NCBI RefSeq assembly: GCF_003600835.1
Contig: NZ_NQYC01000001.1
Coordinates: 496,001-560,000, forward strand
Direction: 5' to 3'
DNA length: 64,000 nucleotides
Source of the DNA: Bacillus sp. PK3_68
GTDB taxonomy: Bacteria; Bacillota; Bacilli; Bacillales; Domibacillaceae
Below, in pieces: positions 1 through 64,000 of the stretch. Below the pieces are notes generated by a model. That model did not search any database and had not been told where the DNA came from. It saw only the letters and a list, made by a program, of their open reading frames with translations. The position numbers were made by a program, and so were the translations under genes. Position 1 is the first letter of the stretch. The number at the start of each line of letters is the position of its first letter.

Positions 1-272
1 ACTGTATCCTTGATCGTTTGATCTCCAAGCATTTGAATCACATACCCTTCTTTATCAGCGGTGGCTGTTAAGATAGGTACACCTTGCATAGAGGAGATAA
101 ACTTTTCAAAAAAGTGATCGACTACTTGTAAAAACTTTGTATGCTGCAAGCGCTTTTGTTGTAATTCCTTTTCATTTAAGACCTCTTTAAACTCAGGTGT
201 AATAAGAGGATCAAGCCCTCTCTTTTGACATTGGGTTTTTAGGGCATCAAAACAGATGTTCATTTTTTCCAT
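1..272 (-). CDS. Sigma-54-dependent activator, N-terminal part only (runs off the window)
   Basis: This is a partial gene. Reading the minus strand from the ATG at 272 gives about 90 residues before the window ends. A GGGGAT ribosome binding site lies a suitable distance upstream. The segment around VPILTATADKEGYVIQMLGD resembles the sensory region that precedes the AAA+ domain in AcoR-type sigma-54 activators, where a PIxLTDxxGxIL-type motif is usual. The AAA+ and Fis-type domains would lie outside the window, so the assignment rests on this motif alone. The gene is downstream of the aminotransferase on the same strand and may control it, but I found no -24/-12 promoter upstream of that gene. 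Confidence 0.5.
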   Translation of the reverse strand, partial: MEKMNICFDALKTQCQKRGLDPLITPEFKEVLNEKELQQKRLQHTKFLQVVDHFFEKFISSMQGVPILTATADKEGYVIQMLGDQTIKDT

Positions 273-498
273 TATTCTCTATCCCCTAAATGAGTAATAA
301 TTTCTCATACGCTTTTAAGTATAAATTGAGTTTAACAGAAGATGACTCAAAACCGAATAATGGATTTTTCTAAAGTGCTTAAAACTCGGCGTGCGTTGAG
401 CTTTTCTATGTGTTAGACAGCCATTGCAATTCTCCCTCTTTACAGAACCATGAACAGCTGAGTCGATACCATCATAAGAAGGCTAGAAATGGAAAAGT

Positions 499-532
499 CC
501 CAATACAGACTTTTTAGGATGTCCGCATTGGG
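499..532 (-). terminator. Hairpin after the catabolic cluster
   Basis: CCCAAT (499-504) pairs with ATTGGG (527-532), and the stem extends inward with GGAC/GTCT pairing. It lies just past the aminotransferase stop. The T-run that follows on the minus strand is short, so this is a weak or imperfect terminator. Confidence 0.4.
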
Positions 533-554
533 AAAAGTGAGGGGATTTTTATAT

Positions 555-1895
555 TTATGCTTTCAGCTCTTTCATAACAGTTATCAATGACTCATCAATA
601 ATAGAGATAATCGTTTCAATTTCTTCTTTTGTAATACAGAATGGCGGGGCAAAGGCTAGCGTGTCCTGCCCTTCATAAATAATACTTCTTCCTAATAAAT
701 TGCGTTTTAATGCTTCCGCCACTACCTTAGGAGAGACCGGTTCTTTAAATCGTTTGTTCGTTTCTTTATCTTCCACAATTCCAATAGCGCCTAGCAGTCC
801 GATGCCTCTTGCTTCTCCGAGAACATCATGGCGTTGTTCCAGCCACTTAAGCCCTTTTTGCAACTCTTCTCCCATCTCCCGGACATTGCCGATTAAATTT
901 TCCTGTTCAATGATTTCCAAGTTTTTCAAAGCAACAGCACAGCACATTGGATGTCCGCTGTAAGTGTATCCATGCATATACACGCCGTCTGATAATTCAA
1001 TCAACTCCTTTTTGAGCTTCTCTGAAATAATCATTCCTCCAAGTGGGGCATAGCCGCTCGTTATTCCTTTCGCTATACACATCATATCCGGGGTAACACC
1101 GAAATTTTCAATGCCAAAGTTTTTGCCTGTACGGCCAAACCCGGTAATGACTTCATCTGCGATAAAAAGAATATCATTTTGATCACAAAGCTTTCGTACT
1201 TCTTGAAAATAGCCTTCAGGAGGCAAATTCACCCCACCTGATCCCTGAACAGGTTCAGAAATAAACGCAGCGATCGTTTCGGCGCCTTCACGCTCAATAA
1301 GTTCTTTTAATTCATCAATGGAGGAATCCACGTAATAAAAATCTGGAGCTAAAGATGGAAACTCTCTAAATGCTGGCAATCCAGTCGCACTCGTTGCTCC
1401 TACCGATACACCATGATACGATTTTTTTCGAGAGATGATCTTTTTCTTTTTCGACTGTCCTTTTAACTGCCAATAGTAGCGTGCTGTTTTGAAAGCCGTA
1501 TCATTTGCTTCTGACCCGCCTGAAGTAAAGAATGTCATCGTTAAATCCCCCGGTGCCATTTCAGCTATTTTTTCAGACAGTTGAATGACTGGCTCATGAC
1601 TGTTAGTAGCGAATGTAGAACTGAATGCCAGCTTCTTCATCTGCTCCATCGCCGCCTGTCCAAGCTCTTCTCTTCCGTGCCCAATGTTGACATTCCATAA
1701 GGAAGACAAGCTATCAATGACTTTTCTTCCTCTAACATCTTTTAAATAAATGCCTTTCCCTTCGGTAAAAATAAATCCCGGTCCCTCCTCCTGATGCTGC
1801 TTAAGGGAAGATGTCGGATGCAAAAAATGTTTCTTATCAATTGCTGCTAGCTCCTCATATTTTTGTTGTACATTTTCAGTTGTTTGAACAGTCAT
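555..1895 (-). CDS. doeD: Class III aminotransferase, DoeD-like (diaminobutyrate transaminase candidate)
   Basis: A 446-residue PLP-dependent class III aminotransferase. The sequence shows SGGSEAN at residues 125-131, ADEVITGFGRTG with the cofactor-binding Asp near 247, and IAKG with the Schiff-base Lys near 276. A GAGGAGG ribosome binding site precedes the ATG. It is the last gene of the catabolic cluster, 140 bases after the aldehyde dehydrogenase. In ectoine degradation DoeD transaminates L-2,4-diaminobutyrate to aspartate semialdehyde, and the neighbours support that role. The family also uses beta-alanine, GABA, taurine or putrescine, so the substrate is inferred from context rather than seen in the sequence. 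Confidence 0.72.
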   Translation of the reverse strand: MTVQTTENVQQKYEELAAIDKKHFLHPTSSLKQHQEEGPGFIFTEGKGIYLKDVRGRKVIDSLSSLWNVNIGHGREELGQAAMEQMKKLAFSSTFATNSHEPVIQLSEKIAEMAPGDLTMTFFTSGGSEANDTAFKTARYYWQLKGQSKKKKIISRKKSYHGVSVGATSATGLPAFREFPSLAPDFYYVDSSIDELKELIEREGAETIAAFISEPVQGSGGVNLPPEGYFQEVRKLCDQNDILFIADEVITGFGRTGKNFGIENFGVTPDMMCIAKGITSGYAPLGGMIISEKLKKELIELSDGVYMHGYTYSGHPMCCAVALKNLEIIEQENLIGNVREMGEELQKGLKWLEQRHDVLGEARGIGLLGAIGIVEDKETNKRFKEPVSPKVVAEALKRNLLGRSIIYEGQDTLAFAPPFCITKEEIETIISIIDESLITVMKELKA

Positions 1896-2035
1896 TATTG
1901 TTCCTCCTCATAAATTCTTTTCTGATACTTGCGTTTGTTAGATGCTTTCTTATTTGTTGAAAGTAATTGTTTCTGGTTGTTCTGTGACCCTATGTTCGCT
2001 CTCCGATCTTTATTGATCATTTTCTATAGAGAATA

Positions 2036-3487
2036 TTAAATCGTTCGTTTATGTGCGAGTTTAAAACTGACAACCTTTGGTTCTGTCATTTCCTGGATGG
2101 CAAACTTTACTCCTTCCCGTCCGAGACCCGATCCTTTGACTCCTCCAAACGGCATGCCATCAATACGATAATCACTGCTGTCGTTAATCATTAATCCGCC
2201 TACGTTCATCTTCTCAATTGCTTCAAAGGCTTTATCAATATTTTTCGTAAAGATTCCTGCTTGAAGTCCATAGTTCACATGATTGGACTGTTCAATTGCT
2301 GAATGAATATCTGCAACTGGATAAAGCAAAACAACTGGACCGAAAATTTCCTGCTGAGCAATAGTACAGCCGGCTGGCACATCGGTTAAAACCGTCGGCG
2401 AATAAAAAGCCCCTTTACGCTCTCCGCCAACCAATAGCCTTGCTCCTTTAGAAAGCGCCTCGTCTACCCAGCTTTCAACTCTTACAGCTTCTCTCTCATT
2501 AATCATGGGGCCCATATCTGTTGATTCTTTCAGTTTATCCCCTATTCGATAGCGTTTTGTACGCTCAACAAACAATGACTGAAATTCTTCAAACTTCTCC
2601 TTTTCAATATAAATTCGCTGAACGCCAATACAGTTTTGTCCTGCTGCACAGAACGCACCGGAAACCGTAGATTCTACAGCCTGATTGATATCCGCATCTT
2701 TGAGAACAATGACAGGTGAGTTCGAGCCAAGTTCCATACTAAGCTTTTTTAATCCGGCTTTATGAGCAATCGCTTCTCCTGTCTCCAATCCTCCAGTAAA
2801 GGAAACCATTCGGACAGCTGGATGCGTAACTAACGGATCGCCAAGCTCATGGCCGCTGCCAGTAACAACAGAAAGAATTTCACCAGGCAGGCCAGCTGCT
2901 TCAAAAGCTTCAGCGAGCAACAGGGCACTAAGAGGTGTAGCTGTGGCTGGTTTTACGATGATGGCATTTCCAGACGCAATCGCCGGTCCGACTTTATGTG
3001 CGACCAAGTTTAAGGGATCATTAAAAGGAGTGATGGCCGCTACAATGCCAATTGGAAACCGGTAGTAATACCCGACCCGATCTTCACTTCCCTCCGACTG
3101 GTCAAAAGGAATGGTCTCGCCGTTAATTCTTCGTGCTTCTTCTGCACATATTTTCAACGTTTGAATGCATCGCTTTACTTCAGAGCGCGCCTCTCTAATC
3201 GTTTTGCTTCCTTCTGAGGCAATCGTCCTTGCATATTTTTCTTTATGGTCCTCAATATACTGAGCCGCTCGATTCAAAACAGCCATTCTTACATGAACAG
3301 GCATAGCAGCAGCCACTTTCGCCCCGTTTTTTGCCTCTTCTATCGCAAATAACATATCTTCTGCTGTGGCAGCCGGAACACTGCTGATTACTGAATGATC
3401 TTGAGGATTTAACACGTCAATGGTCTTCTCTTTTCCAATCCATTTACCGGCAATAAACATTTTTTGACTGAGCGTTTGTGTCTTCAC
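2036..3487 (-). CDS. doeC: NAD(P)-dependent aldehyde dehydrogenase, DoeC-like
   Basis: A 483-residue member of the aldehyde dehydrogenase superfamily. It has the proton-abstracting Glu in MELGSNSP (residue 252) and the catalytic Cys in GQNCIGVQR (residue 286). ITPFNDPLN near 152-160 is the usual cofactor-side loop. The start is GTG, with GGAAGG about ten bases upstream. It lies 39 bases after the M20 amidohydrolase and is probably in the same transcript. In the ectoine pathway DoeC oxidises aspartate semialdehyde to aspartate, which fits between the deacetylase and transaminase genes. Phosphonoacetaldehyde and sulfolactaldehyde dehydrogenases belong to related branches, so the substrate is inferred from context. 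Confidence 0.72.
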   Translation of the reverse strand: MKTQTLSQKMFIAGKWIGKEKTIDVLNPQDHSVISSVPAATAEDMLFAIEEAKNGAKVAAAMPVHVRMAVLNRAAQYIEDHKEKYARTIASEGSKTIREARSEVKRCIQTLKICAEEARRINGETIPFDQSEGSEDRVGYYYRFPIGIVAAITPFNDPLNLVAHKVGPAIASGNAIIVKPATATPLSALLLAEAFEAAGLPGEILSVVTGSGHELGDPLVTHPAVRMVSFTGGLETGEAIAHKAGLKKLSMELGSNSPVIVLKDADINQAVESTVSGAFCAAGQNCIGVQRIYIEKEKFEEFQSLFVERTKRYRIGDKLKESTDMGPMINEREAVRVESWVDEALSKGARLLVGGERKGAFYSPTVLTDVPAGCTIAQQEIFGPVVLLYPVADIHSAIEQSNHVNYGLQAGIFTKNIDKAFEAIEKMNVGGLMINDSSDYRIDGMPFGGVKGSGLGREGVKFAIQEMTEPKVVSFKLAHKRTI

Positions 3488-3526
3488 CCTTTATCCCGCC
3501 TTCCTAATAAAATAACGAACCGCTCT

Positions 3527-4732
3527 TTACTCCTGCGGCAGCTTTAATAACTTCAGCGCTGCTTCAGAAAGTATAGCTGCCCCCACCGGCAGACAGCGCT
3601 CATCAATATCAAAGATATTCGTATGCAGATCCCTGTTCACTCCGTCAGACAGTGCACACCCTAAAAAGAACATGGCTCCCGGCACTTCTCTCGTCATATA
3701 GCCAAAGTCTTCTCCTCCGAGACCGAACGGCTTTTGTTCCATTCTTATAGACGGGTATAGTTCCTTTGCTGTTACCTTAATGACCTCGTTAATTTTTGAA
3801 TGGTTATTCAACGCCGGCTCTCCCCGTTCAACAGCAAATGTATAACTTCCTCCCAGTGACTCCACGACTTTAAAAGCTGTTTCTATCTCTTCAGCAAGCT
3901 GATCTCTTACTTCAGGAGAGTAGGATCGCAGCGTTCCGGTAATAGCCACTTCCTGTGGGATAATATTGCTGGCTGCTCCCGTATGGATTTCACCAATGCT
4001 GGCCACCGCGGTATCCAAAGCAGAAATGCGTCTCGCACTGATACTATAGAAGTTTTGCAGAACAGAGCCAAGCATCCAAACAGGATCTGTCCCCAGGTGT
4101 GGATAGCCTCCGTGGCCGCCGGTGCCTTTTATCGTCCCGTGAAAAACATCCACATTAGCCATGCTGTATCCATCGTTCACTTGAATGGTTCCTACGGAGT
4201 GCCACGGACACATATGAAGGGCTAAAACAGCGTCCACTCCTTCTAACACACCCTCCTCCATCATTCGGGGAGCTCCAGAAAGGCCTTCTTCGTCCGTTTT
4301 TTCCTCTGCTGGCTGAAAAATAAATTTGACCGTTCCGTGAAAAGAATCTTGTTCTGCTTTTTGGGATAAAAGCCTGGCAGCACCAAGCAGGATGGCCGTG
4401 TGAGCATCGTGTCCGCAAGCATGCATCACCCCTTGGTGGCGGGACCGGAAAGCATGTGCGGTCTTTTCCTCAATGGGCAATGCATCCATGTCCGCACGAA
4501 TGGCGACTGTTTTGCCAGTGCCCTTTGTAAGAGTAGCTACTACCCCTGTGTTGGCCACATTTGTCTGAACTTGTATCCCCTTAAAGCTGTTTAACGTTTC
4601 AGCGACAAACTGAGCTGTTTTATATTCATTGAAGCTGAGTTCTGGATATTGATGAATGTGCCTGCGCCATTCAACTAGCTGCTGACCCATTTCTTCCGCT
4701 TCCTCGGCAAGACTCTTCATTTGCCTCTTCAT
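3527..4732 (-). CDS. M20D-family amidohydrolase, candidate N-acetyl-diaminobutyrate deacetylase
   Basis: A zinc-dependent amidohydrolase of the M20D (hippurate hydrolase/N-acetyl-diaminopimelate deacetylase) group, 401 residues from the preferred ATG at 4732. That ATG follows GGAAGGG; an upstream ATG at 4750 lacks such a site. Visible motifs are RADMDALP, HACGHDAH near residue 104 with the metal-binding Cys/His cluster, FQPAEE with the general-base Glu pair, and ALHMCPW. It sits between eutC and the aldehyde dehydrogenase. In known ectoine clusters the deacetylase DoeB/EutE belongs to the AstE/AspA family, which I do not see here. This M20 enzyme may therefore fill that step. The substrate is inferred. 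Confidence 0.75.
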   Translation of the reverse strand: MKRQMKSLAEEAEEMGQQLVEWRRHIHQYPELSFNEYKTAQFVAETLNSFKGIQVQTNVANTGVVATLTKGTGKTVAIRADMDALPIEEKTAHAFRSRHQGVMHACGHDAHTAILLGAARLLSQKAEQDSFHGTVKFIFQPAEEKTDEEGLSGAPRMMEEGVLEGVDAVLALHMCPWHSVGTIQVNDGYSMANVDVFHGTIKGTGGHGGYPHLGTDPVWMLGSVLQNFYSISARRISALDTAVASIGEIHTGAASNIIPQEVAITGTLRSYSPEVRDQLAEEIETAFKVVESLGGSYTFAVERGEPALNNHSKINEVIKVTAKELYPSIRMEQKPFGLGGEDFGYMTREVPGAMFFLGCALSDGVNRDLHTNIFDIDERCLPVGAAILSEAALKLLKLPQE

Positions 4733-4756
4733 AGGATCCCTTCCAATCACTTCTTT

Positions 4757-5764
4757 TTATATAAAGCTGATCTCTTTTTTATTTTCTATCTTTAATCCCA
4801 GCTTTCCTGAAGCCATTAATCGTTCGTAAGCATACAGAGCAATCGCAGTATCTTGAACACCCGTGCCAGTTAAATCACAAACGGTAATTTCTCGATTATT
4901 TTGTCTGCCATGTGTGTGTGTTGAAGTGATCGTTCCTAGTTCAATTACACAGTTTTCCACGTCACTCATTCCTCTGCTAACAGCATGATGAAGCTCCCCT
5001 AAGCGGAGGCATTGCGATTTCGCATCACAAACTATTCGATCCGCCCGTTGTAAAACGTCTGCCTCCAGCTCTTGTTTATCTTCTGCATCTGAACCCATTG
5101 CTGTAATATGCAAACCTCTGTTTAACCATTCCGCTTGTACAATTGGTTCTTTTGCGGGCGTTGTCGTTACGACTGCTTCGCTGCCTTTTACCACTTCTTC
5201 AGGTGAAGAACATTCGATCACTTTTACATCCAATATGGCTTCCATTTCTTCTTTGAACTTTTTCATATTTAGTTCTGAACGGCCATATACAAGCAATTTT
5301 TTATAATCCCGCACCATTTTAAGCGCTTTCATTTGGTATTTTGCTTGAGCACCTGTTCCAATAACCCCCGCTGTATGGATTGTTTTTTTCGCCAGATACT
5401 TAGCGGCAACTGCTCCTGCTGCTGCTGTACGTACCTCAGTTAAGTAGCCATTATCAAGCAGTAGCGCTTTCGGTTCGCCTGTTTTTGTACTGATTAGCAC
5501 CATAAATCCATTGGCACTGGGCAGGCCCAATTGATCATTATTGAAAAATCCTGACGACACTTTTAACGCAAATAAATCTTTTTGTGCCACATAAGCCGTT
5601 TTCACATCTACTTCACCGTTGTTCTCTTTAATGTCCACCCGCATGATAGGCGGCATTGTCACTTTGTTCATCGCCAGCTCAGTAAACGCTTCTTCCACTG
5701 CGTGAATAGCTTCATTATTTAATTGCACATGAGACCGAATCTCTTTCTCTGTAAAAATAATCAA
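4757..5764 (-). CDS. eutC: EutC, ornithine-cyclodeaminase-like ectoine utilisation protein
   Basis: An ornithine cyclodeaminase/mu-crystallin family protein of about 335 residues. Stretches such as DVKTAYV, the GFF and GLPSANGFMVL region, LLLDNGYLTEVRTAAAGAVAA and the dinucleotide-binding GVIGTGAQA match what I recall of the EutC branch better than true ornithine cyclodeaminases. The ATT-ATT-encoded start MIIFTEKEIR fits the family and is best served by a TTG at 5764, which has AGGGGTGA properly spaced. The GTG at 5773 lies inside that ribosome binding site. EutC works with EutB in converting 5-hydroxyectoine to ectoine. The gene is 12 bases after doeA. Confidence 0.8.
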   Translation of the reverse strand: MIIFTEKEIRSHVQLNNEAIHAVEEAFTELAMNKVTMPPIMRVDIKENNGEVDVKTAYVAQKDLFALKVSSGFFNNDQLGLPSANGFMVLISTKTGEPKALLLDNGYLTEVRTAAAGAVAAKYLAKKTIHTAGVIGTGAQAKYQMKALKMVRDYKKLLVYGRSELNMKKFKEEMEAILDVKVIECSSPEEVVKGSEAVVTTTPAKEPIVQAEWLNRGLHITAMGSDAEDKQELEADVLQRADRIVCDAKSQCLRLGELHHAVSRGMSDVENCVIELGTITSTHTHGRQNNREITVCDLTGTGVQDTAIALYAYERLMASGKLGLKIENKKEISFI

Positions 5765-5776
5765 TGATTTCACCCC

Positions 5777-6976
5777 TCAAGAGCTTGATACGGAAATATT
5801 CGTTTCTTCTTTTATAATTAACTCACGCGGAAAATTAGCTAATACTTCACAGCCATTTTCTGTTACTCTAAATGATTCACTAATTTCAATGCCGTAATCA
5901 TCAAACCAAAGACCTGGAATCAAGTGGAAAGTCATATTCGGCTTTAATACCGTCATATCTCCTTTGCGAATGCTTGCTGTATGCTCCCCCCAGTCAGGAG
6001 GATAATTTAATCCCATGGAGTAGCCGAGCCTTGATTCCTTAATGATGCCATGCTTTGTAATGACCTGATTCCAAGCTCTTTCTAAATCATCACATGTAGC
6101 TCCTGGTTTCACTTTATCCAAAGCAGCATTTAATCCTTCTACCACAATCTTTGATATATCTTGTGCTCGCTTGGTAGGTTGGCCAATTGAAACAGTGCGA
6201 GCGAGCGGTGAGTGATAGCGCTGATGACAGCCTGCCAGTTCAATAATGACCATTTCGTTATTTTTATATTTCTTATCCGACCAGGTAATATGCGGTGTAG
6301 AAGTGTTCTCCCCAGCCGGCAATAGCGGTACGATAGCTGGATAATCACCGCCGTATTCTTCTGTTCCGCTTATTAAGTCTTTATAAATATTGGCAGCCAC
6401 ATCGCACTCCCTCACCCCTTCTTGAATGGAGGAAACGGCTGTGCTCATGCCGATTTCAACAATTTTAGCCGCTCTTTTCATGTATTCTATTTCTCTTTCA
6501 GATTTAACGAGGCGCACATAGTTAACTAGTAGGCTAGCATCGATAAATTGAGCATTAGGAAGGTTTCTCTTCAATCGCTCGTAGGAAAGAGCTGAGAAAT
6601 AATAAGACTCCATTTCTAATCCAATTCGGCGATTAGACTGGCCGATTTGCGTCAAAATCTGGGCAACAAAGTCCATTGGATGTTTGACGGTTGAGTGAAT
6701 ATGATCTTCTGGATAAGGAATAATGTTTTCATCATACAGCCAGGTTGTGGCTTTCGCTCCATTGGCATCCTGCTTTCTCCCGATCCAAATCGGCTGATCC
6801 TCGTCAATGATAACAACCAGCATTTGATCAACATAGAAGGACCACCCGTTATAACCTGATAAGTAATTCATATTGGCCGGGTTTGTTATTAACAATACCT
6901 CGATGCCTTTTTCTAGCATGCTTTTCTTCGTTTGTTCCAATCGGGATTTAAATTCGTTTAAACTAAATGGCAGCAT
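5777..6976 (-). CDS. doeA: Ectoine hydrolase DoeA/EutD (creatinase-like M24 family)
   Basis: A 399-residue M24 (creatinase/aminopeptidase P) fold protein that opens the ectoine ring to N-acetyl-diaminobutyrate. Diagnostic segments are NPANMNYLSGYNGWSFYVDQ near the N-terminus, GGDYPAIVPLLP, ELAGCHQRYHSPLARTV and YPPDWGEHT. At the positions where metal-dependent M24 peptidases carry Asp ligands this protein has Leu/Ala and Pro, which fits a metal-free, creatinase-like chemistry. The ATG at 6976 has AAAGGAGGATC in front. The longer frame to 7018 would cover a cre-like site and is rejected. It is the first gene of the catabolic transcript, which runs doeA, eutC, M20, doeC, doeD. Confidence 0.87.
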   Translation of the reverse strand: MLPFSLNEFKSRLEQTKKSMLEKGIEVLLITNPANMNYLSGYNGWSFYVDQMLVVIIDEDQPIWIGRKQDANGAKATTWLYDENIIPYPEDHIHSTVKHPMDFVAQILTQIGQSNRRIGLEMESYYFSALSYERLKRNLPNAQFIDASLLVNYVRLVKSEREIEYMKRAAKIVEIGMSTAVSSIQEGVRECDVAANIYKDLISGTEEYGGDYPAIVPLLPAGENTSTPHITWSDKKYKNNEMVIIELAGCHQRYHSPLARTVSIGQPTKRAQDISKIVVEGLNAALDKVKPGATCDDLERAWNQVITKHGIIKESRLGYSMGLNYPPDWGEHTASIRKGDMTVLKPNMTFHLIPGLWFDDYGIEISESFRVTENGCEVLANFPRELIIKEETNISVSSS

Positions 6977-7003
6977 GTTGATCCTCCTTTTACTTCTCCT
7001 TAT

Positions 7004-7017
7004 TAACAACGCTTTCA
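7004..7017 (-). promoter_or_regulatory. cre-like CcpA site in the doeA leader
   Basis: TAACAACGCTTTCA matches the cre consensus TGWNANCGNTNWCA at all constrained positions but one (A instead of G at position 2). It lies between the predicted promoter and the doeA start codon, a roadblock position. A perfect cre occupies the equivalent place before the transporter gene at 13506. Confidence 0.5.
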
Positions 7018-7073
7018 TCCTTGAAAATAAATTCGTTTGATAGTGTTAATTATAAAAATCAAGGTGTAGAAAA

Positions 7074-7099
7074 ACATCCGCCAACATGTATGAATTTTC
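7074..7099 (-). promoter_or_regulatory. 26-bp element upstream of doeA, copy 1 (probable regulator box)
   Basis: The block ACATCCGCCAA, two free bases, then TGTATGAATTTTC recurs at 13606-13631 with 24 of 26 identities. Both copies lie upstream of minus-strand genes and about 24 bases before a -10-like hexamer (TATAAT here at 7050-7055). There is no good -35, as expected of an activator-dependent promoter. The adjacent PucR-family regulator is the obvious candidate to bind it. Confidence 0.65.
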
Positions 7100-7131
7100 A
7101 GTTTTTTAATTCAGACAATTTGCCTTACAAA

Positions 7132-7158
7132 AAAGCTGCCCTCTTATAAGGCAGCTTT
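7132..7158 (-). terminator. Terminator of the eutB-regulator unit
   Basis: AAAGCTGCC (7132-7140) pairs with GGCAGCTTT (7150-7158), followed on the minus strand by a T-rich run. The stem overlaps the stop codon of the PucR-like gene and separates it from the doeA promoter. Confidence 0.75.
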
Positions 7159-8811
7159 CACATTTTGTCGGTCGATCACTCCCGTCGACCATACCTTCAC
7201 GCTAAAATCAAGTAAAAAGAGATCATCAGGGTTCACTAGAGATAAACCAGTTAACGATTCGATCTTCCTTAATCTATACAATAGCGACTGGCGATGAAGA
7301 TTTAAATCTCTCGCCGTCTGACTAACATTGCCACTGTTATTGTTGTAGGCGATAAAAGTATTAATCAGATCCATTTCCCGTTTTTCATCATAGTCAACGA
7401 GCGGGGAAACAGTGGAAACCGTAATCTCCTGCACATCCTCGTCTAAAGCTAAGTTGAGCAGCAAACGGTTGATTCTCGTTTCTTCAAAGTGCACCCGTTT
7501 TCCAATGCCTCTTTGACTTCTTCCCATATCTAGAGCGGCCTTCGCTTTTTGAAAGCTGTTATGAAAGCAGTTCACGCCGTCCCGTTGCTTGCCCATTCCC
7601 CAAGAGAAAATAATTCCCGGCAACATGTGGCTCAATCTTCTTTCCACTAAATCAAGAAATTGATTCACCGTATCAGACGATGTTCCATTAGCTGTTTCAA
7701 GAAAAATAATAAACTCTTGCCCTTCACTTGCAAACATAATGTTTCTTTGGACTGCTTCAGCCGCATAAATCATCTCTTCTTTAATATGGATTTTCATCTT
7801 CTCAAACCAATTGCGGTTTGTATCTGGGGTAAATAATTCGTTTAGGTTTTCTGGCAATCCAACGATGCACTCGTATGGGAGATCGAGGTTAAAAGAGAAC
7901 CGCTCTGTTCGACTCAGCAAATATTCTTCGGTCATTTTCTCTCCTCTTGCCAAGCTGAGAATAAATTCATATTGAGCGTCCGTTTCTGATTCTATTACAG
8001 CGCTATTACGAGAAAACCACAGAGCCAGTGCTACAGTAGCATGTTCAATGATATGCATAGCCATTTGGCTGAAGTAAGAGTCAGCTGTCGATAAAACAAA
8101 TAAATCCCCTTCATGGTTCCCATTCGTTTGTATCACTAAATGAAACAGTTGTTCATTGCCACTTACCAGCTTTCTCATTTTTGCGTGCAACGGATGATGA
8201 AGGTCATACTGGCTTTCTGTTCGGTTTAATTGGTTCCACAAAGAAAATACACGGGCAGGAGTAGCTCTGCCACTAATCGCCTCGCCTTTACGGTTGCAAA
8301 TTAAAATGGGGTAATTCAATTGTTCTTCAATGTAAGTCGCTAAATGATCCAATGGTTTTTCTTCTAATATCATTTGAATGAGATGATGATGAATATCTTT
8401 TGAATGATTCAATTCAGTCTGCTTTAACTGATTCAACTTGCTCATCACTTCGTGAACAATATCAGCAAAGCGGATTTCCCAGGGGATATCGATCAGGATG
8501 AATTGTCTCTGCTCAGCAAACTGGACCACTTCCTCCGGGATATCAAACACATACCTTCCCGTTGCGATGGCTAATGCAGAGGCTCCCGAGTCATACACGT
8601 CTTTTACAAATTCCAGTAATAAATCCACATTTTCATGACATCCAATTCCGGTGCTTAGGACAAATTCATTTTTTCTTACAAAGTTTTCGACTGGACTTTC
8701 AATAACAGATACCCATTCAACCGTTTTATTAGTCAATGTTTCTTTTCCCGTTTTTACTCTTGCTGTTTTTAATAATTGGAGTTGTGTAATTTCTTTAACG
8801 GTCAAAAGCAT
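7144..8811 (-). CDS. PucR-family transcriptional regulator of the ectoine cluster
   Basis: A 555-residue PucR-type regulator. Residues 1-125 form the N-terminal PucR domain (MLLTVKEITQL to the IDIPWEIRFADIV segment). A long middle region follows. The C-terminal 50 residues form the PucR helix-turn-helix (NNNSGNVSQTARDLNLHRQS, then LLYRLRKIESLTG). A GGGAGAG ribosome binding site precedes the ATG. It lies 56 bases after eutB and ends in its own terminator just upstream of the doeA promoter. Proteobacterial ectoine catabolism is controlled by the unrelated MocR-type EnuR, so a PucR protein here would be a different solution. The effector is unknown; an ectoine-derived intermediate is my inference. 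Confidence 0.83.
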   Translation of the reverse strand: MLLTVKEITQLQLLKTARVKTGKETLTNKTVEWVSVIESPVENFVRKNEFVLSTGIGCHENVDLLLEFVKDVYDSGASALAIATGRYVFDIPEEVVQFAEQRQFILIDIPWEIRFADIVHEVMSKLNQLKQTELNHSKDIHHHLIQMILEEKPLDHLATYIEEQLNYPILICNRKGEAISGRATPARVFSLWNQLNRTESQYDLHHPLHAKMRKLVSGNEQLFHLVIQTNGNHEGDLFVLSTADSYFSQMAMHIIEHATVALALWFSRNSAVIESETDAQYEFILSLARGEKMTEEYLLSRTERFSFNLDLPYECIVGLPENLNELFTPDTNRNWFEKMKIHIKEEMIYAAEAVQRNIMFASEGQEFIIFLETANGTSSDTVNQFLDLVERRLSHMLPGIIFSWGMGKQRDGVNCFHNSFQKAKAALDMGRSQRGIGKRVHFEETRINRLLLNLALDEDVQEITVSTVSPLVDYDEKREMDLINTFIAYNNNSGNVSQTARDLNLHRQSLLYRLRKIESLTGLSLVNPDDLFLLDFSVKVWSTGVIDRQNVKAAL

Positions 8812-8867
8812 TACTTATCTCTCCCATCTTCGTTGTTTTGGAGGTTTTATTAGACTGGTTGAAAAGA

Positions 8868-9872
8868 TTATCTTCTTTGCTGCTGGTGTTTTTGAATGAC
8901 TTCTAGAACAACCGGCAAATCGACATTGTTTCCCGTTATAATCGTGCCCACCTTTTTGCCGCTGCATTTTACTTTGCCTTGCAATAGAGCGGCTACACCA
9001 ACAGCAGCTGCCCCTTCAACAATCATTCTGTGATGGTCCATCATAAAAACCATCGCATCAGCAATCTCTTCCTCCGACACGAGCAGAAGATCATCCGCAT
9101 ACCTTCTTGCAATATCAAATGTATATTCGTTGTTTACTCCTATGCCTCCAAGCAAGCTGTCGGCTAGTGTAGGCTGTTCTTTGAGCACCACTGGCCTGCC
9201 AGCCTGAATGCTCTCGTACATAACGGGTGATCTTTCCATAGAAACACCAATCACTTGAACAGAAGGGTTAATAGACTTTAACGCTAAGGCTACACCTGCA
9301 AGCAGGCCTCCTCCCGAAAGCGGAATAATAATGGTGTCTAATTCCGGAAGCGCTTCCATAATTTCAATGCCAATGGTCCCCTGTCCAGCGATCACATCCA
9401 AGTCATCAAATGGCTTAATAACAGTCATTCCATGTTTCTCCTGCAAACTGTAACAGTATTTTTCTGCCTCATCCTGGCTTTCTCCGATAAGTTCAATTTG
9501 AGCGCCGGCACGTCGAATGGCCTCGACTTTGACCTTTGGAACACGATGGGAAATACAGACAACGGCCTTTATTCCAAGCTTCCTAGCGATGAAAGCAACG
9601 GCAAGACCATGGTTGCCAGTCGAGAATGCAGCTACACCTCTTTGTTTTTCATCGGTTGATAAGCCGATGATTTTATTTGCTGCCCCTCGCACTTTGAATG
9701 CCCCGATTTCTTGATAATTTTCTAGTTTCAAATAAACATCTGAATGCAATCTCTCGGATAAAACGGCGGACGGAAGGAAGGGAGTCGGAGAAACAAGCTG
9801 CTTAATGTTTTGCTTTGCCTTCCAAATGTGTTGTACGTAAGAATGGTCTATTTTTTCTTGAATACGATCCAT
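8868..9872 (-). CDS. eutB: EutB, threonine-dehydratase-like hydroxyectoine utilisation enzyme
   Basis: A 334-residue fold-type II PLP enzyme of the threonine dehydratase family. The cofactor Lys lies in EIGAFKVRGAANK (K60), the substrate-binding loop is STGNHG, and the phosphate-binding glycine loop is PLSGGGLLAG near 183-192. The length fits a catabolic dehydratase without an ACT domain. GGGGTGG precedes the ATG. Next to eutC and doeA the best reading is EutB, which takes part in removing the hydroxyl group of 5-hydroxyectoine. The partner racemase EutA is not in the window. Plain threonine/serine dehydratase or serine racemase is the alternative. Confidence 0.78.
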   Translation of the reverse strand: MDRIQEKIDHSYVQHIWKAKQNIKQLVSPTPFLPSAVLSERLHSDVYLKLENYQEIGAFKVRGAANKIIGLSTDEKQRGVAAFSTGNHGLAVAFIARKLGIKAVVCISHRVPKVKVEAIRRAGAQIELIGESQDEAEKYCYSLQEKHGMTVIKPFDDLDVIAGQGTIGIEIMEALPELDTIIIPLSGGGLLAGVALALKSINPSVQVIGVSMERSPVMYESIQAGRPVVLKEQPTLADSLLGGIGVNNEYTFDIARRYADDLLLVSEEEIADAMVFMMDHHRMIVEGAAAVGVAALLQGKVKCSGKKVGTIITGNNVDLPVVLEVIQKHQQQRR

Positions 9873-10081
9873 TATTCCACCCCATTTACTTATTTTGTGT
9901 TACGAGCAGGCAAGCTTGCACCTTTCTCATTTTAAACTAGATTTCTCCAAAATTTAACGAATAAAAAAAGTCAATTTTCGATCAATTCTTACACTAATAG
10001 AAACATATAAGCTCAATAAGTTCAAATTCTATGGTGAAAGTAAAGTGAATCAAAAGCTCGTTATTAATGACAAAGTTTAAC

Positions 10082-10119
10082 AAACAAACACCATCTGAAT
10101 ACCCAGATGGTGTTTGTTT
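10082..10119 (-). terminator. Terminator of the pdaC-like gene
   Basis: AAACAAACACCATCTG (10082-10097) and CAGATGGTGTTTGTTT (10104-10119) form a perfect 16-bp stem with a 6-base loop. It lies just past the stop at 10146 and is T-rich on the minus strand. Confidence 0.8.
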
Positions 10120-10145
10120 AAGGTTCTAGCTAGTAAATAATCAAT

Positions 10146-11567
10146 TTATTTTTTAAAATAAGGTCCCATATCCGAATGATCATTCAACGACAGTAATTGG
10201 GAGACTGTCACAAATTGATAGCCTTGCTGTTCAAGCGCAGTTAATAATGAAGGGAGCGCTTCTGCTGTCGAAAGATGAATATCATGCATTAACACGATGG
10301 CTCCCGGTTTAACGTTCCGCAGGACAACGTCGTTTACCGCCTTAGCATTACGGCTTTTCCAGTCGAGTGAATCAACAGACCATAAGATAATGGGTGTACG
10401 GTTTTTTTTCGCTGCATACATTACTTTATCATTGTAAGCTCCGTATGGCGGACGCAGCAGTGTCGGTTTTTGGCCGACTGCTGCTTCAATCTTGTGGCTC
10501 GCCTCTCCTAACTCCTGCTGGATTTGTGCATCCTTTAAAGTGGAGAGATCTCGGTGATTCTCTGTGTGGCTTCCTATTTCATGCCCCGCCTCCAGCACTT
10601 GCTTTGCTATGGCTGGGTAATACTCTGCCTGACTGCCAAGCATAAAGAAAGTGGCAACCGCATGATGAGCTTTTAATGCCTTTAATACTTGCGGTGTCGA
10701 GGTTGAATTGGGCCCGTCGTCAAATGTAAGGGCTACATATTTCCCATTCGGGTCCAATTTCACTGTTTTCACATTATGCCCAGCAGGCTTTTCTTGTAGC
10801 TGATCCGATATATTCAGTTCTTTGGTAATACCTTCCTTTAAAAACGGCTTAACTTTTTCAATTGGAATGACAGCTTTTAAGGAACCAGCTGCACCGGCTG
10901 CCACTTCATATTTATCAAAGTACAAAGTAAACGCCTTTTTGTTTACTGACCATTCCCACTGATTAGGGTTTTTCAAAGCCTCAGCCAGCAAATCATCCAT
11001 CACATAGTAGGCAATGTCTTCCTGACTATTTAACCGTTTGGTGACTAACGAACGGATTTCATCTAAATTTTCTTTTCCATCCTTTAAAACATCTGTAACG
11101 GTTAAAATCTTTTTATGGGTAATATCTACTGTGAATGTTTTTATTGCCTCTTTTTTGTTTGCCCCATCGATATACTGGTAAGAAGAAAAAACGAGGCTAT
11201 ATATATGATCGTTCACTTTAGTCGTATCTACTTTAATGGTTAAATTAGCACGCTTTTGCTTTCCGAATAGTTTTTTATGAGCCTTTACTCCATCAAGAAA
11301 TTGAGTTTTTTGCTCGTCGATCCACTGCTGAATAGCGTGATTGAGCTGCTCATCATCAGAAACAGGCAAGCTGATCGCCAATGTATAATTCTTTGTTTCA
11401 CTTGTTCGTGTTTCCAAATGCAATCCCGGATAATTGCTTAGTTTTTTTGTTTCCACTTTCTCATTTTGTGCGTATGTAACAGTTTCCAATATGCGGTTAA
11501 ATCCTACTAGGACAAAAAGAAAGAGCAAGGCAAGAACGACCCAAGCAGGCCAGCGTAATCTTTTCAT
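10146..11567 (-). CDS. pdaC: PdaC-like membrane-anchored peptidoglycan N-acetyl deacetylase
   Basis: A 473-residue extracytoplasmic enzyme. An N-terminal membrane anchor (WVVLALLFLFVLVGF) is followed by a DUF3298/DUF4163-type region to about residue 250, then a NodB polysaccharide deacetylase domain. The NodB motifs are all present: TFDDGP with the base Asp, SHTENH with the metal His pair, RPPYGAYN, the Trp/Asp motif in LWSVDSLDW, and LMHDIH with the catalytic His. The same architecture is known for B. subtilis PdaC (YjeA), which deacetylates N-acetylmuramic acid in the cell wall. It is a single-gene unit with its own terminator. The exact sugar acted on is inferred from the architecture. Confidence 0.85.
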   Translation of the reverse strand: MKRLRWPAWVVLALLFLFVLVGFNRILETVTYAQNEKVETKKLSNYPGLHLETRTSETKNYTLAISLPVSDDEQLNHAIQQWIDEQKTQFLDGVKAHKKLFGKQKRANLTIKVDTTKVNDHIYSLVFSSYQYIDGANKKEAIKTFTVDITHKKILTVTDVLKDGKENLDEIRSLVTKRLNSQEDIAYYVMDDLLAEALKNPNQWEWSVNKKAFTLYFDKYEVAAGAAGSLKAVIPIEKVKPFLKEGITKELNISDQLQEKPAGHNVKTVKLDPNGKYVALTFDDGPNSTSTPQVLKALKAHHAVATFFMLGSQAEYYPAIAKQVLEAGHEIGSHTENHRDLSTLKDAQIQQELGEASHKIEAAVGQKPTLLRPPYGAYNDKVMYAAKKNRTPIILWSVDSLDWKSRNAKAVNDVVLRNVKPGAIVLMHDIHLSTAEALPSLLTALEQQGYQFVTVSQLLSLNDHSDMGPYFKK

Positions 11568-12012
11568 TGTTTCTAAATCCCCTTAATGATGGCTAGATAA
11601 TATGAATCTATCTACACCGTATTAATTTCACTCGGCTTTTCTATTATTTAGCAAAATAACCAATGTCAATGTCTCGTATTTTATGCTATTTTTTGCTAAA
11701 GGTCAATGAAACATTGAAATAAATGTAATAATTTGTTCGTAGTTTATGAATTAAGAAGATTTTGTCAAAAAGTGAAAAGAGAGCATTTTAACGCACTCTT
11801 CGCAGCCGCTATGTTCTGTGCCAAGTTTCCATATCACCATATAGGATAAATTCTAATGATCTCTGACGTCTCGCTCACTCTTGTTCCCATAGAAAAAACA
11901 CCTTCTAGTTAGTTTCAGGCATTCCCTACCTGCGTTTCAACTTAAAGGTGTTTTTTATCGTCTCACTCTATCAGACGGTCTTAAGGTACAATACGATCTT
12001 TTATATGTTTAT
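11568..12012. other. Gene-free stretch upstream of pdaC-like gene
   Basis: I find no supported gene here. It contains the pdaC-like gene's upstream region, A/T-rich sequence, and the hairpin that ends the transporter gene. Confidence 0.6.
11893..11956 (-). terminator. Terminator of the MFS transporter gene
   Basis: AAAAAACACCTT (11893-11904) pairs with AAGGTGTTTTTT (11945-11956) around a long partly structured loop. It gives a T-run on both strands. Confidence 0.65.
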
Positions 12013-13506
12013 TTAATTGATATATTTTGTTTTTTGGCTCTTAATTGCCTGTGTCTTATGTTCTATATCTGCATCCAATTCTTCTTTCCACCACAAGGCC
12101 TCCTTCGGCTTCTTTAAAATTTCATCAATTTCACTTGGATCTTCGACAGCTGGTAATGATCCTCTCAATGATTTACCAGCGGTTTCTTTAACGAAACATG
12201 CAAATATAACAAGGCCGATCGTACAAGCAATCATTAAATAATAAGCTGGAATCATAATATTTCCCGTGATCCCTACTAACCAAGCGATAACAAGGGGGGT
12301 TGTTCCTCCGAACAAAGAGGTTGAAATGTTGTAGGTGATGGCAAGCGACCCGTATCTCACCTTTGTAAAAAATAATGAAGGTAAGGTTGCAGGCAATGTT
12401 CCTTGAAAAGATGCAAGTAAAGCTCCTAAAATAAGCAGTCCCAGAAAAGCAGTTATATCGTTATCTGAACTTATCATTTTAAATGCAGGAATACTTAATA
12501 AAATAACACCTAATAGAGCCCCTTTTACTATGCGATTACGACCTATACGATCGCTCAGATAACCCATTGTCAAAATGATTGGGATGATGCAAATCATAAT
12601 AAGAAGAACTAAAAGCAATCCCTTCGTTTCACCGTAACCGAGCTCACTAGATAAATAAGATGGCATATAAGTAAGTACCATGTAATCCATCGTATTATAA
12701 AAGAGCACGATGCCCATACAAACCAAAAGGGGTTTCCAATGGTTAATGAGTATTTCCTTAAGCGAAGCTCGTTGTTTTTCCTCTACTTCCGCTTCAGCCA
12801 TCGCCTTAAAAGCTGGCGTTTCCTCTAGATGAGAACGAAAATAGAATCCAATAATTCCTAGTGGACCAGCAATTAAAAACGGCAAGCGCCAGCCCCATTC
12901 AATCATTTTATCCGGACCAAGTAGAAAAGTTAAAAAGGTAACCAAGCCTGCCCCAGCAGAAAAACCAACAAGGGTTCCTACTTCTAGCCCACTTGCAAGA
13001 AAACCACGTTTTTTATCTGGTGTTGATTCAGCAATAAATGTCATTGCCCCGGCATACTCTCCCCCAGTAGAAAACCCCTGAATTAATCTAGCTATAAGCA
13101 ACAAAATAGGCGCAGCTATTCCAATCGTTGCATAGCTCGGAATCAAACCAATACTTAGCGTGGATGCGGCCATCAAGATTAAGGTGAGAGACAAAACCTT
13201 CTTTCGTCCAACCCGATCCCCCATAATTCCAAAGATCATCCCCCCAATGGGTCGGGCAATAAAGGCGATAGCAAATGTGGCAAAAGCATAAATCAATTGA
13301 AAGGATGGATCAATTTGTGGGAAAAAGACTTGACCAATTGTTACAGCTAAATAAGAATAAAGCCCAAAATCAAACCATTCCATTGCATTGCCAAGTGAAG
13401 TGGCGACAACTGATTGTTTAGCAATTTTTGTATCTACAACATTGATGTCCTCTTTCCTTAAATCAATAGTTGGCCTACCTGCAGGATCTTTTGGTCCACG
13501 ATACAT
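12013..13506 (-). CDS. MHS-family MFS transporter, ProP-like (candidate ectoine/compatible-solute importer)
   Basis: A 497-residue major facilitator of the metabolite:H+ symporter (MHS) subfamily. It shows GNAMEWFDFGLYSYLA in TM1, the loop motif GDRVGRKKVL after TM2, and RLIQGFSTGGEYAGA in TM4-5, all typical of ProP. About twelve hydrophobic segments are visible. A hydrophilic tail (IDEILKKPKEALWWKEELDADIEHK) extends beyond the last helix, as in ProP, though shorter. AAAGGAGGAG precedes the ATG. The gene lies apart from the ectoine cluster, but its promoter carries the same 26-bp element and a cre site. Import of ectoine or hydroxyectoine is therefore the favoured role; proline or betaine are alternatives. 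Confidence 0.8.
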   Translation of the reverse strand: MYRGPKDPAGRPTIDLRKEDINVVDTKIAKQSVVATSLGNAMEWFDFGLYSYLAVTIGQVFFPQIDPSFQLIYAFATFAIAFIARPIGGMIFGIMGDRVGRKKVLSLTLILMAASTLSIGLIPSYATIGIAAPILLLIARLIQGFSTGGEYAGAMTFIAESTPDKKRGFLASGLEVGTLVGFSAGAGLVTFLTFLLGPDKMIEWGWRLPFLIAGPLGIIGFYFRSHLEETPAFKAMAEAEVEEKQRASLKEILINHWKPLLVCMGIVLFYNTMDYMVLTYMPSYLSSELGYGETKGLLLVLLIMICIIPIILTMGYLSDRIGRNRIVKGALLGVILLSIPAFKMISSDNDITAFLGLLILGALLASFQGTLPATLPSLFFTKVRYGSLAITYNISTSLFGGTTPLVIAWLVGITGNIMIPAYYLMIACTIGLVIFACFVKETAGKSLRGSLPAVEDPSEIDEILKKPKEALWWKEELDADIEHKTQAIKSQKTKYIN

Positions 13507-13535
13507 AATTCTCCTCCTTTATTAAGCATTGAGAT

Positions 13536-13549
13536 TGATAACGCTTTCA
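13536..13549 (-). promoter_or_regulatory. cre site (CcpA) in the transporter leader
   Basis: TGATAACGCTTTCA matches the cre consensus TGWNANCGNTNWCA at every constrained position. It lies 30 bases upstream of the transporter start codon and downstream of the predicted promoter, so repression by roadblock in preferred sugars is expected. Confidence 0.8.
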
Positions 13550-13605
13550 ATTGTTGTTAACCAGCTTATTTATATTACTCAGTTTAAATAAAGCTTTCCA
13601 AAAAC

Positions 13606-13631
13606 ACATCCGCCAATTTGTATGAATTTTC
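13606..13631 (-). promoter_or_regulatory. 26-bp element upstream of the transporter, copy 2
   Basis: ACATCCGCCAA, two free bases, TGTATGAATTTTC: 24 of 26 bases match copy 1 at 7074-7099. A weak -10-like TAAACT lies at the same 24-base distance from the TTGGCG block as the TATAAT of copy 1. The shared geometry argues for a shared activator. Confidence 0.65.
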
Positions 13632-13764
13632 CGATAAATAAACCATACACTTTGCTATATATGTTGGATTGATTGTTTAATCTATAGAAAGGAAAGTCCT
13701 TTCTATAGCCTATTGATTGCTTTTACTAACTACAACGAGACAGGAATATTTCTTAACAATAAAA

Positions 13765-13806
13765 AGCCAGCAGACAAAGTCCAATATTAGACTTTGTCTG
13801 CTGGCT
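13765..13806 (-). terminator. Terminator of the nitronate monooxygenase gene
   Basis: A perfect 17-bp stem: AGCCAGCAGACAAAGTC (13765-13781) with its complement at 13790-13806. On the minus strand it is followed by TTTTTATTG. Confidence 0.88.
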
Positions 13807-13960
13807 AAAGAGCGTCCTGGTACATGCTCGCAGCTAACACGATCTATTTATCTATAAATCTTTCGAAGATATGCCACCGTCTCCCTTCTGCCGTTTTCTC
13901 ATATAAAATGAATGATTAGTCATTCATTTTTATTTCCTTTTTTTCGTCAAATGAAGGCCT

Positions 13961-14922
13961 TTATTCCATAAGGTTTTTTCGAGCTGCCTTGTAGGAAGCT
14001 TTTAACTCTTCTACAATCTGCTGCATTGTCTGGACTTTATTAATCGTGCTAACTCCTTGACCGGCTGACCAAATGTTTTTCCAGGCTTTAGGAGCCTCAC
14101 CGTTCATTTTTGAAAAATCAGCTTTATTCTTACTTTCCAATTGATCGGGGTCAAGACCTGCCTGTCTAATGCTCGGCTTTAAATAGTTGGCATTTACTCC
14201 ACTGAAAGCATTTGTATAAATGAGATCATCAAGTGTAGAATCAATGACCATATCCCGGTATTCTTTTTGGGCAAAGCTTTCTTCTGCTGTAATAAACCGC
14301 GTTCCCATATAGGCAAGATCAGCTCCTAATGCTTGCGCTGCAAGAATATCTCCGCCGTTCGAAATAGCACCTGATAAAATGGTCAGGCCTTCCCAAAATT
14401 CTTTGACCGCTCCCATAAATGCAAAAGGATGAATAGTCCCTGCGTGGCCACCGGCTCCTGTACATACTAAAATAAGACCGTCCACCCCTTTACCAGCAGC
14501 TTTTTGGGCATGGGAAACGGTAATCACATCTGCAAAAACTAACCCTCCATATTGATGAACAACCTCTACGACTGGACTTGGATCTCCCAATGAGGTAATT
14601 ACAATGGGGGGCTGATATTCTCCAATCAACGCCAGGTCCTCATTATATCGCTTGTTTGAACGGTGAGCGATGAAATTCACTGCCCAAGGGGCGATAGCTT
14701 GATCTGTCTTTTGTTGTTTTGCCGTTGATAATTCCGTGGTAATGGTCTCCATCCACTCCCTTAATGTCTCTACCGTCCGCGCATTTAACAGCGGAAATGA
14801 GCCAATTACTCCTGATTTACATCCCTCAATGACCATTTGGGGCTGGATACTAGAAACATAGGGGCTACAATGACAGGCAAGGACAGATTTTGATTCAACT
14901 TCTCTACTATTTTCTTTGACAT
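13961..14922 (-). CDS. Nitronate monooxygenase family FMN enzyme (one frame break)
   Basis: A 2-nitropropane dioxygenase/nitronate monooxygenase family protein, about 320 residues when the frame is repaired. The true start is the ATG at 14922, preceded by AAAGGAGGAG. It reads MSKKIVEKLNQNLSLPVIV, then APMFLVSSP, which is the FMN-side N-terminus. The frame then breaks at the G4 run 14839-14842. With one more base it continues as QMVIEGCKSGVIGSFP to the end. Later motifs are DVITVSHAQKAAGKGVDGL, GAGGHAG and LSGAISNGGDILAAQALGADLAYMGT. It oxidises alkyl nitronates in the family's characterised members. The span is 3n-1, which fits a single missing base. Confidence 0.75.
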
Positions 14923-15153
14923 GCTTGCTCCTCCTTTCCTCTCTACCATACTTCCATACTTCGGCGCGCATACTAGCAAATCCTTTTTTCAGATCACTGA
15001 CGCTGCTTACTTCAAATAACGTTAGTAAACGAAAGGCTCTGTTATGCTTAAGTATTGATTTTCACTGCAGGCAGATGCTTTCTGTGGGAATCGCCGCCTT
15101 CTGTTACAATCAATCATTGGAAAAAAGAACATTCAGCTTTAACAGGCCAAATA

Positions 15154-15197
15154 AAAAAGCTGCACAAACAGTTTGCAGCCTGTTTGCACAGCTTTTT
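15154..15197 (-). terminator. Bidirectional terminator after capA-like gene
   Basis: AAAAAGCTG...ACAAACAG (15154-15171) pairs with CTGTTTG...CAGCTTTTT (15180-15197), with two mismatched positions. It is T-rich on both strands and lies 25 bases past the capA stop. Confidence 0.75.
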
Positions 15198-15222
15198 AGC
15201 GAATGGATCAGATGCTTTTTAT

Positions 15223-16383
15223 TCAATTACCTTTTTCATATTGCAGCCAATCAGTACCGTTAATTTGGTCGGATACATCGATAATTTTCTTCTTGACTCT
15301 GTCCGCTTCCGCACCATCTAGCTTTTTAGGCTGATAGTTATTTCGGTAGGAAACAGAAGAAATAGAAAATGGAACCACATGGATTTCTTTTTTATCTGTC
15401 AGCTTTCCATTTTTCAAATGGAATGTCTGCTGAAATACATAGGTATCTTTATCGCTTGGATTTCTATTGCCGCCAAACATAAAGTTGCCTAGGCTGTAGA
15501 CAATAAACTTTCCGTTATATTCTTCTATCCCTTGTACCACATGAGGATGGTGGCCAAGGATCAAATCTGCCCCACTGTCTACTGTATAGCGTGCCAGTGT
15601 TTTTTGTGATTCTTCTGGTACGTAACTTCTTTCAATTCCCCAGTGATAATGAACAAGAACAATCTCGGCCCCTTTTTTCTTCAGCTCTTTAATATCTTTT
15701 GCCACTGTCTCACGAAGCTCAGGCGTATCATTCCATCCCTCATAACCGAGGGCGCCTACTTTTATTCCTTTAACCTCTGTCAAATACTTGTTGTCATAAC
15801 CGAAGTAGCCTATTTTCTGTTTCTTGAGCGTTTCGATCGTATCATCGTAGCCCTTTTGCAAATAGTCATGAATATGGTTATTGGCCAAATTCACGGCTTC
15901 AATTCCGCCAAGTTCTAGAATCTGTGCGTAGGACGGATCTCCTTTAAAACGGAACTTTTTCACCGCTTTTTCAGTAGCATTTGTTAAGGTCGTCTCTAAA
16001 TTTACTGTTGATAAGTCGTCATTTTTAAAAATATCGTCTAATTCAGCTACAAAGTAAGAAAGGCCATTCTTCTCTGCTTCATCCGGAAAAGAGCCTGCAC
16101 GCTGAAATGTTTCATCTGTACCGAGCGTGAAATCCCCGGCTGCGCTAATCGTGATGGCTGTTTCTTTCACGGGCACCGGCTGATCTTTTTGATCATCTAG
16201 CTGCTTTGCCTTTGCTTTTCCTCGATCGGCTTGATCGCTGGCTGTCTCGGCTGGCTTTAAGCTAAAGTTATATACAGAGAGACTGATAATCAGCAGGCAC
16301 AGGACAAAAAGAGTCAACTTGACTGATTTCTTTAACCGTCTGCGCTGTCTTCTCCTGCTCCGGTTATTTAGTTCATTATTCAT
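15223..16383 (-). CDS. CapA/PgsA-like metallophosphatase-fold protein
   Basis: A 386-residue protein with a basic N-terminus (RSRRRQRRRLKK), one membrane anchor (LTLFVLCLLIISLSVYNF) and an extracytoplasmic CapA domain. Motifs are AAGDFTLGT, NLETTLT, NLANNHIHDY, LVHYHWG and LGHHPHVVQG, the last giving the His cluster of the metallophosphatase-like active site. CapA/PgsA proteins take part in poly-gamma-glutamate synthesis or export, but no capB, capC or capE homologue is near. This copy is therefore a stand-alone relative of uncertain substrate. AAAGGGGCT precedes the ATG, and the gene ends in its own terminator. Confidence 0.8.
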   Translation of the reverse strand: MNNELNNRSRRRQRRRLKKSVKLTLFVLCLLIISLSVYNFSLKPAETASDQADRGKAKAKQLDDQKDQPVPVKETAITISAAGDFTLGTDETFQRAGSFPDEAEKNGLSYFVAELDDIFKNDDLSTVNLETTLTNATEKAVKKFRFKGDPSYAQILELGGIEAVNLANNHIHDYLQKGYDDTIETLKKQKIGYFGYDNKYLTEVKGIKVGALGYEGWNDTPELRETVAKDIKELKKKGAEIVLVHYHWGIERSYVPEESQKTLARYTVDSGADLILGHHPHVVQGIEEYNGKFIVYSLGNFMFGGNRNPSDKDTYVFQQTFHLKNGKLTDKKEIHVVPFSISSVSYRNNYQPKKLDGAEADRVKKKIIDVSDQINGTDWLQYEKGN

Positions 16384-16659
16384 TTTCTTGCTAATAGCCC
16401 CTTTATGTGATTATTTTTCCACCTCCTATGAATATACTATAATTTTTGTTAAATAACTATCACTATTTTAGTGGTTTTTCAGGCATTCATCTTTATATGT
16501 AGTTATTTTTTCATTCGCCTTCTATGCACAAACTCATACATTCCTACCATCCACTCCAAACACAGAAAATCCCATAGCAAAAATGTCAGGACAAAGCTCT
16601 ATGGCCTTGCCCTGCTGGACAACAACACCCGATCTCCCTTGCCTGGCCAAACAATAAAA

Positions 16660-16689
16660 CCAATCTGCCCTTTAAGGAGCAGATTGGTG
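16660..16689 (-). terminator. Terminator of the YusW-like lipoprotein gene
   Basis: CCAATCTGC (from 16660) pairs with GCAGATTGG (ending 16688), followed by TTTTATTG on the minus strand. Confidence 0.82.
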
Positions 16690-16693
16690 GCAA

Positions 16694-17131
16694 TTACCGG
16701 CTATATTTCTTCTCTGTACCGCCTGTGAAATCAATATCCACTTCTACAGATTTGGCATCTTTAGGAATATCGAATGCTTCTTCTACACTTCGCAATACTT
16801 CATCATCAGGGGTGGTATCGTTAAAAGTAAAGGAGGAAAATATTTCATCCAATGCGTTCATCGCTTGATCGCCGGTTAAATTTTGATTGTTCGTTTTATT
16901 CACATAAGATGCTTCTGTTCCCTCTTTATCCTGCTCGTAGCTGACATCAATCGCATCGTCCGCTCCGTCCATGTCCACATCAAGATCAAAGCTGGTAAAC
17001 GGGTAAGTGGCGTTAGCCCCTTCTCCTTTTACTGGCGCTTTATCGGGTTGATTTTGGGCCTCATCTTTGTTGGCACAAGCGGCAAGTGGAAGAGCTATGA
17101 TCAATAAGAAGATTGAAATGACCCCTTTCAT
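16694..17131 (-). CDS. YusW-like lipoprotein
   Basis: About 145 residues. The second ATG, at 17131, is preferred because AAAGGAGTG lies just upstream of it, inside the longer frame that starts at 17149. The signal sequence MKGVISIFLLIIALPLAAC ends in a LAAC lipobox, so the mature protein should be lipid-anchored at Cys19. The rest is acidic (FDLDVDMDGADDAIDVSYEQ) and ends in VEVDIDFTGG, which resembles the YusW-like domain found in Bacillus. The function of that family is unknown. It is a single gene with its own terminator. Confidence 0.7.
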   Translation of the reverse strand: MKGVISIFLLIIALPLAACANKDEAQNQPDKAPVKGEGANATYPFTSFDLDVDMDGADDAIDVSYEQDKEGTEASYVNKTNNQNLTGDQAMNALDEIFSSFTFNDTTPDDEVLRSVEEAFDIPKDAKSVEVDIDFTGGTEKKYSR

Positions 17132-17193
17132 GCTGTTCACTCCTTTCAAGGCTGATTCTTTTTCTTATCTCCTTATTCTTCCGTTTCTATTCA

Positions 17194-18872
17194 TTAGTGT
17201 TTTGACTCATCCCCTGAAAAAGCCATCTCATATCCCTCGGCCACAATATTTTTGAGCACGGCTGTCGAGGTATCCGCTTGACAACCGCATATCCCTCCTT
17301 GCTTTTTTGCCCGCACATTTTGAACGGTTGCTTTTTTGACACCAGCCCCAATTAGGATCCCGGTTTTCGCTGACTGATCGATTGTCACATGTTTAATATG
17401 AACATCATCCGCTCTTTGCCCCCGCCGAATACTTTAATATCAACAGATGCTTTTTTAAAGTCTTTGATATGCAGATGATGGAGGTGGACATTTCGAGACC
17501 GGTATTGGATAGCAATAACCGGCTGCTTTTTATAATCATAATTCGGGTCTCCGATCACAGCGAAATGATTAATCATTACATTCTTATAAGCCGAAACAAC
17601 CAACGCTCTTGGTGTAGAATTTCGGTAGAGCGCCGTCCTTATAGGAGCAATAGAAACAAGCCGGGCAGCGGAAATATTATAAGCGGTAAGGGATTCCGGA
17701 TCTGCCGCGCTATGATGGCCAATATGCCTGAAGTTAAAGGAGCGGTTGTCGTTTACTGAAAGATGCCCTACAATATGAACGTTGTTAGCAGCAGACGAGT
17801 TATGATGGGCTTTTATTTCTACTCCCCCGAAACATCTAGCTGTTGAATTGTTGAGCAGCCAAATATTTCTTGAACCGTCATCTACTTCAATGCCGTTTGA
17901 ATTAGAAAATCCTTCTTTGTGTCCTTTTCCGCTTGGATCACACATGTGGGAATTAGAAATAAAAATGAAATCACTATGGTGGGTTGTGATGCCATCATCT
18001 CCGAAACCATATCCCTGAAGGCCATCCAGCCAAACGTACTTACTACCTCCCCGTGCTCTTGTGCCATCGCCAGAGTAACTATATTTTGTAGATGAAATAT
18101 CAAAGCAATGTAGCCCGGGGTTGATTGCTTTCACTTTCTTTACCCAACCATAGGACACATGGGCATAAGTGAGACAACTGGATCGATTGCCACCTGTGCT
18201 TGTACGTGGAATATCTCCAAGACGCTCTACATTCCAGTCCAGGGTCATATTCTCCACACATAGATGGTGGTTTCCCTTTTTATGGTCTGCATTTGTAACG
18301 AGCCAACTGCTTTTCGGCGCCTGATCATGAAGTCTTAAAATCGTTTGCTCTTCCCCTTCCCCGACAAGGTGGGTGAAAGAGGGAAGTCGGATTTCTTTTA
18401 CGAGAAAGGTTCCTTTCGGGATATATACTTTTACCTTTCCTTTTCCAATTGCTTTTCGAAAGGCTTCGGTACAATCCGTTACTCCATCTCCGACAGCTCC
18501 ATAGTCTATCACATTTACCTCCCGGTTCATTTGTTTCGACAAAATCGTATACTCTTTATCCAATAAATCTTTCCAAGCCGGAAAGACATTGCCCCTTTCG
18601 TCTACTAACGTTTCTGAAGAAACAACCGGCTTAACGCGCTCCGCCGGCAAAAGAAGATTAATAAAAAAAGCTGTTGCCTTTTGAAATAAGCCGCTAATAG
18701 AGAAAGATCGTGGTGCCTCTTTATTCGAAGGAAATGGATAGCGTTTTTTATATTGGGCGAATAAATTATTTGTTTCTTGAACAATCTGTTTTATAGATGG
18801 GCTATTATGGAAAAACTGAGAGATCAGCTTATCGTTTTTGGAAGGATCATGATTTTTAGTTAAATTGAACAT
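17194..18872 (-). CDS. Pectate-lyase-3-type right-handed beta-helix protein (one frame break)
   Basis: About 559 residues once repaired. After a 115-residue N-terminal region comes VIDYGAVGDGVTDCTEAFRKAI, the signature entry into a pectate lyase superfamily/GH28-like beta helix. Many repeats of parallel-strand type follow, including GFGDDGITTHHSDF and GIEVDDGSRNIWLLN. The frame breaks at the C5 run 17419-17423. With one more base the protein continues through ADDVHIKHVTIDQSAKTGIL to the stop at 17194. No signal peptide is evident. The substrate is unknown; a polysaccharide is likely from the fold. It is divergent from the csbB operon, and the span is 3n-1. Confidence 0.68.
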
Positions 18873-18976
18873 TTGCTTTCACCTGTCCTTTTGAAGATCT
18901 TTTATCATTGCTATAAAATTTACCCTTGTTTTTCGAATAAAATCAAGCCGAAAACAATTCTCTTCGACTTTAAAAG

Positions 18977-19001
18977 GATTAAAAAAGCGAAAACAGGGTA
19001 T
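18977..19001 (+). promoter_or_regulatory. Sigma-B-type promoter of the csbB operon
   Basis: GATTAA, a 13-base spacer, then GGGTAT. The consensus is GTTTAA and GGGTAT with 12-15 bases between, so only one base differs. It lies 155 bases before the csbB start. B. subtilis csbB is a known sigma-B gene. A TTGACA at 19009 may add a second, housekeeping promoter but lacks a good -10. Confidence 0.65.
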
Positions 19002-19155
19002 ATGTCCGTTTGACAGAATTTATACAAATCGACTGATATTATGTCAGATTTATCATTATTTTCTTTTCATTTTTCTGTCAATTTAGGGCATACATAAAAA
19101 GAATCTACCCTTTGCACAACAGAATTAATTTTATGAAGAGAAGAGGCGGAGAAGT

Positions 19156-20151
19156 GTGAATACCATTTCAATCATCATACCAGCTTATAATGAGGAAGAT
19201 AACATTTCATTAGTTTACGAAAGCATCAAAAAGGAATTTACAAAGTTAGCGTATGATTTTGAAATTTGTTTTATTAACGATGCAAGCACTGATAACACGT
19301 TAAAAGAAATTAAACAGCTTGCAGCAAAAACACCTAAAGTTAAATTTATTTCTTTCTCCCGCAATTTCGGAAAAGAGGCCGCTCTGCTCGCTGGTTTACA
19401 GCATGCTAACGGCCGTGCTGTCATCATTATGGATGCAGATTTGCAGCACCCTCCCTTTTTAATTCCTAAATTGCTGAAAGGTTACGAAGAAGGATTTGAT
19501 CAAGTAATTGCACGGCGAAACCGCAATGGGGAGCCTGCTCTAAAAAAGTTTTTTTCTTCTACGTACTACAAGCTCATCAACCATATTGTAGATGTCCAAT
19601 TAGAAGACGGGGTCGGCGATTTCAGACTACTGAGCGAAAAAGCTGTCCAAGCTGTTCTGTCATTAAATGAAGGGCAACGTTTTTCCAAAGGACTCTTCTC
19701 ATGGATTGGCATGAATCAAAAAGTCATTGATTATAACAATGTGTTAAGAAAAAATGGTGAAACAAAATGGTCCTTTTCCAAATTGTTGAACTATGGACTC
19801 GATGGGTTTATCTCATTTAACAACCGGCCACTCAGGTTATGTTTCTACTCGGGAGCTGTTGTTTTATGTCTCGCACTTATTTATAGCGCCATTACATTTG
19901 TTCAAATTTTAAATAATGGCATTGACGTACCCGGGTATTTTACAATCATCACAGCGGTCCTCATTTTAGGAGGGATTCAACTCGTGAGTCTCGGTGTGAT
20001 TGGTGAATATATCGGCCGTATCTATTATGAGACAAAAAAACGGCCGCCTTATTTAATTCAGGAAACAAATTTTATGAACGGAGCGCAATATGAGAAAAAC
20101 AAGCCAAGAATTTATCAGATTCGTCATAATCGGGGGAATCAATACCTTTAA
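19156..20151 (+). CDS. csbB: CsbB-like polyprenyl-phosphate glycosyltransferase (GT2)
   Basis: A 331-residue GT-A fold glycosyltransferase followed by two C-terminal membrane helices (near 230-290). Motifs are SIIIPAYNEEDNI at the N-terminus, the metal-binding MDADLQHPP near residue 94, and the DGVGDFRLLS acceptor-side segment. The GTG start at 19156 follows GGCGGAG. In B. subtilis CsbB loads GlcNAc onto undecaprenyl phosphate for lipoteichoic acid decoration. Here the gene overlaps the GtrA gene by 62 bases, which overlaps yfhO, so all three parts of the system are translated together. The sugar is inferred from the homologous system. Confidence 0.82.
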   Translation: MNTISIIIPAYNEEDNISLVYESIKKEFTKLAYDFEICFINDASTDNTLKEIKQLAAKTPKVKFISFSRNFGKEAALLAGLQHANGRAVIIMDADLQHPPFLIPKLLKGYEEGFDQVIARRNRNGEPALKKFFSSTYYKLINHIVDVQLEDGVGDFRLLSEKAVQAVLSLNEGQRFSKGLFSWIGMNQKVIDYNNVLRKNGETKWSFSKLLNYGLDGFISFNNRPLRLCFYSGAVVLCLALIYSAITFVQILNNGIDVPGYFTIITAVLILGGIQLVSLGVIGEYIGRIYYETKKRPPYLIQETNFMNGAQYEKNKPRIYQIRHNRGNQYL

Positions 20152-20479
20152 TTACTATGCTGTCTATTTAATGCTTCACGTACTTGTTGGCTGGATGTAT
20201 ATGCCATCCCACGTACTGGCTTTTTTAGTCAGCTTCGTCCTTTCTTTCTTTTTAAATTCTTATTTTACATTTAAGGTGAAGCCCACATTAGCGAAATTTT
20301 TAAAGTTTCCGCTCTCACAAGCTGTTAACTTTACAGTGTCTTCTCTTTTTATGTATGTATTTATTGAATACTTCCAGATCAACAGCATGATCACTCCCAT
20401 CTTGGCTGTATTCGTTGCCTTGCCCGCTACTTTTATCGTTACGAGCAAAATTTTGAAAAAAGAGAGTGTTAGTGCATGA
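20090..20479 (+). CDS. GtrA/GtcA-family membrane protein (lipid-linked sugar flippase)
   Basis: A 129-residue protein with four hydrophobic helices and the GtrA opening EFIRFVIIGGINTFNYYAVY, then FLVSFVLSFFLNSYFTFK. GtrA family proteins are thought to move polyprenyl-linked sugars across the membrane. B. subtilis YngA and Listeria GtcA act this way in teichoic acid glycosylation. The gene begins inside the csbB 3' end and its stop overlaps the yfhO start by 4 bases, which shows translational coupling. In B. subtilis yngA is unlinked to csbB-yfhO, so the joined arrangement is informative. Confidence 0.83.
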   Translation: MRKTSQEFIRFVIIGGINTFNYYAVYLMLHVLVGWMYMPSHVLAFLVSFVLSFFLNSYFTFKVKPTLAKFLKFPLSQAVNFTVSSLFMYVFIEYFQINSMITPILAVFVALPATFIVTSKILKKESVSA

Positions 20480-23085
20480 GAAAAAAAAGTGTCATCGTTG
20501 TTATTATTAGCAGTCTGCTTTTATCAGCGGCTGCTCATTTCTTTTTTATTCAGGATTGGTTGGATGGACGATTTATGATTGGGCCGAACGACGGTTTATC
20601 ACAAATGATCCCCTTCAAAAAATTTATTTATGATCAGTACAGTCACGGGAACTTTTTCTACTCCTGGGCATTTGGGTTAGGTGGCGGATTTTACAGTCAG
20701 CTCGCCTATTATTTTTCCACTTCTATCATTTTTCTGCTCACCGCAGCAATTGTTTATTTATTAGAAACCATAGGGCTGATTTCTCCGCCCGATTTATTAT
20801 TCTGGGCAAATACCGTATTGATTGTAAGCATAATAAGACTTGCCCTCGTTATCTCAGCGGCTGCCTTCACATTTAAATACATGGGCATCCGCCTGTCTGC
20901 TGCTTTCACCGGAGCGGCAGTGTACGGTTTGACTGTCATGTATTTTCGCCATGTTGTTTACTGGGAATTTTTTACTGATGCCATGCTCTGGCTGCCTCTT
21001 CTCGTGTTAGGCACAGAAAAAATTATCCGTGAAGGAAAACCCGGATGGTTTATTGCTTCCTGGTCACTGATGTTTTTCAATAATTTTTATTTTGCCTATA
21101 TCCACCTAATCTTTTTGTTTATTTATATATTGTTTCGCTGGATAGTTCCTTTATCACAGGAAGAATACTCGAAACGAAAACAGCTTGTTCTCTTTTTCAC
21201 GGCCGGCCTTGTCAGTTTTTGTATAAGTGCGATCTCTTTTATCCCGGCTGTTTATGGATTTCTTAATAATTATCGGCCTGCTTATGAAGCAGACATTCCT
21301 TCTTTTCTTATCACAGACAACATTTTATATGCCAGTAAATATATTATCTTGCCAGCGATCCTGTTATTGTTTCTGTTTGTTCCTTCTTTATACAAGGTTC
21401 GTACATATCGATTTTTCGCCTTGCTGACCTTTTTACTAGTCGTGCTTCACTTTAGCCCATTAGCAGCAAGTGCATTTAATGGCTTTTCGGCTCCACAATA
21501 TCGCTGGGAATATTTACTTTCCTTTACTGCAGGTGGCTGTGTAGCCGCCGGCTTGCAATCCTTATATAAGATTCGTATCCACCAACTGCTTTTATCCATA
21601 ACGATTTCCTTTGGCATTTATTTGTCTGCAGGACAGGCCATGGCCTATATCATCGGACCGGTTCTTACTGCTTTATTTGAACAGCAGATGGACATCGTTA
21701 TGCAATTGTTTTTCCTGGTGGCCTTTCTGCTCTTTCTTTATGTATGGACAAAGAAGACGGTTTTCCTCGTTGTCCTGCAGCTTGCTGTTGTCGCTTCAGG
21801 CCTTTTGGTCGTCAATACGTATCAGCAATTGATCATGTCGGATGAATTCGCTGTTGACCGGGTCTCCCGTGATTTTTTGCAGGACCCTAAATACAATGGG
21901 GCTGAACAGCAACGCCTGATTGATAAAGTTCAGCGTTCCGAACAAGACCCACTGACAAGAATTGATTGGATGAATGATCTTAGAAACAATACTCCCATTG
22001 TTCAAAATTTCAACGGAACAAGCTTATATTCAAGCATCTTTAATGAAGAGCTTCTCTTCTTCTACTGGCATGATTTGCAGATTGATATGGGACGCGAGAG
22101 TGTAAGCCGCTATGCTACTTTAGGCAACCGGGCGAATCTTTACAGTTGGCTGCAAACAAAATACTGGATGAGAAAAAAAGAGCAGGCGGCCAATGCTCCG
22201 TATGGTTTTGTCCCCTTTGCGGAATCAGCCCACTATACCGTATTTAAAAACACGCTGACTCTTCCTTTCGTGAGGACTGCCCGCCAGGTATTTTATGAGG
22301 AGGATTTGAAAAAACGCTCTCCAATGGAGAAGGAGCACGCCATGCTTTCTGGTGTTGTTTTGGAGAAAAAGAACGGTACTAGCCATTTTCTGGCCCCAGA
22401 AAAAAATACAATCGGAGAAGCGGATATTCAGGCAGTAAATGCCACATACAAAAACGACAAATTAAAAGTTACCAAAAACGATGGCGGCATTGTGATTACC
22501 CCGCACAAGTCTTCTAAGGAAACGAAGGATTATTATGTCGAGTTTTATATAAGAAATGTTCATGGCAAAGGCTTTGCCTTAAAAGTTAATAATTATCGAA
22601 CGACGAGGAAGCCGGCTGCCTCTATTTATAAAACAGGCATCCAAACCGTCGTCATTCGTATTCCAAAGGAGAAACAAATTGCTCTTCGCCTTCCTAAAGG
22701 CACCTACGAACTGAAAAGCTTGAAGTTGTTTGAAGAGGATTATAAAGAGCTCCATCAAGCTGCAGCTAAAAAAATAAAGCAGCCTGAAATAAACTGGGAT
22801 AAAAACAAAGTCTCTATTGACTATCAAAACGAAACTGGTGAACGGTATATGGTATTGCCGATTCCGTACGAAAAAGGCTGGAAGCTAAAAATAAATAATG
22901 AACCAAAGGAAATAGAAAAAGCCAACTTTGCCTTTACCGGGTTCCCTTTAGAAAAAGGGAACAATCATATCCAGCTTATCTATCGGCCGCCTTTCTTTTC
23001 CTTATCTGTTGCTTTGCTCATTTTTGGAGTGGCCGGAGCTGTCTGGCTAGTTAGAAGACATTCCGACAAAGAAAAATCGCACTGA
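20476..23085 (+). CDS. yfhO: YfhO-family membrane glycosyltransferase (GT-C type)
   Basis: An 869-residue polytopic membrane protein. Roughly a dozen hydrophobic segments fill residues 1-460, a large extracytoplasmic part spans 460-840, and a last helix ends in SLSVALLIFGVAGAVWLV. The first loop carries GPNDGLSQMIPFKKFIYDQY, the conserved YfhO motif with an acidic Asp, typical of GT-C enzymes that use lipid-linked sugars outside the cell. In B. subtilis YfhO transfers the CsbB-made GlcNAc to lipoteichoic acid. It is the last gene of the csbB-gtrA-yfhO operon. Confidence 0.85.
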   Translation: MRKKSVIVVIISSLLLSAAAHFFFIQDWLDGRFMIGPNDGLSQMIPFKKFIYDQYSHGNFFYSWAFGLGGGFYSQLAYYFSTSIIFLLTAAIVYLLETIGLISPPDLLFWANTVLIVSIIRLALVISAAAFTFKYMGIRLSAAFTGAAVYGLTVMYFRHVVYWEFFTDAMLWLPLLVLGTEKIIREGKPGWFIASWSLMFFNNFYFAYIHLIFLFIYILFRWIVPLSQEEYSKRKQLVLFFTAGLVSFCISAISFIPAVYGFLNNYRPAYEADIPSFLITDNILYASKYIILPAILLLFLFVPSLYKVRTYRFFALLTFLLVVLHFSPLAASAFNGFSAPQYRWEYLLSFTAGGCVAAGLQSLYKIRIHQLLLSITISFGIYLSAGQAMAYIIGPVLTALFEQQMDIVMQLFFLVAFLLFLYVWTKKTVFLVVLQLAVVASGLLVVNTYQQLIMSDEFAVDRVSRDFLQDPKYNGAEQQRLIDKVQRSEQDPLTRIDWMNDLRNNTPIVQNFNGTSLYSSIFNEELLFFYWHDLQIDMGRESVSRYATLGNRANLYSWLQTKYWMRKKEQAANAPYGFVPFAESAHYTVFKNTLTLPFVRTARQVFYEEDLKKRSPMEKEHAMLSGVVLEKKNGTSHFLAPEKNTIGEADIQAVNATYKNDKLKVTKNDGGIVITPHKSSKETKDYYVEFYIRNVHGKGFALKVNNYRTTRKPAASIYKTGIQTVVIRIPKEKQIALRLPKGTYELKSLKLFEEDYKELHQAAAKKIKQPEINWDKNKVSIDYQNETGERYMVLPIPYEKGWKLKINNEPKEIEKANFAFTGFPLEKGNNHIQLIYRPPFFSLSVALLIFGVAGAVWLVRRHSDKEKSH

Positions 23086-23094
23086 ACTTTCTAT

Positions 23095-23120
23095 GTTTAG
23101 AGCTGGGAGTTTGATGGTAA
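23095..23120 (+). promoter_or_regulatory. Sigma-B-type promoter of the gsp17M-like gene
   Basis: GTTTAG, a 14-base spacer, then TGGTAA. This gives five of six and four of six matches to the sigma-B boxes. It lies 36 bases before the start of a general stress protein gene. Confidence 0.5.
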
Positions 23121-23155
23121 ACATATAGAGAATACAAAATCAGGAGGCAGATACA

Positions 23156-23482
23156 ATGGTTACAACAAAAACAGTAGAGAATGCAGTACAAGCAAAAAGT
23201 GAGATTGAAGGCTTACTCTCTCAAGGCTATTCTTTAGATAACGTCTATCTCCTTGCCCATGACGAACATCGTGGAGAAGACATAGCTGAGGCTCTTCATA
23301 CAAATGAAGTGGGCATGAAAGAACAAGGTGTATTGAATAGCATGACTAATATCTTTAAGTCTCGTGGCGATGAGTTACGAAGCAAAATGAAGTCACTCGG
23401 CCTATCTCAACAAGAAGCGGACACATACGAAAAAGAATTGGATAAAGGAAAATTAGTCCTGATCGCTAACAAACAACAGTAA
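23156..23482 (+). CDS. General stress protein 17M-like (YflT domain)
   Basis: A 108-residue soluble acidic protein of the heat-induced stress protein YflT family (GSP17M). It has the family pattern of an N-terminal regulatory-like fold, GYSLDNVYLLAHDEHRGEDIAEAL, a short spacer and a helical C-terminus (LGLSQQEADTYEKELDKGKLV). CAGGAGG is well spaced from the ATG. The biochemical role is unknown; family members are induced by sigma B, and a matching promoter lies upstream. It is a single gene closed by a strong terminator. Confidence 0.8.
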   Translation: MVTTKTVENAVQAKSEIEGLLSQGYSLDNVYLLAHDEHRGEDIAEALHTNEVGMKEQGVLNSMTNIFKSRGDELRSKMKSLGLSQQEADTYEKELDKGKLVLIANKQQ

Positions 23483-23496
23483 TAACAGCCCAACGA

Positions 23497-23541
23497 AAAA
23501 AGCTGTCATAGAGTGGAATATTCCCTCCATGACAGCTTTTT
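23497..23541 (+). terminator. Terminator of the gsp17M-like gene
   Basis: AAAAAGCTGTCAT (23497-23509) pairs with ATGACAGCTTTTT (23529-23541): a 13-bp stem with a T-run. Confidence 0.88.
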
Positions 23542-23782
23542 CTGACGTATTTTGCGGCGGAAAGCCGTCTGGCCACATCCAGACGTTCTGCCAAACAGCA
23601 GACTTTCCGACTTACGCAAATTAGCTCATCGCTTGATTACTATAACATACTTTTGCTGTTTTCAGCAATCTTTTTTATTTTTTCATGTACTCGCTCATAA
23701 TTCACCTATAGAGCGGGTAAGGATAAACTACATTCAGCTTTTTAATGATAATAAGCTGTAAGTTAGCAAAGGAGAAAAAAGA

Positions 23783-24517
23783 ATGGGAAAAGAGACAAAA
23801 ACTAATGATGAGTTATCTGAACGCTTTGAAGCTGCTTTTAATCGAATACACAACAGACTCAAGGCAACAGTAAAACAAAGTGAAAGCGATGCTTTTATGG
23901 AGCTGCTTCATATAAGTGCACGCAATCATGCAAGCGTCCGTGCCCACCTTGACGAATTGAAGCAGTACGCTAAATTGAGAAACGCCATTGTTCACCAAAA
24001 GACAGAAGCGGATTACTACATAGCTGAGCCTCATCAAGAAATTGTTGAGCGCATTGAGCAGATCGACAAAATGTTATCAGAGCCGGCAGAAGCGATGTCG
24101 ATCGCCTCCTCCCCCGTTCATATCGTCGAACCGGATACTCCGCTTGTACAAGTGCTAGAAATGATTCGCGATGATCAAATCAATGAATATCCTGTATATG
24201 AAAAAGGAAAATACCAGGGCTTGTTAACTGGAAAAGAAATATTGAAATGGATGGCCAACACGCATGCTGAGGGAAAAATCAACATTGCTAACGTCCAAGT
24301 AAAAGATGTCCTGCCTGAGCAAAATGATTATTTTCTTTCCTTCGTCAAACGAGATGCCAATATTTTTGACATTGAATACACTTTTGAAGAACACCAGTCT
24401 CTCAATAAAAAGCTGGAAGCTGTCCTCATTACTCCAGAGGGCGGATCAGATGAACTACCGGTCGGCATTATTACTTCCTGGGACTTAACAAAAAACAATG
24501 ATGTGATTCTTGAGTAA
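23783..24517 (+). CDS. CBS-domain protein with N-terminal helical region
   Basis: A 244-residue cytoplasmic protein. Residues 1-85 are helical and charged (ARNHASVRAHLDELKQYAKLRNAIVH). A CBS pair follows from about residue 100, with SPVHIVEPDTPLVQVLEMIRDDQINEYPVYEKGKYQGLLTG as the first repeat and a diverged second repeat ending in LPVGIITSWDL. CBS pairs bind adenosine nucleotides and act as energy sensors. No output domain is attached, so the partner is unknown. AAAGGAG precedes the ATG. It is a single gene. Confidence 0.72.
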   Translation: MGKETKTNDELSERFEAAFNRIHNRLKATVKQSESDAFMELLHISARNHASVRAHLDELKQYAKLRNAIVHQKTEADYYIAEPHQEIVERIEQIDKMLSEPAEAMSIASSPVHIVEPDTPLVQVLEMIRDDQINEYPVYEKGKYQGLLTGKEILKWMANTHAEGKINIANVQVKDVLPEQNDYFLSFVKRDANIFDIEYTFEEHQSLNKKLEAVLITPEGGSDELPVGIITSWDLTKNNDVILE

Positions 24518-24818
24518 TAATAAGCTGGGTGATCTTCAACGAGCTTTGTTCAAGAAAAATTATTTTATTCAACGGCAAATGATTTAACAAAAGTGGGTAC
24601 TCTTGCAGTGCTCACTTTCATCTAATTCGGACTCTCTTTAAGTAGGAAGTATTCCCTTTGCAGATAAACTACCTGAATTCTCTTTATAAGATAGAAACTA
24701 AAAATCTGTTTCAGCTTCTTCTGTTCATCCCAGCAAACAGCTCGCGGAAATAAAAGCGCTTGCTTATACAACTATTTTTCGGGTTTTATTTGTCGATATT
24801 ACTCGAAAAGTTATCAAT
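24518..24818. other. Gene-free stretch after the CBS gene
   Basis: No gene is supported. A hairpin near 24592-24620 (AAAGTG...CACTTT) could end the CBS gene transcript but lacks a clear T-run. The rest is A/T-rich with no element I recognise. Confidence 0.5.
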
Positions 24819-24856
24819 AAAAATACCCTATTCTTATTGAAGAATAGGGTATTTTT
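24819..24856 (-). terminator. Terminator of the NlpC/P60 gene
   Basis: AAAAATACCCTATTCTT pairs with AAGAATAGGGTATTTTT around a 4-base loop. The T-rich ends work on both strands. Confidence 0.88.
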
Positions 24857-24857
24857 A

Positions 24858-25523
24858 TTAATATGTTTTTGCACCTATGTAACGCTTAGACCAATATGAA
24901 CTCTTAAGAGAGCTGATGGTCACTCCAGCTGAAGTAGAGCTATGTATAAATTGATTGTTGCCGAGATAAATACCGGCATGTGATGCGCCTTTTTGATATG
25001 TTTCAAAGAACACAATGTCTCCCACTTTTGGGCTGCTCGTTCTCTTTCCTGCAGAATAAATACCAGCTACTGTTCTTGGCAAGGAGATCTTTGCACTGTT
25101 TTTATAAACATAAGTCAAAAATCCACTGCAATCAAATCCTGAAGGCGTAGCGCCTCCCCACTTGTAAGGAACGCCTATAAACTTTTTGGCATAAGCTACT
25201 GTGCTCGTTTTGCTAGAAGCACTTGCCGTTGACTTTGATGTTGTTTTCCCCAGCACCCTAAATGTGTTTTTTCCTACGATGCCATCCGCTGTCAGCCCGT
25301 TAGCTTTTTGCAGCCTAATGACTGCTGATTTTGTTAAAGGTCCAAAGGTTGTATCCAGTGAAGACTTGTAATATCCCTTTGCTTTTAACACTTGCTGCAA
25401 TTCCTTTACATCCGAATGTTTCATCCCGCTTTTCAAAGTCTGATCACCTAAGGCTGCTTCCCCTGCAGCCGGGCTCGCTAGTAAAGCGCCAGCCATCGTT
25501 GCTGCGATTATCCATTTTCTCAC
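24858..25523 (-). CDS. Secreted NlpC/P60 peptidoglycan endopeptidase with PG-binding domain
   Basis: A 221-residue exported cell-wall hydrolase. The signal peptide spans residues 1-23 (MRKWIIAATMAGALLASPAAGEA). PG_binding_1 occupies about 28-92 (VKELQQVLKAKGYY to DGIVGKNTFRVL). A Ser/Thr-rich linker leads to an NlpC/P60 domain from about 108. The catalytic Cys is in GFDCSGF (C132), the His in SHAGIYLG (H182), and a third polar residue in QFIHSS (H194). Such enzymes cut gamma-D-Glu-diaminopimelate bonds. It is a single-gene unit; the exact role (growth, separation or sporulation) cannot be told. Confidence 0.87.
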   Translation of the reverse strand: MRKWIIAATMAGALLASPAAGEAALGDQTLKSGMKHSDVKELQQVLKAKGYYKSSLDTTFGPLTKSAVIRLQKANGLTADGIVGKNTFRVLGKTTSKSTASASSKTSTVAYAKKFIGVPYKWGGATPSGFDCSGFLTYVYKNSAKISLPRTVAGIYSAGKRTSSPKVGDIVFFETYQKGASHAGIYLGNNQFIHSSTSAGVTISSLKSSYWSKRYIGAKTY

Positions 25524-25721
25524 TCTTTTTCCCTGCTTTCTATGTATTTTCTATTTTTCTCTTATTTTAACATCGAAAAATGTCTAATATATTTTAATTA
25601 CATTACAAATATATTAAACGTTTGGAAATCATTTCATTATTTAATTTCCTTTCTCTAAAGTGGTTGCATAATATGTAGCGAGGCAAAAGGCTTTAATTCA
25701 GAAAAGAAGGTGGAAGCACAA

Positions 25722-27320
25722 TTGAGCAAAAGAGTAAACCCCGCAGATCCAAATACTATCCCTAAATTTGTGGAACAAGTAAGAAAGCCCCCTGTAGCCA
25801 GGCCAACTATCGGCGATTCCTATTATGAAATAAAGATAAAAGAAACAAAGCATCAATTTCATCCCGCTTTTTCACGCACAACGATTTGGGGATATAACGG
25901 CATCAGTCCAGGACCAACCATTGAAGCGAAAAAAGGGAAGTATTTGGAAGTAAGGTGGTTGAATCATCTTCCCAAAAAACATTTTCTTCCTATTGATCAC
26001 ACCTTACATGGAGCAGCGGGCAATCCAGAAGTCAGATCTGTCGTCCATCTTCACGGAGCAAACGTTGATTGGGAAAGTGACGGTCATCCAGAAGCCTGGT
26101 ATACAAATGATTATGAAATTACCGGCCCGATGTTTAGAAGAAAAATCCACACCTATACGAATCATCAGCAAAGTGCAACCCTCTGGTATCATGATCACAG
26201 CATGGCTCTCACACGGTTAAATGTCTATGCTGGGCTTGCCGGATTTTATTTACTCCGTGATTCTCAGGAGGAACGGCTCAATTTACCAAAGGGCAATTAT
26301 GAGATTCCTTTAATGATTCAGGATCGCTCTTTCAACGAAGACGGCTCTCTCTTTTATCCAGATACACCGAACCCTAATTTGCCGGTCTTTCCTTCTATCG
26401 TTCCTGGATTTCTTGGAGAAACGATCACCGTAAACGGTAAAGTTTGGCCGTACTTGCGAGTAGAGCCCCGCAAATATCGTTTTCGTATTTTAAACGCCTC
26501 TAATAGAAGAGAATATAATTTCAGCCTGTCCAACAATGGATCGTTCTATCAGATTGGTACAGATGGCGGCTTACTATCCAACCGGACAGAAATTAGTTCA
26601 TTTGAATTGCTGACAGCTGAAAGAATGGACCTGGTCATTGACTTTTCTAAATGGAAAGGAGAATGTATTACCCTTCTTAATACGAACGAGGCTGTGGACA
26701 GTCACACAAGATCGGTTATGCAATTTCGTGTAGATTTGCCGCTAAGGGGCGAAGACACAAGCGAAGTGCCTGAAAGATTATACCCAAACATGGACCTGCA
26801 TGAACACATGGCTCATACTATCCGTCATTTGCCATTAAGTGTCTCTTTCGATAAATACGGGCGGCTCATGTTTATGCTGGACGGAAAAATGTGGCATGAT
26901 CCAGCAACTGAAAAGCCTTCGCTGGACAGCATTGAAGTCTGGAATATTATTAATGCCACTCCGGTTGCGCATCCCATTCATATTCACCTGGTACAATTTA
27001 AAATTCTCGAGCGACAGCCCTTTAACCTGGAACGATTTAATCAAACAGGAGAAATAGAATTTACAGGCCCGGCGGAAAAAGCGCGGATTTATGAGCAAGG
27101 ATGGAAAGACACAGCTAAGGCGGATGCAGGGATGGTTACGAAGCTAATTATGCACTTTAAAGAACACACCGGAAATTATGTATGGCATTGCCATTTCCTT
27201 GAGCACGAAGATCATGATATGATGCGACCGGTTCGTGTTATTACCGACGCTCATCCTGTTGCTCCCCCTCATAAAGATGAAGAGCCTCATGCTAGCAGGG
27301 ACCCGTCAGATGACAGTTAG
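25722..27320 (+). CDS. cotA: CotA-like spore coat laccase (multicopper oxidase)
   Basis: A multicopper oxidase of about 532 residues. The preferred start is TTG at 25722, which has GAAGGTGG at good spacing; a GTG at 25710 sits on that site. All four copper-binding motifs are visible: HLHGANV, WYHDHSM, HPIHIHLVQF and HCHFLEHEDHDMM, where the last carries the T1 Met ligand. The first cupredoxin domain contains TTIWGYNGISPGPTIEAKKG. Length and motifs match CotA of the B. subtilis outer coat, which oxidises phenolic compounds and bilirubin. A CATAATAT near 25667 could be a mother-cell sigma-K/E -10 box, but this is weak. A strong terminator follows. Confidence 0.85.
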   Translation: MSKRVNPADPNTIPKFVEQVRKPPVARPTIGDSYYEIKIKETKHQFHPAFSRTTIWGYNGISPGPTIEAKKGKYLEVRWLNHLPKKHFLPIDHTLHGAAGNPEVRSVVHLHGANVDWESDGHPEAWYTNDYEITGPMFRRKIHTYTNHQQSATLWYHDHSMALTRLNVYAGLAGFYLLRDSQEERLNLPKGNYEIPLMIQDRSFNEDGSLFYPDTPNPNLPVFPSIVPGFLGETITVNGKVWPYLRVEPRKYRFRILNASNRREYNFSLSNNGSFYQIGTDGGLLSNRTEISSFELLTAERMDLVIDFSKWKGECITLLNTNEAVDSHTRSVMQFRVDLPLRGEDTSEVPERLYPNMDLHEHMAHTIRHLPLSVSFDKYGRLMFMLDGKMWHDPATEKPSLDSIEVWNIINATPVAHPIHIHLVQFKILERQPFNLERFNQTGEIEFTGPAEKARIYEQGWKDTAKADAGMVTKLIMHFKEHTGNYVWHCHFLEHEDHDMMRPVRVITDAHPVAPPHKDEEPHASRDPSDDS

Positions 27321-27330
27321 TACACGACAG

Positions 27331-27370
27331 CAAAAGGGGTTCAGAATGGTCTTATTCTGAACCCCTTTTG
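27331..27370 (+). terminator. Terminator of cotA
   Basis: CAAAAGGGGTTCAGAAT (27331-27347) pairs perfectly with ATTCTGAACCCCTTTTG (27354-27370). Confidence 0.85.
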
Positions 27371-27471
27371 GACTTTTAAAACAGGTATAGTGATCTAAAT
27401 TTGTCAACCCTGCTGATTGAAATGAAAAGCGAGAAGGCTCACCGCCCGCCTCGCCTGGAAATGAAATTACT

Positions 27472-28326
27472 TTATTCATTTTCAATGGAAACCCTCTTCA
27501 TTAATCGCTTTAATTTATTTTCTGTATCTGTTTCCTCTACTGGTGTATAGATACTGCACCGTAAATCTGCCTCCCCTTGAACTTGAAGAGAAGTTAAATT
27601 AAACAACATTTTGCCTGCTTTAGCATGTCTGAATTCAATTATCATTTCTGGAGCCTTGCTTACTTGACTTTCTTGCCATAAATCTCGGAATGTTGGATGC
27701 GAACGGCTCATTTCTTCAATAAATTGGTTGTACCATTCATCGCCTAAGTAGTGTCCATAATAGGTACGGAAAATGGCAAGAAACCCTTTAGCGAAATGTT
27801 CCCAATTGACGGCCAATGCCTTTAGTTCTTTTCTATTGAACACTAAACGGATCAAATTTCTTTGATCATTCGGTATTTGTCCGAAATTTAAAAAAACATG
27901 GGCAGCTGCAGGATTCCAGCCTACAATATGGCAATATCGATCCGTAATAATAGTCGGACAATAGGTTAATTCAGCTAGTATTCGCTTTAAAGAAGGGCTA
28001 AGCTCTGATTGATTCTTTTTTTGATGGGTAATTTCTGATTTTCCCTCTAATGCCAGATCGTATAAGTAGTCTCTTTCGTCATTGTTTAATTGTAAAGCTG
28101 TAGAAATACAATCTAGTACGATTGAAGAAACCTTAATATCTCTTCCTTGCTCTAGCCATGTGTACCAAGTGGTACTTACTCCTGCTAATTGGGCAACTTC
28201 CTCCCTCCGTAATCCCGGTGTCCTTCTCCGTGTTCCAGCAGGTAAACCAATAGACTCTGGCTTAATTTGGGCTCGCTTAGTTTTCAAAAATGTCGACAAA
28301 GCTTCCAGCCTAGTTTTATCATTCAT
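27472..28326 (-). CDS. XRE-type regulator with MmyB-like ligand domain
   Basis: A 284-residue regulator. The N-terminal helix-turn-helix carries the family signature GTRRRTPGLRREEVAQLAGV near residues 31-50 and STTWYTWLEQGRDI after it. From about residue 110 an MmyB-like (PAS-like) ligand-binding domain follows, with DRYCHIVGWNPAAAHVF and LVFN. A structural homologue in Chloroflexus bound a fatty acid in this domain. The gene is divergent from a beta-ketoacyl synthase gene, with a perfect inverted repeat between them. Control of that gene in response to a lipid-like ligand is my inference. Confidence 0.8.
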   Translation of the reverse strand: MNDKTRLEALSTFLKTKRAQIKPESIGLPAGTRRRTPGLRREEVAQLAGVSTTWYTWLEQGRDIKVSSIVLDCISTALQLNNDERDYLYDLALEGKSEITHQKKNQSELSPSLKRILAELTYCPTIITDRYCHIVGWNPAAAHVFLNFGQIPNDQRNLIRLVFNRKELKALAVNWEHFAKGFLAIFRTYYGHYLGDEWYNQFIEEMSRSHPTFRDLWQESQVSKAPEMIIEFRHAKAGKMLFNLTSLQVQGEADLRCSIYTPVEETDTENKLKRLMKRVSIENE

Positions 28327-28361
28327 TTTTAAAACTCCTCATCATATCAATTTAGCCTATT

Positions 28362-28385
28362 AGTATTTATACCAGGATAAATACT
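28362..28385. promoter_or_regulatory. Inverted repeat between MmyB-like regulator and fabF, probable operator
   Basis: AGTATTTAT (28362-28370) and ATAAATACT (28377-28385) are perfect 9-bp inverted arms, 6 bases apart. The repeat lies in the 122-bp divergent gap, 64 bases upstream of fabF. The regulator next door is the likely binder. Confidence 0.55.
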
Positions 28386-28448
28386 CACTTGTAATAGGAT
28401 AACTGAACTGTAAAATACAAGTATATTATTGATTGAGGGGGATGAAAA

Positions 28449-29684
28449 GTGGAAAGAGTCGTGATTACCGGTATGGGAGTGGTATCTCCTATAGGAAACA
28501 ACATCCAAACATTTTGGAACAATCTGATTAATGGGAAATCTGGTATATCCCCTATTGATACATTTGATGTGGCTAATCATAAGACAAAAATTGCAGGTAT
28601 CGTCCAAGATTTTGATGCCAATGAAGTTTTAGGGGGGAAAGAAGCAAAACGTTTAGATCGCTTTTCTCAATTTGCTTTAGCTGCAGCTGAACAAGCTTGG
28701 GCGGATTCCGAGTTAGCCCTCGATCGTATAGATGTAGAAAAGTTAGGCGTATACGTAGGGTCAGGTATAGGAGGAATTGCCACTTTAATTGAAAATATTG
28801 ATGTGCTTAGACAGAAGGGGCCAAGAAGAGTCAGCCCAACTTTAGTACCTGCCATGATTTCTAATGCTGCTGCTGCACAAATTAGTATCAAGTGGAACGC
28901 GATGGGCCCCTCCTTGTCACCTGTTTCTGCCTGTGCAATTGGCAATACAGCTATTGGTGAAGCCTTTAGACTCATTCGTTCTGGAGAGGTTGACGTTATG
29001 TTTGCGGGTGGAACAGAGGCAGCGATAACAGACCTATCAATAGCCAGCTTTGGCAATGCGACAGCCTTATCAACAAGAAACGATGATCCCACTAAAGCTA
29101 GTCGTCCATTTGATGACAATCGAGATGGGTTTGTCATGTCAGAAGGAGCTGGAATTCTAATCTTAGAATCTTTATCTTATGCTTTGCAAAGAGAGGCAAA
29201 GATTTATGCAGAAGTCATCGGATATGGTGCAAGTTCAGATGCACATCATATCGTAGCTACACATCCTGAAGGTAAAGGGGCCTATCTTGCAATGAGAGCA
29301 GCTTTAAAAAATGCCGATATATCGCCTGAAGAAATTGACGTTATTAGTGCCCATGCAACAAGTACAAAAGTCGGGGACATCTCTGAAACGATGGCTATCA
29401 AGCAGCTGTTCGGGAAGCAAGCCTATCAGATTCCAGTAACAGCTAACAAATCTATGCTTGGTCATATGTTAGGAGCAGCTGGTGGGGTGGAAGCCATTGC
29501 TTTAGCAATGAGTTTGAAGGAAGGGATCATTCCTCCAACAATTAACCTAGAAAATCCCGATTCATTATGCGATCTTGATTATGTACCATCTGTTGCTCGC
29601 CAAGTGAAAATAAATACGGGGCTATCTAACTCATTTGGTTTCGGAGGTCACAATGCAGCTATTATTTTAAAGAAATATGAATGA
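28449..29684 (+). CDS. fabF: Beta-ketoacyl-ACP synthase II paralogue (FabF-like)
   Basis: A 411-residue KAS II enzyme. The catalytic Cys lies in VSACAIGNTAIGEAF (C162), the first His in SAHATSTKVGD near 302, and the second in GHMLGAAGG near 339. SFGFGGHNAAIILKKYE closes the protein. All three catalytic residues are present, so it should be active in malonyl-ACP condensation. Unlike the housekeeping fabHA-fabF pair it stands alone with a private regulator, so it is likely a second, inducible copy. AHATST in place of the commoner AHGTST is a small deviation. A GAGGGGGATG ribosome binding site precedes the GTG start. Confidence 0.87.
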   Translation: MERVVITGMGVVSPIGNNIQTFWNNLINGKSGISPIDTFDVANHKTKIAGIVQDFDANEVLGGKEAKRLDRFSQFALAAAEQAWADSELALDRIDVEKLGVYVGSGIGGIATLIENIDVLRQKGPRRVSPTLVPAMISNAAAAQISIKWNAMGPSLSPVSACAIGNTAIGEAFRLIRSGEVDVMFAGGTEAAITDLSIASFGNATALSTRNDDPTKASRPFDDNRDGFVMSEGAGILILESLSYALQREAKIYAEVIGYGASSDAHHIVATHPEGKGAYLAMRAALKNADISPEEIDVISAHATSTKVGDISETMAIKQLFGKQAYQIPVTANKSMLGHMLGAAGGVEAIALAMSLKEGIIPPTINLENPDSLCDLDYVPSVARQVKINTGLSNSFGFGGHNAAIILKKYE

Positions 29685-29811
29685 ATAAACTTTCTTTCGT
29701 CCATCTAACCATTTTTTCTAAAAGTTGAATTGTATAACTGTCGTTTTTCAAACCACTTTATTATTACTTAACAGCAAACTCAACATTCATTGATTTTCTC
29801 TGCAGTCTAAA

Positions 29812-29837
29812 AGGAGAATTCGTGGAAGAATTCTCCT
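29812..29837 (-). terminator. Terminator between fabF and the thioesterase gene
   Basis: AGGAGAATTC (29812-29821) pairs with GAATTCTCCT (29828-29837). It lies between two convergent genes and can serve both. Confidence 0.65.
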
Positions 29838-29854
29838 GATTTAATTTATTGCTA

Positions 29855-30343
29855 TTAATCTTGCTTATTTACAAAGCTACTGGGCATGACGACCGCTACT
29901 ACTTCTCCCCGAGCACAAAGTACATCGTTGGCAAACACTTCCGTGTGCACTTTCCATTTCTTCGGATGAACCTCTTCTACTTTTCCCACTGCCTTTAATG
30001 GGACACCTTGCGGAGTGGGCTTGATAAAGTCTACTTGTAAGGAGCCTGTGACAAATCGCGGCAGTTCAGCTCCATCTCCTAATTCGTGGCCATTTTTACG
30101 GTGCAGAGCTAAGGAAGCTGAACCTGTCCCATGACAGTCAATCAATGAGGCGATAACCCCTCCGTAGACAAAACCCGGAATGGCTGTATGATCCTTCTCT
30201 GGTGTATACACGGTTACGGTCTGTTCCCCTTGCCAGCCCGTCCGAAAATGATGCCCTTCTTCATTTAGCCGGCCGCATCCATAGCACCACGCAAAATCGT
30301 CTGGATACTCATCCTGAACTGCTTTTATTATTGTTTCTTCCAT
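29855..30343 (-). CDS. PaaI-like hot-dog thioesterase
   Basis: About 162 residues of hot-dog fold. WCYGCGRLNEEGHHFR is the N-terminal motif of this thioesterase group, and FVYGGVIASLIDCHGTGSASL is the core helix with the catalytic Asp/Glu-type position. LQVDFIKPTPQGVPLKAVGKVEEV gives the following strands. The second in-frame ATG, at 30343, has GGGGG at correct spacing and is preferred over 30349. It probably hydrolyses acyl-CoA; the substrate is unknown. It is a single gene convergent with fabF. Confidence 0.75.
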   Translation of the reverse strand: MEETIIKAVQDEYPDDFAWCYGCGRLNEEGHHFRTGWQGEQTVTVYTPEKDHTAIPGFVYGGVIASLIDCHGTGSASLALHRKNGHELGDGAELPRFVTGSLQVDFIKPTPQGVPLKAVGKVEEVHPKKWKVHTEVFANDVLCARGEVVAVVMPSSFVNKQD

Positions 30344-30482
30344 CTTCATCCCCCTTTTTCAGAATAGTATAGCATATTCCAAATACATTTATATTTAAAT
30401 AAGTGATAATAATTACAAAATTGGTTTTTTGTAGTAAATTAAACCTTATCATCACGTTGAAAGGAGTTTCACTGTTAATCGT

Positions 30483-30935
30483 ATGAAGAAAAAATGGAGA
30501 GCTGTATTTTTCACGTTTACTGCAGGCTTTCTTTTAATCATTGGTGCAATTTTGGCTTTTCCAGAATGGGTTTTCCCAGAATTATCTCCTACCTATGTAC
30601 AAACTCTTGAAACAAACTGGGGACTATTACTTCCTCCGCCAAATAAGGAACGAGTGATAAAGAATACGAGAGAATTTCATGGCGACGGAGATGCGATTAC
30701 AGAATTACAGTATCAGCAAGCAAGTGACATCCAATCTATCAAGCATCTTTCTGCTTCTTGGATTAGCGGTAAAGAGTTTAAGGAATTAAAAAATCAATTT
30801 CCTGTTTGGATTAGCGATCTCCTAACGGAAGTTGATAACGAGGCAATTTATTTTTATCTGAGAAAAGCTGGCTCGGATTACATCGTTTTTGAACTAAAAG
30901 GAAATAAAGTTACGGTTTATGAGTCATATATCTAG
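30483..30935 (+). CDS. Membrane-anchored protein of unknown function
   Basis: A 150-residue protein with a basic start and one membrane segment (AVFFTFTAGFLLIIGAILAF). A soluble part of about 120 residues then faces outside. I see no catalytic motif and do not recognise the family. The soluble part has alternating strands near its end (AIYFYLRKAGSDYIVFELKGNKVTVYE). The GAAAGGAG site is 14 bases before the ATG. It is a single gene with a shared terminator. Confidence 0.6.
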   Translation: MKKKWRAVFFTFTAGFLLIIGAILAFPEWVFPELSPTYVQTLETNWGLLLPPPNKERVIKNTREFHGDGDAITELQYQQASDIQSIKHLSASWISGKEFKELKNQFPVWISDLLTEVDNEAIYFYLRKAGSDYIVFELKGNKVTVYESYI

Positions 30936-30956
30936 CCTACATGATCTTTATTTAAT

Positions 30957-30993
30957 GAAAAACCGTTCCAATATTAGCTTTGGAACGGTTTTT
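30957..30993 (+). terminator. Bidirectional terminator between 30483 gene and ypbS-like gene
   Basis: AAAAACCGTTCCA pairs with TGGAACGGTTTTT around a short loop. The T-run is present on both strands and the flanking genes converge on it. Confidence 0.88.
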
Positions 30994-30999
30994 CATTCA

Positions 31000-31257
31000 T
31001 CACTTTAAAGTTTTTACATATTCATCAACCATCTCTGGCGTTACTAGTTTACGGCTAGGTATCAGCCTCTTGTTTGCAAGAATATTAATTTGCTCGGTAA
31101 TCTCATTAATACGGTCGGTTGTGAAATTCTTTCCTGCTTTGCATAACTCTACAGCTTCCTGAATATAAGCCTCTCTTTGCTGATCCAAGTCGGCAAACTC
31201 TTTGTATAATTGATTTTGCTTTTGCGCATGAAGCGTAAGGTCCTTATGTACACTCAT
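31000..31257 (-). CDS. ypbS: DUF2533 protein, YpbS-like
   Basis: An 85-residue helical protein: VHKDLTLHAQKQNQLYKEFADLDQQREAYI, then INEITEQINILANKRLIPSRKLVTPEMVDEYV. The pattern matches my recollection of B. subtilis YpbS (DUF2533). Its function is unknown. The charge pattern and heptads suggest a small coiled-coil protein. TAGGAGTG precedes the ATG. It is a single gene closed by the bidirectional hairpin. Confidence 0.65.
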   Translation of the reverse strand: MSVHKDLTLHAQKQNQLYKEFADLDQQREAYIQEAVELCKAGKNFTTDRINEITEQINILANKRLIPSRKLVTPEMVDEYVKTLK

Positions 31258-31336
31258 TCTTTTTCACTCCTATAATTAAAATGGAATCTATCTCTTATCT
31301 TAACAAGTTCACTGAAAATACAGAAGATGCAAATGA

Positions 31337-31741
31337 TCATTTTGTAACTATTCGAAAAGCATAGGTAGCGTCTCCTTCTTTCCAATTTGCATGAATCACA
31401 TAGATAAACGCTCCTTTTTCTTTAAGTAACATAATCTTATTATGTTTTACTTTAATAAGTTGGTCGCTTCCATCCTTCCATATGAGAAGGAGAATAATTA
31501 AATTTGATAACTACATTGGAGCCTGCCGGAACAGTAGAATAATCTATGTTTTTAACAAGTTCCTCCGGTCCAGCAGTATCAGCTTCTACCCCTTTGCCAT
31601 TTTGACTCCAAGAATAAGACCCAATTTGATATTCAACCTTTTCTTTTCCTGCCGCTATCACCGGCTTAGTCGGCTCGGGCATGCCGAATTGACAGGCTGC
31701 CAGAAAACGGGCAGAAGAACGGCTACCATTATTTTTTTCAT
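31337..31741 (-). CDS. Small lipoprotein, two compensating frame breaks
   Basis: I do not recognise the family. Reconstructed, it has about 134 residues. The ATG at 31741 with GGAGAAACG starts MKKIMVAVLLPVF. One more base in the A4 run at 31704-31707 gives VFLAACQFGMPEPTK, a proper LAAC lipobox. The middle frame then reads to NYSPSHME. A second shift near 31474-31480 of opposite sense restores the first frame, giving DGSDQLIKVKHNKIMLLKEKGAFIYVIHANWKEGDATYAFRIVTK. That tail is too protein-like to be chance. Both ends are in the same frame, so the changes cancel. The second shift is less certain in place and type. Confidence 0.55.
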
Positions 31742-31833
31742 TCGTTTCTCCTATTTTTTTCCGCAACATTTTGTTGATTTTCTCTTTCCAGTCTATCGGA
31801 TAGATGATAAAAGAGATCCTGTATAGCTCGCTT

Positions 31834-32271
31834 TCATACATTCAAGCTCATTGTTACATGCCTAATAGAGAAACCCAATTTTTCATATAATTTGATGGCG
31901 TGGTTTCCTAAAAAAGCACTTAAACGAATCTCAGAATAACCGTTCAGCTTTAAATGATTAATAGCCTCCATTAACAGCGGTTCTGAAAAGCCCCTTCCTC
32001 TAAATGTTTCCTTAATGAACAGTTCATAGATAAAGCCAATCGGCGTGTCAGAGAATTGGTCTTCACTTGTGCCGAATAACACCCAACCCGCTAACTCTTC
32101 TCCTTCCACTACTATTAAGTAGGAGCAGCCTTTTTTCAACAGCGGTTCTATAAGTTGCTCTACTTTTTTATTTGTCGGTTTTACTTTCCTTAATGTCCCT
32201 TCGTATACTGCTTGCGGAGACCGGGCTATGATTTCTTCCACCTCCAAGTTTGACGGCTTTCGGATTTCCAC
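31834..32271 (-). CDS. GNAT-family N-acetyltransferase
   Basis: A 145-residue protein with the GNAT fold. IGFIYELFIKETFRGRGFSEPLL carries the acetyl-CoA-binding R/Q-x-x-G-x-G/A loop (FRGRGF), and LSAFLGNHAIKLYEKLGF is the usual C-terminal motif with Asn and Tyr. The substrate cannot be inferred. No operon partner is evident. The start is the ATG at 32271. Confidence 0.8.
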   Translation of the reverse strand: MEIRKPSNLEVEEIIARSPQAVYEGTLRKVKPTNKKVEQLIEPLLKKGCSYLIVVEGEELAGWVLFGTSEDQFSDTPIGFIYELFIKETFRGRGFSEPLLMEAINHLKLNGYSEIRLSAFLGNHAIKLYEKLGFSIRHVTMSLNV

Positions 32272-32410
32272 ATGCGTTCCCTCCCACCATTTCTCAAGTT
32301 ATAAAAGTTTAATAGAAAAAAACCCCCCGATCGGAAGAGGCTTTTGCTTTACGGATGTCATTTTCTTCGTCCAATAGTAAATAACATTTAATTAACTGCT
32401 TGTCTGCTTT

Positions 32411-32830
32411 CTATGCCCACTTTTTATCTGCATTCCCTCTCCTGTAAGTTCGTTTCCACGCGCGGTATTGCCTGTGCTCTTTTCGGGAAAAGATAATTGC
32501 CTGTTCAATAGTGGTTACTTCATACTCTAACCAGTGACTGGCAATCTTCTTAATTAATCTGCCGTTTAGTCTCATGCCGTTAACAAGCAATACAAACTCC
32601 AGCAGTACATTTATTACTCCTTTGTTTAATCCCAAATCGTTTAGTTCCTCTAAAATCTTTAGGTCGTGCGAAGTTGCTTTCTCGTATTTGTTTCGTTCAA
32701 GTACTTCAATAGGCGTCAAAGTTTCGAACTTCCTGACCAATTCTTCACTTATCACACCCTCACTCCCCTCTTTGTCCACAATTGTAACATATATCCATTT
32801 TCTATGCTTGTTTAAGCTCCATTCATTCAA
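32411..32830 (-). CDS. DnaB/DnaD-type C-terminal domain protein (short paralogue or remnant)
   Basis: A 139-residue protein. From about residue 55 it shows LKILEELNDLGLNKGVINVLLEFVLL, then LIKKIASHWLEYEVTTIEQAI, then HRQYRAWKR. This is the pattern of the C-terminal (DnaB_2) domain of the Bacillus primosome loader DnaB. The preceding LTPIEVLERNKYEKATSHDL also fits the DnaB linker. The long N-terminal part of DnaB is absent and the ATG has no recognisable ribosome binding site. It may be a decayed duplicate or a small accessory replication protein. Confidence 0.6.
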   Translation of the reverse strand: MNEWSLNKHRKWIYVTIVDKEGSEGVISEELVRKFETLTPIEVLERNKYEKATSHDLKILEELNDLGLNKGVINVLLEFVLLVNGMRLNGRLIKKIASHWLEYEVTTIEQAIIFSRKEHRQYRAWKRTYRRGNADKKWA

Positions 32831-33151
32831 TTAAGAACTGGCTATATGATATTTTTGGGGAAGGGAATTTCCTACACAAATATACTTTTAAAAAATCTTT
32901 TTATACTCTTTCAACCGTATCAGTCCCTTAATAAACTTTGCTTTCCGCCCCTTTCTCCTCTCTTTAACATCCTTTGTATTTGAAACGACAGAAACATAGG
33001 CTAGTTTTCGTTTATCTAAATTCACTGTGTAATCCTTACTCGACTGACGGCAAGATAGTTGAACAAAAAATAAAAAATGGAACGTATATCATTTTCTATC
33101 GTATTAAGTAAACGATATATAGAGTTAGATGTAATGAAAGGAGGTATAGAA
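32831..33151. other. Gene-free divergent region
   Basis: The stretch separates the DnaB_2-like gene from the methyltransferase. It is A/T-rich. Apart from the AAAGGAGG ribosome binding site near 33137 for the next gene I see no element. Confidence 0.5.
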
Positions 33152-33748
33152 TTGAACTTGTTAAATAAGTTAATAGAACAAGCTAAGAATCCTAATGGGA
33201 TTTTAGGTTCATTTATGTTAAGGATAATGAACTCTGCTCATATTGAAATGAACAAATGGGCTGTGGAGAAGATAAAAGTAAGAGAAGAATCTGTAATGTT
33301 GGATGTAGGTTGTGGCGGAGGGAAGACCCTGCAATTACTGTCAGACATTAATACATATGGAAAGATATATGGTATAGATTATTCCGAACAGGCAGTGAAA
33401 GACTCTATAAGAGCTAATAAGGTAGATGTAGAAACAGGTAAAGTACACATTCAACAAGCAAGCGTGACGAACATTCCGTTTCCCGAAAATAGTTTTGATA
33501 TTATCACTGCTTTTCAAACACATTACTTTTGGCCGGATTTAGAAAACAGTGTAAAAGAGGTTTTTAGAGTATTGAAACAAGAGGGCTGTTTCTTCATTAT
33601 TGCCGAGATATACAAAATTAATTATCATATGAAAACCTATAAAACAAAGGAAGATATGGAGCAACTGTTTAAAAAAACGGGGTTTAACACAGTAGAGTTT
33701 TATGTAAATCCAAATAAAAAATGGATATGTATTAAAGGAACTAGATAA
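33152..33748 (+). CDS. SAM-dependent class I methyltransferase
   Basis: About 198 residues from a TTG at 33152, which has AAAGGAGG at ideal spacing; a longer frame from 33077 lacks such a site. MLDVGCGGGKTLQLL is the SAM-binding glycine loop, IYGIDYSEQAV carries the acidic ribose-binding residue, and FDIITAFQTHYFWPDLENSVKEVFRVLKQEG is the usual motif IV-post region. The substrate is unknown. Codon use is more A/T-rich than in the surrounding genes, but not clearly foreign. Confidence 0.78.
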   Translation: MNLLNKLIEQAKNPNGILGSFMLRIMNSAHIEMNKWAVEKIKVREESVMLDVGCGGGKTLQLLSDINTYGKIYGIDYSEQAVKDSIRANKVDVETGKVHIQQASVTNIPFPENSFDIITAFQTHYFWPDLENSVKEVFRVLKQEGCFFIIAEIYKINYHMKTYKTKEDMEQLFKKTGFNTVEFYVNPNKKWICIKGTR

Positions 33749-33914
33749 TGCAAAAAATAAATCAATTAATAAACATTCTTAATCAACTGAGTTGAACAAA
33801 TATGGGGGAACCTCTGATTAATAGGATTTTCCTTAATTATTATGCAAATATCCACAATAAGATGTAACGGAGCCTATATTTTAAAAGGCTTTCTTTTATA
33901 GGAATAAAGAAAGA

Positions 33915-33941
33915 GCATCCATCAAGTTTTCTTATGGATGC
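33915..33941. terminator. Terminator between methyltransferase and yjdM-like gene
   Basis: GCATCCAT pairs with ATGGATGC, followed by CTTTTC on the plus strand. The flanking genes converge here. Confidence 0.6.
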
Positions 33942-33960
33942 CTTTTCTTTTAGTTGCTTT

Positions 33961-34293
33961 TTATGCTTTCTTAACGAATTGTGATTTTAATTTCATGGCT
34001 CCAAAACCCTCGATTTTACAATCAATGTCATGGTCTCCATCCACTAGCCGGATATTTTTCACCTTTGTACCTATTTTGAGCACAGAGGAACTTCCCTTCA
34101 CTTTAAGATCTTTTATAACAGTGACCGTATCGCCATCGTTCAGGACATTCCCGTTGGCGTCTTTGATTACCTTCTCCTCTTCCTTTTCCCTCTCTCTCGT
34201 CCATTCATGGGCGCATTCTGGACAGATAAAAAGAGCTCCATCTTCATAAGTATACGTTGAATTGCATGTCGGACAATTTGGCAAGGCTGGCAT
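33961..34293 (-). CDS. YjdM/PhnA-family zinc-ribbon protein
   Basis: About 110 residues. The start at 34293 gives [19 protein letters not shown] and is supported by GGGGG eight bases upstream; the frame from 34308 is not. The N-terminal zinc ribbon has CPTC and CPEC pairs. The C-terminal PhnA domain shows [28 protein letters not shown] and ends in [15 protein letters not shown]. The historical alkylphosphonate-uptake name is not supported by function; the role is unknown. It is a single gene. Confidence 0.83.
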
Positions 34294-34378
34294 TATTGTT
34301 TCCCCCATTCAATCGTTGTTCTATTTTTCTTTATAAGAATACCTCACGTATCTTTATCCTGTCATAAGCTTCTCTTAT

Positions 34379-35269
34379 TTACAACCTGTTCTCAGCAAAA
34401 GCCGTTTTTAATGCAGTGACAAATTTCTTTGATTCTGGTGTTTCTATTTTAGTCACGATATAAGTGAAGGATGCAGGCGGTACAATTTTGTCCTGCTGCA
34501 CTTCAGTCACTCGTTTCGTTTCTAGTTCCTCTTTCACCATAGACAGCGGTAAATAAGAAATTCCTAACCCTTCCTCAATCAACCGCTTAGTCACTTCGAT
34601 TTGAGTGACAGGCATGATGCGAACTGTTGGGTAATGCTTTTTAATTACCGGTAAGAGATATTCCCAATAGGAAGGATGATTATTAGTTAAAAGCCGATAT
34701 GAATGGAGAAGATCCTCCTCGCTCCTATCGTCTCTGTCTTGACAAGCCTTTTTACCCGATGGTGCGACAAGAATCACCGGGTCTTGATGAACTGTTTCAT
34801 AACCTAACCCCATTCGATTTGACTTTAGTCTTGACAGTCCGACATCTGCCTGTCCACTGCTTACTTCTCTTTCTATATGAAAGGAGCTGACTACATTGAT
34901 AATCACTTCAATATCAGGATGCTCTTCTATGAAAAAACGCAAGAAAGAAGGAAATACGGAGGCAGCAATTTGCGGAGCAACAGCGATCGTCAGCTTTTGA
35001 TTATATCCTTGCTTCCATCCTTCAAATGACTCGATTTCCGCTTCATACTTCTCGACGATTTCTATAGCAGATGAGAGAAACTTATAACCAGCAGAAGTGA
35101 GAAAAATGCTTTTTCCTCTCCGTTCAAACAATGCCACATTTAAATAACTTTCCAGCCTTTTTATATGCTTTGTTACAGCTGGCTGTGTTAAAAAAAGTTC
35201 TTCTGAAGCTTTGCGGAAATTTTCATATTTTGCCGCTGCCACAAATGTTTTTAACCACTTTATATCCAT
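34379..35269 (-). CDS. LysR-type transcriptional regulator
   Basis: A 296-residue LysR regulator. The winged helix-turn-helix spans 1-60, with FRKASEELFLTQPAVTKHIKRLE and VALFERRGKSIFLTSAG. The effector domain covers about 90-290. VAPQIAASVFPSFLRFF starts the periplasmic-binding-protein-like fold. The gene is divergent from a methyltransferase gene at 35424, and two copies of a GTTATTGATAAC-type element lie between them. It probably controls itself and that neighbour. The ligand is unknown. Confidence 0.83.
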   Translation of the reverse strand: MDIKWLKTFVAAAKYENFRKASEELFLTQPAVTKHIKRLESYLNVALFERRGKSIFLTSAGYKFLSSAIEIVEKYEAEIESFEGWKQGYNQKLTIAVAPQIAASVFPSFLRFFIEEHPDIEVIINVVSSFHIEREVSSGQADVGLSRLKSNRMGLGYETVHQDPVILVAPSGKKACQDRDDRSEEDLLHSYRLLTNNHPSYWEYLLPVIKKHYPTVRIMPVTQIEVTKRLIEEGLGISYLPLSMVKEELETKRVTEVQQDKIVPPASFTYIVTKIETPESKKFVTALKTAFAENRL

Positions 35270-35285
35270 TTAATTTTCCAACCTT

Positions 35286-35314
35286 CTTATTGATAACTGT
35301 TGGTTATTGATAAC
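35286..35314. promoter_or_regulatory. Pair of near-palindromic LysR-type sites
   Basis: CTTATTGATAAC (35286-35297) and GTTATTGATAAC (35303-35314) are direct repeats with 17-base register. The second is a GTTAT-NN-ATAAC palindrome. They lie 17 bases from the LysR gene start, a typical autoregulatory position. Confidence 0.55.
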
Positions 35315-35423
35315 GAACTGTTTTGTTAATTTTCATTATACTCTAATTATTTTATAATTCATATCACACCAGTTATTTATACCGTTTGAGCTACTCTACT
35401 CAAAGGACGAGGAGGAACTGTAA

Positions 35424-36125
35424 ATGAATCAAACTAAAAAGCACTTACAAGAAAAATTTAATGAGAACGCTCCCCACTATGATGAGCAAAGAAAAAAATT
35501 AATCCCTTGTTTTGATGATTTTTATTCTATTCCTTTATCAATTATAGAAACAACCAAGGAAGCTCCCGCCGTGCTTGACATAGGAGCGGGCACAGGATTA
35601 TTCTCTTCCTTCGCAAAGGAAAGGTATCCTGACGCACAGATTACCCTTATCGACCTGTCTGAAAAAATGATGGACGTCGCTAAAGAACGATTTAGGAAGG
35701 ATAAAAAAATTGATTATATTATCGCTGATTATACAGAATATAAGTTTGATCAAAAATTTGATATCATTATCTCCTCTCTTTCCATTCACCATTTAAGAGA
35801 TGTTGAAAAGAAAAAATTGTATAAAAAGATTTTTACCTGGCTTCATGAAGATGGCATGTTCCTCAATGCAGATCAAGTTCTTGGGCATACACCTTTTATT
35901 GAATCACTCTATCAAAATGACTGGAAACATAAAATTGAAGCAAGCGGTTTAACGAAAGCAGAAATTCAAGCAGCTTATGAGCGTACAAAGCTCGATAACA
36001 TGGCGACATTAGAAGATCAAATAAGCTGGTTACAAGAAAGCGGCTTTACGGATGTAGACTGCCTATATAAATATTTTAATTTTGTCGTATTGTATGGCAG
36101 AAAAGCCCTCTCTCAAGAGCCGTGA
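35424..36125 (+). CDS. SAM-dependent class I methyltransferase
   Basis: A 233-residue methyltransferase. VLDIGAGTGLFSSFAKERYPDAQITLIDLSEKMMDVAKERF holds the SAM loop and the acidic residue after strand 2. IIISSLSIHHLRDVEKKKLYKKIFTWLHEDGMFLNAD forms the later motifs. The N-terminus KFNENAPHYDEQRKKLIPCFDDFY resembles small-molecule methyltransferases. GGACGAGGAGG precedes the ATG. It is divergent from a LysR regulator and may be its target. The substrate is unknown. Confidence 0.8.
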   Translation: MNQTKKHLQEKFNENAPHYDEQRKKLIPCFDDFYSIPLSIIETTKEAPAVLDIGAGTGLFSSFAKERYPDAQITLIDLSEKMMDVAKERFRKDKKIDYIIADYTEYKFDQKFDIIISSLSIHHLRDVEKKKLYKKIFTWLHEDGMFLNADQVLGHTPFIESLYQNDWKHKIEASGLTKAEIQAAYERTKLDNMATLEDQISWLQESGFTDVDCLYKYFNFVVLYGRKALSQEP

Positions 36126-36174
36126 CAAGTATTTCTACGCTGGTTTGTATTTCTTCTCAACGAACCATACATTA

Positions 36175-36224
36175 AAAGGCTTGGAAAAAGGTTGGGCATT
36201 TCTCCCTCCTTTTTCCAAGCCTTT
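36175..36224 (+). terminator. Terminator of the methyltransferase gene
   Basis: AAAGGCTTGGAAAAAGG (36175-36191) pairs with CCTTTTTCCAAGCCTTT (36208-36224) and is followed by GATTTTTT. Confidence 0.87.
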
Positions 36225-36259
36225 GATTTTTTATTCAGCCAATGTGAGGTCTCTTTCCC

Positions 36260-36688
36260 TTACTCTACTTCGACGATAAAACTTGCATATGGTTCTTTAT
36301 CGACCGCTACACTTATGTCCCACAAACCTGGTTGATCAAATGCCAATTTCGCTCCGCTTTGCTCATTTTCAATCATGGCTTTATAAAGTTGAATCTTTTT
36401 TCCTGTCTCTTCATGAGTAGCTGTCATGCTATATCCCTCTCCGTTTATTCCCGTGGAGTCATCAAGAAAATAAAGCTGATAATGCCCGCCTTTTTCTACA
36501 GTAAATTCCGGCTCCCCGCTTTCTCCATTTAATTTAACCATCCCAAACTTCCCCTTTTCCCCGTAGAAAAGCTTGCCCTTAGCCTCAAATGTCGGGCTTG
36601 GCTCGGCTGTATTCTCCGCGCACCCTGTAAGTAACAGCACAAAAGCAAACAACAGCACACCGATGAGCTTTATTTTTACATTGTTCAT
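36260..36688 (-). CDS. Lipoprotein of unknown function
   Basis: A 142-residue lipoprotein. The signal sequence KIKLIGVLLFAFVLLLTGC ends in an LTGC lipobox, with Cys near residue 23. The mature part is a small beta-rich domain (KFGMVKLNGESGEPEFTVEKGGHYQLYFLDD, then FDQPGLWDISVAVDKEPYASFIVEV). The pattern is reminiscent of FixH/YtkA-like immunoglobulin-type folds, but I cannot name the family. GGGAGAGA precedes the ATG. It is a single gene. Confidence 0.65.
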   Translation of the reverse strand: MNNVKIKLIGVLLFAFVLLLTGCAENTAEPSPTFEAKGKLFYGEKGKFGMVKLNGESGEPEFTVEKGGHYQLYFLDDSTGINGEGYSMTATHEETGKKIQLYKAMIENEQSGAKLAFDQPGLWDISVAVDKEPYASFIVEVE

Positions 36689-36955
36689 TTCTCTCTCCCA
36701 TTATTTTATTTTCAACCTCTCAAGTCCCCTTTTATCCGAGCGTCGAATGAATAAAAACCTCTATCGCATCATTTATATTAAATGCCAGCATTCAAGTGTT
36801 TATTTCGTTTGACCTTTTAAGACGTTCGAGAAAGACACAAATTTATCCTTTCTGCCGTTCGCGAAAAAAGAAATCTGCTTCTCATACGAATATTAAAGCA
36901 GTCATTCACATAAGAATGAGCAAAACTTCATGTTGGACAAGAAAGGAAGAATTCC

Positions 36956-37297
36956 ATGAATAACAAGTTTAAGTTTATTCTATTGCCCATTCTTTTAATT
37001 CTCCTTATAGCGGCTTCAAGCTTTGATTTTTCTTCCCAAAAGCTTTTGGAGGAAAAAACTTCTTTAACCGCCGTGGAACCAGGAAGCACACCGGTAATAG
37101 CTGAGTCAAAAGAACAAAAAGAGCAGTTCCAGCCTAGGAATTTCAAACTGGAAGAGAAGTTAGTCAATCGCGAGGAGATAGATGATTATGTGGTTGAAAC
37201 ATATCGCGAATACGAAGTTTATACAGACAGCCAAGGAAACGTAACAGAAAGCATTCCTACTTCAAACTATAATTATATTCGCTATTATAAAGATTAA
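36956..37297 (+). CDS. Small exported or membrane-anchored protein of unknown function
   Basis: A 113-residue protein. The N-terminal hydrophobic segment KFILLPILLILLIAASSF works as a signal peptide or anchor. The rest is acidic and ends in a Tyr-rich stretch (REYEVYTDSQGN, then SNYNYIRYYKD). I do not recognise the family. GAAAGGAAG is positioned before the ATG. It is a single gene with a terminator at 37366. Confidence 0.6.
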   Translation: MNNKFKFILLPILLILLIAASSFDFSSQKLLEEKTSLTAVEPGSTPVIAESKEQKEQFQPRNFKLEEKLVNREEIDDYVVETYREYEVYTDSQGNVTESIPTSNYNYIRYYKD

Positions 37298-37365
37298 AGA
37301 AATACCTCCATTTGACGATCCTGTTGTTTAAGCACGCTCCTAGAAAATCCTTTATCTATAGTCTA

Positions 37366-37390
37366 GAGCGTTTCTTTTGCAGAAACGCTC
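37366..37390 (+). terminator. Terminator between 36956 gene and MOSC gene
   Basis: GAGCGTTTCT (37366-37375) pairs with AGAAACGCTC (37381-37390), followed by TTTATG. It can serve both convergent genes. Confidence 0.7.
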
Positions 37391-37403
37391 TTTATGTTAG
37401 CCT

Positions 37404-38131
37404 CTAGTCAATCAAAAACACGTCATCTCCGACTTGAATGTCGCCTGTCTTCACAACAGAAGCATATACTCCGAAAAAGTTACTTCTTTCTTTTACGATA
37501 GTTTTAAGCAAGGAAGCATTTCTCTCAGCACTATCAGGGTCAACGGTAATAATCATACATCTCTCGCAATGCCTGTTTAATTGAATCTCCACTTCCTGCC
37601 CAATCTTGAGTCGTTTGCCAAACCAGTTTTCTTCAGCAAAAGGAATTTTATCTTTTAATGATAAAAGTAAATTAGGACGAAAACGCCTGTAATCAATCTC
37701 TTCTTCCCCCCACATGTCCATCAATTGATTCAAAGAAGCATCTGTCACCAATTGAATATGTTCCTCTTCAATGGCTCCTAAAGGGACGTGAGTGGGAGAA
37801 TACACTACAGTAGAAATTTCCTTTTTTGCTCGTCCTTCGAGCTCTTTCAATAACTCTTCTTCCCCCAGTTCATAACCTTCCCCTCTGGCGTTGTTACCTG
37901 AACCTCAGGATATTCATCGTTTAGCTCTTCCCCCATAAACTTTGCTTGATAGCGAACCATTTCCGGAAATTGAGTAATCGTCAGGAATTTTCCTGCCCTG
38001 CTTTTATCTAAAAGTGCATGACTGCGGTCGCCATATAAGCCGTAGCCCATTATCTTGGTTTTCTGCACGCTCTCTCCGCGAAAGGACTTTACGGGATGCC
38101 GAACGATTTCCTTGATGGTACCGATTAACAT
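37404..38131 (-). CDS. MOSC-domain protein (one frame break)
   Basis: About 242 residues when repaired. The N-terminal part is a MOSC_N-like barrel (MLIGTIKEIVRHPVKSFRGESV, GLYGDRSHALLD, FLTITQFPEMVRYQA). After a break at the C5 run 37862-37866 the next frame gives LLKELEGRAKKEISTVVYSP and the MOSC core. RFRPNLLL, ENWFGKRLKIGQ and the HCERCMIITVDPDS motif with the conserved Cys are all there. One added base joins them as NWGEEELLKELEG. MOSC proteins handle molybdenum-cofactor-bound sulfur and reduce N-hydroxylated compounds in mARC-type members. The span is 3n-1. Confidence 0.75.
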
Positions 38132-38167
38132 ATTAGTTCTCCTCTTCCTCTATTAATAGTTATGTTT

Positions 38168-39229
38168 TTATTTGTTAATAGTTATAGAAGCCGCTGTTTT
38201 ATTCGAGACGTTTGCTTTGGCAAACGTGGCCATCTCTGCTGTCATGTTCACAGCCGCTTCTAATATTGGAAAAGCAACCGCAGCCCCGCTGCCTTCTCCA
38301 AGCCGCATACCTAATTGCAAAATAGGCCGTTTCTTTAAATACTGAACAGCCACTGAATGCCCTGGTTCAGCAGACTGATGAGAGACAATCATGTAATCTG
38401 ACGAGACAGGAGCAAGCAAATGAGCAATACAAGCGGATACCGTGCAAATAAATCCATCGAGAAGGATAGGAATCCTCCGTTCTGCGGCTGCCAGCATCGC
38501 TCCAGCCATTGCTGCCATTTCCAATCCTCCTATATTTGCTACAAGGTCAATCGCATCTTGCGGATCAGGTTGTCTTCTATCTATTGCTTGCTTCACTACT
38601 TTTATTTTTCTTTCAAGCTGCTCCTTAGAAATACCCGTGCCCTGACCAACAATTTCTTCTGGTTTTATGCCGGTCAAACAAGCCAAAACTGCGCTGCTCG
38701 CTGTTGTGTTGCCAATGCCTACTTCTCCGACAATTAAACATTTCATGCCGGTCTCTATAAAACCTTTTGCTTCTTCATAGCCAACTGAAAGAGCTTGAAT
38801 GGCTTCTTCTCTTGTCATAGCCGCTTCGTTTAAAAAGCTTGCCGTACCCCGCCTCACTTTTTTGTGAATGACCCCTTCATCCACTACATCAGCAGCCACT
38901 CCTACATCCACGACTTTAAACTGTGCGCCAATTTGGCGACTGAAGACATTAATTGCTGCTCCGCCGTTCACCATGTTTTCTACCATTTGAGCAGTGACCT
39001 CTTGCGGAAAAGCAGATACCCCTTCTTGCACTATTCCATGATCGGCTGCAAATACAATCACGCCGGGCGGCAACACTTCTGGAAACGGCTTGCCTGTTAT
39101 TTTTGCCAGTTCAATCGCCAGATCCTCTAGCCTTCCAAGACTGCCAATAGGCTTCGTTAACGTGTTAATATAGTCAGATACTTGCCGGCCCATCTCTTCA
39201 TTTAATGAGGGGATTTCAAATTTCTTCAT
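38168..39229 (-). CDS. cobT: Nicotinate-nucleotide:DMB phosphoribosyltransferase CobT
   Basis: About 353 residues. CobT makes alpha-ribazole phosphate from nicotinate mononucleotide and a lower-ligand base. Motifs are LTKPIGSLGRLEDLAIELA, VIVFAADHGIVQEGVSAFPQEVT, MVNGGAAINVFSRQ, EVGIGNTTASSAV, the SHQSAEPGH segment, and GMRLGEGSGAAVAFPILEAA with the catalytic Glu. The ATG at 39229 is preferred over a GTG one codon upstream, because AGAGG is then well spaced. It lies 2.5 kb from the end of the cob operon, outside the B12 riboswitch, next to a histidine phosphatase that could act on its product. Confidence 0.92.
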   Translation of the reverse strand: MKKFEIPSLNEEMGRQVSDYINTLTKPIGSLGRLEDLAIELAKITGKPFPEVLPPGVIVFAADHGIVQEGVSAFPQEVTAQMVENMVNGGAAINVFSRQIGAQFKVVDVGVAADVVDEGVIHKKVRRGTASFLNEAAMTREEAIQALSVGYEEAKGFIETGMKCLIVGEVGIGNTTASSAVLACLTGIKPEEIVGQGTGISKEQLERKIKVVKQAIDRRQPDPQDAIDLVANIGGLEMAAMAGAMLAAAERRIPILLDGFICTVSACIAHLLAPVSSDYMIVSHQSAEPGHSVAVQYLKKRPILQLGMRLGEGSGAAVAFPILEAAVNMTAEMATFAKANVSNKTAASITINK

Positions 39230-39310
39230 CACATTTTCCTCTTTTCTTAATACTTATCTTGTCTATTGTCCACCGGGAAACTCTTTCACTTTTTGGCAAA
39301 ATTCTATCTT

Positions 39311-39916
39311 TTATGACAATCGAGACAAGCGGCCTTGTCGATTTTCCGGTTCCTTATATGTATAGCTTGTACAGCTCCAATGATGCCGCCCAGTTTTACG
39401 CTCTCCCCTCCATCCTGCTCTTAATAGTTCCCGGGCAATAAACTGGTTAAAAACCCCGTGTCCTGCTAAGAGCACACGCTCGTGCTCTGCGGCTAACTGA
39501 ATTAAGCGATTGCTTGCTTGGGCTGCCCTCTCTCTCGCCTCCTGTATTGATTCCCTCTTTCCTTTATATCCCGCCAGCCATCCGCATCTGTGGCAGATCG
39601 CCCAAAAGGACGGCGGCAACTTTATATCAAAAAAAGAAAAAGAAGTAACCGGCATTTCTGCTTCCCGAAAGAGCATATCCGATAAGATAGGAGCCTTTCC
39701 TTCTAACCTCTTTGCCGATTGGATCGAACGGCAGAGAGTACTAGTAACGATTAGATTCGCTTCTTGTGCTTGTAATTTCGTTGATTCCGGAACGGCGGTT
39801 TCTTGAATAATTCCAGCTTTATCATAATCATCCACCCATTTGGCAAAATCGGTGCAAGAAATGGGGAACCGATCAGCGTGCTCAGACTTTCCATGCCTCA
39901 TCAGTATGATTTTCAT
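39311..39916 (-). CDS. Histidine phosphatase family protein (possible CobC-type alpha-ribazole phosphatase)
   Basis: About 201 residues from the ATG at 39916. MKIILMRHGKSEHAD carries the catalytic RHG motif, and VLLAGHGVFNQFIARELL carries the second His. A longer frame to 40057 has no ribosome binding site and lacks conserved sequence. The neighbour cobT produces alpha-ribazole phosphate, so an alpha-ribazole phosphatase role is plausible. The sequence is quite diverged from CobC and broad-specificity phosphoglycerate-mutase-like enzymes are an alternative. It lies 81 bases upstream of cobT on the same strand. Confidence 0.7.
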   Translation of the reverse strand: MKIILMRHGKSEHADRFPISCTDFAKWVDDYDKAGIIQETAVPESTKLQAQEANLIVTSTLCRSIQSAKRLEGKAPILSDMLFREAEMPVTSFSFFDIKLPPSFWAICHRCGWLAGYKGKRESIQEARERAAQASNRLIQLAAEHERVLLAGHGVFNQFIARELLRAGWRGERKTGRHHWSCTSYTYKEPENRQGRLSRLS

Positions 39917-40103
39917 CTCCTCACTTCCTTCTGCCCTTTGCTTAATGAACATTTCCCAGAAAATATTGTTTGAAAATTCTTTCAAATCTATTGATTGACG
40001 CTCTTTTGCAAAAACATTTTCTGTATTTATTTTCCTATACTGGATAGTTTTTTTCAAGGAGATCTATTTCAAATGTATTTTTTTACATTTCTTTTTTCAG
40101 TAT

Positions 40104-40128
40104 GTTTGATCTATCTAATAGAGGGAAT
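40104..40128 (+). promoter_or_regulatory. Sigma-B-type promoter of csbD-like gene
   Basis: GTTTGA, a 13-base spacer, then GGGAAT. Each box has five of six consensus bases. It lies 53 bases before a CsbD-family gene, which is sigma-B-controlled in B. subtilis. Confidence 0.65.
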
Positions 40129-40180
40129 AAAGTAACTATTCTTCAATTTAAATTAATGATACTAGAATGGAGGTTTTATA

Positions 40181-40363
40181 ATGAGAGACAATGGAATGGA
40201 AGACAAGCTAAAAGGCATGGGAAACAAAATGAAAGGTGAAGCCAAAGAAGCGTGGGGAAATATGACTGGTGATGAGCGAACAAGATCAGAGGGGAAAGTG
40301 GATCAGCTCAAAGGCAAATTCCAAGACACGGTCGGTAAAGCTAAAAATAAGCTCAATGGCTGA
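40181..40363 (+). CDS. csbD: CsbD-family stress protein
   Basis: A 60-residue, highly charged, hydrophilic protein of the CsbD family. The features are MEDKLKGMGNKMKGEAKEAWG, then DQLKGKFQDTVGKAKNKL. The family is induced by general stress; its molecular role is unknown. TGGAGG is correctly spaced before the ATG, and a sigma-B-like promoter lies upstream. It is a single gene with a strong terminator. Confidence 0.87.
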   Translation: MRDNGMEDKLKGMGNKMKGEAKEAWGNMTGDERTRSEGKVDQLKGKFQDTVGKAKNKLNG

Positions 40364-40389
40364 TGCTTAAGAAAAATAAATACTTTTGT

Positions 40390-40432
40390 AAAAAAGCTGC
40401 TCTAAAATATGGAATATAGGAGCAGCTTTTTT
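40390..40432 (+). terminator. Terminator of csbD-like gene
   Basis: AAAAAAGCTGCTC pairs with GAGCAGCTTTTTT across a 17-base loop. Confidence 0.85.
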
Positions 40433-40510
40433 GTGTGGGCAGTTCTTGAAACGGGCTTTTTTTGTTTTTTGTTTTATAATAAAAGAGAAAATGTAAATGG
40501 AGGAATGTTT

Positions 40511-40966
40511 ATGGCTATTTGGGAACGCGTAAATTTTACACGCACAGCAACAGTAAACACATTAGAGAAAATTGATGAAGGTAAATGGGACCAGCAGCCT
40601 GAAGGCTTTCCCAATACGATCAGATGGAATGCTGGACACATTTATCTTGTCATGGAGGCCTTAATGACGAAAGCTGCTCCTGACTTAGAAACAAACATAC
40701 AGAAATATGCTCCATTTTTCAGCCCGGGCACGAAGCCCTCGGACTGGCCGGATACTGTCCCATCGAAAGAAGACATTATCCACCTGCTTGTTGATCAGCA
40801 AAAACGGATGCAGCAACATTTAGACAGTCGCCTGTCGGATCAGCCAGCGAATGAGATTATGATCGGTCCGCTTAAACTCGAATCCATTGACGACTTATTG
40901 AACTTCCTTTTATTCCATGAAGGAATGCATTTAGGAGTCATTCAATCGCAAATGAAGCTCGTTTAA
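40511..40966 (+). CDS. DinB-family protein
   Basis: A 151-residue four-helix DinB/YfiT-type protein: MAIWERVNFTRTATVNTLEKI, WNAGHIYLVMEAL with the first metal His, and LLFHEGMHLGVIQSQM with the paired His. Members bind a divalent metal and many act as thiol-dependent S-transferases; the substrate here is unknown. The ATG at 40511 is chosen because GGAGGA is at optimal distance. The frame from 40409 is not supported. The gene is flanked by terminators on both sides, so it is monocistronic. Confidence 0.82.
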   Translation: MAIWERVNFTRTATVNTLEKIDEGKWDQQPEGFPNTIRWNAGHIYLVMEALMTKAAPDLETNIQKYAPFFSPGTKPSDWPDTVPSKEDIIHLLVDQQKRMQQHLDSRLSDQPANEIMIGPLKLESIDDLLNFLLFHEGMHLGVIQSQMKLV

Positions 40967-40971
40967 CATGT

Positions 40972-41008
40972 AGAGGCTTGCCTGGAATCCACCTTTCCAG
41001 GCAAGCCT
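40972..41008. terminator. Terminator after the DinB gene
   Basis: GAGGCTTGCCTGGA (40972-40985) pairs with TCCAGGCAAGCCTC (40995-41008), followed by TTATTT. It lies between convergent genes. Confidence 0.85.
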
Positions 41009-41020
41009 CTTATTTACGTT

Positions 41021-41164
41021 TTATCCCTTTATTCCTTGAAGCCATTCAGAGTAGCAATACTCACACATCATTTCTTCACGTTCTTTATTTTCATGAAAAA
41101 ATGAGATGTAATGAACACGCTGCTGCTCCAAGTCGTCGTCACAATAAAAGCATGTTTGATTCAT
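41021..41164 (-). CDS. Short zinc-ribbon-like protein
   Basis: About 47 residues from the ATG at 41164: MNQTCFYCDDDLEQQRVHYI, then a spacer, MMCEYCYSEWLQGIKG. The CxxC and CxxC pairs 30 residues apart suggest a single zinc site. The start has AAGGGATGG upstream. Longer frames extend upstream to 41257 but lose the usual N-terminus of this type. I do not recognise the family beyond small Bacillus zinc-finger proteins. The role is unknown. Confidence 0.55.
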   Translation of the reverse strand: MNQTCFYCDDDLEQQRVHYISFFHENKEREEMMCEYCYSEWLQGIKG

Positions 41165-41290
41165 TCTGCTACCATCCCTTTTATACAAAATCTCTTCGTA
41201 AGACATCTTTATTTTTTCCGTTGCACTGCGAAAAATGACAGAAAAAAGATTCCACAAAGAGCGGATGGAAGCAAATTTGTTATGTTGTGG

Positions 41291-41566
41291 TTAGTCTACC
41301 TTTTTAGATATCGATGATATCCCTTGCTGCCTTTCTCTTTCTTGTTCAGCGATAATTTCATTATCTTCTGCGTTGTCTCGTGTTACTTTTTGCGTTAAAA
41401 TCGCCCCAACTGCCACCAAAATCATCACAGCAATATAATATCCTTTTTCATTAAGCTGCATATCAGCATTATAAAGGCCGACGCTAAATAAGAAAACTCC
41501 CGCAAAAAACGTAAAATAAGACAGTACTGTAAAGGCCGTGGTATTTCTCCTTCTGTACTTTTGCAT
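41291..41566 (-). CDS. YiaA/YiaB-type two-helix membrane protein
   Basis: A 91-residue protein with two membrane helices (TVLSYFTFFAGVFLFSVGLYNA and YYIAVMILVAVGAILTQKVTRD) and the conserved MQLNEKGYY between them. This is the YiaAB two-helix domain. The N-terminus is basic and the C-terminal tail charged. Its function is unknown. GAGGTCATCC lies before the ATG. It is a single gene. Confidence 0.78.
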   Translation of the reverse strand: MQKYRRRNTTAFTVLSYFTFFAGVFLFSVGLYNADMQLNEKGYYIAVMILVAVGAILTQKVTRDNAEDNEIIAEQERERQQGISSISKKVD

Positions 41567-41704
41567 GCGGATGACCTCCTCAAAAATAATCCAATAGTCT
41601 TCCCTATTTACTTTTTCAAAAGAAAGACACTTTTCTTTATCATATCAATTCGAAGTCAAGATGGGTACCTTTTTATGGATGAACAGTTATTTTCTCCTAT
41701 AAAA

Positions 41705-41736
41705 AGCGCATAACTTCTATTTAAGAAGCATGCGCT
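41705..41736 (-). terminator. Terminator of the cobalamin operon
   Basis: AGCGCAT pairs with ATGCGCT, with an inner stem around CTTC/GAAG, followed on the minus strand by TTTTTATAGG. The hairpin overlaps the cbiO stop codon. Confidence 0.8.
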
Positions 41737-42582
41737 CTGTGAAAATATCTCTATCCTTCTTTTTTTCTTGTTTGATCCAGTCAAGCAGTTCTCTTTTGGA
41801 TTTAGGGGCTGTTTCTGCTGCACTTTTCTCCTTCTCTTGCAGGGCGGTAAACACGCCGATAACCCAAGGCTGTTCCAAATAACACTCTTCCAGCAATTCT
41901 TTCTTCTTAAATATGTGGCCTGCCTCTCCGAATGCCCGAATGCCCCCTTGCTGCATAATCAATACCTCATCCGCCCACTCATAGGCAAAATCCACATCGT
42001 GTGTAGAAAGCATGACAGTCGTTTCCTCATTATGTAATTGGCTTAGCAGTTGCATAATTTTTTTAGCGTAATAAGGATCCAGTCCAGCTGTTGGTTCATC
42101 AAGGATAAGCAATCTTGGTTCCATAGCAACAACACTTGCAATGGCAGCTCTCTTTTTTTGTCCAAGACTTAAAAATGCGGTGGCTTATGCTGGAATTCAA
42201 TCACGCCGGTTTTTTCCATTGCTTGCCTTGCCATCTGCTCTACTCGCTCATGATCCCATCCCAAGTTTCGTGGCCCATATAGGATATCTTCTCGAACCGT
42301 TGGAGAAAACAACTGGGTATCGGGATTTTGAAAGACTACGCCCACTTGTCTGCGCAACTCCTGCAGCTGTTTTCGCTTATAAATAAGCGGTTTCCCATTA
42401 AATAAAATTTCTCCTTCTGCCGGTCGAAGCAATCCATTCATATGAAGAAAAAGTGTGGACTTTCCTGCTCCGTTATTACCGAGTACCGCAATCTTTCGTC
42501 CAGGAGTGATTGCCAGCGAAACAGAGCTGAGTGCTTTTGTGCCATCTGTATAATTGTAGCTAACATTTTTTAATTCGATCAT
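41717..42582 (-). CDS. cbiO: CbiO, ATPase of the cobalt ECF transporter (one frame break)
   Basis: About 288 residues when repaired. The first part has Walker A GNNGAGKST and the Q-loop VVFQNPDTQLFSPTV. The frame breaks at the A5 run 42171-42175. With one more base, HFLSLGQKKRAAIASVVAMEP follows, which carries the ABC signature (LSLGQKKR), then LLILDEPTAGLDP (Walker B) and the STHD switch His. The ATG at 42582 follows AAAGGATG. CbiO drives cobalt uptake with CbiM, CbiN and CbiQ. It is the last gene of the riboswitch-controlled operon. The span is 3n-1. Confidence 0.87.
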
Positions 42583-42605
42583 TTTAAGACATCCTTTGCC
42601 CGTTG

Positions 42606-43382
42606 TTAAAAAAGCACGCCGATGCTGCATGACAGAGAGAAGAATAGTATGGCAATCGCCCATGCATAAGGCCGAAGCGAGTATTCAATACTGTGCCGTT
42701 CCACTGCCTCTGCCCCTCCACGGGCGTCTGCGGCAAATTGCACTTCCTTTGCGTCTCTCATCGTCTGTACGAATAAATTGGCCGTTAAACTGGATAATGA
42801 ATGGAGAGAAGAACGCCAGCCGCTATAGCCAGCCCGTGACTTTTGCGCTTTGTAGGTTTCCTCCGCTTTCGCTGCCAGCACAAAAATAAACCGATAAGTA
42901 ACAGCAGTCAGATCAACAAATAATGACGGCAGACGCAAGGTGTACAGAGCAAAGGCGATTCCCTGAAAGGGCGTCGTCAAAATAAAAAAGTACATGCAGC
43001 TGACCGCTGAGTAGGCAGACAGACATAAAACAGTCGCCTGTTCAACCGCTGAAAGGGAGATGTAGACATGCCACCCTAAAACATTCTTACTCTCAATAAA
43101 GGCAACTGTATCTGTTCCGGCCGGAGCAATAGACACTAGGAGAGGAAGAATGCTCAATAGCAAAAAAACAAGTGGCAGACACAATAAAGCGAAATAGCGT
43201 CTCCAAGGGATTCCTGCACCCAATACAGCGATTAGGCTCATCAAAAAGAAGACAAAAACGGAAACGAAAAGATTTTTTAAAAATAGCACTAAAAACAAAT
43301 GGGAAAAAGCAAACAACGCTTTTTCCACCGGATGCCAATCTGCGAGGCGATTATGATGAGCATAGTAATCGATCACTTTCAT
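42606..43382 (-). CDS. cbiQ: CbiQ, transmembrane T component of the cobalt transporter
   Basis: A 258-residue integral membrane protein of the energy-coupling factor type. DYYAHHNRLADWHPVEKALFAFSHL opens it, and the coupling-helix region has the Ala-Arg-Gly signature in the FAADARGGAEAV segment. About five hydrophobic segments are visible. It joins CbiO to the substrate-specific CbiMN. Its start overlaps cbiN by 4 bases, and cbiO follows after 23 bases. Confidence 0.9.
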   Translation of the reverse strand: MKVIDYYAHHNRLADWHPVEKALFAFSHLFLVLFLKNLFVSVFVFFLMSLIAVLGAGIPWRRYFALLCLPLVFLLLSILPLLVSIAPAGTDTVAFIESKNVLGWHVYISLSAVEQATVLCLSAYSAVSCMYFFILTTPFQGIAFALYTLRLPSLFVDLTAVTYRFIFVLAAKAEETYKAQKSRAGYSGWRSSLHSLSSLTANLFVQTMRDAKEVQFAADARGGAEAVERHSIEYSLRPYAWAIAILFFSLSCSIGVLF

Positions 43383-43672
43383 TGCAGGCGCTCAGCCGCT
43401 TTCTCTTCCAATTTCTTTTTCATTCGGCTGGAGCCGATAAAGTAACCGATAAATAATGCCCCGACAGCCGCCTGTAAAACAAACAGCAAGCTTTCCACTT
43501 CTCCGCTTGGCGGCTCCCATAAAGATTCAAACCAGGGCTTATAATCCGGGTTAATCTCTGTGATCGCTTCTTCTGCTTCGCCGTCAGCACCATTGAATTC
43601 AGCCGTTTTATTTATAATAAGCGGTATGACAGCGAGACCAACAACCAGTATGAGCAAAAGAATGTTTTTCAT
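43379..43672 (-). CDS. cbiN: CbiN, small subunit of the cobalt transporter
   Basis: A 97-residue protein with two membrane helices (ILLLILVVGLAVIPLII and SLLFVLQAAVGALFIGYFIGS). Between them is the acidic loop FNGADGEAEEAITEINPDYKPWFESLWEPPSGEVESL, which is the CbiN signature. CbiN helps load cobalt into CbiM. The gene is 3 bases after cbiM and overlaps cbiQ. Confidence 0.92.
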   Translation of the reverse strand: MKNILLLILVVGLAVIPLIINKTAEFNGADGEAEEAITEINPDYKPWFESLWEPPSGEVESLLFVLQAAVGALFIGYFIGSSRMKKKLEEKAAERLQ

Positions 43673-43675
43673 CGC

Positions 43676-44428
43676 TTAGGCTCCCTTCCCTACAATACTC
43701 AGTTGCTTTAATTCATTTTCATTATATTTCAGCAGCCAATTCATAACAATCACAGTGAGAATCCCTTCACATAAGGCGAGCGACACTTGTGTCAGAGAGA
43801 AAATGCCGGCAAATTTAACGAATGAGGCGAATACACCGCCTACTTCTGCTGGAAAAGCGAGCGCCAATTGGAGAGACGTCACCGTATATGTGCCCAAATC
43901 TCCCAAAAAAGCAGCTAAAAATACGGCTACTGCAAAACCGATGTTCATTTTCCGACAGCCTTTATAAACAGCATACGTGATAAGCGGGCCGGCTATAGCC
44001 ATAGAAAAAGCATTGGCCCCGAGTGTAGTTAATCCGCCGTGAGCTAAAAGGAGCGCCTGAAACAACAAAACAATCGTTCCAAGGACAGCCATTGCGAGCG
44101 GGCCAAATAAAACGGTTCCGAGCCCAACACCAGTTGGATGAGAGCTGCTTCCTGTCACGGATGGAATCTTTAAAGCGGACAACACAAATGTAAAGGCCCC
44201 AGCAAGACCGAGCATCATTTTCGTTTCCGGATGCTGTTTAATTGTTTTTTGAATGGACCTTATACCAGCAGCGATAAATGGAATAGCAAGTACCCACCAA
44301 AAAAGCGCCCATTTTAAGGGGAGAAACCCTTCCATAATATGCATGGCAGCGACAGGCTGAATAGAACTCATCCAAAAATAACAGGCAAAAACGGCTGTCA
44401 CGATCACTAATTTATTTAAGTTACCCAT
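43676..44428 (-). CDS. cbiM: CbiM, cobalt-binding substrate-specific component
   Basis: A 250-residue membrane protein. After a cleavable-looking signal ([22 protein letters not shown]) comes [16 protein letters not shown]. The His at the second position of the mature chain is the known cobalt ligand in CbiM/Nik[22 protein letters not shown] and [20 protein letters not shown] are further core motifs. It begins 31 bases after cobA in the same operon. The neighbouring cobalamin genes support cobalt over nickel. Confidence 0.92.
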
Positions 44429-44459
44429 ACTGTCACCTTCTAAGTATTTAATTTTTATC

Positions 44460-45236
44460 TTATAGAGTCATTGGCTGTTTGAGAATTTCGTCCTCAAACC
44501 AGCTGATTTTTTCTCTAAGCCCGACAACCTCGCCAACAAGCACAATAGCAGGATTCGTTATCTGATGTTCTTTCGCTTTTTGCTCTATCGTCGACAGCTC
44601 TCCTGTCACCGTCCGCTGCACAGCAGTCGTTCCCCACTCGATGAGAGCTACAGGCGTGGAAGGCTTTTTCCCATGGTGGATCAGCTGTGAGCATATATGG
44701 GGCAAATTGCCAACCCCCATATAAAAAGCAATCGTATCAATTCCCTGGGCCAGCGCCTCCCAGTTAATATGATCTTCACCTTTTTGCTCCCGGCCGTGTG
44801 CGGTAACGATCGCAAAGCTTGAGGCATGATCACGATGGGTTATGGGGATGCCCGCATAGGCAGGAGCGGCGATGCCAGCTGTAATGCCCGGGACAATTTC
44901 AAAGGGGATGCCGCTGTTGGCCAGCTCCTCCGCTTCTTCCCCGACCCGGCCAAACACACACGGATCTCCTCCTTTTAAGCGGACAACAATCAAACCCTGT
45001 TCCGCTTTTTCCACAAGGAGGCGATTAATCTGCTCTTGAATAAGTGCGTGCTTGCCAGGGAGCTTTCCACAAAAAATCAGTTCGGCTCCCTTCTTCGCAT
45101 AAGCAAGCAATTCTTTATTCACAAGTCGGTCATAAGCAATAACATCTGCTGCTTGAAGGCACTCCATTCCTTTTACAGTGATTAATTTCGGATCACCGGG
45201 ACCCGCTCCTACTAAAAACACTTTTCCTTTATTCAT
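44460..45236 (-). CDS. cobA: Uroporphyrinogen-III C-methyltransferase (SUMT)
   Basis: A 258-residue SUMT that methylates uroporphyrinogen III at C2 and C7 to give precorrin-2. The SAM-binding [57 protein letters not shown] and the YMGVGNLP region are all present. The single SUMT domain has no fused dehydrogenase or chelatase. It overlaps the precorrin-2 dehydrogenase gene by 8 bases. In B. megaterium a SUMT gene lies in the same operon. It feeds both siroheme and cobalamin. Confidence 0.92.
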
Positions 45237-45869
45237 TATTTTCCCTCCAATCTGTTAATACCTCTTCAAGCAGTTGCTCTCTTTCCGAACAGGAAGCTGC
45301 CTTCGCTCTTTTTTCAAAAGCAGGACTGGCAAGTTCTTTAAACACCAGTTGCCGAATAGAGGGATCAGAAAAGGACTGTTTAATGGCAGCCCGGCATTTA
45401 TCAAGAAAGGACAAATAAGAAATGTATTCATCATCGAACTGCTCTCTCAGCTCCTGAACGATCCTTTTGCTCAACGCCGGGCTTGCTCCATGCGTGCTTA
45501 CTGCTATAGAAAGCTTATCTTTTTGGAAAGAAGCTGGCACGATAAAGCTGCTTTCCTCCGGATCATCTGCCAGGTTAACGAGCTGGTGGGGAGAAGTGCT
45601 TTTATTAACGAGCTGATTGGTTTCCCTGCTGTTCGTCGCTGCAATAATAATAAAGGCCCCACCAAATCAGATGGCGAAAACTCTTTTCTTAGCCACCTCA
45701 CTCCGTTGCAGCCAAGCAGCTGACTCATCGCTTCCGACACCTCAGGGCTGATCACTTCAATCTGTGCACCGGCCGCTGCTAAAGAACGCACTTTTCGGGC
45801 TGCCACCGGTCCTCCTCCGACAACGACCGCTTTTTTGCCGGTAATGTTAAGCATCGCCGGATAAAGCAT
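45229..45869 (-). CDS. Precorrin-2 dehydrogenase (CysG-B/SirC type, one frame break)
   Basis: About 213 residues when repaired. LYPAMLNITGKKAVVVGGGPVAARKVRSLAAAGAQI is the NAD-binding start. The frame breaks at the C4 run 45657-45660. One added base joins GAFIIIAATNSRETN to NLADDPEESSFIVPASFQKDKLSIAVSTHGASPALSKRI. The latter is the substrate-site motif (STHGxSPxLxKxIR). It oxidises precorrin-2 to sirohydrochlorin, needed before CbiX. The ATG at 45869 has GGGAGTGAG upstream and lies inside the cbiA end by 23 bases. The span is 3n-1. Confidence 0.82.
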
Positions 45870-47261
45870 AGTTCTCACTCCCGATCGCCCGTTGTTCTTC
45901 TCTATACTTTTCACATGCCGTTACAAATCGCCCGGCTATTTCTGGCGAAGAAGCGAAGTGAAAGTGAACATAGCTGGCAGTTACATTGTTGAAAAGGCAG
46001 CCTTCTTCTTTCGCTCCTCTCCTTCCAACAGATTTCCAGGCTGTCGGCAGCGGATCTTCTGTTGAAAAGGTAGAATAGTGAAATTCATGGCCTCTGGCCT
46101 TTTCACCGACAGGCAAAAGAAAGTTCGGCCGCAATCCAGTTAATTCACGGTAACCAAGGGCTGCGAGCTTTCTCTGCATTTTCACTTTGCCTGGAATGAC
46201 ACCAACCATCGGATAAATGTGTCCGTCTGTATCTTCAATGGACTCCGTTAAATACATAAAACCGCCGCATTCAGCCAGCACTGGCAGTCCATTTTGCGCA
46301 GCAAGACGAATGGAGTGCTTGGTCTTTTTATTCTCAGCAAGCCGAGCAGCAAACTCTTCTGGAAAGCCCCCGCCAATATACAAACCGGAAACACCTTGCG
46401 GAACCGGCTCATCAGCAAGCGGTGAAAAAAAGAAAGCTCGGCTCCTTTTGCCTTCAGTAATTCCAAATTCTCTTCATAATAAAAATTGAAAGCAGCGTCT
46501 CTGGCAATGGCAATTTTAACGGTCGCCGCTTTATCCTTGGCAAAAATAGAGGCATCCTTTTCTTTGATTTTAGTGGTTTCTGCGATCTTCCAAATGCCAT
46601 CTAAATCGAGCGTCGCAGTTATGAGTTCACCGAGTTCTTGGAACAGCTCGTCCAGCTCTCCTCTTTCTACCGACGGCACAAGACCGAGATGCCGCTCCGG
46701 AATAACCACTTCTATATTTTTCTTTAAGTAGCCGACAACCGGCAGCCCACACTCTTGTTCAATCGCTGCTTTTACGATTTGATAGTGGCTTTCACTCCCG
46801 ACCCGGTTCGCAATCACGCCGGCAATCTTCCCAGCCTTGTCCATGGCCTGAAACCCTTTCACAATAGCGGCTGCACTTCGCGCCATGCTGGCACAATTGA
46901 CGACTAATAAAACCGGACAATCAAGCAGGGCGCTAAGGTCCGCCGAGCTGCCCTCATCCGTGAGCGGATCCCGTCCATCGAAATAGCCCATGACTCCTTC
47001 CATAATAGAAAGTTCAGCCCCGGACGCTCCTCTGGCATACACTTCTCTTACCGTTTCTCGATCCATCATCCAGCTGTCCAAATTTCGGGACGGCCTGCCG
47101 GTAACCGCTGTATGATAAGCCGGATCAATATAATCCGGCCCGCATTTGAACCCTTGCACGATGTGGTCCCGTGCGTGAAAAGCCGCCATTAAGCCAAGCG
47201 TGACCGTTGTTTTGCCTGCTCCGCTGCTTGTTCCGGCGATCATAATTCTTCTCTGGCTCAC
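45847..47261 (-). CDS. cbiA: Cobyrinate a,c-diamide synthase CbiA (one frame break)
   Basis: About 471 residues when repaired. The N-terminal ATP domain has IMIAGTSSGAGKTTVTLGLM, then FKCGPDYIDPAYH and VMGYFDGRD. The frame breaks at the A7 run 46425-46431. One added base gives FFSPLADEPVPQGVSGLYIGGGFPEEFAARLAENK, then the glutamine amidotransferase domain with LAECGGFMYL (nucleophile Cys) and SYVHFHFASSPE (catalytic His). It amidates the a and c side chains using glutamine and ATP. The GTG start follows AAGGAGGAAG. The gap to cbiG is 12 bases, and the span is 3n-1. Confidence 0.88.
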
Positions 47262-47273
47262 CTTTCTTCCTCC

Positions 47274-48401
47274 TTACTGATAGGAAATGAGCCCGACCGA
47301 AATAGTCACATTTCCTGATTTCTTTTTTGCGAGCAGCAGCTGATCATTTCTGCTGTAAAGCATAGCGGCCGGTTCACTGACACCGTAGGCGCCGGTGAAC
47401 TTATAGACCGTGTCCGACGGCTGAGAAATTGCTTTTTGGTTCAATTCTTCCGGCTTATAATAAACAAATTCCCAACGGTGTTTTCGTGCTACTTCAAGCA
47501 GCCCAACCTCATCTTTTTTCAAGTCGATCGTTGCGATCGCCTTGACACTTTTGATGCTTACCTTCAACTCATCGAGCGTCGTGCTGATGACCTGCTCAAT
47601 CTCTTCTGCCGATGTGCCGCGGTTGCAGCCGATGCCGAGAACGAGCACCTTTGGCCGAAATAGCACGCCATTCGTTAAAATCGCCTCTTCTGCTTTTTCC
47701 AGCTGCCGATGCGTGACAACAAGAGCGGCAGCTGGATTTTCAGCGATCGCTTTCTGGATCGAGGAAAAAACATGAATCGTATCCGGCATCGGCGTATCAT
47801 GCATCCACCAATTTTTCTCTCCGCTTTCCTGCACAACTGCTACCTTTTCTTCATTCACTACCGCTGCGCTCACCGGAGTCAGCTTTTCATCCGATTCCCA
47901 TACCCAGCCGAAGCGGCGGCCAAATAAATCAACTGGAATTGTTTTTTGCACATCAGAAGCTGTTGTCACTACCGGATAGGCTCCGATTAATGTGGCGACT
48001 TCCCGCGCCAGCTCATTCGCCCCGCCGATATGTCCTGAAAGAACACTGATTACGTGCTCCCCTTTATCATCAACGACGACCACACCAGGGTCCGTCTTTT
48101 TATCCTTCAGGATAGGAGCAATCATCCGGACGACAGCCCCCAAAGAGATGATGAGAATCAACCCCCGGTACTTGGCAAATAGCTCAGGCAGCAGCAAACG
48201 GACAGAACCCTCGAACAGTGTAATCCCCCGTTCTCCTTCATCGCCCTGCTCAAACTTTTTCATATAGTAAAGATCGCTGCCCGGAAAGACGGCGTTGATC
48301 TTTCTGGCAAGCTGGGTGCCGTGCTTTGTAATCGCTACAACGGCATAGTCCCCTCTTGCTATCACCTTAGGCAGATGGTCTGTTTCTGTTTTTACAGTCA
48401 C
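47274..48401 (-). CDS. cbiG: Cobalt-precorrin-5A hydrolase CbiG
   Basis: About 375 residues from the GTG at 48401, which has GGGGGTGA upstream and lies 5 bases past the cbiF stop. The longer frame to 48485 runs back into cbiF. The N-terminal CbiG_N domain contains LFEGSVRLLLPELFAKYRGLILIISLGAVVRMIAPIL and the motif GHIGGANELAREVATLIGA. The C-terminal domain has VLGIGCNRGTSAEEIEQV. The enzyme opens the delta-lactone of cobalt-precorrin-5A and releases acetaldehyde. Operon order is cbiF, cbiG, cbiA as in B. megaterium. Confidence 0.9.
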   Translation of the reverse strand: MTVKTETDHLPKVIARGDYAVVAITKHGTQLARKINAVFPGSDLYYMKKFEQGDEGERGITLFEGSVRLLLPELFAKYRGLILIISLGAVVRMIAPILKDKKTDPGVVVVDDKGEHVISVLSGHIGGANELAREVATLIGAYPVVTTASDVQKTIPVDLFGRRFGWVWESDEKLTPVSAAVVNEEKVAVVQESGEKNWWMHDTPMPDTIHVFSSIQKAIAENPAAALVVTHRQLEKAEEAILTNGVLFRPKVLVLGIGCNRGTSAEEIEQVISTTLDELKVSIKSVKAIATIDLKKDEVGLLEVARKHRWEFVYYKPEELNQKAISQPSDTVYKFTGAYGVSEPAAMLYSRNDQLLLAKKKSGNVTISVGLISYQ

Positions 48402-48405
48402 GACT

Positions 48406-49170
48406 TCACCCCCGGCGGTAGCCGTGCGTGAACTCTTTGTCATACAATTTGGAGCGGAAATCCTTTTCATGAATGGCAGGATCAAGCGCCCAGCCTGCTA
48501 AAATCATCGCTTGTTTGCGAATGCCGTTTTTTCTCATATCCTCATCCAGATTCTCTATAGTCGTACGGACGATTTTTTCATCCGGCCACGTTGCTTTGTA
48601 GACGACTGCCACCGGCGTTTCCGGTGCCCAGCCGGCGCCCATTAATTCTCTCATAACTTTTTTCGTCAGCGTGGCGCTAAGGAAAAAAGCAATCGTGCAG
48701 TGATGCTTCGCTAAATCAGCTAGCTTTTCTCGCTCCGGAACTGGCGTGCGTCCTTCCGCTCTCGTTAAAATAACGGTTTGTGTCAGATCAGGAATCGTTA
48801 ATTCCGCGCCCGCACTAGCCGCCGCTGCAAAGACCGAGCTGACACCGGGCACAATTTCAATTTCGACGCCTTTTTCTTTTAAGAGCGCCATTTGCTCCAT
48901 AATCGCCCCGTATACAGCCGGGTCCCCGGTATGAAGCCGGACGACTTTCTTGCCCGCCTGCAAATGATCGATCATTGTGTCAACCATTTCTTCCAAATGC
49001 ATACCGGCCGTCTTTAAAATTTCCGCTTCCGGTTTCGCTTCCCGGAACACTTCTTCATTGACAAGGGAATCCGCGTATAAAATGACATCCGCCTCTTTAA
49101 TGAGTCGAAGCCCTCTCACTGTAATCAAATCTGCCGCTCCCGGGCCCGCTCCGACGATAAACAGCCTCAT
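48406..49170 (-). CDS. cbiF: Cobalt-precorrin-4 C11-methyltransferase CbiF
   Basis: About 254 residues from the ATG at 49170, which overlaps the cbiL stop. The tetrapyrrole methylase fold shows LFIVGAGPGAADLITVRG, then VVRLHTGDPAVYGAIMEQMALL, VPGVSSVFAAAASAGAELTIP, and TIAFFLSA. It adds the C11 methyl group from SAM. An upstream frame to 49233 is shadow sequence within cbiL. The 4-base overlap with cbiL suggests coupled translation. Confidence 0.92.
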   Translation of the reverse strand: MRLFIVGAGPGAADLITVRGLRLIKEADVILYADSLVNEEVFREAKPEAEILKTAGMHLEEMVDTMIDHLQAGKKVVRLHTGDPAVYGAIMEQMALLKEKGVEIEIVPGVSSVFAAAASAGAELTIPDLTQTVILTRAEGRTPVPEREKLADLAKHHCTIAFFLSATLTKKVMRELMGAGWAPETPVAVVYKATWPDEKIVRTTIENLDEDMRKNGIRKQAMILAGWALDPAIHEKDFRSKLYDKEFTHGYRRG

Positions 49171-49870
49171 TTTCTCACCACCATTAAAGTCAGATATTCC
49201 GGCTCCGCGCCTTCCAGCTCTTCCATGCTCCAAACAATTTCTTCTTCTGATGTTACTTTGGAAACGACTTTTGCCTTATCGGTTAAGTCTAGCTCTTTCA
49301 AAATACGAAGCATTAAATCAATCACTTTCGCCACTTTAATGAAAATGACGCAATCGTGCTCTTCAATCGCTCTTTTCATTGCCTCATAGTCATCCTTCGC
49401 CGGCACAATAGCAACGAGGTCATCTCCATCCGCGAGCGGTAGTGATAGCCGTGCTGCGGCTCCGTTGATAGAGGAGATGCCCGGAATGACTTTCATGCTG
49501 ACGTCCCCGTAGCGCTCCTTCATCACATTCATCATATGTATAAACGTACTGTAGAGAAGCGGGTCCCCTTCGGTAATAAAAGCGACATCTTTTCCTTCAC
49601 TCAGCTTTTCCCATACCGCTTCCGCTGTCGCATTCCATTCTCGCTCCAAAATCGCTGGATCCTTCGTCATTGGAAACACGAGGCCGAGCATATCCTTTTC
49701 GGATGGATTCACATACGCATCGATGATTTTTCGTGCATAGCTCTTGCTGCCTTTTCTTTTTTCGGATAAGCAATAACGGGCGATTCCTGTAATGCTCGAA
49801 AAGCTTTCACTGTAATCAGTTCCGGATCGCCGGGTCCTGCACCTACCCCATATAATGTGCCTGTCGTCAT
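49167..49870 (-). CDS. cbiL: Cobalt-factor II C20-methyltransferase CbiL (one frame break)
   Basis: About 234 residues when repaired. The start at 49870 gives [20 protein letters not shown], then [18 protein letters not shown]. At the T6 run 49757-49762 the frame breaks. One extra base joins it as [30 protein letters not shown]. The rest, with [18 protein letters not shown] and [24 protein letters not shown], is intact. It methylates C20 of cobalt-factor II. The gene overlaps cbiET by 4 bases and cbiF by 4. The span is 3n-1. Confidence 0.88.
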
Positions 49871-51084
49871 GACTGGTCCTCCTTCTGCCTCTTTGCTGTA
49901 ATGATGTAAATCGGGTTCAATCCTTCCATTCTCGTTAAATGCAAAATCGGTTTGCTTCTCGCTATTTGGGCGAGTGTGATATCTACTTGAAAGCCACGCT
50001 CTTTAAGTGCCTGCTGCGCCTCGTATAAATTTTCAAGGGTCACGACATTCATCACAATCGTCCCATCGTCTTTTAAACGGCTGCAGCACTCGTCAAAAAT
50101 CCCATTGATATTTCCAGCGGTTCCGCCGATAAACACCGAATCCGGATCAGGAAAGCTTTCTAGTCCATCCGGTGCTTTACCATGCACTGCGGTAATGTCT
50201 GTCCGGAACTTTGCAAAGTTTTCTCTGGCATTTTCAAGATCCTCTTCATTCTTTTCAATGGCGTAGACCGCCCCTTCTGAAGCAATTTTGGCCGCTTCAA
50301 TGGCAACTGAGCCGGTACATGTACCGATATCCCAAACAATGCTGTTTTCATGAAGATTCATTTGGCCGATGGTAAGGACACGAATTTCCTTTTTCGTCAG
50401 CAAGCCCTTATCCGGCTTTCTTTGGGCAAACTCTTCATCAGGAATGCCAAGAGGCCATTGTTTCGGCTTCTCTACCTGCTTTAAAATCACTACGTTCAAC
50501 GGTGAGAATTCCGACTTTTCCATCTCCGCTAATGACAGCCAGCGGCAGCGTTCCTGTTCGCCGCCAAGGTTCTCAGCTACGAATGCTTGATACTCATTCA
50601 TCCCGAAAGATGTTAAATACCGGGCAAGCGCCTGAGGAGAATTGACCTCATCCGTTAACAAAGCGATCTTTTCCTTGCCGTCAATCCGCTGGGCAAGACC
50701 CGTGATTTTCCGGCCATGCAAGCTAATGACGGCTGCATCGCTCCAGCTTTCGCCCATCCTGGCAAAAGCGAGCTGCACCGAACTCGGCTGCGGGTAAATA
50801 TCTGCTTCTGCTTCTTTGGATAGATAACCGCCGACCCCATAAAACAGCGGATCACCGGAAGCAAGCACGACGACTTTTCCTTGCTGCGGTTTTTTCAGCC
50901 TTTCCTTTAATTCCCGCAAATTTCCTTTAATCGTGAAGGTCTCTCTCGCATAGTCAGGAAAAAAGGCGAGCTGCCGTTCCCCCCCGGCTAATAAGTCCGC
51001 CTCGTTGATCCACTTTTCATAAAGAGCCGGCAAGCCTGTCCGGCCGTCGTCCCCTATGCCAATAATCTTTATTCGTTCACCCAT
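49867..51084 (-). CDS. cbiET: CbiET, fused precorrin-6Y/7 methyltransferase and decarboxylase
   Basis: A 405-residue fusion. Residues 1-200 are the CbiE methyltransferase ([51 protein letters not shown]). About 220-400 are CbiT ([38 protein letters not shown], then [16 protein letters not shown]). Together they methylate C5 and C15 and decarboxylate the C12 acetate. The CbiET fusion is typical of B. megaterium and relatives. It overlaps cbiD by 8 bases. Confidence 0.92.
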
Positions 51085-52186
51085 GACGCTCCGCCTTTCC
51101 TAAACATTCACCTTTAAACGTGTATAAAGTGGTTTCGATCTCCATTCCGCCGCCTACTTCCTTGAGCGCATGCTCGCAGCAGCTGGCACAAAGAATATCA
51201 AAAAAGCGATAATGACCGGCTGCCGCCATTAACTCCCCGGCATGAGAAGCCGTATTGGCTCCTCTGACTTCTTCCACTTCCTCCCGAGAAGCCCCGGCCT
51301 GCAGTGCTGTTTCAGCCAAGAAGTTAAAATCAACAGGGGCACTTTTCGAATGAACCATCATGACTCCCTGGGCGACCTTGGAAAACTTGCCCATCATGCC
51401 GACCATGGATATTCGCTTAATGCCCAGTCGTTTGCAATGCTTCAAGGTAAACCCGATAAAGTCACCCATTTCAATAAATGCTTCTTCTTTCAATCCCGGA
51501 AGCTGCTGGATTGCATATTTCTCGCTGCGCCCACCCGTTGTAATAGCCACATGGTCACAGCCGCCAGCCCGCGCTACTTGTATCGCCTGAATGATGCTCG
51601 CTTTATAAGCGGCGGTGGAAAAAGGCATGACGATCCCACGTGTCCCTAAAATCGAAATGCCTCCGATGATACCTAACCGCCCATTGAGCGTTTTTTTCGC
51701 CATCTCTTCCCCGCCAGGAACCGAGATAATAATTTTTAAGCCTTCCGTCCGCTTAAAATCCGCTAAGATTTTTTCCGCTTCTGATAAAATCATCTTTCTT
51801 GGTACCGGGTTAATCGCTGCCTGGCCAACTTCGACCGCAAGACCTGGCTTCGTTGCCCGGCCTACCCCTTCCCCGCCGTCCAGCTCAATGCCGGGTTCTT
51901 TTTTTAAAATGACTTCCGCATAAATAATGGCTCCATGTGTAACATCCGGATCATCGCCGGCATCTTTTTTTATGGATGCTATCGCCCGATCTTCCTTTAC
52001 TTCGCACTGCTCAACAGCAAAAGTGGCGAACACCTTGGCCGGAAGATAGATGGTGGCGGTTTCTTGTTTTTCCCCGGACAGCAGTGAAACCAATGCCGCC
52101 TGGACAGCAGCGGTCGCGCAGGCACCGGTCGTATAGCCTTTTCGAAGCGGCTTCTCTTCTTTCTTTTCTTGCGTTTTCATTGTCAT
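51077..52186 (-). CDS. cbiD: Cobalt-precorrin-5B C1-methyltransferase CbiD
   Basis: A 369-residue protein. [25 protein letters not shown] is the CbiD signature at residues 14-38. [62 protein letters not shown]-type sequence and [13 protein letters not shown] follow. CbiD methylates C1 in the anaerobic route, so its presence identifies the cobalt-early pathway. It overlaps cbiC by 4 bases. Confidence 0.92.
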
Positions 52187-52830
52187 GCTTTTTGCGCAAG
52201 CAGGGACAAAGCGTTGACAGCAGCAACAGTCACTGTGCTTCCGCCTTTTCTTCCAATGTTCGTAATATAAGGAATATCTAGCTTGGCCAGCTCTTCTTTT
52301 GATTCAGCCGCTGAGACAAAGCCGACAGGCAAACCAATGACAAGGCTTGGCTTGGCGATTCCCTCTTTCACAAGACGAATCAGTTCAAGCAAAGCGGTTG
52401 GTGCATTGCCGATGGCATAGATACCACCGTCCGCTTCCGCTGTCGCTTTACGCATCGAAACAATCGCTCTTGTTGTATTTAATCGCTTCGCTTCCTCCAT
52501 TACGTCTTCATCAGAAATATAGACGTGGATGCTTCCGCCAAATTTTTCGATTCTCGGCTTGCTGACACCTGATTGCACCATTTGCACGTCACAAATAATT
52601 CGTTCTCCATTCCGGATGGCCTGGATGCCCGCTTGAATCGCATCCGGGTGAAACAGCATGCTTTTTCCAAGCTCAAAATCAGCTGAAGCATGTACAACAC
52701 GCTGCACGACTTTGTATTCTTCATCCGTCAGCGAATGCGGGCCAAATTCTTCTGTAATAATGTCAAAGCTAAGTCCTTCAATTTCCATTGGTTGAACCGT
52801 TTCCGGTTTAAATTCTGTTTTAAAATCCAA
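52183..52830 (-). CDS. cbiC: Precorrin-8X methylmutase CbiC
   Basis: A 215-residue CbiC/CobH protein that migrates the C11 methyl to C12, giving cobyrinate. The signature is RVVHASADFELGKSMLFHPDAIQAGIQAI, with the catalytic His in VHASAD near residue 47. NAPTALLELIRLVKEG and VIGLPVGFVSAAESKEEL are further conserved segments. Its start lies 11 bases inside the cbiJ end and its stop overlaps cbiD, as is normal for a tightly packed operon. Confidence 0.93.
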   Translation of the reverse strand: MDFKTEFKPETVQPMEIEGLSFDIITEEFGPHSLTDEEYKVVQRVVHASADFELGKSMLFHPDAIQAGIQAIRNGERIICDVQMVQSGVSKPRIEKFGGSIHVYISDEDVMEEAKRLNTTRAIVSMRKATAEADGGIYAIGNAPTALLELIRLVKEGIAKPSLVIGLPVGFVSAAESKEELAKLDIPYITNIGRKGGSTVTVAAVNALSLLAQKA

Positions 52831-53611
52831 TTCGTTCTCCCCCTCTAATCTCTAATTTATGAAGCATGTTCCGTACTTCTTCGAAGCTCGAACAACGGTT
52901 TTTATAGTCAATTGCCGGCCGCTCGATGACAATCGTTTCAATGCCAAGCTCTTTGGCCGCTTCAATTTTCTGATCAACTGATCCTCTTTGGCCGCTCGCT
53001 TTCGTGACCATGCATTTTACGTCATATTGTTCATACAGCGCCTGGTCAAAAGCTTTTGTGAATGGCCCTTGAATGGCGACAATGTTTTTTTGCGGCAGGC
53101 CAAGCTGTTCACATTTCTCCATATTGTCTTTTCGCGGAAGCATCCGGCACACAAGGCGAATGTCCTCCATTGGCAGCAGTTTTTCGGTAAAAGTCGCCAA
53201 TGTCTTACTTCCGGTTGTCAGCATAACCGTTCCTTTTGTCTTGGCTGCTCTATCTGCCGCTTCCTCGTACGTAGACACATATGTAATGAGCGGCGATTCT
53301 GTAAAGCTCTGCTCTTTTCTTTCAAAACGAATATAAGGAACAGCGGCCTGTTCTGCAGCTTCCATCGCATTTTTGGATGCTTCTTCTGCAAACGGATGGC
53401 TCGCATCGACAACGGCCGATACCTCTTTCTTCAATACGAATGCCTGCATTGCTTCTGCATCCATGCGTCCGGCAAATGCCGGAACGTTTACCTGCTTCAG
53501 CTCTTTCGCCGCATTCTCTGTTACAACGGAGGCAATCAGCGGATAGCCATCCTGCTGCAAAGCGACCGCAAGCTCCCGTGCATCGCTTGTTCCCGCTAAA
53601 AAGAAAATCAT
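52820..53611 (-). CDS. cbiJ: Cobalt-precorrin-6A reductase CbiJ
   Basis: A 263-residue reductase of the CbiJ/CobK family. IFFLAGTSDARELAVALQQDGY is the NAD(P)-binding start. VVDASHPFAEEASKNAMEAAEQAAVPYIRFERKEQ carries the DASHPFA motif. MLTTGSKTLATF and MVTKASGQRGSVDQKIEAAKELGI are conserved too. It reduces cobalt-precorrin-6A. It overlaps cbiX by 4 bases and cbiC by 11. Confidence 0.92.
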   Translation of the reverse strand: MIFFLAGTSDARELAVALQQDGYPLIASVVTENAAKELKQVNVPAFAGRMDAEAMQAFVLKKEVSAVVDASHPFAEEASKNAMEAAEQAAVPYIRFERKEQSFTESPLITYVSTYEEAADRAAKTKGTVMLTTGSKTLATFTEKLLPMEDIRLVCRMLPRKDNMEKCEQLGLPQKNIVAIQGPFTKAFDQALYEQYDVKCMVTKASGQRGSVDQKIEAAKELGIETIVIERPAIDYKNRCSSFEEVRNMLHKLEIRGGERIGF

Positions 53612-54546
53612 TTAACTGTTGCCGCCTCACTTTCTTCTCCGTGGCTATGTTCATAGTGGTGATCATGGTCGTGATGATGATGATCATCATGATCATGGTG
53701 ATGGTGATGATCATCATGATCATGGTGATGGTGATGATCAATGTGCTCCATCGCCTCAAAGCGGTATTGACATGTGTCACAATTCATATACACTTCGCCT
53801 TTCAGCACTTCTTCCACCCGGTCTTTAATGACAGTTTTTAACTTCGGATGGAAGCCAAAGTATTCTGCCAGAGAGAAAGAAACTCCCGGATAGGCGAGGC
53901 AAAATTGTTCCGTCATGCTCTCCAAGCGCTTGATTAACACACCGGTAAACAGAAAGTAGGGAAGAATGATCACTTTTTCGGCGCCAAGACGGATCGTTTT
54001 CTCTACTGTTTCCTCCAAGCTTGGTGAAGTGACGCCAATAAAGGCCGTCTCAATGATGGGAACAGGCAGCTTTTCCCATAACAGTCGGGTAATTTTGAAT
54101 AAATCACTGTTCGCATCAGCATCGCTGCCACCTCGTCCAAGCAGGATAACAGCCGTCTGCTCGTCTGATCCTTCTTTGTATTCACCCGTTTCCAACACGC
54201 GGTTTTTACAAATATCCACCGCTTCATAGTGAATGCCAATTGGTTTGCCGTAAGTAAATTGGACGGCAGGGTATTTCTCCTTCGCTTCGTCGATCTCGTG
54301 AGGAATATGGATTTTAGAATGGCCCGCTGGCAGCAGCATGAGCGGGACAAGCGCAACAGATGTTGCTCCTTTTGCAATACATGTATCGATCCCTTTAGCA
54401 ATGTTCGGCCGTTCAAACTCTAAAAAACAAGTTTCATAGATTACATTCTTTGCGAGCTCCGGGACAAGCTGATCGATAAATTGTCTGATTTGTTCATTTC
54501 CTTCTGGGTCCCGGCTTCCATGGCCGACAAATAAAATTGCCTTCAT
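53608..54546 (-). CDS. cbiX: CbiX, sirohydrochlorin cobaltochelatase with His-rich tail
   Basis: About 312 residues from the ATG at 54546. There are two chelatase repeats: MKAILFVGHGSRDPEGNEQI with the metal-site His, then LLPAGHSKIHIPHEI, and later AVILLGRGGSDADANSDLF, with LPYFLFTGVLIKRLE. The C-terminus has the Cys motif MNCDTCQYRFEAMEH and a run rich in His and Asp (roughly 25 His in 40 residues), as in CbiX-long of B. megaterium, which carries an Fe-S centre. The tail probably stores or delivers cobalt. The ORF start at 54573 is not used. Confidence 0.92.
   Translation of the reverse strand: MKAILFVGHGSRDPEGNEQIRQFIDQLVPELAKNVIYETCFLEFERPNIAKGIDTCIAKGATSVALVPLMLLPAGHSKIHIPHEIDEAKEKYPAVQFTYGKPIGIHYEAVDICKNRVLETGEYKEGSDEQTAVILLGRGGSDADANSDLFKITRLLWEKLPVPIIETAFIGVTSPSLEETVEKTIRLGAEKVIILPYFLFTGVLIKRLESMTEQFCLAYPGVSFSLAEYFGFHPKLKTVIKDRVEEVLKGEVYMNCDTCQYRFEAMEHIDHHHHHDHDDHHHHHDHDDHHHHDHDHHYEHSHGEESEAATVK
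53671..53745. repeat. 27-bp tandem repeat in the cbiX His-rich tail
   Basis: Two near-identical 27-base units (53671-53697 and 53698-53724) and a partial third. They are built from GTGATG and ATGATCATCATG pieces and encode the HHDHDD-type tail. Such repeats can expand or shrink. Confidence 0.7.
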
Positions 54547-54560
54547 ACTTTTCCGCTCCT

Positions 54561-56147
54561 TTAATCCCCACATGGTGCAGGTTCAAGATTTATTTTTGGT
54601 TCCATGTCGCGATAGTCAAAGTTTTGAATTCTTTTTACACGTTTAAAATATTTAAAGAATCGCTCATTTGGATGGCCTTTTTCTTTGTATTCAGCAATAA
54701 TCTCCTCCAGCAGCGGAACGAGCGCCTCTGGTTCGACTCCTTCAGCAACAGGCTGGCCAGCATGAGCCGTACGTCCAACTGTCTTTGCCCCTAGAAACAA
54801 ATCAAATTTGCCTTTGCGAAATACAATGCCGATATCCTCTTTCACCGCTCCATAGCAGGCCATTCCGCAGCCATTCAATCCAATTTTTAGTTCTTTCGGC
54901 ATTTCTAAGCCGTCAAATTTCTCATGAAGCAGTTCAGCGTACGGAATTGCATCTTTCTTTTCTCCGTCACAGAAGTCACAGGCTTTCACCGTTGCAACAT
55001 CCCCAATAGGTGAAAGCAAAAATCCGGCATCCTTTAAGGAAGCTGTTACTTGATGAGGATCTTCTGTCGGCACCCGTAAAATTACTTGGTGATGAGGCGT
55101 ATATTCGATAGCCCCTTTTTCTCCGGCTGCTTTTGAAAGAACGAGCATTTGCTCAGCCGAGAACACCTTATTCGCCACTCCCGGGCTGACAGCTACTTCA
55201 AAAATGGATTCTACTTTTCTCTTGAACAGCGGCTGACTTGTCTCTTGTTTGTCTTTTCCATCTAAAAGGCGGAGCGCTTTCATTCCAAGCTTGTACAGGT
55301 CTGTTTTCTCCTCTTGCCCTCCATGAAGAGCCCACGGCTCATTTTTCGGCTTCAACCGTTCGTGCGGCTTTAGCGGCTGCTTTTCTGATGTTAATGTATA
55401 TTTGCGCTGATAGCCCCTCGGTGTAATCATTTTGTTGTCGTAAAGGAATGTGGTTGAATTGCCAATGATTACGGTCGTCAGCATGCCGATATCATGATCC
55501 AGCATATTCTTCAAGTCTGTGATCACCACTTGTTCTCTTTCCCGGTAAGCGCTCTTGACGAGGCCGACTGGCGTATCCGGTGAACGGTGCTTTAATAAAA
55601 TGCGCTGCGCTTCCGCAATTTGTCTCGTTCTTCTGCCGCTCTTTGGATTGTATAAAGCGATGACAAAATCAGCTGCCCCTGCTGCTTCTATCCGCTTGGC
55701 AATCAAATCCCACGGCGTTAGATGGTCACTTAAGCTGATTGTGCAAGCATCGTGCATAACCGGTGCCCCAAGAAGAGAAGCACAGGAATTGATCGCCGAA
55801 ATTCCCGGTACAATCTCTACTCCCACGCCGTCCGCTTCTTTCCAACCTTGTTCAACGAGTACTTCATAGACAAGACCTGCCATGCCATAGACACCGGCAT
55901 CTCCGCTTGAAATGACCGCCACCGTTTTTCCTTCTTCCGCTAATTTAACAGCGGCCTGTGCACGGCTCACTTCCTCTGACATCCCGGTGCTGATGATTTC
56001 TTTTCCCTCAATAAAGTCCGCGATCAAATCGACGTATGTTTTATAACCGATAATACAGTCGCTTTCCTTTAGCGCTTCCTTGGCCCGTTCTGTAATGTGC
56101 TCTGCGCTGCCCGGTCCAAATCCGACAACCAATAATTTTCCCTTCAC
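54561..56147 (-). CDS. cbiH60: CbiH60, precorrin-3B C17-methyltransferase with C-terminal Fe-S domain
   Basis: About 528 residues from the GTG at 56147, which has AGAGGAGG upstream. Residues 1-250 are the CbiH methylase (LLVVGFGPGSAEHITERAK, SSGDAGVYGMAGLVYEVL, VPGISAINSCASLLGAPVMHD, FVIALYNPKSGRRTRQI). From about 310 a nitrite/sulfite reductase-like part follows: VEIFEV-type start, ACDFCDGEKKDAIPYAELLH and KIGLNGCGMACYGAV with paired Cys. This matches CbiH60 of B. megaterium, which contracts the ring and binds an iron-sulfur centre. It lies 14 bases before cbiX. Confidence 0.92.
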   Translation of the reverse strand: MKGKLLVVGFGPGSAEHITERAKEALKESDCIIGYKTYVDLIADFIEGKEIISTGMSEEVSRAQAAVKLAEEGKTVAVISSGDAGVYGMAGLVYEVLVEQGWKEADGVGVEIVPGISAINSCASLLGAPVMHDACTISLSDHLTPWDLIAKRIEAAGAADFVIALYNPKSGRRTRQIAEAQRILLKHRSPDTPVGLVKSAYREREQVVITDLKNMLDHDIGMLTTVIIGNSTTFLYDNKMITPRGYQRKYTLTSEKQPLKPHERLKPKNEPWALHGGQEEKTDLYKLGMKALRLLDGKDKQETSQPLFKRKVESIFEVAVSPGVANKVFSAEQMLVLSKAAGEKGAIEYTPHHQVILRVPTEDPHQVTASLKDAGFLLSPIGDVATVKACDFCDGEKKDAIPYAELLHEKFDGLEMPKELKIGLNGCGMACYGAVKEDIGIVFRKGKFDLFLGAKTVGRTAHAGQPVAEGVEPEALVPLLEEIIAEYKEKGHPNERFFKYFKRVKRIQNFDYRDMEPKINLEPAPCGD

Positions 56148-56166
56148 TCTATTCGCCCTCCTCTGC

Positions 56167-56550
56167 TTACTTGGCTGTTTGCTTTTCTTTATCTTTGGCC
56201 ACACCGGTTACACGGTCATTTTGAAGAATCATGCCTTTTTCGTAATAAGTGTACGTGACAGCTTCTTCAACCGGCCGGCCTTCTTGGAGATGGGAAGCCA
56301 CAATTTTCTCTGCGAGCTGTTCATCCACCTCGTGGTACCATGTGCCTTCCGGGTAAACGATGACGACACAAGCATCTTTACAGCGGCCGTTACATCTTGT
56401 TCTTGTCGTATGCACCCGAACATCAAGCTCCCGTTTTTTTATTTCTTCCCTGATTGTCTGCGTGACCTCTTCTCCGCCTTTTCGCATACAGCTCGAACCA
56501 TTGCAAATGAATACATGATGGTTCATTTCTGTTAAATCCCATGTCGCCAC
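56167..56550 (-). CDS. cbiW: CbiW, ferredoxin-like protein
   Basis: About 127 residues from a GTG at 56550 (MATWDLTEMNHHVFICNG), with AAAGGAG eight bases upstream; the frame from 56559 starts on the ribosome binding site. The thioredoxin-like [2Fe-2S] ferredoxin pattern is ICNGSSCMRKGGEEV, with Cys residues at its ends, then RTRCNGRCKDACVVIVYPEGTWY with the second pair. CbiW is the first gene of the operon in B. megaterium and probably donates electrons. It follows the riboswitch terminator by about 29 bases. Confidence 0.85.
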   Translation of the reverse strand: MATWDLTEMNHHVFICNGSSCMRKGGEEVTQTIREEIKKRELDVRVHTTRTRCNGRCKDACVVIVYPEGTWYHEVDEQLAEKIVASHLQEGRPVEEAVTYTYYEKGMILQNDRVTGVAKDKEKQTAK

Positions 56551-56578
56551 ATTCCCCACTCCTTTTTGGAAAATAAAA

Positions 56579-56610
56579 AAGTCCTTAACTTCAGAAGAAG
56601 TTAAGGACTA
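56579..56610 (-). terminator. Riboswitch-linked terminator before cbiW
   Basis: AAGTCCTTAACTTC (56579-56592) pairs with GAAGTTAAGGACT (56597-56609) around AGAA, followed by TTTTTTATTTTCC on the minus strand. It lies about 110 bases after the riboswitch core, as the expression platform for premature termination when B12 is bound. Confidence 0.85.
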
Positions 56611-56719
56611 AGAGCTACGTATATAAGCTACTCAAGGAACGAGTAATCATGCCGAATGCGCCGACACCGTTCCATACAGTCATCCTGTTCTTCCCTCCGA
56701 AGAATGATGGTTCGAAGAA

Positions 56720-56885
56720 GAAAGCAGGTCTCCTGGCTTACGGGTCCACTTACTCTTGTCCCTTCCCGGCATTACGCCAGTGGCTGTTGACAATTTCATC
56801 ACCGTTTACAGTAGCGGGGGCTGCATCGGACTTTCACCGATTTCCCTATTATCCCAGAAATGACTCTCCCGGGCACTCTCTTCTT
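56720..56885 (-). ncRNA. Cobalamin (B12) riboswitch
   Basis: On the minus strand the conserved blocks appear in order: GTGCCC (56871-56880 region), AATAGGGAA, GGTGAAAGTCCG, GCAGCCCCCGCTACTGTAA, GCCACTG, CCGGGAAGG, and the B12 box AAGCCAGGAGACCTGC (56724-56739). This is a full adenosylcobalamin-type aptamer. It controls the 17-gene operon from cbiW to cbiO. A plus-strand frame here is a shadow and not a gene. Confidence 0.95.
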
Positions 56886-57004
56886 ATTATTCAATTTTTA
56901 TGTATGTCATCCTGATTTTTCTAAATTTCAAACTCTTTTATTAGATTAGCAGGTTCTTCATTCATTTGACAAGGGAAATTTTACACAACGTTTCTTTTGT
57001 TGAA

Positions 57005-57874
57005 CTATGAAGAAGAAGACAAAGCAGGTACAGGAACGGAAATGAAAGGCTTCCAGCCTGTTTTCTGCTTAATGACCTGCTTGACGGCAGACATTTTTTC
57101 TAAAAAAGAAGGGTCATATCTATGACACAGCAAGCCTATCACGGTCCCGCTGTGACCTACAATGACTCCCAATTCAAATCTTTTAGCCAGCTCAGCGAAC
57201 AACGAGAAAAAAGGCTTAGGCAGCAGCTCCTCATTTAACTTCGCGCTTTTCGTGACGGCAGACAAAATGGCAGGTACACTGCCGGACAAGAGACTGTCAT
57301 GCATTTCATCAAATAATTGAGCCATTTGCAGCTTTGCAGCAGCAGAATATTCACCTTTCATCCTATAGTACTGTTGTGTATTCAATCGTCCCCCACTGTC
57401 ATAACCGATAAGAAACAACTCAGGGAAATTTGGATAAGAATAGAGCAGTTCGCCTGTTTTCTGGTTCACGGCATTGATGCCCTGATACATAACTCCATCT
57501 GTCGGTTCAACAGCAGCAGCGATTTCTGCAATAGCTGAGTCCGTAAAGTCTATCCCCACACTCATAGCGACAGCGCGCACGGCAGCAGTTATATCCGCAG
57601 AGCTGCTTGCCATCCCTTTGCTGACAGGAATTTGTGACGAAAAGTATAATGTTCCTCCTACACTCATCCCAGCTCTCTTCAATGCAAGCTCTGCAGCGTA
57701 GATCGCTTTTCTCTTATAAGGATGGTCACTGCGTACACCAGGAGAGTGAGTGGGAACAAACCATACTTTGCTTGTTAAGGGAACAGGCAGCGTAAATAGG
57801 AACGGCTGACCATTCTTTTCTCCCTGGGCAAGCTCGCCAAATGTACCGGTGGATCTTCCAACTCCTTTTTTCAC
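57005..57874 (-). CDS. pduX: PduX-like L-threonine kinase (GHMP family)
   Basis: A 289-residue GHMP kinase. GRSTGTFGELAQGEKNGQPFLFT is the N-terminal signature, SKGMASSSADITAAVRA the ATP-binding loop, and EPTDGVMYQGINAVNQKTGELL the substrate side. GVIVGHSGTVIGLL is the third GHMP motif. PduX makes L-threonine phosphate, the precursor of the aminopropanol linker of B12. The GTG start follows GAGGTGG. It follows the MerR gene by 12 bases and lies just upstream of the B12 riboswitch, on the same strand but outside its control. Confidence 0.87.
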   Translation of the reverse strand: MKKGVGRSTGTFGELAQGEKNGQPFLFTLPVPLTSKVWFVPTHSPGVRSDHPYKRKAIYAAELALKRAGMSVGGTLYFSSQIPVSKGMASSSADITAAVRAVAMSVGIDFTDSAIAEIAAAVEPTDGVMYQGINAVNQKTGELLYSYPNFPELFLIGYDSGGRLNTQQYYRMKGEYSAAAKLQMAQLFDEMHDSLLSGSVPAILSAVTKSAKLNEELLPKPFFSLFAELAKRFELGVIVGHSGTVIGLLCHRYDPSFLEKMSAVKQVIKQKTGWKPFISVPVPALSSSS

Positions 57875-57886
57875 TATATAACCACC

Positions 57887-58645
57887 TCATTCACGTGCTT
57901 GTTCAAATAAGTAAATAGCGTCCTCCAAAAAACAGATCACCTCTTTTTTAATAGGATATAAATTTAGAAGCCCTGATTTATCTGCTGATTTCCGTACACG
58001 CCAAAACTTTTCTTCCAGCTCCCGATTTCCGGCAAACATTTCATCTGTCAGTAAGAGAACGTCAGAAGCAATCAACTTTCCCTCTTCTGATTCTGGGCCA
58101 ATATTTTTAGCTACACAAAGGTCAATCCTTTTCAATAAGTTCATCCACTTATTGATCAGCTTATCATCCTGTTCCAGTTTCGGAAGCTGCTCCTGCAGGA
58201 TGGTTTGCTCTTCCTCATCAAAGAACTTATTCCAATTTCCTTTCTCTTTTTCATCGCTTCTTTCTTTTCTGACTAAAGGAATTAAGTGCTCCCACTGTAA
58301 ATCCCCTTCCACCTTTAAGATATTCAACAGCGTATTCGTATGAAGCACCGCTTGTTCAAGCTCCGCTATGTTTTGCCTCAATGACTGCTTATGTATGCTC
58401 AACAACTGCTCAATCGTTAATTGGGATAACACTTTCTTTATAACTTTAAGCGGCAGTTGGAGACTTTTTAAAATTGTCACCTTCTCTATTTTCAGAACAT
58501 CTGCATCATTGTAAAACCTTTTTCCATGTTCATCTTTAAATGAAGGAGTCACTAAATCGATTTGATCATAATATCGCAGCGTCCGGACAGAAAGATTTAA
58601 TTTTTTTGACACTTCCCCTGTAGAATAATAGCTCACTTCACTCAC
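57887..58645 (-). CDS. MerR-family transcriptional regulator
   Basis: A 252-residue MerR regulator. The N-terminal winged helix (YYSTGEVSKKLNLSVRTLRYYDQIDLVTPSF, then GKRFYNDADVLKIEKV) spans 1-70, a long dimerisation coiled coil follows (about 75-115), and a C-terminal TipAS/Mta-like domain completes it. It is divergent from a CPBP protein gene, and a 19-base-spaced promoter with a perfect GTGACGCAGCGTCAC palindrome lies between. It probably activates that gene. pduX follows on the same transcript, but nothing ties it functionally to B12. Confidence 0.82.
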   Translation of the reverse strand: MSEVSYYSTGEVSKKLNLSVRTLRYYDQIDLVTPSFKDEHGKRFYNDADVLKIEKVTILKSLQLPLKVIKKVLSQLTIEQLLSIHKQSLRQNIAELEQAVLHTNTLLNILKVEGDLQWEHLIPLVRKERSDEKEKGNWNKFFDEEEQTILQEQLPKLEQDDKLINKWMNLLKRIDLCVAKNIGPESEEGKLIASDVLLLTDEMFAGNRELEEKFWRVRKSADKSGLLNLYPIKKEVICFLEDAIYLFEQARE

Positions 58646-58659
58646 CCCTAAAAAAGTGC

Positions 58660-58690
58660 TTCCACGTGACGCAGCGTCACCTTTTACACT
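58660..58690 (+). promoter_or_regulatory. MerR-type promoter with palindromic operator
   Basis: A -35-like TTCCAC (58660-58665), then a 19-base spacer that contains the operator GTGACGCAGCGTCAC (58666-58680), then a -10-like TACACT (58685-58690). The over-long spacer with an internal palindrome is the hallmark of MerR-family activation. It points towards the CPBP gene at 58723. Confidence 0.7.
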
Positions 58691-58722
58691 TACTATATCA
58701 CAATGTAACGGGAAGAATAAGA

Positions 58723-59421
58723 ATGAATGAGAAACCTTTATTTTTTAAATATTCACCATGGAAGCGGAAGGAAACTCTCCAGCTTCTTTTACTCGTGTTC
58801 GTGATCGTGCCCTTCTTTATTGAATATCTATTAAACGATTACTTGGAAAGCACATTTCAAAATGATTTATACGCCGGAACCCTCACTGGTTTTATCATGT
58901 CTATTGTCTTTACATTGGCCGTTTATTGCCTTGCTTTAAGACCACAGCGACTTACCTGGAAGGAAGTCGGCTTATCCAGTTTCCCAAAAACTTATTGGGG
59001 GGCGATCGGCGGCTGGGCAATGGTATTAATTATCGCCAGCATTTTTTTAATTATAGCAGGAGATTTATTTGGGCTTGGCTATGGAAATAAAAAAACTGAC
59101 AGCCTGCAATCTCATCTTAATTTTATTAATTTTACGATTGGTTTTATCTCAGCAGCTGTCACTTCGCCTGTGTATGAAGAAATTCTTTACCGCGGCTTTC
59201 TTTACCGCTGGTTAAGAAGCAAATATGGACTGGTTATTGGAATGATAGGCAGTTCTTTTATCTTCATGCTCGTCCATATTCCAACATACAATGTGCTGCC
59301 GATTACTTTCATATCCGGCCTCGTCTTTTCCTGGACCTATGAAAAGACTAAATCAATTATCCCCGGAATGATCATTCATGCGATTTTTAATGCCCTAGCT
59401 GTCATTCTTACAGTCATTTAG
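58723..59421 (+). CDS. CPBP-family intramembrane protease
   Basis: About 232 residues from the ATG at 58723; a longer frame from 58666 would run across the operator. Around six membrane helices are visible. The CPBP (Abi) motifs are present: SPVYEEILYRGFLYRWLRSKYG with the EE-x3-R pair, IFMLVHI with the second-site His, and IPGMIIHAIFNALAVIL with His and Asn. Members act as CAAX-like proteases or in bacteriocin immunity. Control by the divergent MerR gene suggests induction by a small-molecule or antibiotic stress, which is inference. Confidence 0.82.
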   Translation: MNEKPLFFKYSPWKRKETLQLLLLVFVIVPFFIEYLLNDYLESTFQNDLYAGTLTGFIMSIVFTLAVYCLALRPQRLTWKEVGLSSFPKTYWGAIGGWAMVLIIASIFLIIAGDLFGLGYGNKKTDSLQSHLNFINFTIGFISAAVTSPVYEEILYRGFLYRWLRSKYGLVIGMIGSSFIFMLVHIPTYNVLPITFISGLVFSWTYEKTKSIIPGMIIHAIFNALAVILTVI

Positions 59422-59533
59422 TGACTAGCAGGAGATCATATGCCTCAATGCTCCTATTGCCTTTTGTTTAATAAGACTTTATTTGAATTTTTCACAAATT
59501 GAAATTTGTGAAAAAATAAACAAAAAAACGCCG

Positions 59534-59573
59534 TTGACACAATGAGTCGCCTTTATTTAAAATAAGGTTAACA
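59534..59573 (+). promoter_or_regulatory. Promoter of bioY with a BirA-like half site
   Basis: TTGACA (59534-59539), 18 bases, TAAAAT (59558-59563). Just after the -10, GGTTAACA (59566-59573) matches the right half of the Firmicute BirA box. The left half is not clear, so biotin control is only suggested. Confidence 0.4.
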
Positions 59574-59609
59574 TTTATTGCTTGTTTAATTTTATTTGGA
59601 GGGATTCTT

Positions 59610-60182
59610 ATGTCTGCTCAGCACGAAAGATTAAGAATGATGCTAACAGCCGCCCTTTTCGCTGCTATCATCGGTATTTTTGCTCAAATTACCATTCCTT
59701 TGCCACTCGTTCCTATTACAGGACAAACGCTGGCGGTCGGTTTGGCAGCCACCATTCTCGGTTCCAGATACGGAGCACTGGCAGCTCTTTTATACATGCT
59801 GATCGGGGCAGTCGGCCTTCCTGTGTTCTCAGGTATGTCCGGAGGAATGGGCATTATCTTCGGTCCAACGGGCGGATATATTATCAGCTTTGTTTTATCG
59901 GCCTTCTTTATCGGCTGGTATATTGAAATAACTAAACCGACTGTGCTGCAAGCTTTTCTAGCCAACATTATCGGCATGGTGATTAACCTCGCTTTCGGTA
60001 CGGTCTGGTTAAAGATTTTCGCTGAACTTGGCTGGGTGGAAGCCTTTGCTAGTGGATTTATCCCATTTATTATTGGGGGCATCATTAAAGCCTTTCTTGC
60101 TGCCTGGATCGGTATTCAGGCACGTAAACGCTTAGCTTCAGCCCGCCTGCTGCCGCAATCGGCTTATAACCATACGGCCTAA
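59610..60182 (+). CDS. bioY: BioY, biotin ECF transporter S component
   Basis: A 190-residue membrane protein with six hydrophobic segments and the BioY pattern: FAQITIPLPLVPITGQTLAVGLAATILG, LGSRYGALAALLYMLIGAVGLPVF, and FGPTGGYIISFVLSAFFIGW. It captures biotin and works with the shared EcfAAT module or alone. GGAGGGAT is well spaced before the ATG. It is a single gene with a shared terminator. Confidence 0.93.
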   Translation: MSAQHERLRMMLTAALFAAIIGIFAQITIPLPLVPITGQTLAVGLAATILGSRYGALAALLYMLIGAVGLPVFSGMSGGMGIIFGPTGGYIISFVLSAFFIGWYIEITKPTVLQAFLANIIGMVINLAFGTVWLKIFAELGWVEAFASGFIPFIIGGIIKAFLAAWIGIQARKRLASARLLPQSAYNHTA

Positions 60183-60187
60183 TTGCC

Positions 60188-60244
60188 AAAAAGAGCTGTC
60201 TGACAAGTTGGTCACTGATGACTAACTGTAAGACAGCTCTTTTT
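60188..60244. terminator. Bidirectional terminator between bioY and NRDE gene
   Basis: AAAAAGAGCTGTCT pairs with AGACAGCTCTTTTT at the outer ends. A second hairpin (GTTGGTCA...TGACTAAC) is nested inside. Confidence 0.83.
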
Positions 60245-61013
60245 ATATAGATTCAATTTTAAACTGAAACGCTTCTTCACCAACAAGATTTCCCTGAAGA
60301 TAGCTCCGTTCGGTGAAAGTAACATGGTTCGTCTGGTCAATTGTGACAACCGTTGATGAGCGGGTCCCATAGTCTTCACTTCTAATAAAAAGAGGCGAAA
60401 GCTTTCTTTCCCAATCGAGAGAGACGCCTGTACGAGGCAGTTCTTCATCCGGAGCCAATTCTTCATCCTGCAAAAAGGAAAACAAACAATCAACAGATAA
60501 AGCTGGCGAATGATGCAAACACTCTTCTAGATAAGCTTTTCCTTTTCTTGATTTCGGCCAGGGCGTGTTCAGCGTGGCGTTGCTTAAGCTGTGAACGCCG
60601 GGAGCAACAGCTTCTTTCAAATCTTTTCTGTTGTTATAATACCAAAGCTCATCCGCTGTTCCAGCCAGTAAGTTAAAGCCGGGATAACTATCTTTTTGCT
60701 CCCGCAGCTCATCCATAAATACTTCCGGCGGCTCTGTGCCTGTTAAGAAAGCTTGAACAATTTCCCCACGCGACCGTTTTCCTTCGGTTTTTTCAGAAGG
60801 ATCACGAAAATTCGTTAGCGCCGCAAACCGGCCTGTTTTTGTGATTCCGAGCCATGTTCCCATCTTCTCAAGATCACGCCCAGCTAGAACACTGGGCGTT
60901 TCCTCCCAATAATGAGCTTTTTGAGTCGGACGATTGAAAAACTCATCCCGGTTGGCAGCAATAACTAATTTATAGGGGGCATACGCCTGAAAACAAAAGT
61001 TAATTAAACACAT
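60243..61013 (-). CDS. NRDE (TANGO2-like) family protein
   Basis: About 256 residues from the ATG at 61013, which has AGAAAGG upstream and leaves Cys at position 2, as is usual in this family. VIAANRDEFFNRPTQKA is the NRDE motif. LAGRDLEKMGTWLGITKTGRFAALTNFRDP follows, then YPGFNLLAGTADELWYY and HSLSNATLNTPWPKSRKG. An Ntn-hydrolase-like role has been proposed from the N-terminal Cys; the function in bacteria is unclear. It ends 21 bases after mscS. Confidence 0.85.
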   Translation of the reverse strand: MCLINFCFQAYAPYKLVIAANRDEFFNRPTQKAHYWEETPSVLAGRDLEKMGTWLGITKTGRFAALTNFRDPSEKTEGKRSRGEIVQAFLTGTEPPEVFMDELREQKDSYPGFNLLAGTADELWYYNNRKDLKEAVAPGVHSLSNATLNTPWPKSRKGKAYLEECLHHSPALSVDCLFSFLQDEELAPDEELPRTGVSLDWERKLSPLFIRSEDYGTRSSTVVTIDQTNHVTFTERSYLQGNLVGEEAFQFKIESI

Positions 61014-61034
61014 ACATTTGCACCTTTCTGGCAA

Positions 61035-62086
61035 TTATGACGGCTTCACCTCGATCGGCTGCGAAGCAAGCCGGATATCATTTTTCTGGAATAGAGAAGC
61101 AATCGCATGACGAAGCCTGCTTTCTATTTTTTGCTTAATGACGATGCTTTGGACAGGGACTTCTATCTTGAACACCATCGCTTCATTGCGAAAATCAATA
61201 AAACGGACAGACTGTGGCCCCTGCGGCTTGATTTCCTTTTCAGCAATGACTTTATCAGCAGCGGCATATAACAATTCTTCAACCTTTTCCGTATCCTGCC
61301 CGAATTTTACTTCCACTACTACTTGAGCTACCACTTCAGCTCCGGAACGATTCGGTACAATCTGTTCAATAAAATACTGGTTCGGCACAATTAAAGAGCC
61401 TTCGGTTGCTGTTTTGACAACAGTGGAACGGAGCCGGATTTTTTCTACCCGGCCAAATTTGCCATTCACTTCGACTACTTCTCCGACTTCAATCGGTCGC
61501 TCAAACAAAATAATAATGCCCGAGATAAAATTACCAGCTACATTTCTCATGCCAAAGCCAATTCCGATACCGAGCACGCTAAATAAGGCGGCCGCTGCTG
61601 TTAAATCAAGCCCTACGGTCGCAAAGCTGATGGCCAGTGCAATAATCATAACCGTATAGTAGATCATCCGATTAAAAGTATAAGCAACCCCACTATCTAA
61701 TCCATAATAATGATAGACTCTGCTCATCACAAAACGATTAAACAGCTTCACAAGCCTTTGGGAGAGCGATACAGTAAGGATTGCCACAAGAATTAAAAAG
61801 ACAGTTACCTGTGCCTCTCCTGACGTATATAGAGGATAAAACAGCCACTTTTCCCTAGAAAAATAATAGAGAAACAGTAACAGAACGCCATAAAAAGTGA
61901 GCCAGTTTAACGTCGTATTAAGAAGAGGGATTAACTCCTCTTTCCAGGAGCCAGGCTCATATTTTTTCTTCTGATGAGTTTCATAACCAGCCATTTAACG
62001 AGCAAGATAATGGCCGTAAATAAGCAAAAATCCAGCAGCCTGCCCGCAAAATGATCCATTGAAAAAAAACGAATGACTTTCTCCAT
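61035..62086 (-). CDS. MscS-family mechanosensitive channel (one frame break near start)
   Basis: About 350 residues when repaired. The ATG at 62086 begins MEKVIRFFSMDHFAGRLLDF and a membrane helix (FTAIILLVKWLVMKLI). The frame breaks at the T6 run 61962-61967. One extra base joins RRKKYEPGSWKEELIPLL. Three further helices follow, with the MscS pore helix near LGIGIGFGMRNVAGNFISGIIILFERPIEVGEVVEV and a C-terminal beta domain. A short alternative from the ATG at 61994 reads through but lacks the first helix. The family protects against osmotic shock. The span is 3n-1. Confidence 0.82.
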
Positions 62087-62454
62087 ATTATCACCACTAC
62101 TTTATTCTCTCCTTCTTTTCATTGCCTAAATCCCGTAGAAGTAAACAAAAGAGAAACGTACTAACGAAGGATTATTATTTCGGATATAGCGGCTTGCTGC
62201 TTTGTAATAAAGCCTGATGAAGAAACTATATGGAGATCGATTATGTAACTCTATATTATTCTTACATTTTGCTATTAAATGGATTGAAGATGAGCAATTT
62301 TCGGACACCACTAATTGTTAAACAATGAGAACTTTTCATTAATACACACTTTTTCTAATTTTCTTTCCCATTTATGGAACGGTTTATAAGCATACTACTA
62401 TCCAGTTTGCTATCATTGCCCAAATAGGGTAAAGCATCACCACCTTATTTTAAA
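62087..62454. other. Gene-free stretch between mscS and dsdA
   Basis: The stretch is A/T-rich. I find no gene with a ribosome binding site, no clear hairpin at the dsdA end and no recognisable regulatory element. Confidence 0.6.
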
Positions 62455-63783
62455 TCAATACTGCTCTCCCTTTTTGATCATTACGATCATTTCTTCTTCA
62501 GGAACGAGGCCACCTCCTGTCGACCATACAAGATGAACAGCACCTTTTTGCTGACTGTCGGTGAAATGGCTCTCCAGCCAGCCGCTTACTTTTGCCCGAA
62601 CAGGCCCTTCTATTCCCGCAAGAGCGGAAGGCTCCAGTTGCTCACCTTCAAGCTTAGCCATTTGATTCAAACAGATGAACAGCTTGTCATCCAACACGGT
62701 AAATACTCCGTCTAAATCATTTGCTACTGCTTTGCCGACAAAACTGGATGGTCTGCCGACGGCGAGGCCATCCGCCTCAGTTTTCAATTCGATCCCGGCA
62801 TCCTGGACAGAGATTTGATCATGCAGTCCGGTCATTAAACCGAGCAGCATGCAGGGAGCTTGCACTGGTTCGGCGAAAAAGCCATAGACATGTTCTCCAA
62901 ACACCCGCTTCAAGCCGGTAAAAATCCCTCCAGGTGCGCCGCCTACTCCACACGGTAAATACACAATCAATGGATGGTCTTCATCGACAGCAATGTTCTC
63001 TTTCTGAAACTGCTCCTGCAGACGGAGGGCAGCTGTTGAATAGCCGAGAAACAGCTCTTTTGAATGCTCATCATCAATGAAGAAACTGTTTTTTGTTTTT
63101 GCACTCAGCTCTCTGCCTTCTTCTACGGCACGGCTATAGTCATCTGCATACTCAATGACTTCAACCCCTCTATCCCGCAGCCGCGTCTTTTTCCATTCTT
63201 TCGCATCCGCGGACATATGGACGGTTGTCCGGAACCCAAGAGCTGCTCCTGTTATGCCAATGCTTAAGCCTAAATTCCCGGTAGAACCGACAGCGAGTGA
63301 ATAATTAGAGAAAAACGCTCTCATTTCTTCGTTTGCTAGTTTACTATAATCTTCTTCTGTCGATAATAACCCATGTTCAATTGCAAGACTTTCTGCATGC
63401 TTCAACACTTCATACATGCCGCCGCGTGCTTTTACAGAACCAGCAACCGGCAGAAGGTGATCAGCCTTCATATATAAGCAGCCGGTAATCGTTTCGCAAT
63501 GATACTTTTCAAGAAAAGTTTTCATATGTTCAATTTCCAGCAATGGTGACTCAATGATGCCGCCTACCTCTTTTGTTTCAGGAAAAACGGCCGTCAAAAA
63601 AGGCGCAAATCTTCTGAGCCTGGCATCGGCCTCATGTATTTCCTCGAGCGTAATCGGCCAATCGTCTGGTCCATTTTTTAACTTCTGATCGTTTATCCAT
63701 GTTACTTCCTCGCCATTCCTCATTGCAGCTATGAGCGGCCATTGGCTCTCCAGTCTCTTTATTTCTTGTTTTTCGTTGCTCAT
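62455..63783 (-). CDS. dsdA: D-serine dehydratase DsdA
   Basis: A 442-residue fold-type II PLP enzyme that deaminates D-serine to pyruvate and ammonia. The cofactor Lys lies in PVAGSVKARGG (K118). SLAVGSTGNLGLSIGI is the substrate loop and YLPCGVGGAPGGIFTGLK the phosphate-binding glycine loop. FAEPVQAPCMLLGL and HLVWSTGGGLVPEEEM complete the DsdA pattern. Length matches the E. coli enzyme. GGGGGATG precedes the ATG. No dsdC or dsdX is near. Confidence 0.92.
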   Translation of the reverse strand: MSNEKQEIKRLESQWPLIAAMRNGEEVTWINDQKLKNGPDDWPITLEEIHEADARLRRFAPFLTAVFPETKEVGGIIESPLLEIEHMKTFLEKYHCETITGCLYMKADHLLPVAGSVKARGGMYEVLKHAESLAIEHGLLSTEEDYSKLANEEMRAFFSNYSLAVGSTGNLGLSIGITGAALGFRTTVHMSADAKEWKKTRLRDRGVEVIEYADDYSRAVEEGRELSAKTKNSFFIDDEHSKELFLGYSTAALRLQEQFQKENIAVDEDHPLIVYLPCGVGGAPGGIFTGLKRVFGEHVYGFFAEPVQAPCMLLGLMTGLHDQISVQDAGIELKTEADGLAVGRPSSFVGKAVANDLDGVFTVLDDKLFICLNQMAKLEGEQLEPSALAGIEGPVRAKVSGWLESHFTDSQQKGAVHLVWSTGGGLVPEEEMIVMIKKGEQY

Positions 63784-63808
63784 CTACATCCCCCTGTTCA
63801 TAATGAAA

Positions 63809-63836
63809 AAATTCCAAGAGCGGCCTCTTGGAATTT
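63809..63836 (-). terminator. Terminator of the partial gene at the window end
   Basis: AAATTCCAAGAG (63809-63820) pairs with CTCTTGGAATTT (63825-63836) around a 4-base loop, with TTTTTTCATT on the minus strand. It lies between dsdA and the partial gene. Confidence 0.83.
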
Positions 63837-63850
63837 CTTTAGGTTATGAT

Positions 63851-64000
63851 TTAAGCAAATACCGTTTGCTTTAAAAGTTCTTTTACTTCGCCGCCAAGCT
63901 TCTCATACTGTGCCTGTTCTGTTCTCTCTTGTTTATTCACTACAGCAAATGAAGCTGGATCGTTCAGATTCACTTCAACAACCGCGTCATATAAGTAAGT
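63851..64000 (-). CDS. C-terminal end of an unidentified gene (runs off the window)
   Basis: The last 49 residues of a minus-strand gene. They read YDAVVEVNLNDPASFAVVNK, then QERTEQAQYEKLGGEVKELL and KQTVFA with a TAA at 63851. The frame is open to the window end and a strong terminator follows, so the gene is real. The short fragment does not identify a family. Confidence 0.6.
   Translation of the reverse strand, partial: TYLYDAVVEVNLNDPASFAVVNKQERTEQAQYEKLGGEVKELLKQTVFA

Follow-up and report, generated by a model that had tools for sequence, protein, structure and literature searches.

A conserved 26-bp element as the probable operator of a PucR-type activator of ectoine catabolism in Bacillus sp. 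PK3_68 and its relatives

In a 64,000-nucleotide stretch of DNA from Bacillus sp. PK3_68 (hereafter, the window), a 26-bp element located upstream of both an ectoine breakdown cluster and a transporter gene is, judging from sequence comparisons, very probably the class II operator of the adjacent PucR-type activator of ectoine and hydroxyectoine catabolism and uptake. The element is conserved, lies at a fixed distance from a –10-like hexamer without a consensus –35 box, co-occurs with the regulator gene and is present at two sites in the genome. Ectoine serves widely as an osmoprotectant and as a nutrient, and we found no description of the control of its breakdown in Bacillota in the literature searched.

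The two copies of the element, at positions 7074–7099 and 13606–13631, both lie on the minus strand in non-coding DNA and are identical at 24 of 26 bases, as an earlier note on this DNA had reported. With up to three mismatches allowed, the window contained 2 matches, compared with 0.00 expected from 100 dinucleotide-preserving shuffles, and the whole 4.83-Mb genome contained only these same two copies (reversed-pattern control, 0). These results agree with the view that chance identity is very unlikely; a genome-wide search for unrelated copies returned none, and the occurrence of only two sites supports a small regulon of two promoters. On the minus strand, TTGGCG is followed after 24 nt by TATAAT (7054–7049) in the doeA promoter and by TAAACT (13586–13581) in the transporter promoter, which is the spacing originally described, and both hexamers (7049..7054 and 13581..13586) are 40 nt from the first T of TTCATACA. 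The 20-bp core reads TTCATACATGTTGGCGGATG upstream of doeA (7075–7094), where it is kept in relatives, and TTCATACAAATTGGCGGATG upstream of the transporter gene (13607–13626). TTGGCG itself had been regarded as the core; it is present in both copies, but the deeply conserved core is TTCATACAnnTT, and TTTGC, TTGTTG, TTTTTACATT and others replace TTGGC in relatives.

All genes considered here are on the minus strand. The cluster comprises genes for a doeA-like, ectoine hydrolase-like product of the M24 family (5777..7018), a eutC-like cyclodeaminase (4757..5773; above the cut-off for NF006141 and below that for TIGR02992) and, according to family profile matches, a doeB-like M20 deacetylase/amidohydrolase (3527..4750), a doeC-like aldehyde dehydrogenase (2036..3487) and a doeD-like class III aminotransferase (555..1895), with enzyme labels resting in part on family scores below cut-off. 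Because the doeA product scored 503.9 bits on TIGR02993 (the doeA/eutD equivalog; cut-off, 613), which was nevertheless its best NCBIfam match, we refer to it as DoeA-like; its true start is likely the ATG at 6976 (MLPFSLNEF), which is preceded by AGGAGG. The hydroxyectoine dehydratase gene eutB (8868..9872; NF005680, 425.2 bits; cut-off, 413) lies 56 bp upstream of pucR, and no element was found upstream of eutB. The product of pucR (7144..8811), the proposed binder of the element, contains an N-terminal PucR domain (PF07905, 113.8 bits; cut-off, 33.5), a GGDEF-like domain (GGDEF_2, PF17853, 48.2 bits; cut-off, 24.5) and a C-terminal HTH_30 domain (PF13556, 62.2 bits; cut-off, 27). The GGDEF-like domain is found in most, although not all, studied PucR-type members. 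A search of solved structures with this regulator yielded only two weak matches (E = 0.0066 and 0.0081). A stem-loop with a T run, recognized by eye at the end of pucR (7130..7158, minus strand), is 31 bp from the element. The transporter of the MFS family (12013..13506) scored 538.7 bits on NF007927, close to but below the cut-off of 544, and is therefore called ProP-like.

Among relatives, the 8-bp arm TTYWTRCA together with a –10-like hexamer 40–41 nt from its first T was present at 101 of 105 loci harboring both doeA and a PucR-type gene; a stricter rule applied first had yielded 67/72 and 22/33, and the 8-bp arm and joint region set were introduced afterwards; the controls, recomputed under the same 8-bp rule, gave a mean of 1.0 for shuffled sequences and 2 for reversed sequences. 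By comparison, where no PucR gene lies near doeA, only 1 of 13 loci contained the composite site, and the genome of this single positive has a PucR gene on another contig (L205, L045). The element stays with ectoine genes in relatives, and the comparison supports the suggestion in the earlier note that the PucR-family protein at 7144 is the probable binder. Where pucR and doeA are in opposite directions, the divergent pucR promoter usually harbors the element (26 of 33 cases); moreover, the element was retained at doeA in all four fetched genomes in which pucR is approximately 9–12 kb away, and it occurs in doe loci of 23 family codes and of Lysinibacillus composti. A seedless motif search of 72 doeA upstream regions with PucR recovered CATACA.TTTg (log-likelihood 621, compared with 85 and 89 for shuffled sequences). 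The motif run for divergent regions (B set) was set aside, as its output resembled coding sequence because the region extended into the next gene. An order-wide pattern search returned 45 places, which were sorted by hand: 24 were at the promoters described here, and the other 21 were similar in number to the reversed control (19). Eight of these 21 were inspected, and none had a –10 hexamer at the fixed distance. Three further off-locus matches in one genus (G346 and G383, 0 mismatches; G402, 1 mismatch) overlap the start codon of a 433-aa ORF, which from its sequence resembles an MscS-type channel gene. They lie downstream of that ORF's own –10-like sequence and were rejected as a single chance match passed on by descent.

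As pucR usually lies next to doeA, co-occurrence leaves some room for another regulator inherited together with the locus. It is conceivable, though unlikely, that another DNA-binding protein, either a global or an unlinked regulator, binds the element and that PucR, whose binding is itself predicted from sequence, is a mere neighbor. Consistent with this alternative, genome G043, in which no PucR match reached E ≤ 1e-80, shows a degenerate site ahead of doeA (PWM score, 16.4; –10 score, 9.5; PWM built from 23 sites of the first loci, namely L003, L036–L063, L072 and the window, with loci from L136 onward fetched later), although this site fails the arm rule. In contrast, the composite site is missing from 12 of the 13 doeA loci that have no PucR gene close by, the exception being the one with PucR on another contig; the presence of only two sites in the genome argues that the binder is not global; and a second PucR paralogue locus, in G063, contains three TTCTTACA sites that resemble the element and keep its distance to a –10 hexamer. 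These observations favor PucR as the binder of the operator.

Two types of the proximal arm were observed among relatives, following the PucR lineage. Both window copies contain the dyad CATnC...GnATG, at a position fixed relative to the –10 hexamer, as expected from the imperfect dyad of outer arms described in the earlier note, but the dyad is not evident in type II operators, because the proximal arm is evident only in the other type. In the HTH domain, residues H506-R507-Q508-S509 are invariant (47/47 type I and 35/35 type II proteins), and residue 516 is K in 47/47 type I and N in 27/35 type II proteins. We rejected residue 516 as a case of statistically independent covariation, since the tree contains two K/N changes and two independent pairs, which makes such a test impossible; L042 and L141, to which the strict scan assigned the wrong arm, were omitted from this count but are included in the 85 aligned sites. 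A tentative reading, to which we give somewhat less than even weight, is an order-wide operator code for ectoine-responsive PucR activators in which TTCATACAnnTT, as the invariant distal arm, is contacted by an invariant recognition helix, RGATG-like or ACATTA-like proximal arms co-evolved with the regulator, residue 516 is a candidate specificity switch, and a fixed 40–41-nt distance to the –10 hexamer serves as a ruler.

Of the 85 aligned sites, 83 had a –10-like hexamer at one of the offsets 40 and 41, whereas the best offset pair sharing neither value reached at most 20 of 85. The best TTGACA match at a spacing of 16–18 bp was 2–4/6 in 84 sites and 5/6 in one, and no extended –10 was found in the 85 sites. 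The claim that no good –35 is present largely holds, but matches of at least 4/6 were more common at 16–18 bp (32/85) than at control spacings of 8–10 bp (14/85), so that the element may overlap a weak –35-like sequence. This excess, as well as the overlap of the element with the –35 region, where polymerase could be blocked, would suit a PucR protein acting mainly as a repressor that is relieved by ectoine products, as EnuR is in proteobacteria. We consider this quite improbable: PucR-type proteins reviewed in the available part of PMC7652997 are activators, although B. subtilis PucR acts both ways; the spacing to the –10 hexamer is fixed; and the lack of a consensus –35 in 85 sites implies that the promoter should need an activator. 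The fixed distance, together with the resemblance of TTGGC to the first part of the sigma-54 –24 box, would also suit a promoter part read by an alternative sigma factor, which is very improbable given that the –10 hexamers of relatives are sigma-A-like, that TTGGC is replaced in relatives, and that the presence of the element tracks the PucR gene.

As a class II operator, the element would span approximately –52 to –33, as numbered from the –10 hexamer, and occupy the place of a –35 box, at a distance fixed at 40–41 nt from the start of that hexamer. A PucR-type activator responsive to a substrate or intermediate would bind there and recruit sigma-A RNA polymerase, driving expression of doeA-eutC-doeB-doeC-doeD, presumably as an operon, and of the ProP-like transporter in Bacillus sp. 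PK3_68. Putative CcpA sites a short way beyond the start points, which are predicted near 7042 and 13574, probably bring in carbon catabolite repression as well.

The box of B. subtilis PucR, which controls purine catabolism, reportedly has a TTGG-containing consensus. This regulator belongs to the same domain family as the one studied here, but its box is not palindromic as described in the available part of PMC7652997. Both window copies have the inverted repeat, upstream of or overlapping the –35 region, that characterizes the operators of PutR, AdeR and GabR, though not that of B. subtilis PucR. A close parallel is B. subtilis PutR/PrcR, a PucR-type activator of a proline-use operon that includes a transporter (PMC13198045, in part); it has a 17-bp inverted repeat as its operator (PMC7652997, in part) and serves a different substrate. 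AdeR, an alanine-related PucR-type activator of Paenibacillus sabinae, likewise has a site upstream of its target promoter, with the consensus CTCATT rather than TTCATACA (PMC9894248, in part), and the AdeR site of B. subtilis is a 24-bp inverted repeat (PMC7652997, in part). Corynebacterium glutamicum GabR is a PucR-type protein without a GGDEF-like domain and has two sites, whereas the regulator described here has a GGDEF_2 domain, with one site visible in the promoters of the window. The same pathway is controlled in proteobacteria by EnuR and AsnC, according to the portion of PMC5924519 at hand, but EnuR is a MocR/GabR-type repressor, and the available part of PMC13188858 states that Bacillota have no EnuR homologue and a PucR-family gene instead. 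The linkage of the genes was already noted in a 2026 paper, the available part of which describes no binding site. With its fixed geometry, the predicted operator would allow ectoine control in Bacillota to be examined directly using a single protein and a 26-bp oligonucleotide. The arm and spacing provide a rule for finding ectoine loci in genomes, and the alignment gives a multi-species operator set for the little-studied PucR family.

The proposed link between the ProP-like transporter and the catabolic operon is seen in this genome and in two other genera, whose ProP-like promoters contain the arm and the –10 hexamer, but it concerns few genomes. The ProP-side copies of L003 and L036 scored 15.7 and 18.7, compared with 31.8 and 30.3 at their doeA sites. 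An ehuB-like gene with the element was found in two genomes, in one of which (G186) ehuB was above the curated cut-off. Among all 40 ehuB matches, however, the composite site was upstream of ehuB in 1/20 from PucR-positive and 0/20 from PucR-negative genomes, so that a general ectoine-transporter regulon was rejected and the transporter link appears to be lineage-specific.

The CcpA cre consensus is TGWNANCGNTNWCA. Sites resembling it occur on the minus strand downstream of the doeA promoter (7004..7017, 1 mismatch) and in the transporter promoter (13536..13549, 0 mismatches); the window contains 7 such sites compared with 5.9 expected, which is weak alone. A cre-like site was found in only 2 of 71 doeA promoters, including that of the window (reversed control, 0), and cre sites were rejected as a conserved part of the promoter because they are not general. 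The distance from the element to the cre-like site is exactly 56 nt in both window promoters, which might suggest that the two copies arose simply by recent duplication of the promoter or by chance; this is extremely improbable, as the intervening 56-nt stretches do not clearly exceed shuffled sequences in similarity (22/56 identical; shuffled mean, 17.5, with 230/2000 reaching 22), and the element is conserved across the 23 family codes and in L. composti.

On the gene (minus) strand, the element reads GAAAATTCATACATGTTGGCGGATGT in the doeA promoter (7074-7099) and GAAAATTCATACAAATTGGCGGATGT in the promoter of the ProP-like transporter gene (13606-13631). With up to three mismatches to the 26-bp sequence, these were the only matches in the window (0.00 expected) and in the 4.83-Mb genome (reversed control, 0); thus, the earlier note was correct in claiming a 26-bp element common to both promoters, and many unrelated genomic copies were not found. 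A 20-bp degenerate core with up to one mismatch matched only the two promoter copies across the genome, and 8 additional places at two mismatches; with up to three mismatches, 102 places were matched compared with 71 in the reversed control, and such matches are therefore mostly background. Over the window's first 16 kb, position weight matrix (PWM) scores above 11.0 were confined to the two elements, and therefore no element precedes eutB-pucR; within the window, the sites lie before doeA and the transporter gene only.

Along the minus strand, the transporter gene comes first, followed by a polysaccharide deacetylase-like gene, eutB, pucR, the element, doeA, eutC, doeB, doeC and doeD. The doeA copy of the element sits between a stem-loop at the pucR end (7130-7158, read by eye from the sequence) and doeA, which probably begins with the ATG at 6976, preceded by AGGAGG. 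The PucR-type regulator contains PucR, GGDEF_2 and HTH_30 domains, each over the Pfam cut-off, and EutB scored over its curated family cut-off. The DoeA, DoeB2 and ProP scores were below their respective curated cut-offs, and the pathway name therefore rests on the gene set.

Among 397 genomes of the order, 108 had a match to the regulator (E <= 1e-80) and 119 a match to DoeA (E <= 1e-130). The comparison set comprised sequences 7.7 to 20 kb long surrounding the regulator matches and the doeA loci of genomes without a regulator match, to which a Lysinibacillus composti locus (L003) was added; an Oceanobacillus luteolus locus (L004), having the same gene map as locus L036, was not counted a second time. 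Among the 128 loci mapped, including the window and L003, doeA and pucR run in the same direction in 72 and in opposite directions in 33; in 7 the stretch contains pucR but no doeA, in 13 doeA but no pucR, and in 3 (genomes G346, G383 and G402) neither gene. In the window's family, a PucR match was obtained in G023 only, among 15 members searched besides the window's genome, and the nearest PucR proteins to that of the window are from L. composti and an O. luteolus contig, which suggests that the locus was acquired by horizontal transfer.

A seedless expectation-maximisation search of the 72 co-directional doeA upstream regions returned CATACA.TTTg.acATTat (log-likelihood 621, compared with 85 and 89 for shuffled sequences), whereas the 13 doeA regions without pucR returned an unrelated, weaker motif (92.6, compared with 63 and 54). 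In doeA upstream regions of 220 bp, a strict left arm (TTYWTRCAnnTT) was present at 66/72 loci with pucR and 1/13 without it (reversed sequences, 0/72 and 0/13), and on the opposite strand of these regions at 20/72 loci with pucR. The strict arm with a -10 hexamer was found at 67/72 co-directional loci, 22/33 opposite-direction loci and 1/13 loci without pucR. After inspection of the misses, the arm was relaxed to TTYWTRCA, the controls were recomputed under this rule, and at every locus the promoter of doeA and, where divergent, that of pucR were both scanned. The resulting composite of arm and -10 occurred at 101 of the 105 loci with both genes (reversed control, 2; 20 shuffles, mean 1.0, largest 4) and at 1/13 doeA-only loci; the sites were drawn from 23 family codes and L003. 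The four misses were L072, where the site lies farther away in front of a different gene, L146, L179 and L199. The lone doeA-only positive (L205) belongs to a genome, G227, with a PucR gene on another contig. Genome G043 carries a degenerate site (L206/L232) that fails the arm rule yet has a -10 score of 9.5, which counts against the composite tracking PucR because this genome has no PucR match. The composite was absent from the doeA loci L206-L217, L206 having the degenerate copy; these loci lack a PucR neighbour, and several contain doeC and some doeB.

Across the order, AANTTYATACANNTTNGCRRATG with at most one mismatch occurred at 45 places in 41/397 genomes, compared with 19 places for the reversed control. 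Sorted by hand, 24 places lay at promoters of doeA, of divergent pucR genes or, for the window, of ProP, and 21 lay elsewhere, about equal to the control number; none of 8 of these 21 that were inspected had a -10 at the right distance. Exact matches lay at these promoters in 10 of 12 cases, and the remaining two trace to a single chance match, passed on by descent, at the start codon of an MscS-like gene.

The distance between the first T of TTCATACA and the beginning of a TATAAT-like hexamer is 40 or 41 nt in 83 of the 85 sites aligned; for offset pairs sharing neither offset, the number was 0 to 20. The earlier note had stated that no good -35 is present. The promoters indeed lack a consensus -35, similarity to TTGACA at 16-18 bp spacing peaking at 5/6, in one of the 85 sites only; however, matches of at least 4/6 were found in 32/85 sites compared with 14/85 at control spacing, a likeness slightly above the control. 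Beyond the sequence, geometry, co-occurrence and lack of a consensus -35 observed here, we infer from general knowledge of activators and of PucR-type proteins (PMC7652997) that the regulator would bind between about -57 and -32 and, once bound, would recruit sigma-A polymerase. The main text of the 2026 paper noting the gene linkage does not contain 'binding site', 'motif' or 'operator'. Among the papers listed on ectoine and PucR, doeA and Bacillus, and ectoine regulons, no earlier description was apparent, and none linked TTCATACA with PucR; as this literature takes in few subscription journals, an earlier description may exist.

Cre-like sites (7004-7017 and 13536-13549) lie exactly 56 nt after the element in both window promoters, and the intervening DNA is not clearly related between the two. 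Located near +25, with start points placed from the -10, they suggest CcpA repression in the window's lineage only.

The proximal arm of the 85 sites was RGATG-like in 47 (type I), ACATTA-like in 35 (type II) and unassigned in 3, one of which was placed in the second type in the tree analysis. Both types are present within each of families f2, f3, f6 and f14, where each has its own PucR lineage (tree built without the HTH), and the arm type changes three times on the PucR tree, a quick tree with long-branch warnings. HTH residue 516 is K in 47/47 type I and N in 27/35 type II proteins; this apparent association is suggestive only, because two changes on the tree are involved.

In four f7 genomes with doeA about 9-12 kb from pucR, the arm and -10 are kept at doeA (L233-L236). 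Where the two genes run in opposite directions, the element was in the divergent pucR promoter at 26/33 loci, and another 4 had it at doeA. The proposed link between transporter and catabolic operon is supported by the site in both window promoters and by the ProP-like genes adjoining pucR in L003 and L036, which carry the left arm and a -10-like hexamer at offset 40. In G186, a site with a perfect TATAAT lies upstream of ehuB, which scored over its curated cut-off; besides ehuB and ehuC, this region (C1; L062, L221, L230) contains two PucR genes and several that are doeA-like. An ehuB-like gene of G063, its reading frame broken in two, likewise has a similar site upstream; ehuC and ehuD come after it, and a second PucR gene adjoins. 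Only 1/20 ehuB genes in genomes with PucR carries the composite, which counts against a wide regulon. The second PucR of G063 (L059, G063:C60, 12200-19815) is a paralogue, 33% identical, and lies with creatinase-like and FAD oxidase-like genes in addition to the ehu genes; three TTCTTACA sites occur there, each with a -10 at the usual distance, and hint at a regulon of this paralogue that uses a related operator. In G023 (L037, C69, 11214-11272), the doeA site is joined by a weaker second copy (PWM 17.9), inverted and back to back, 7 bp farther upstream; another doe cluster in this genome is accompanied by a PucR gene of its own (L052).
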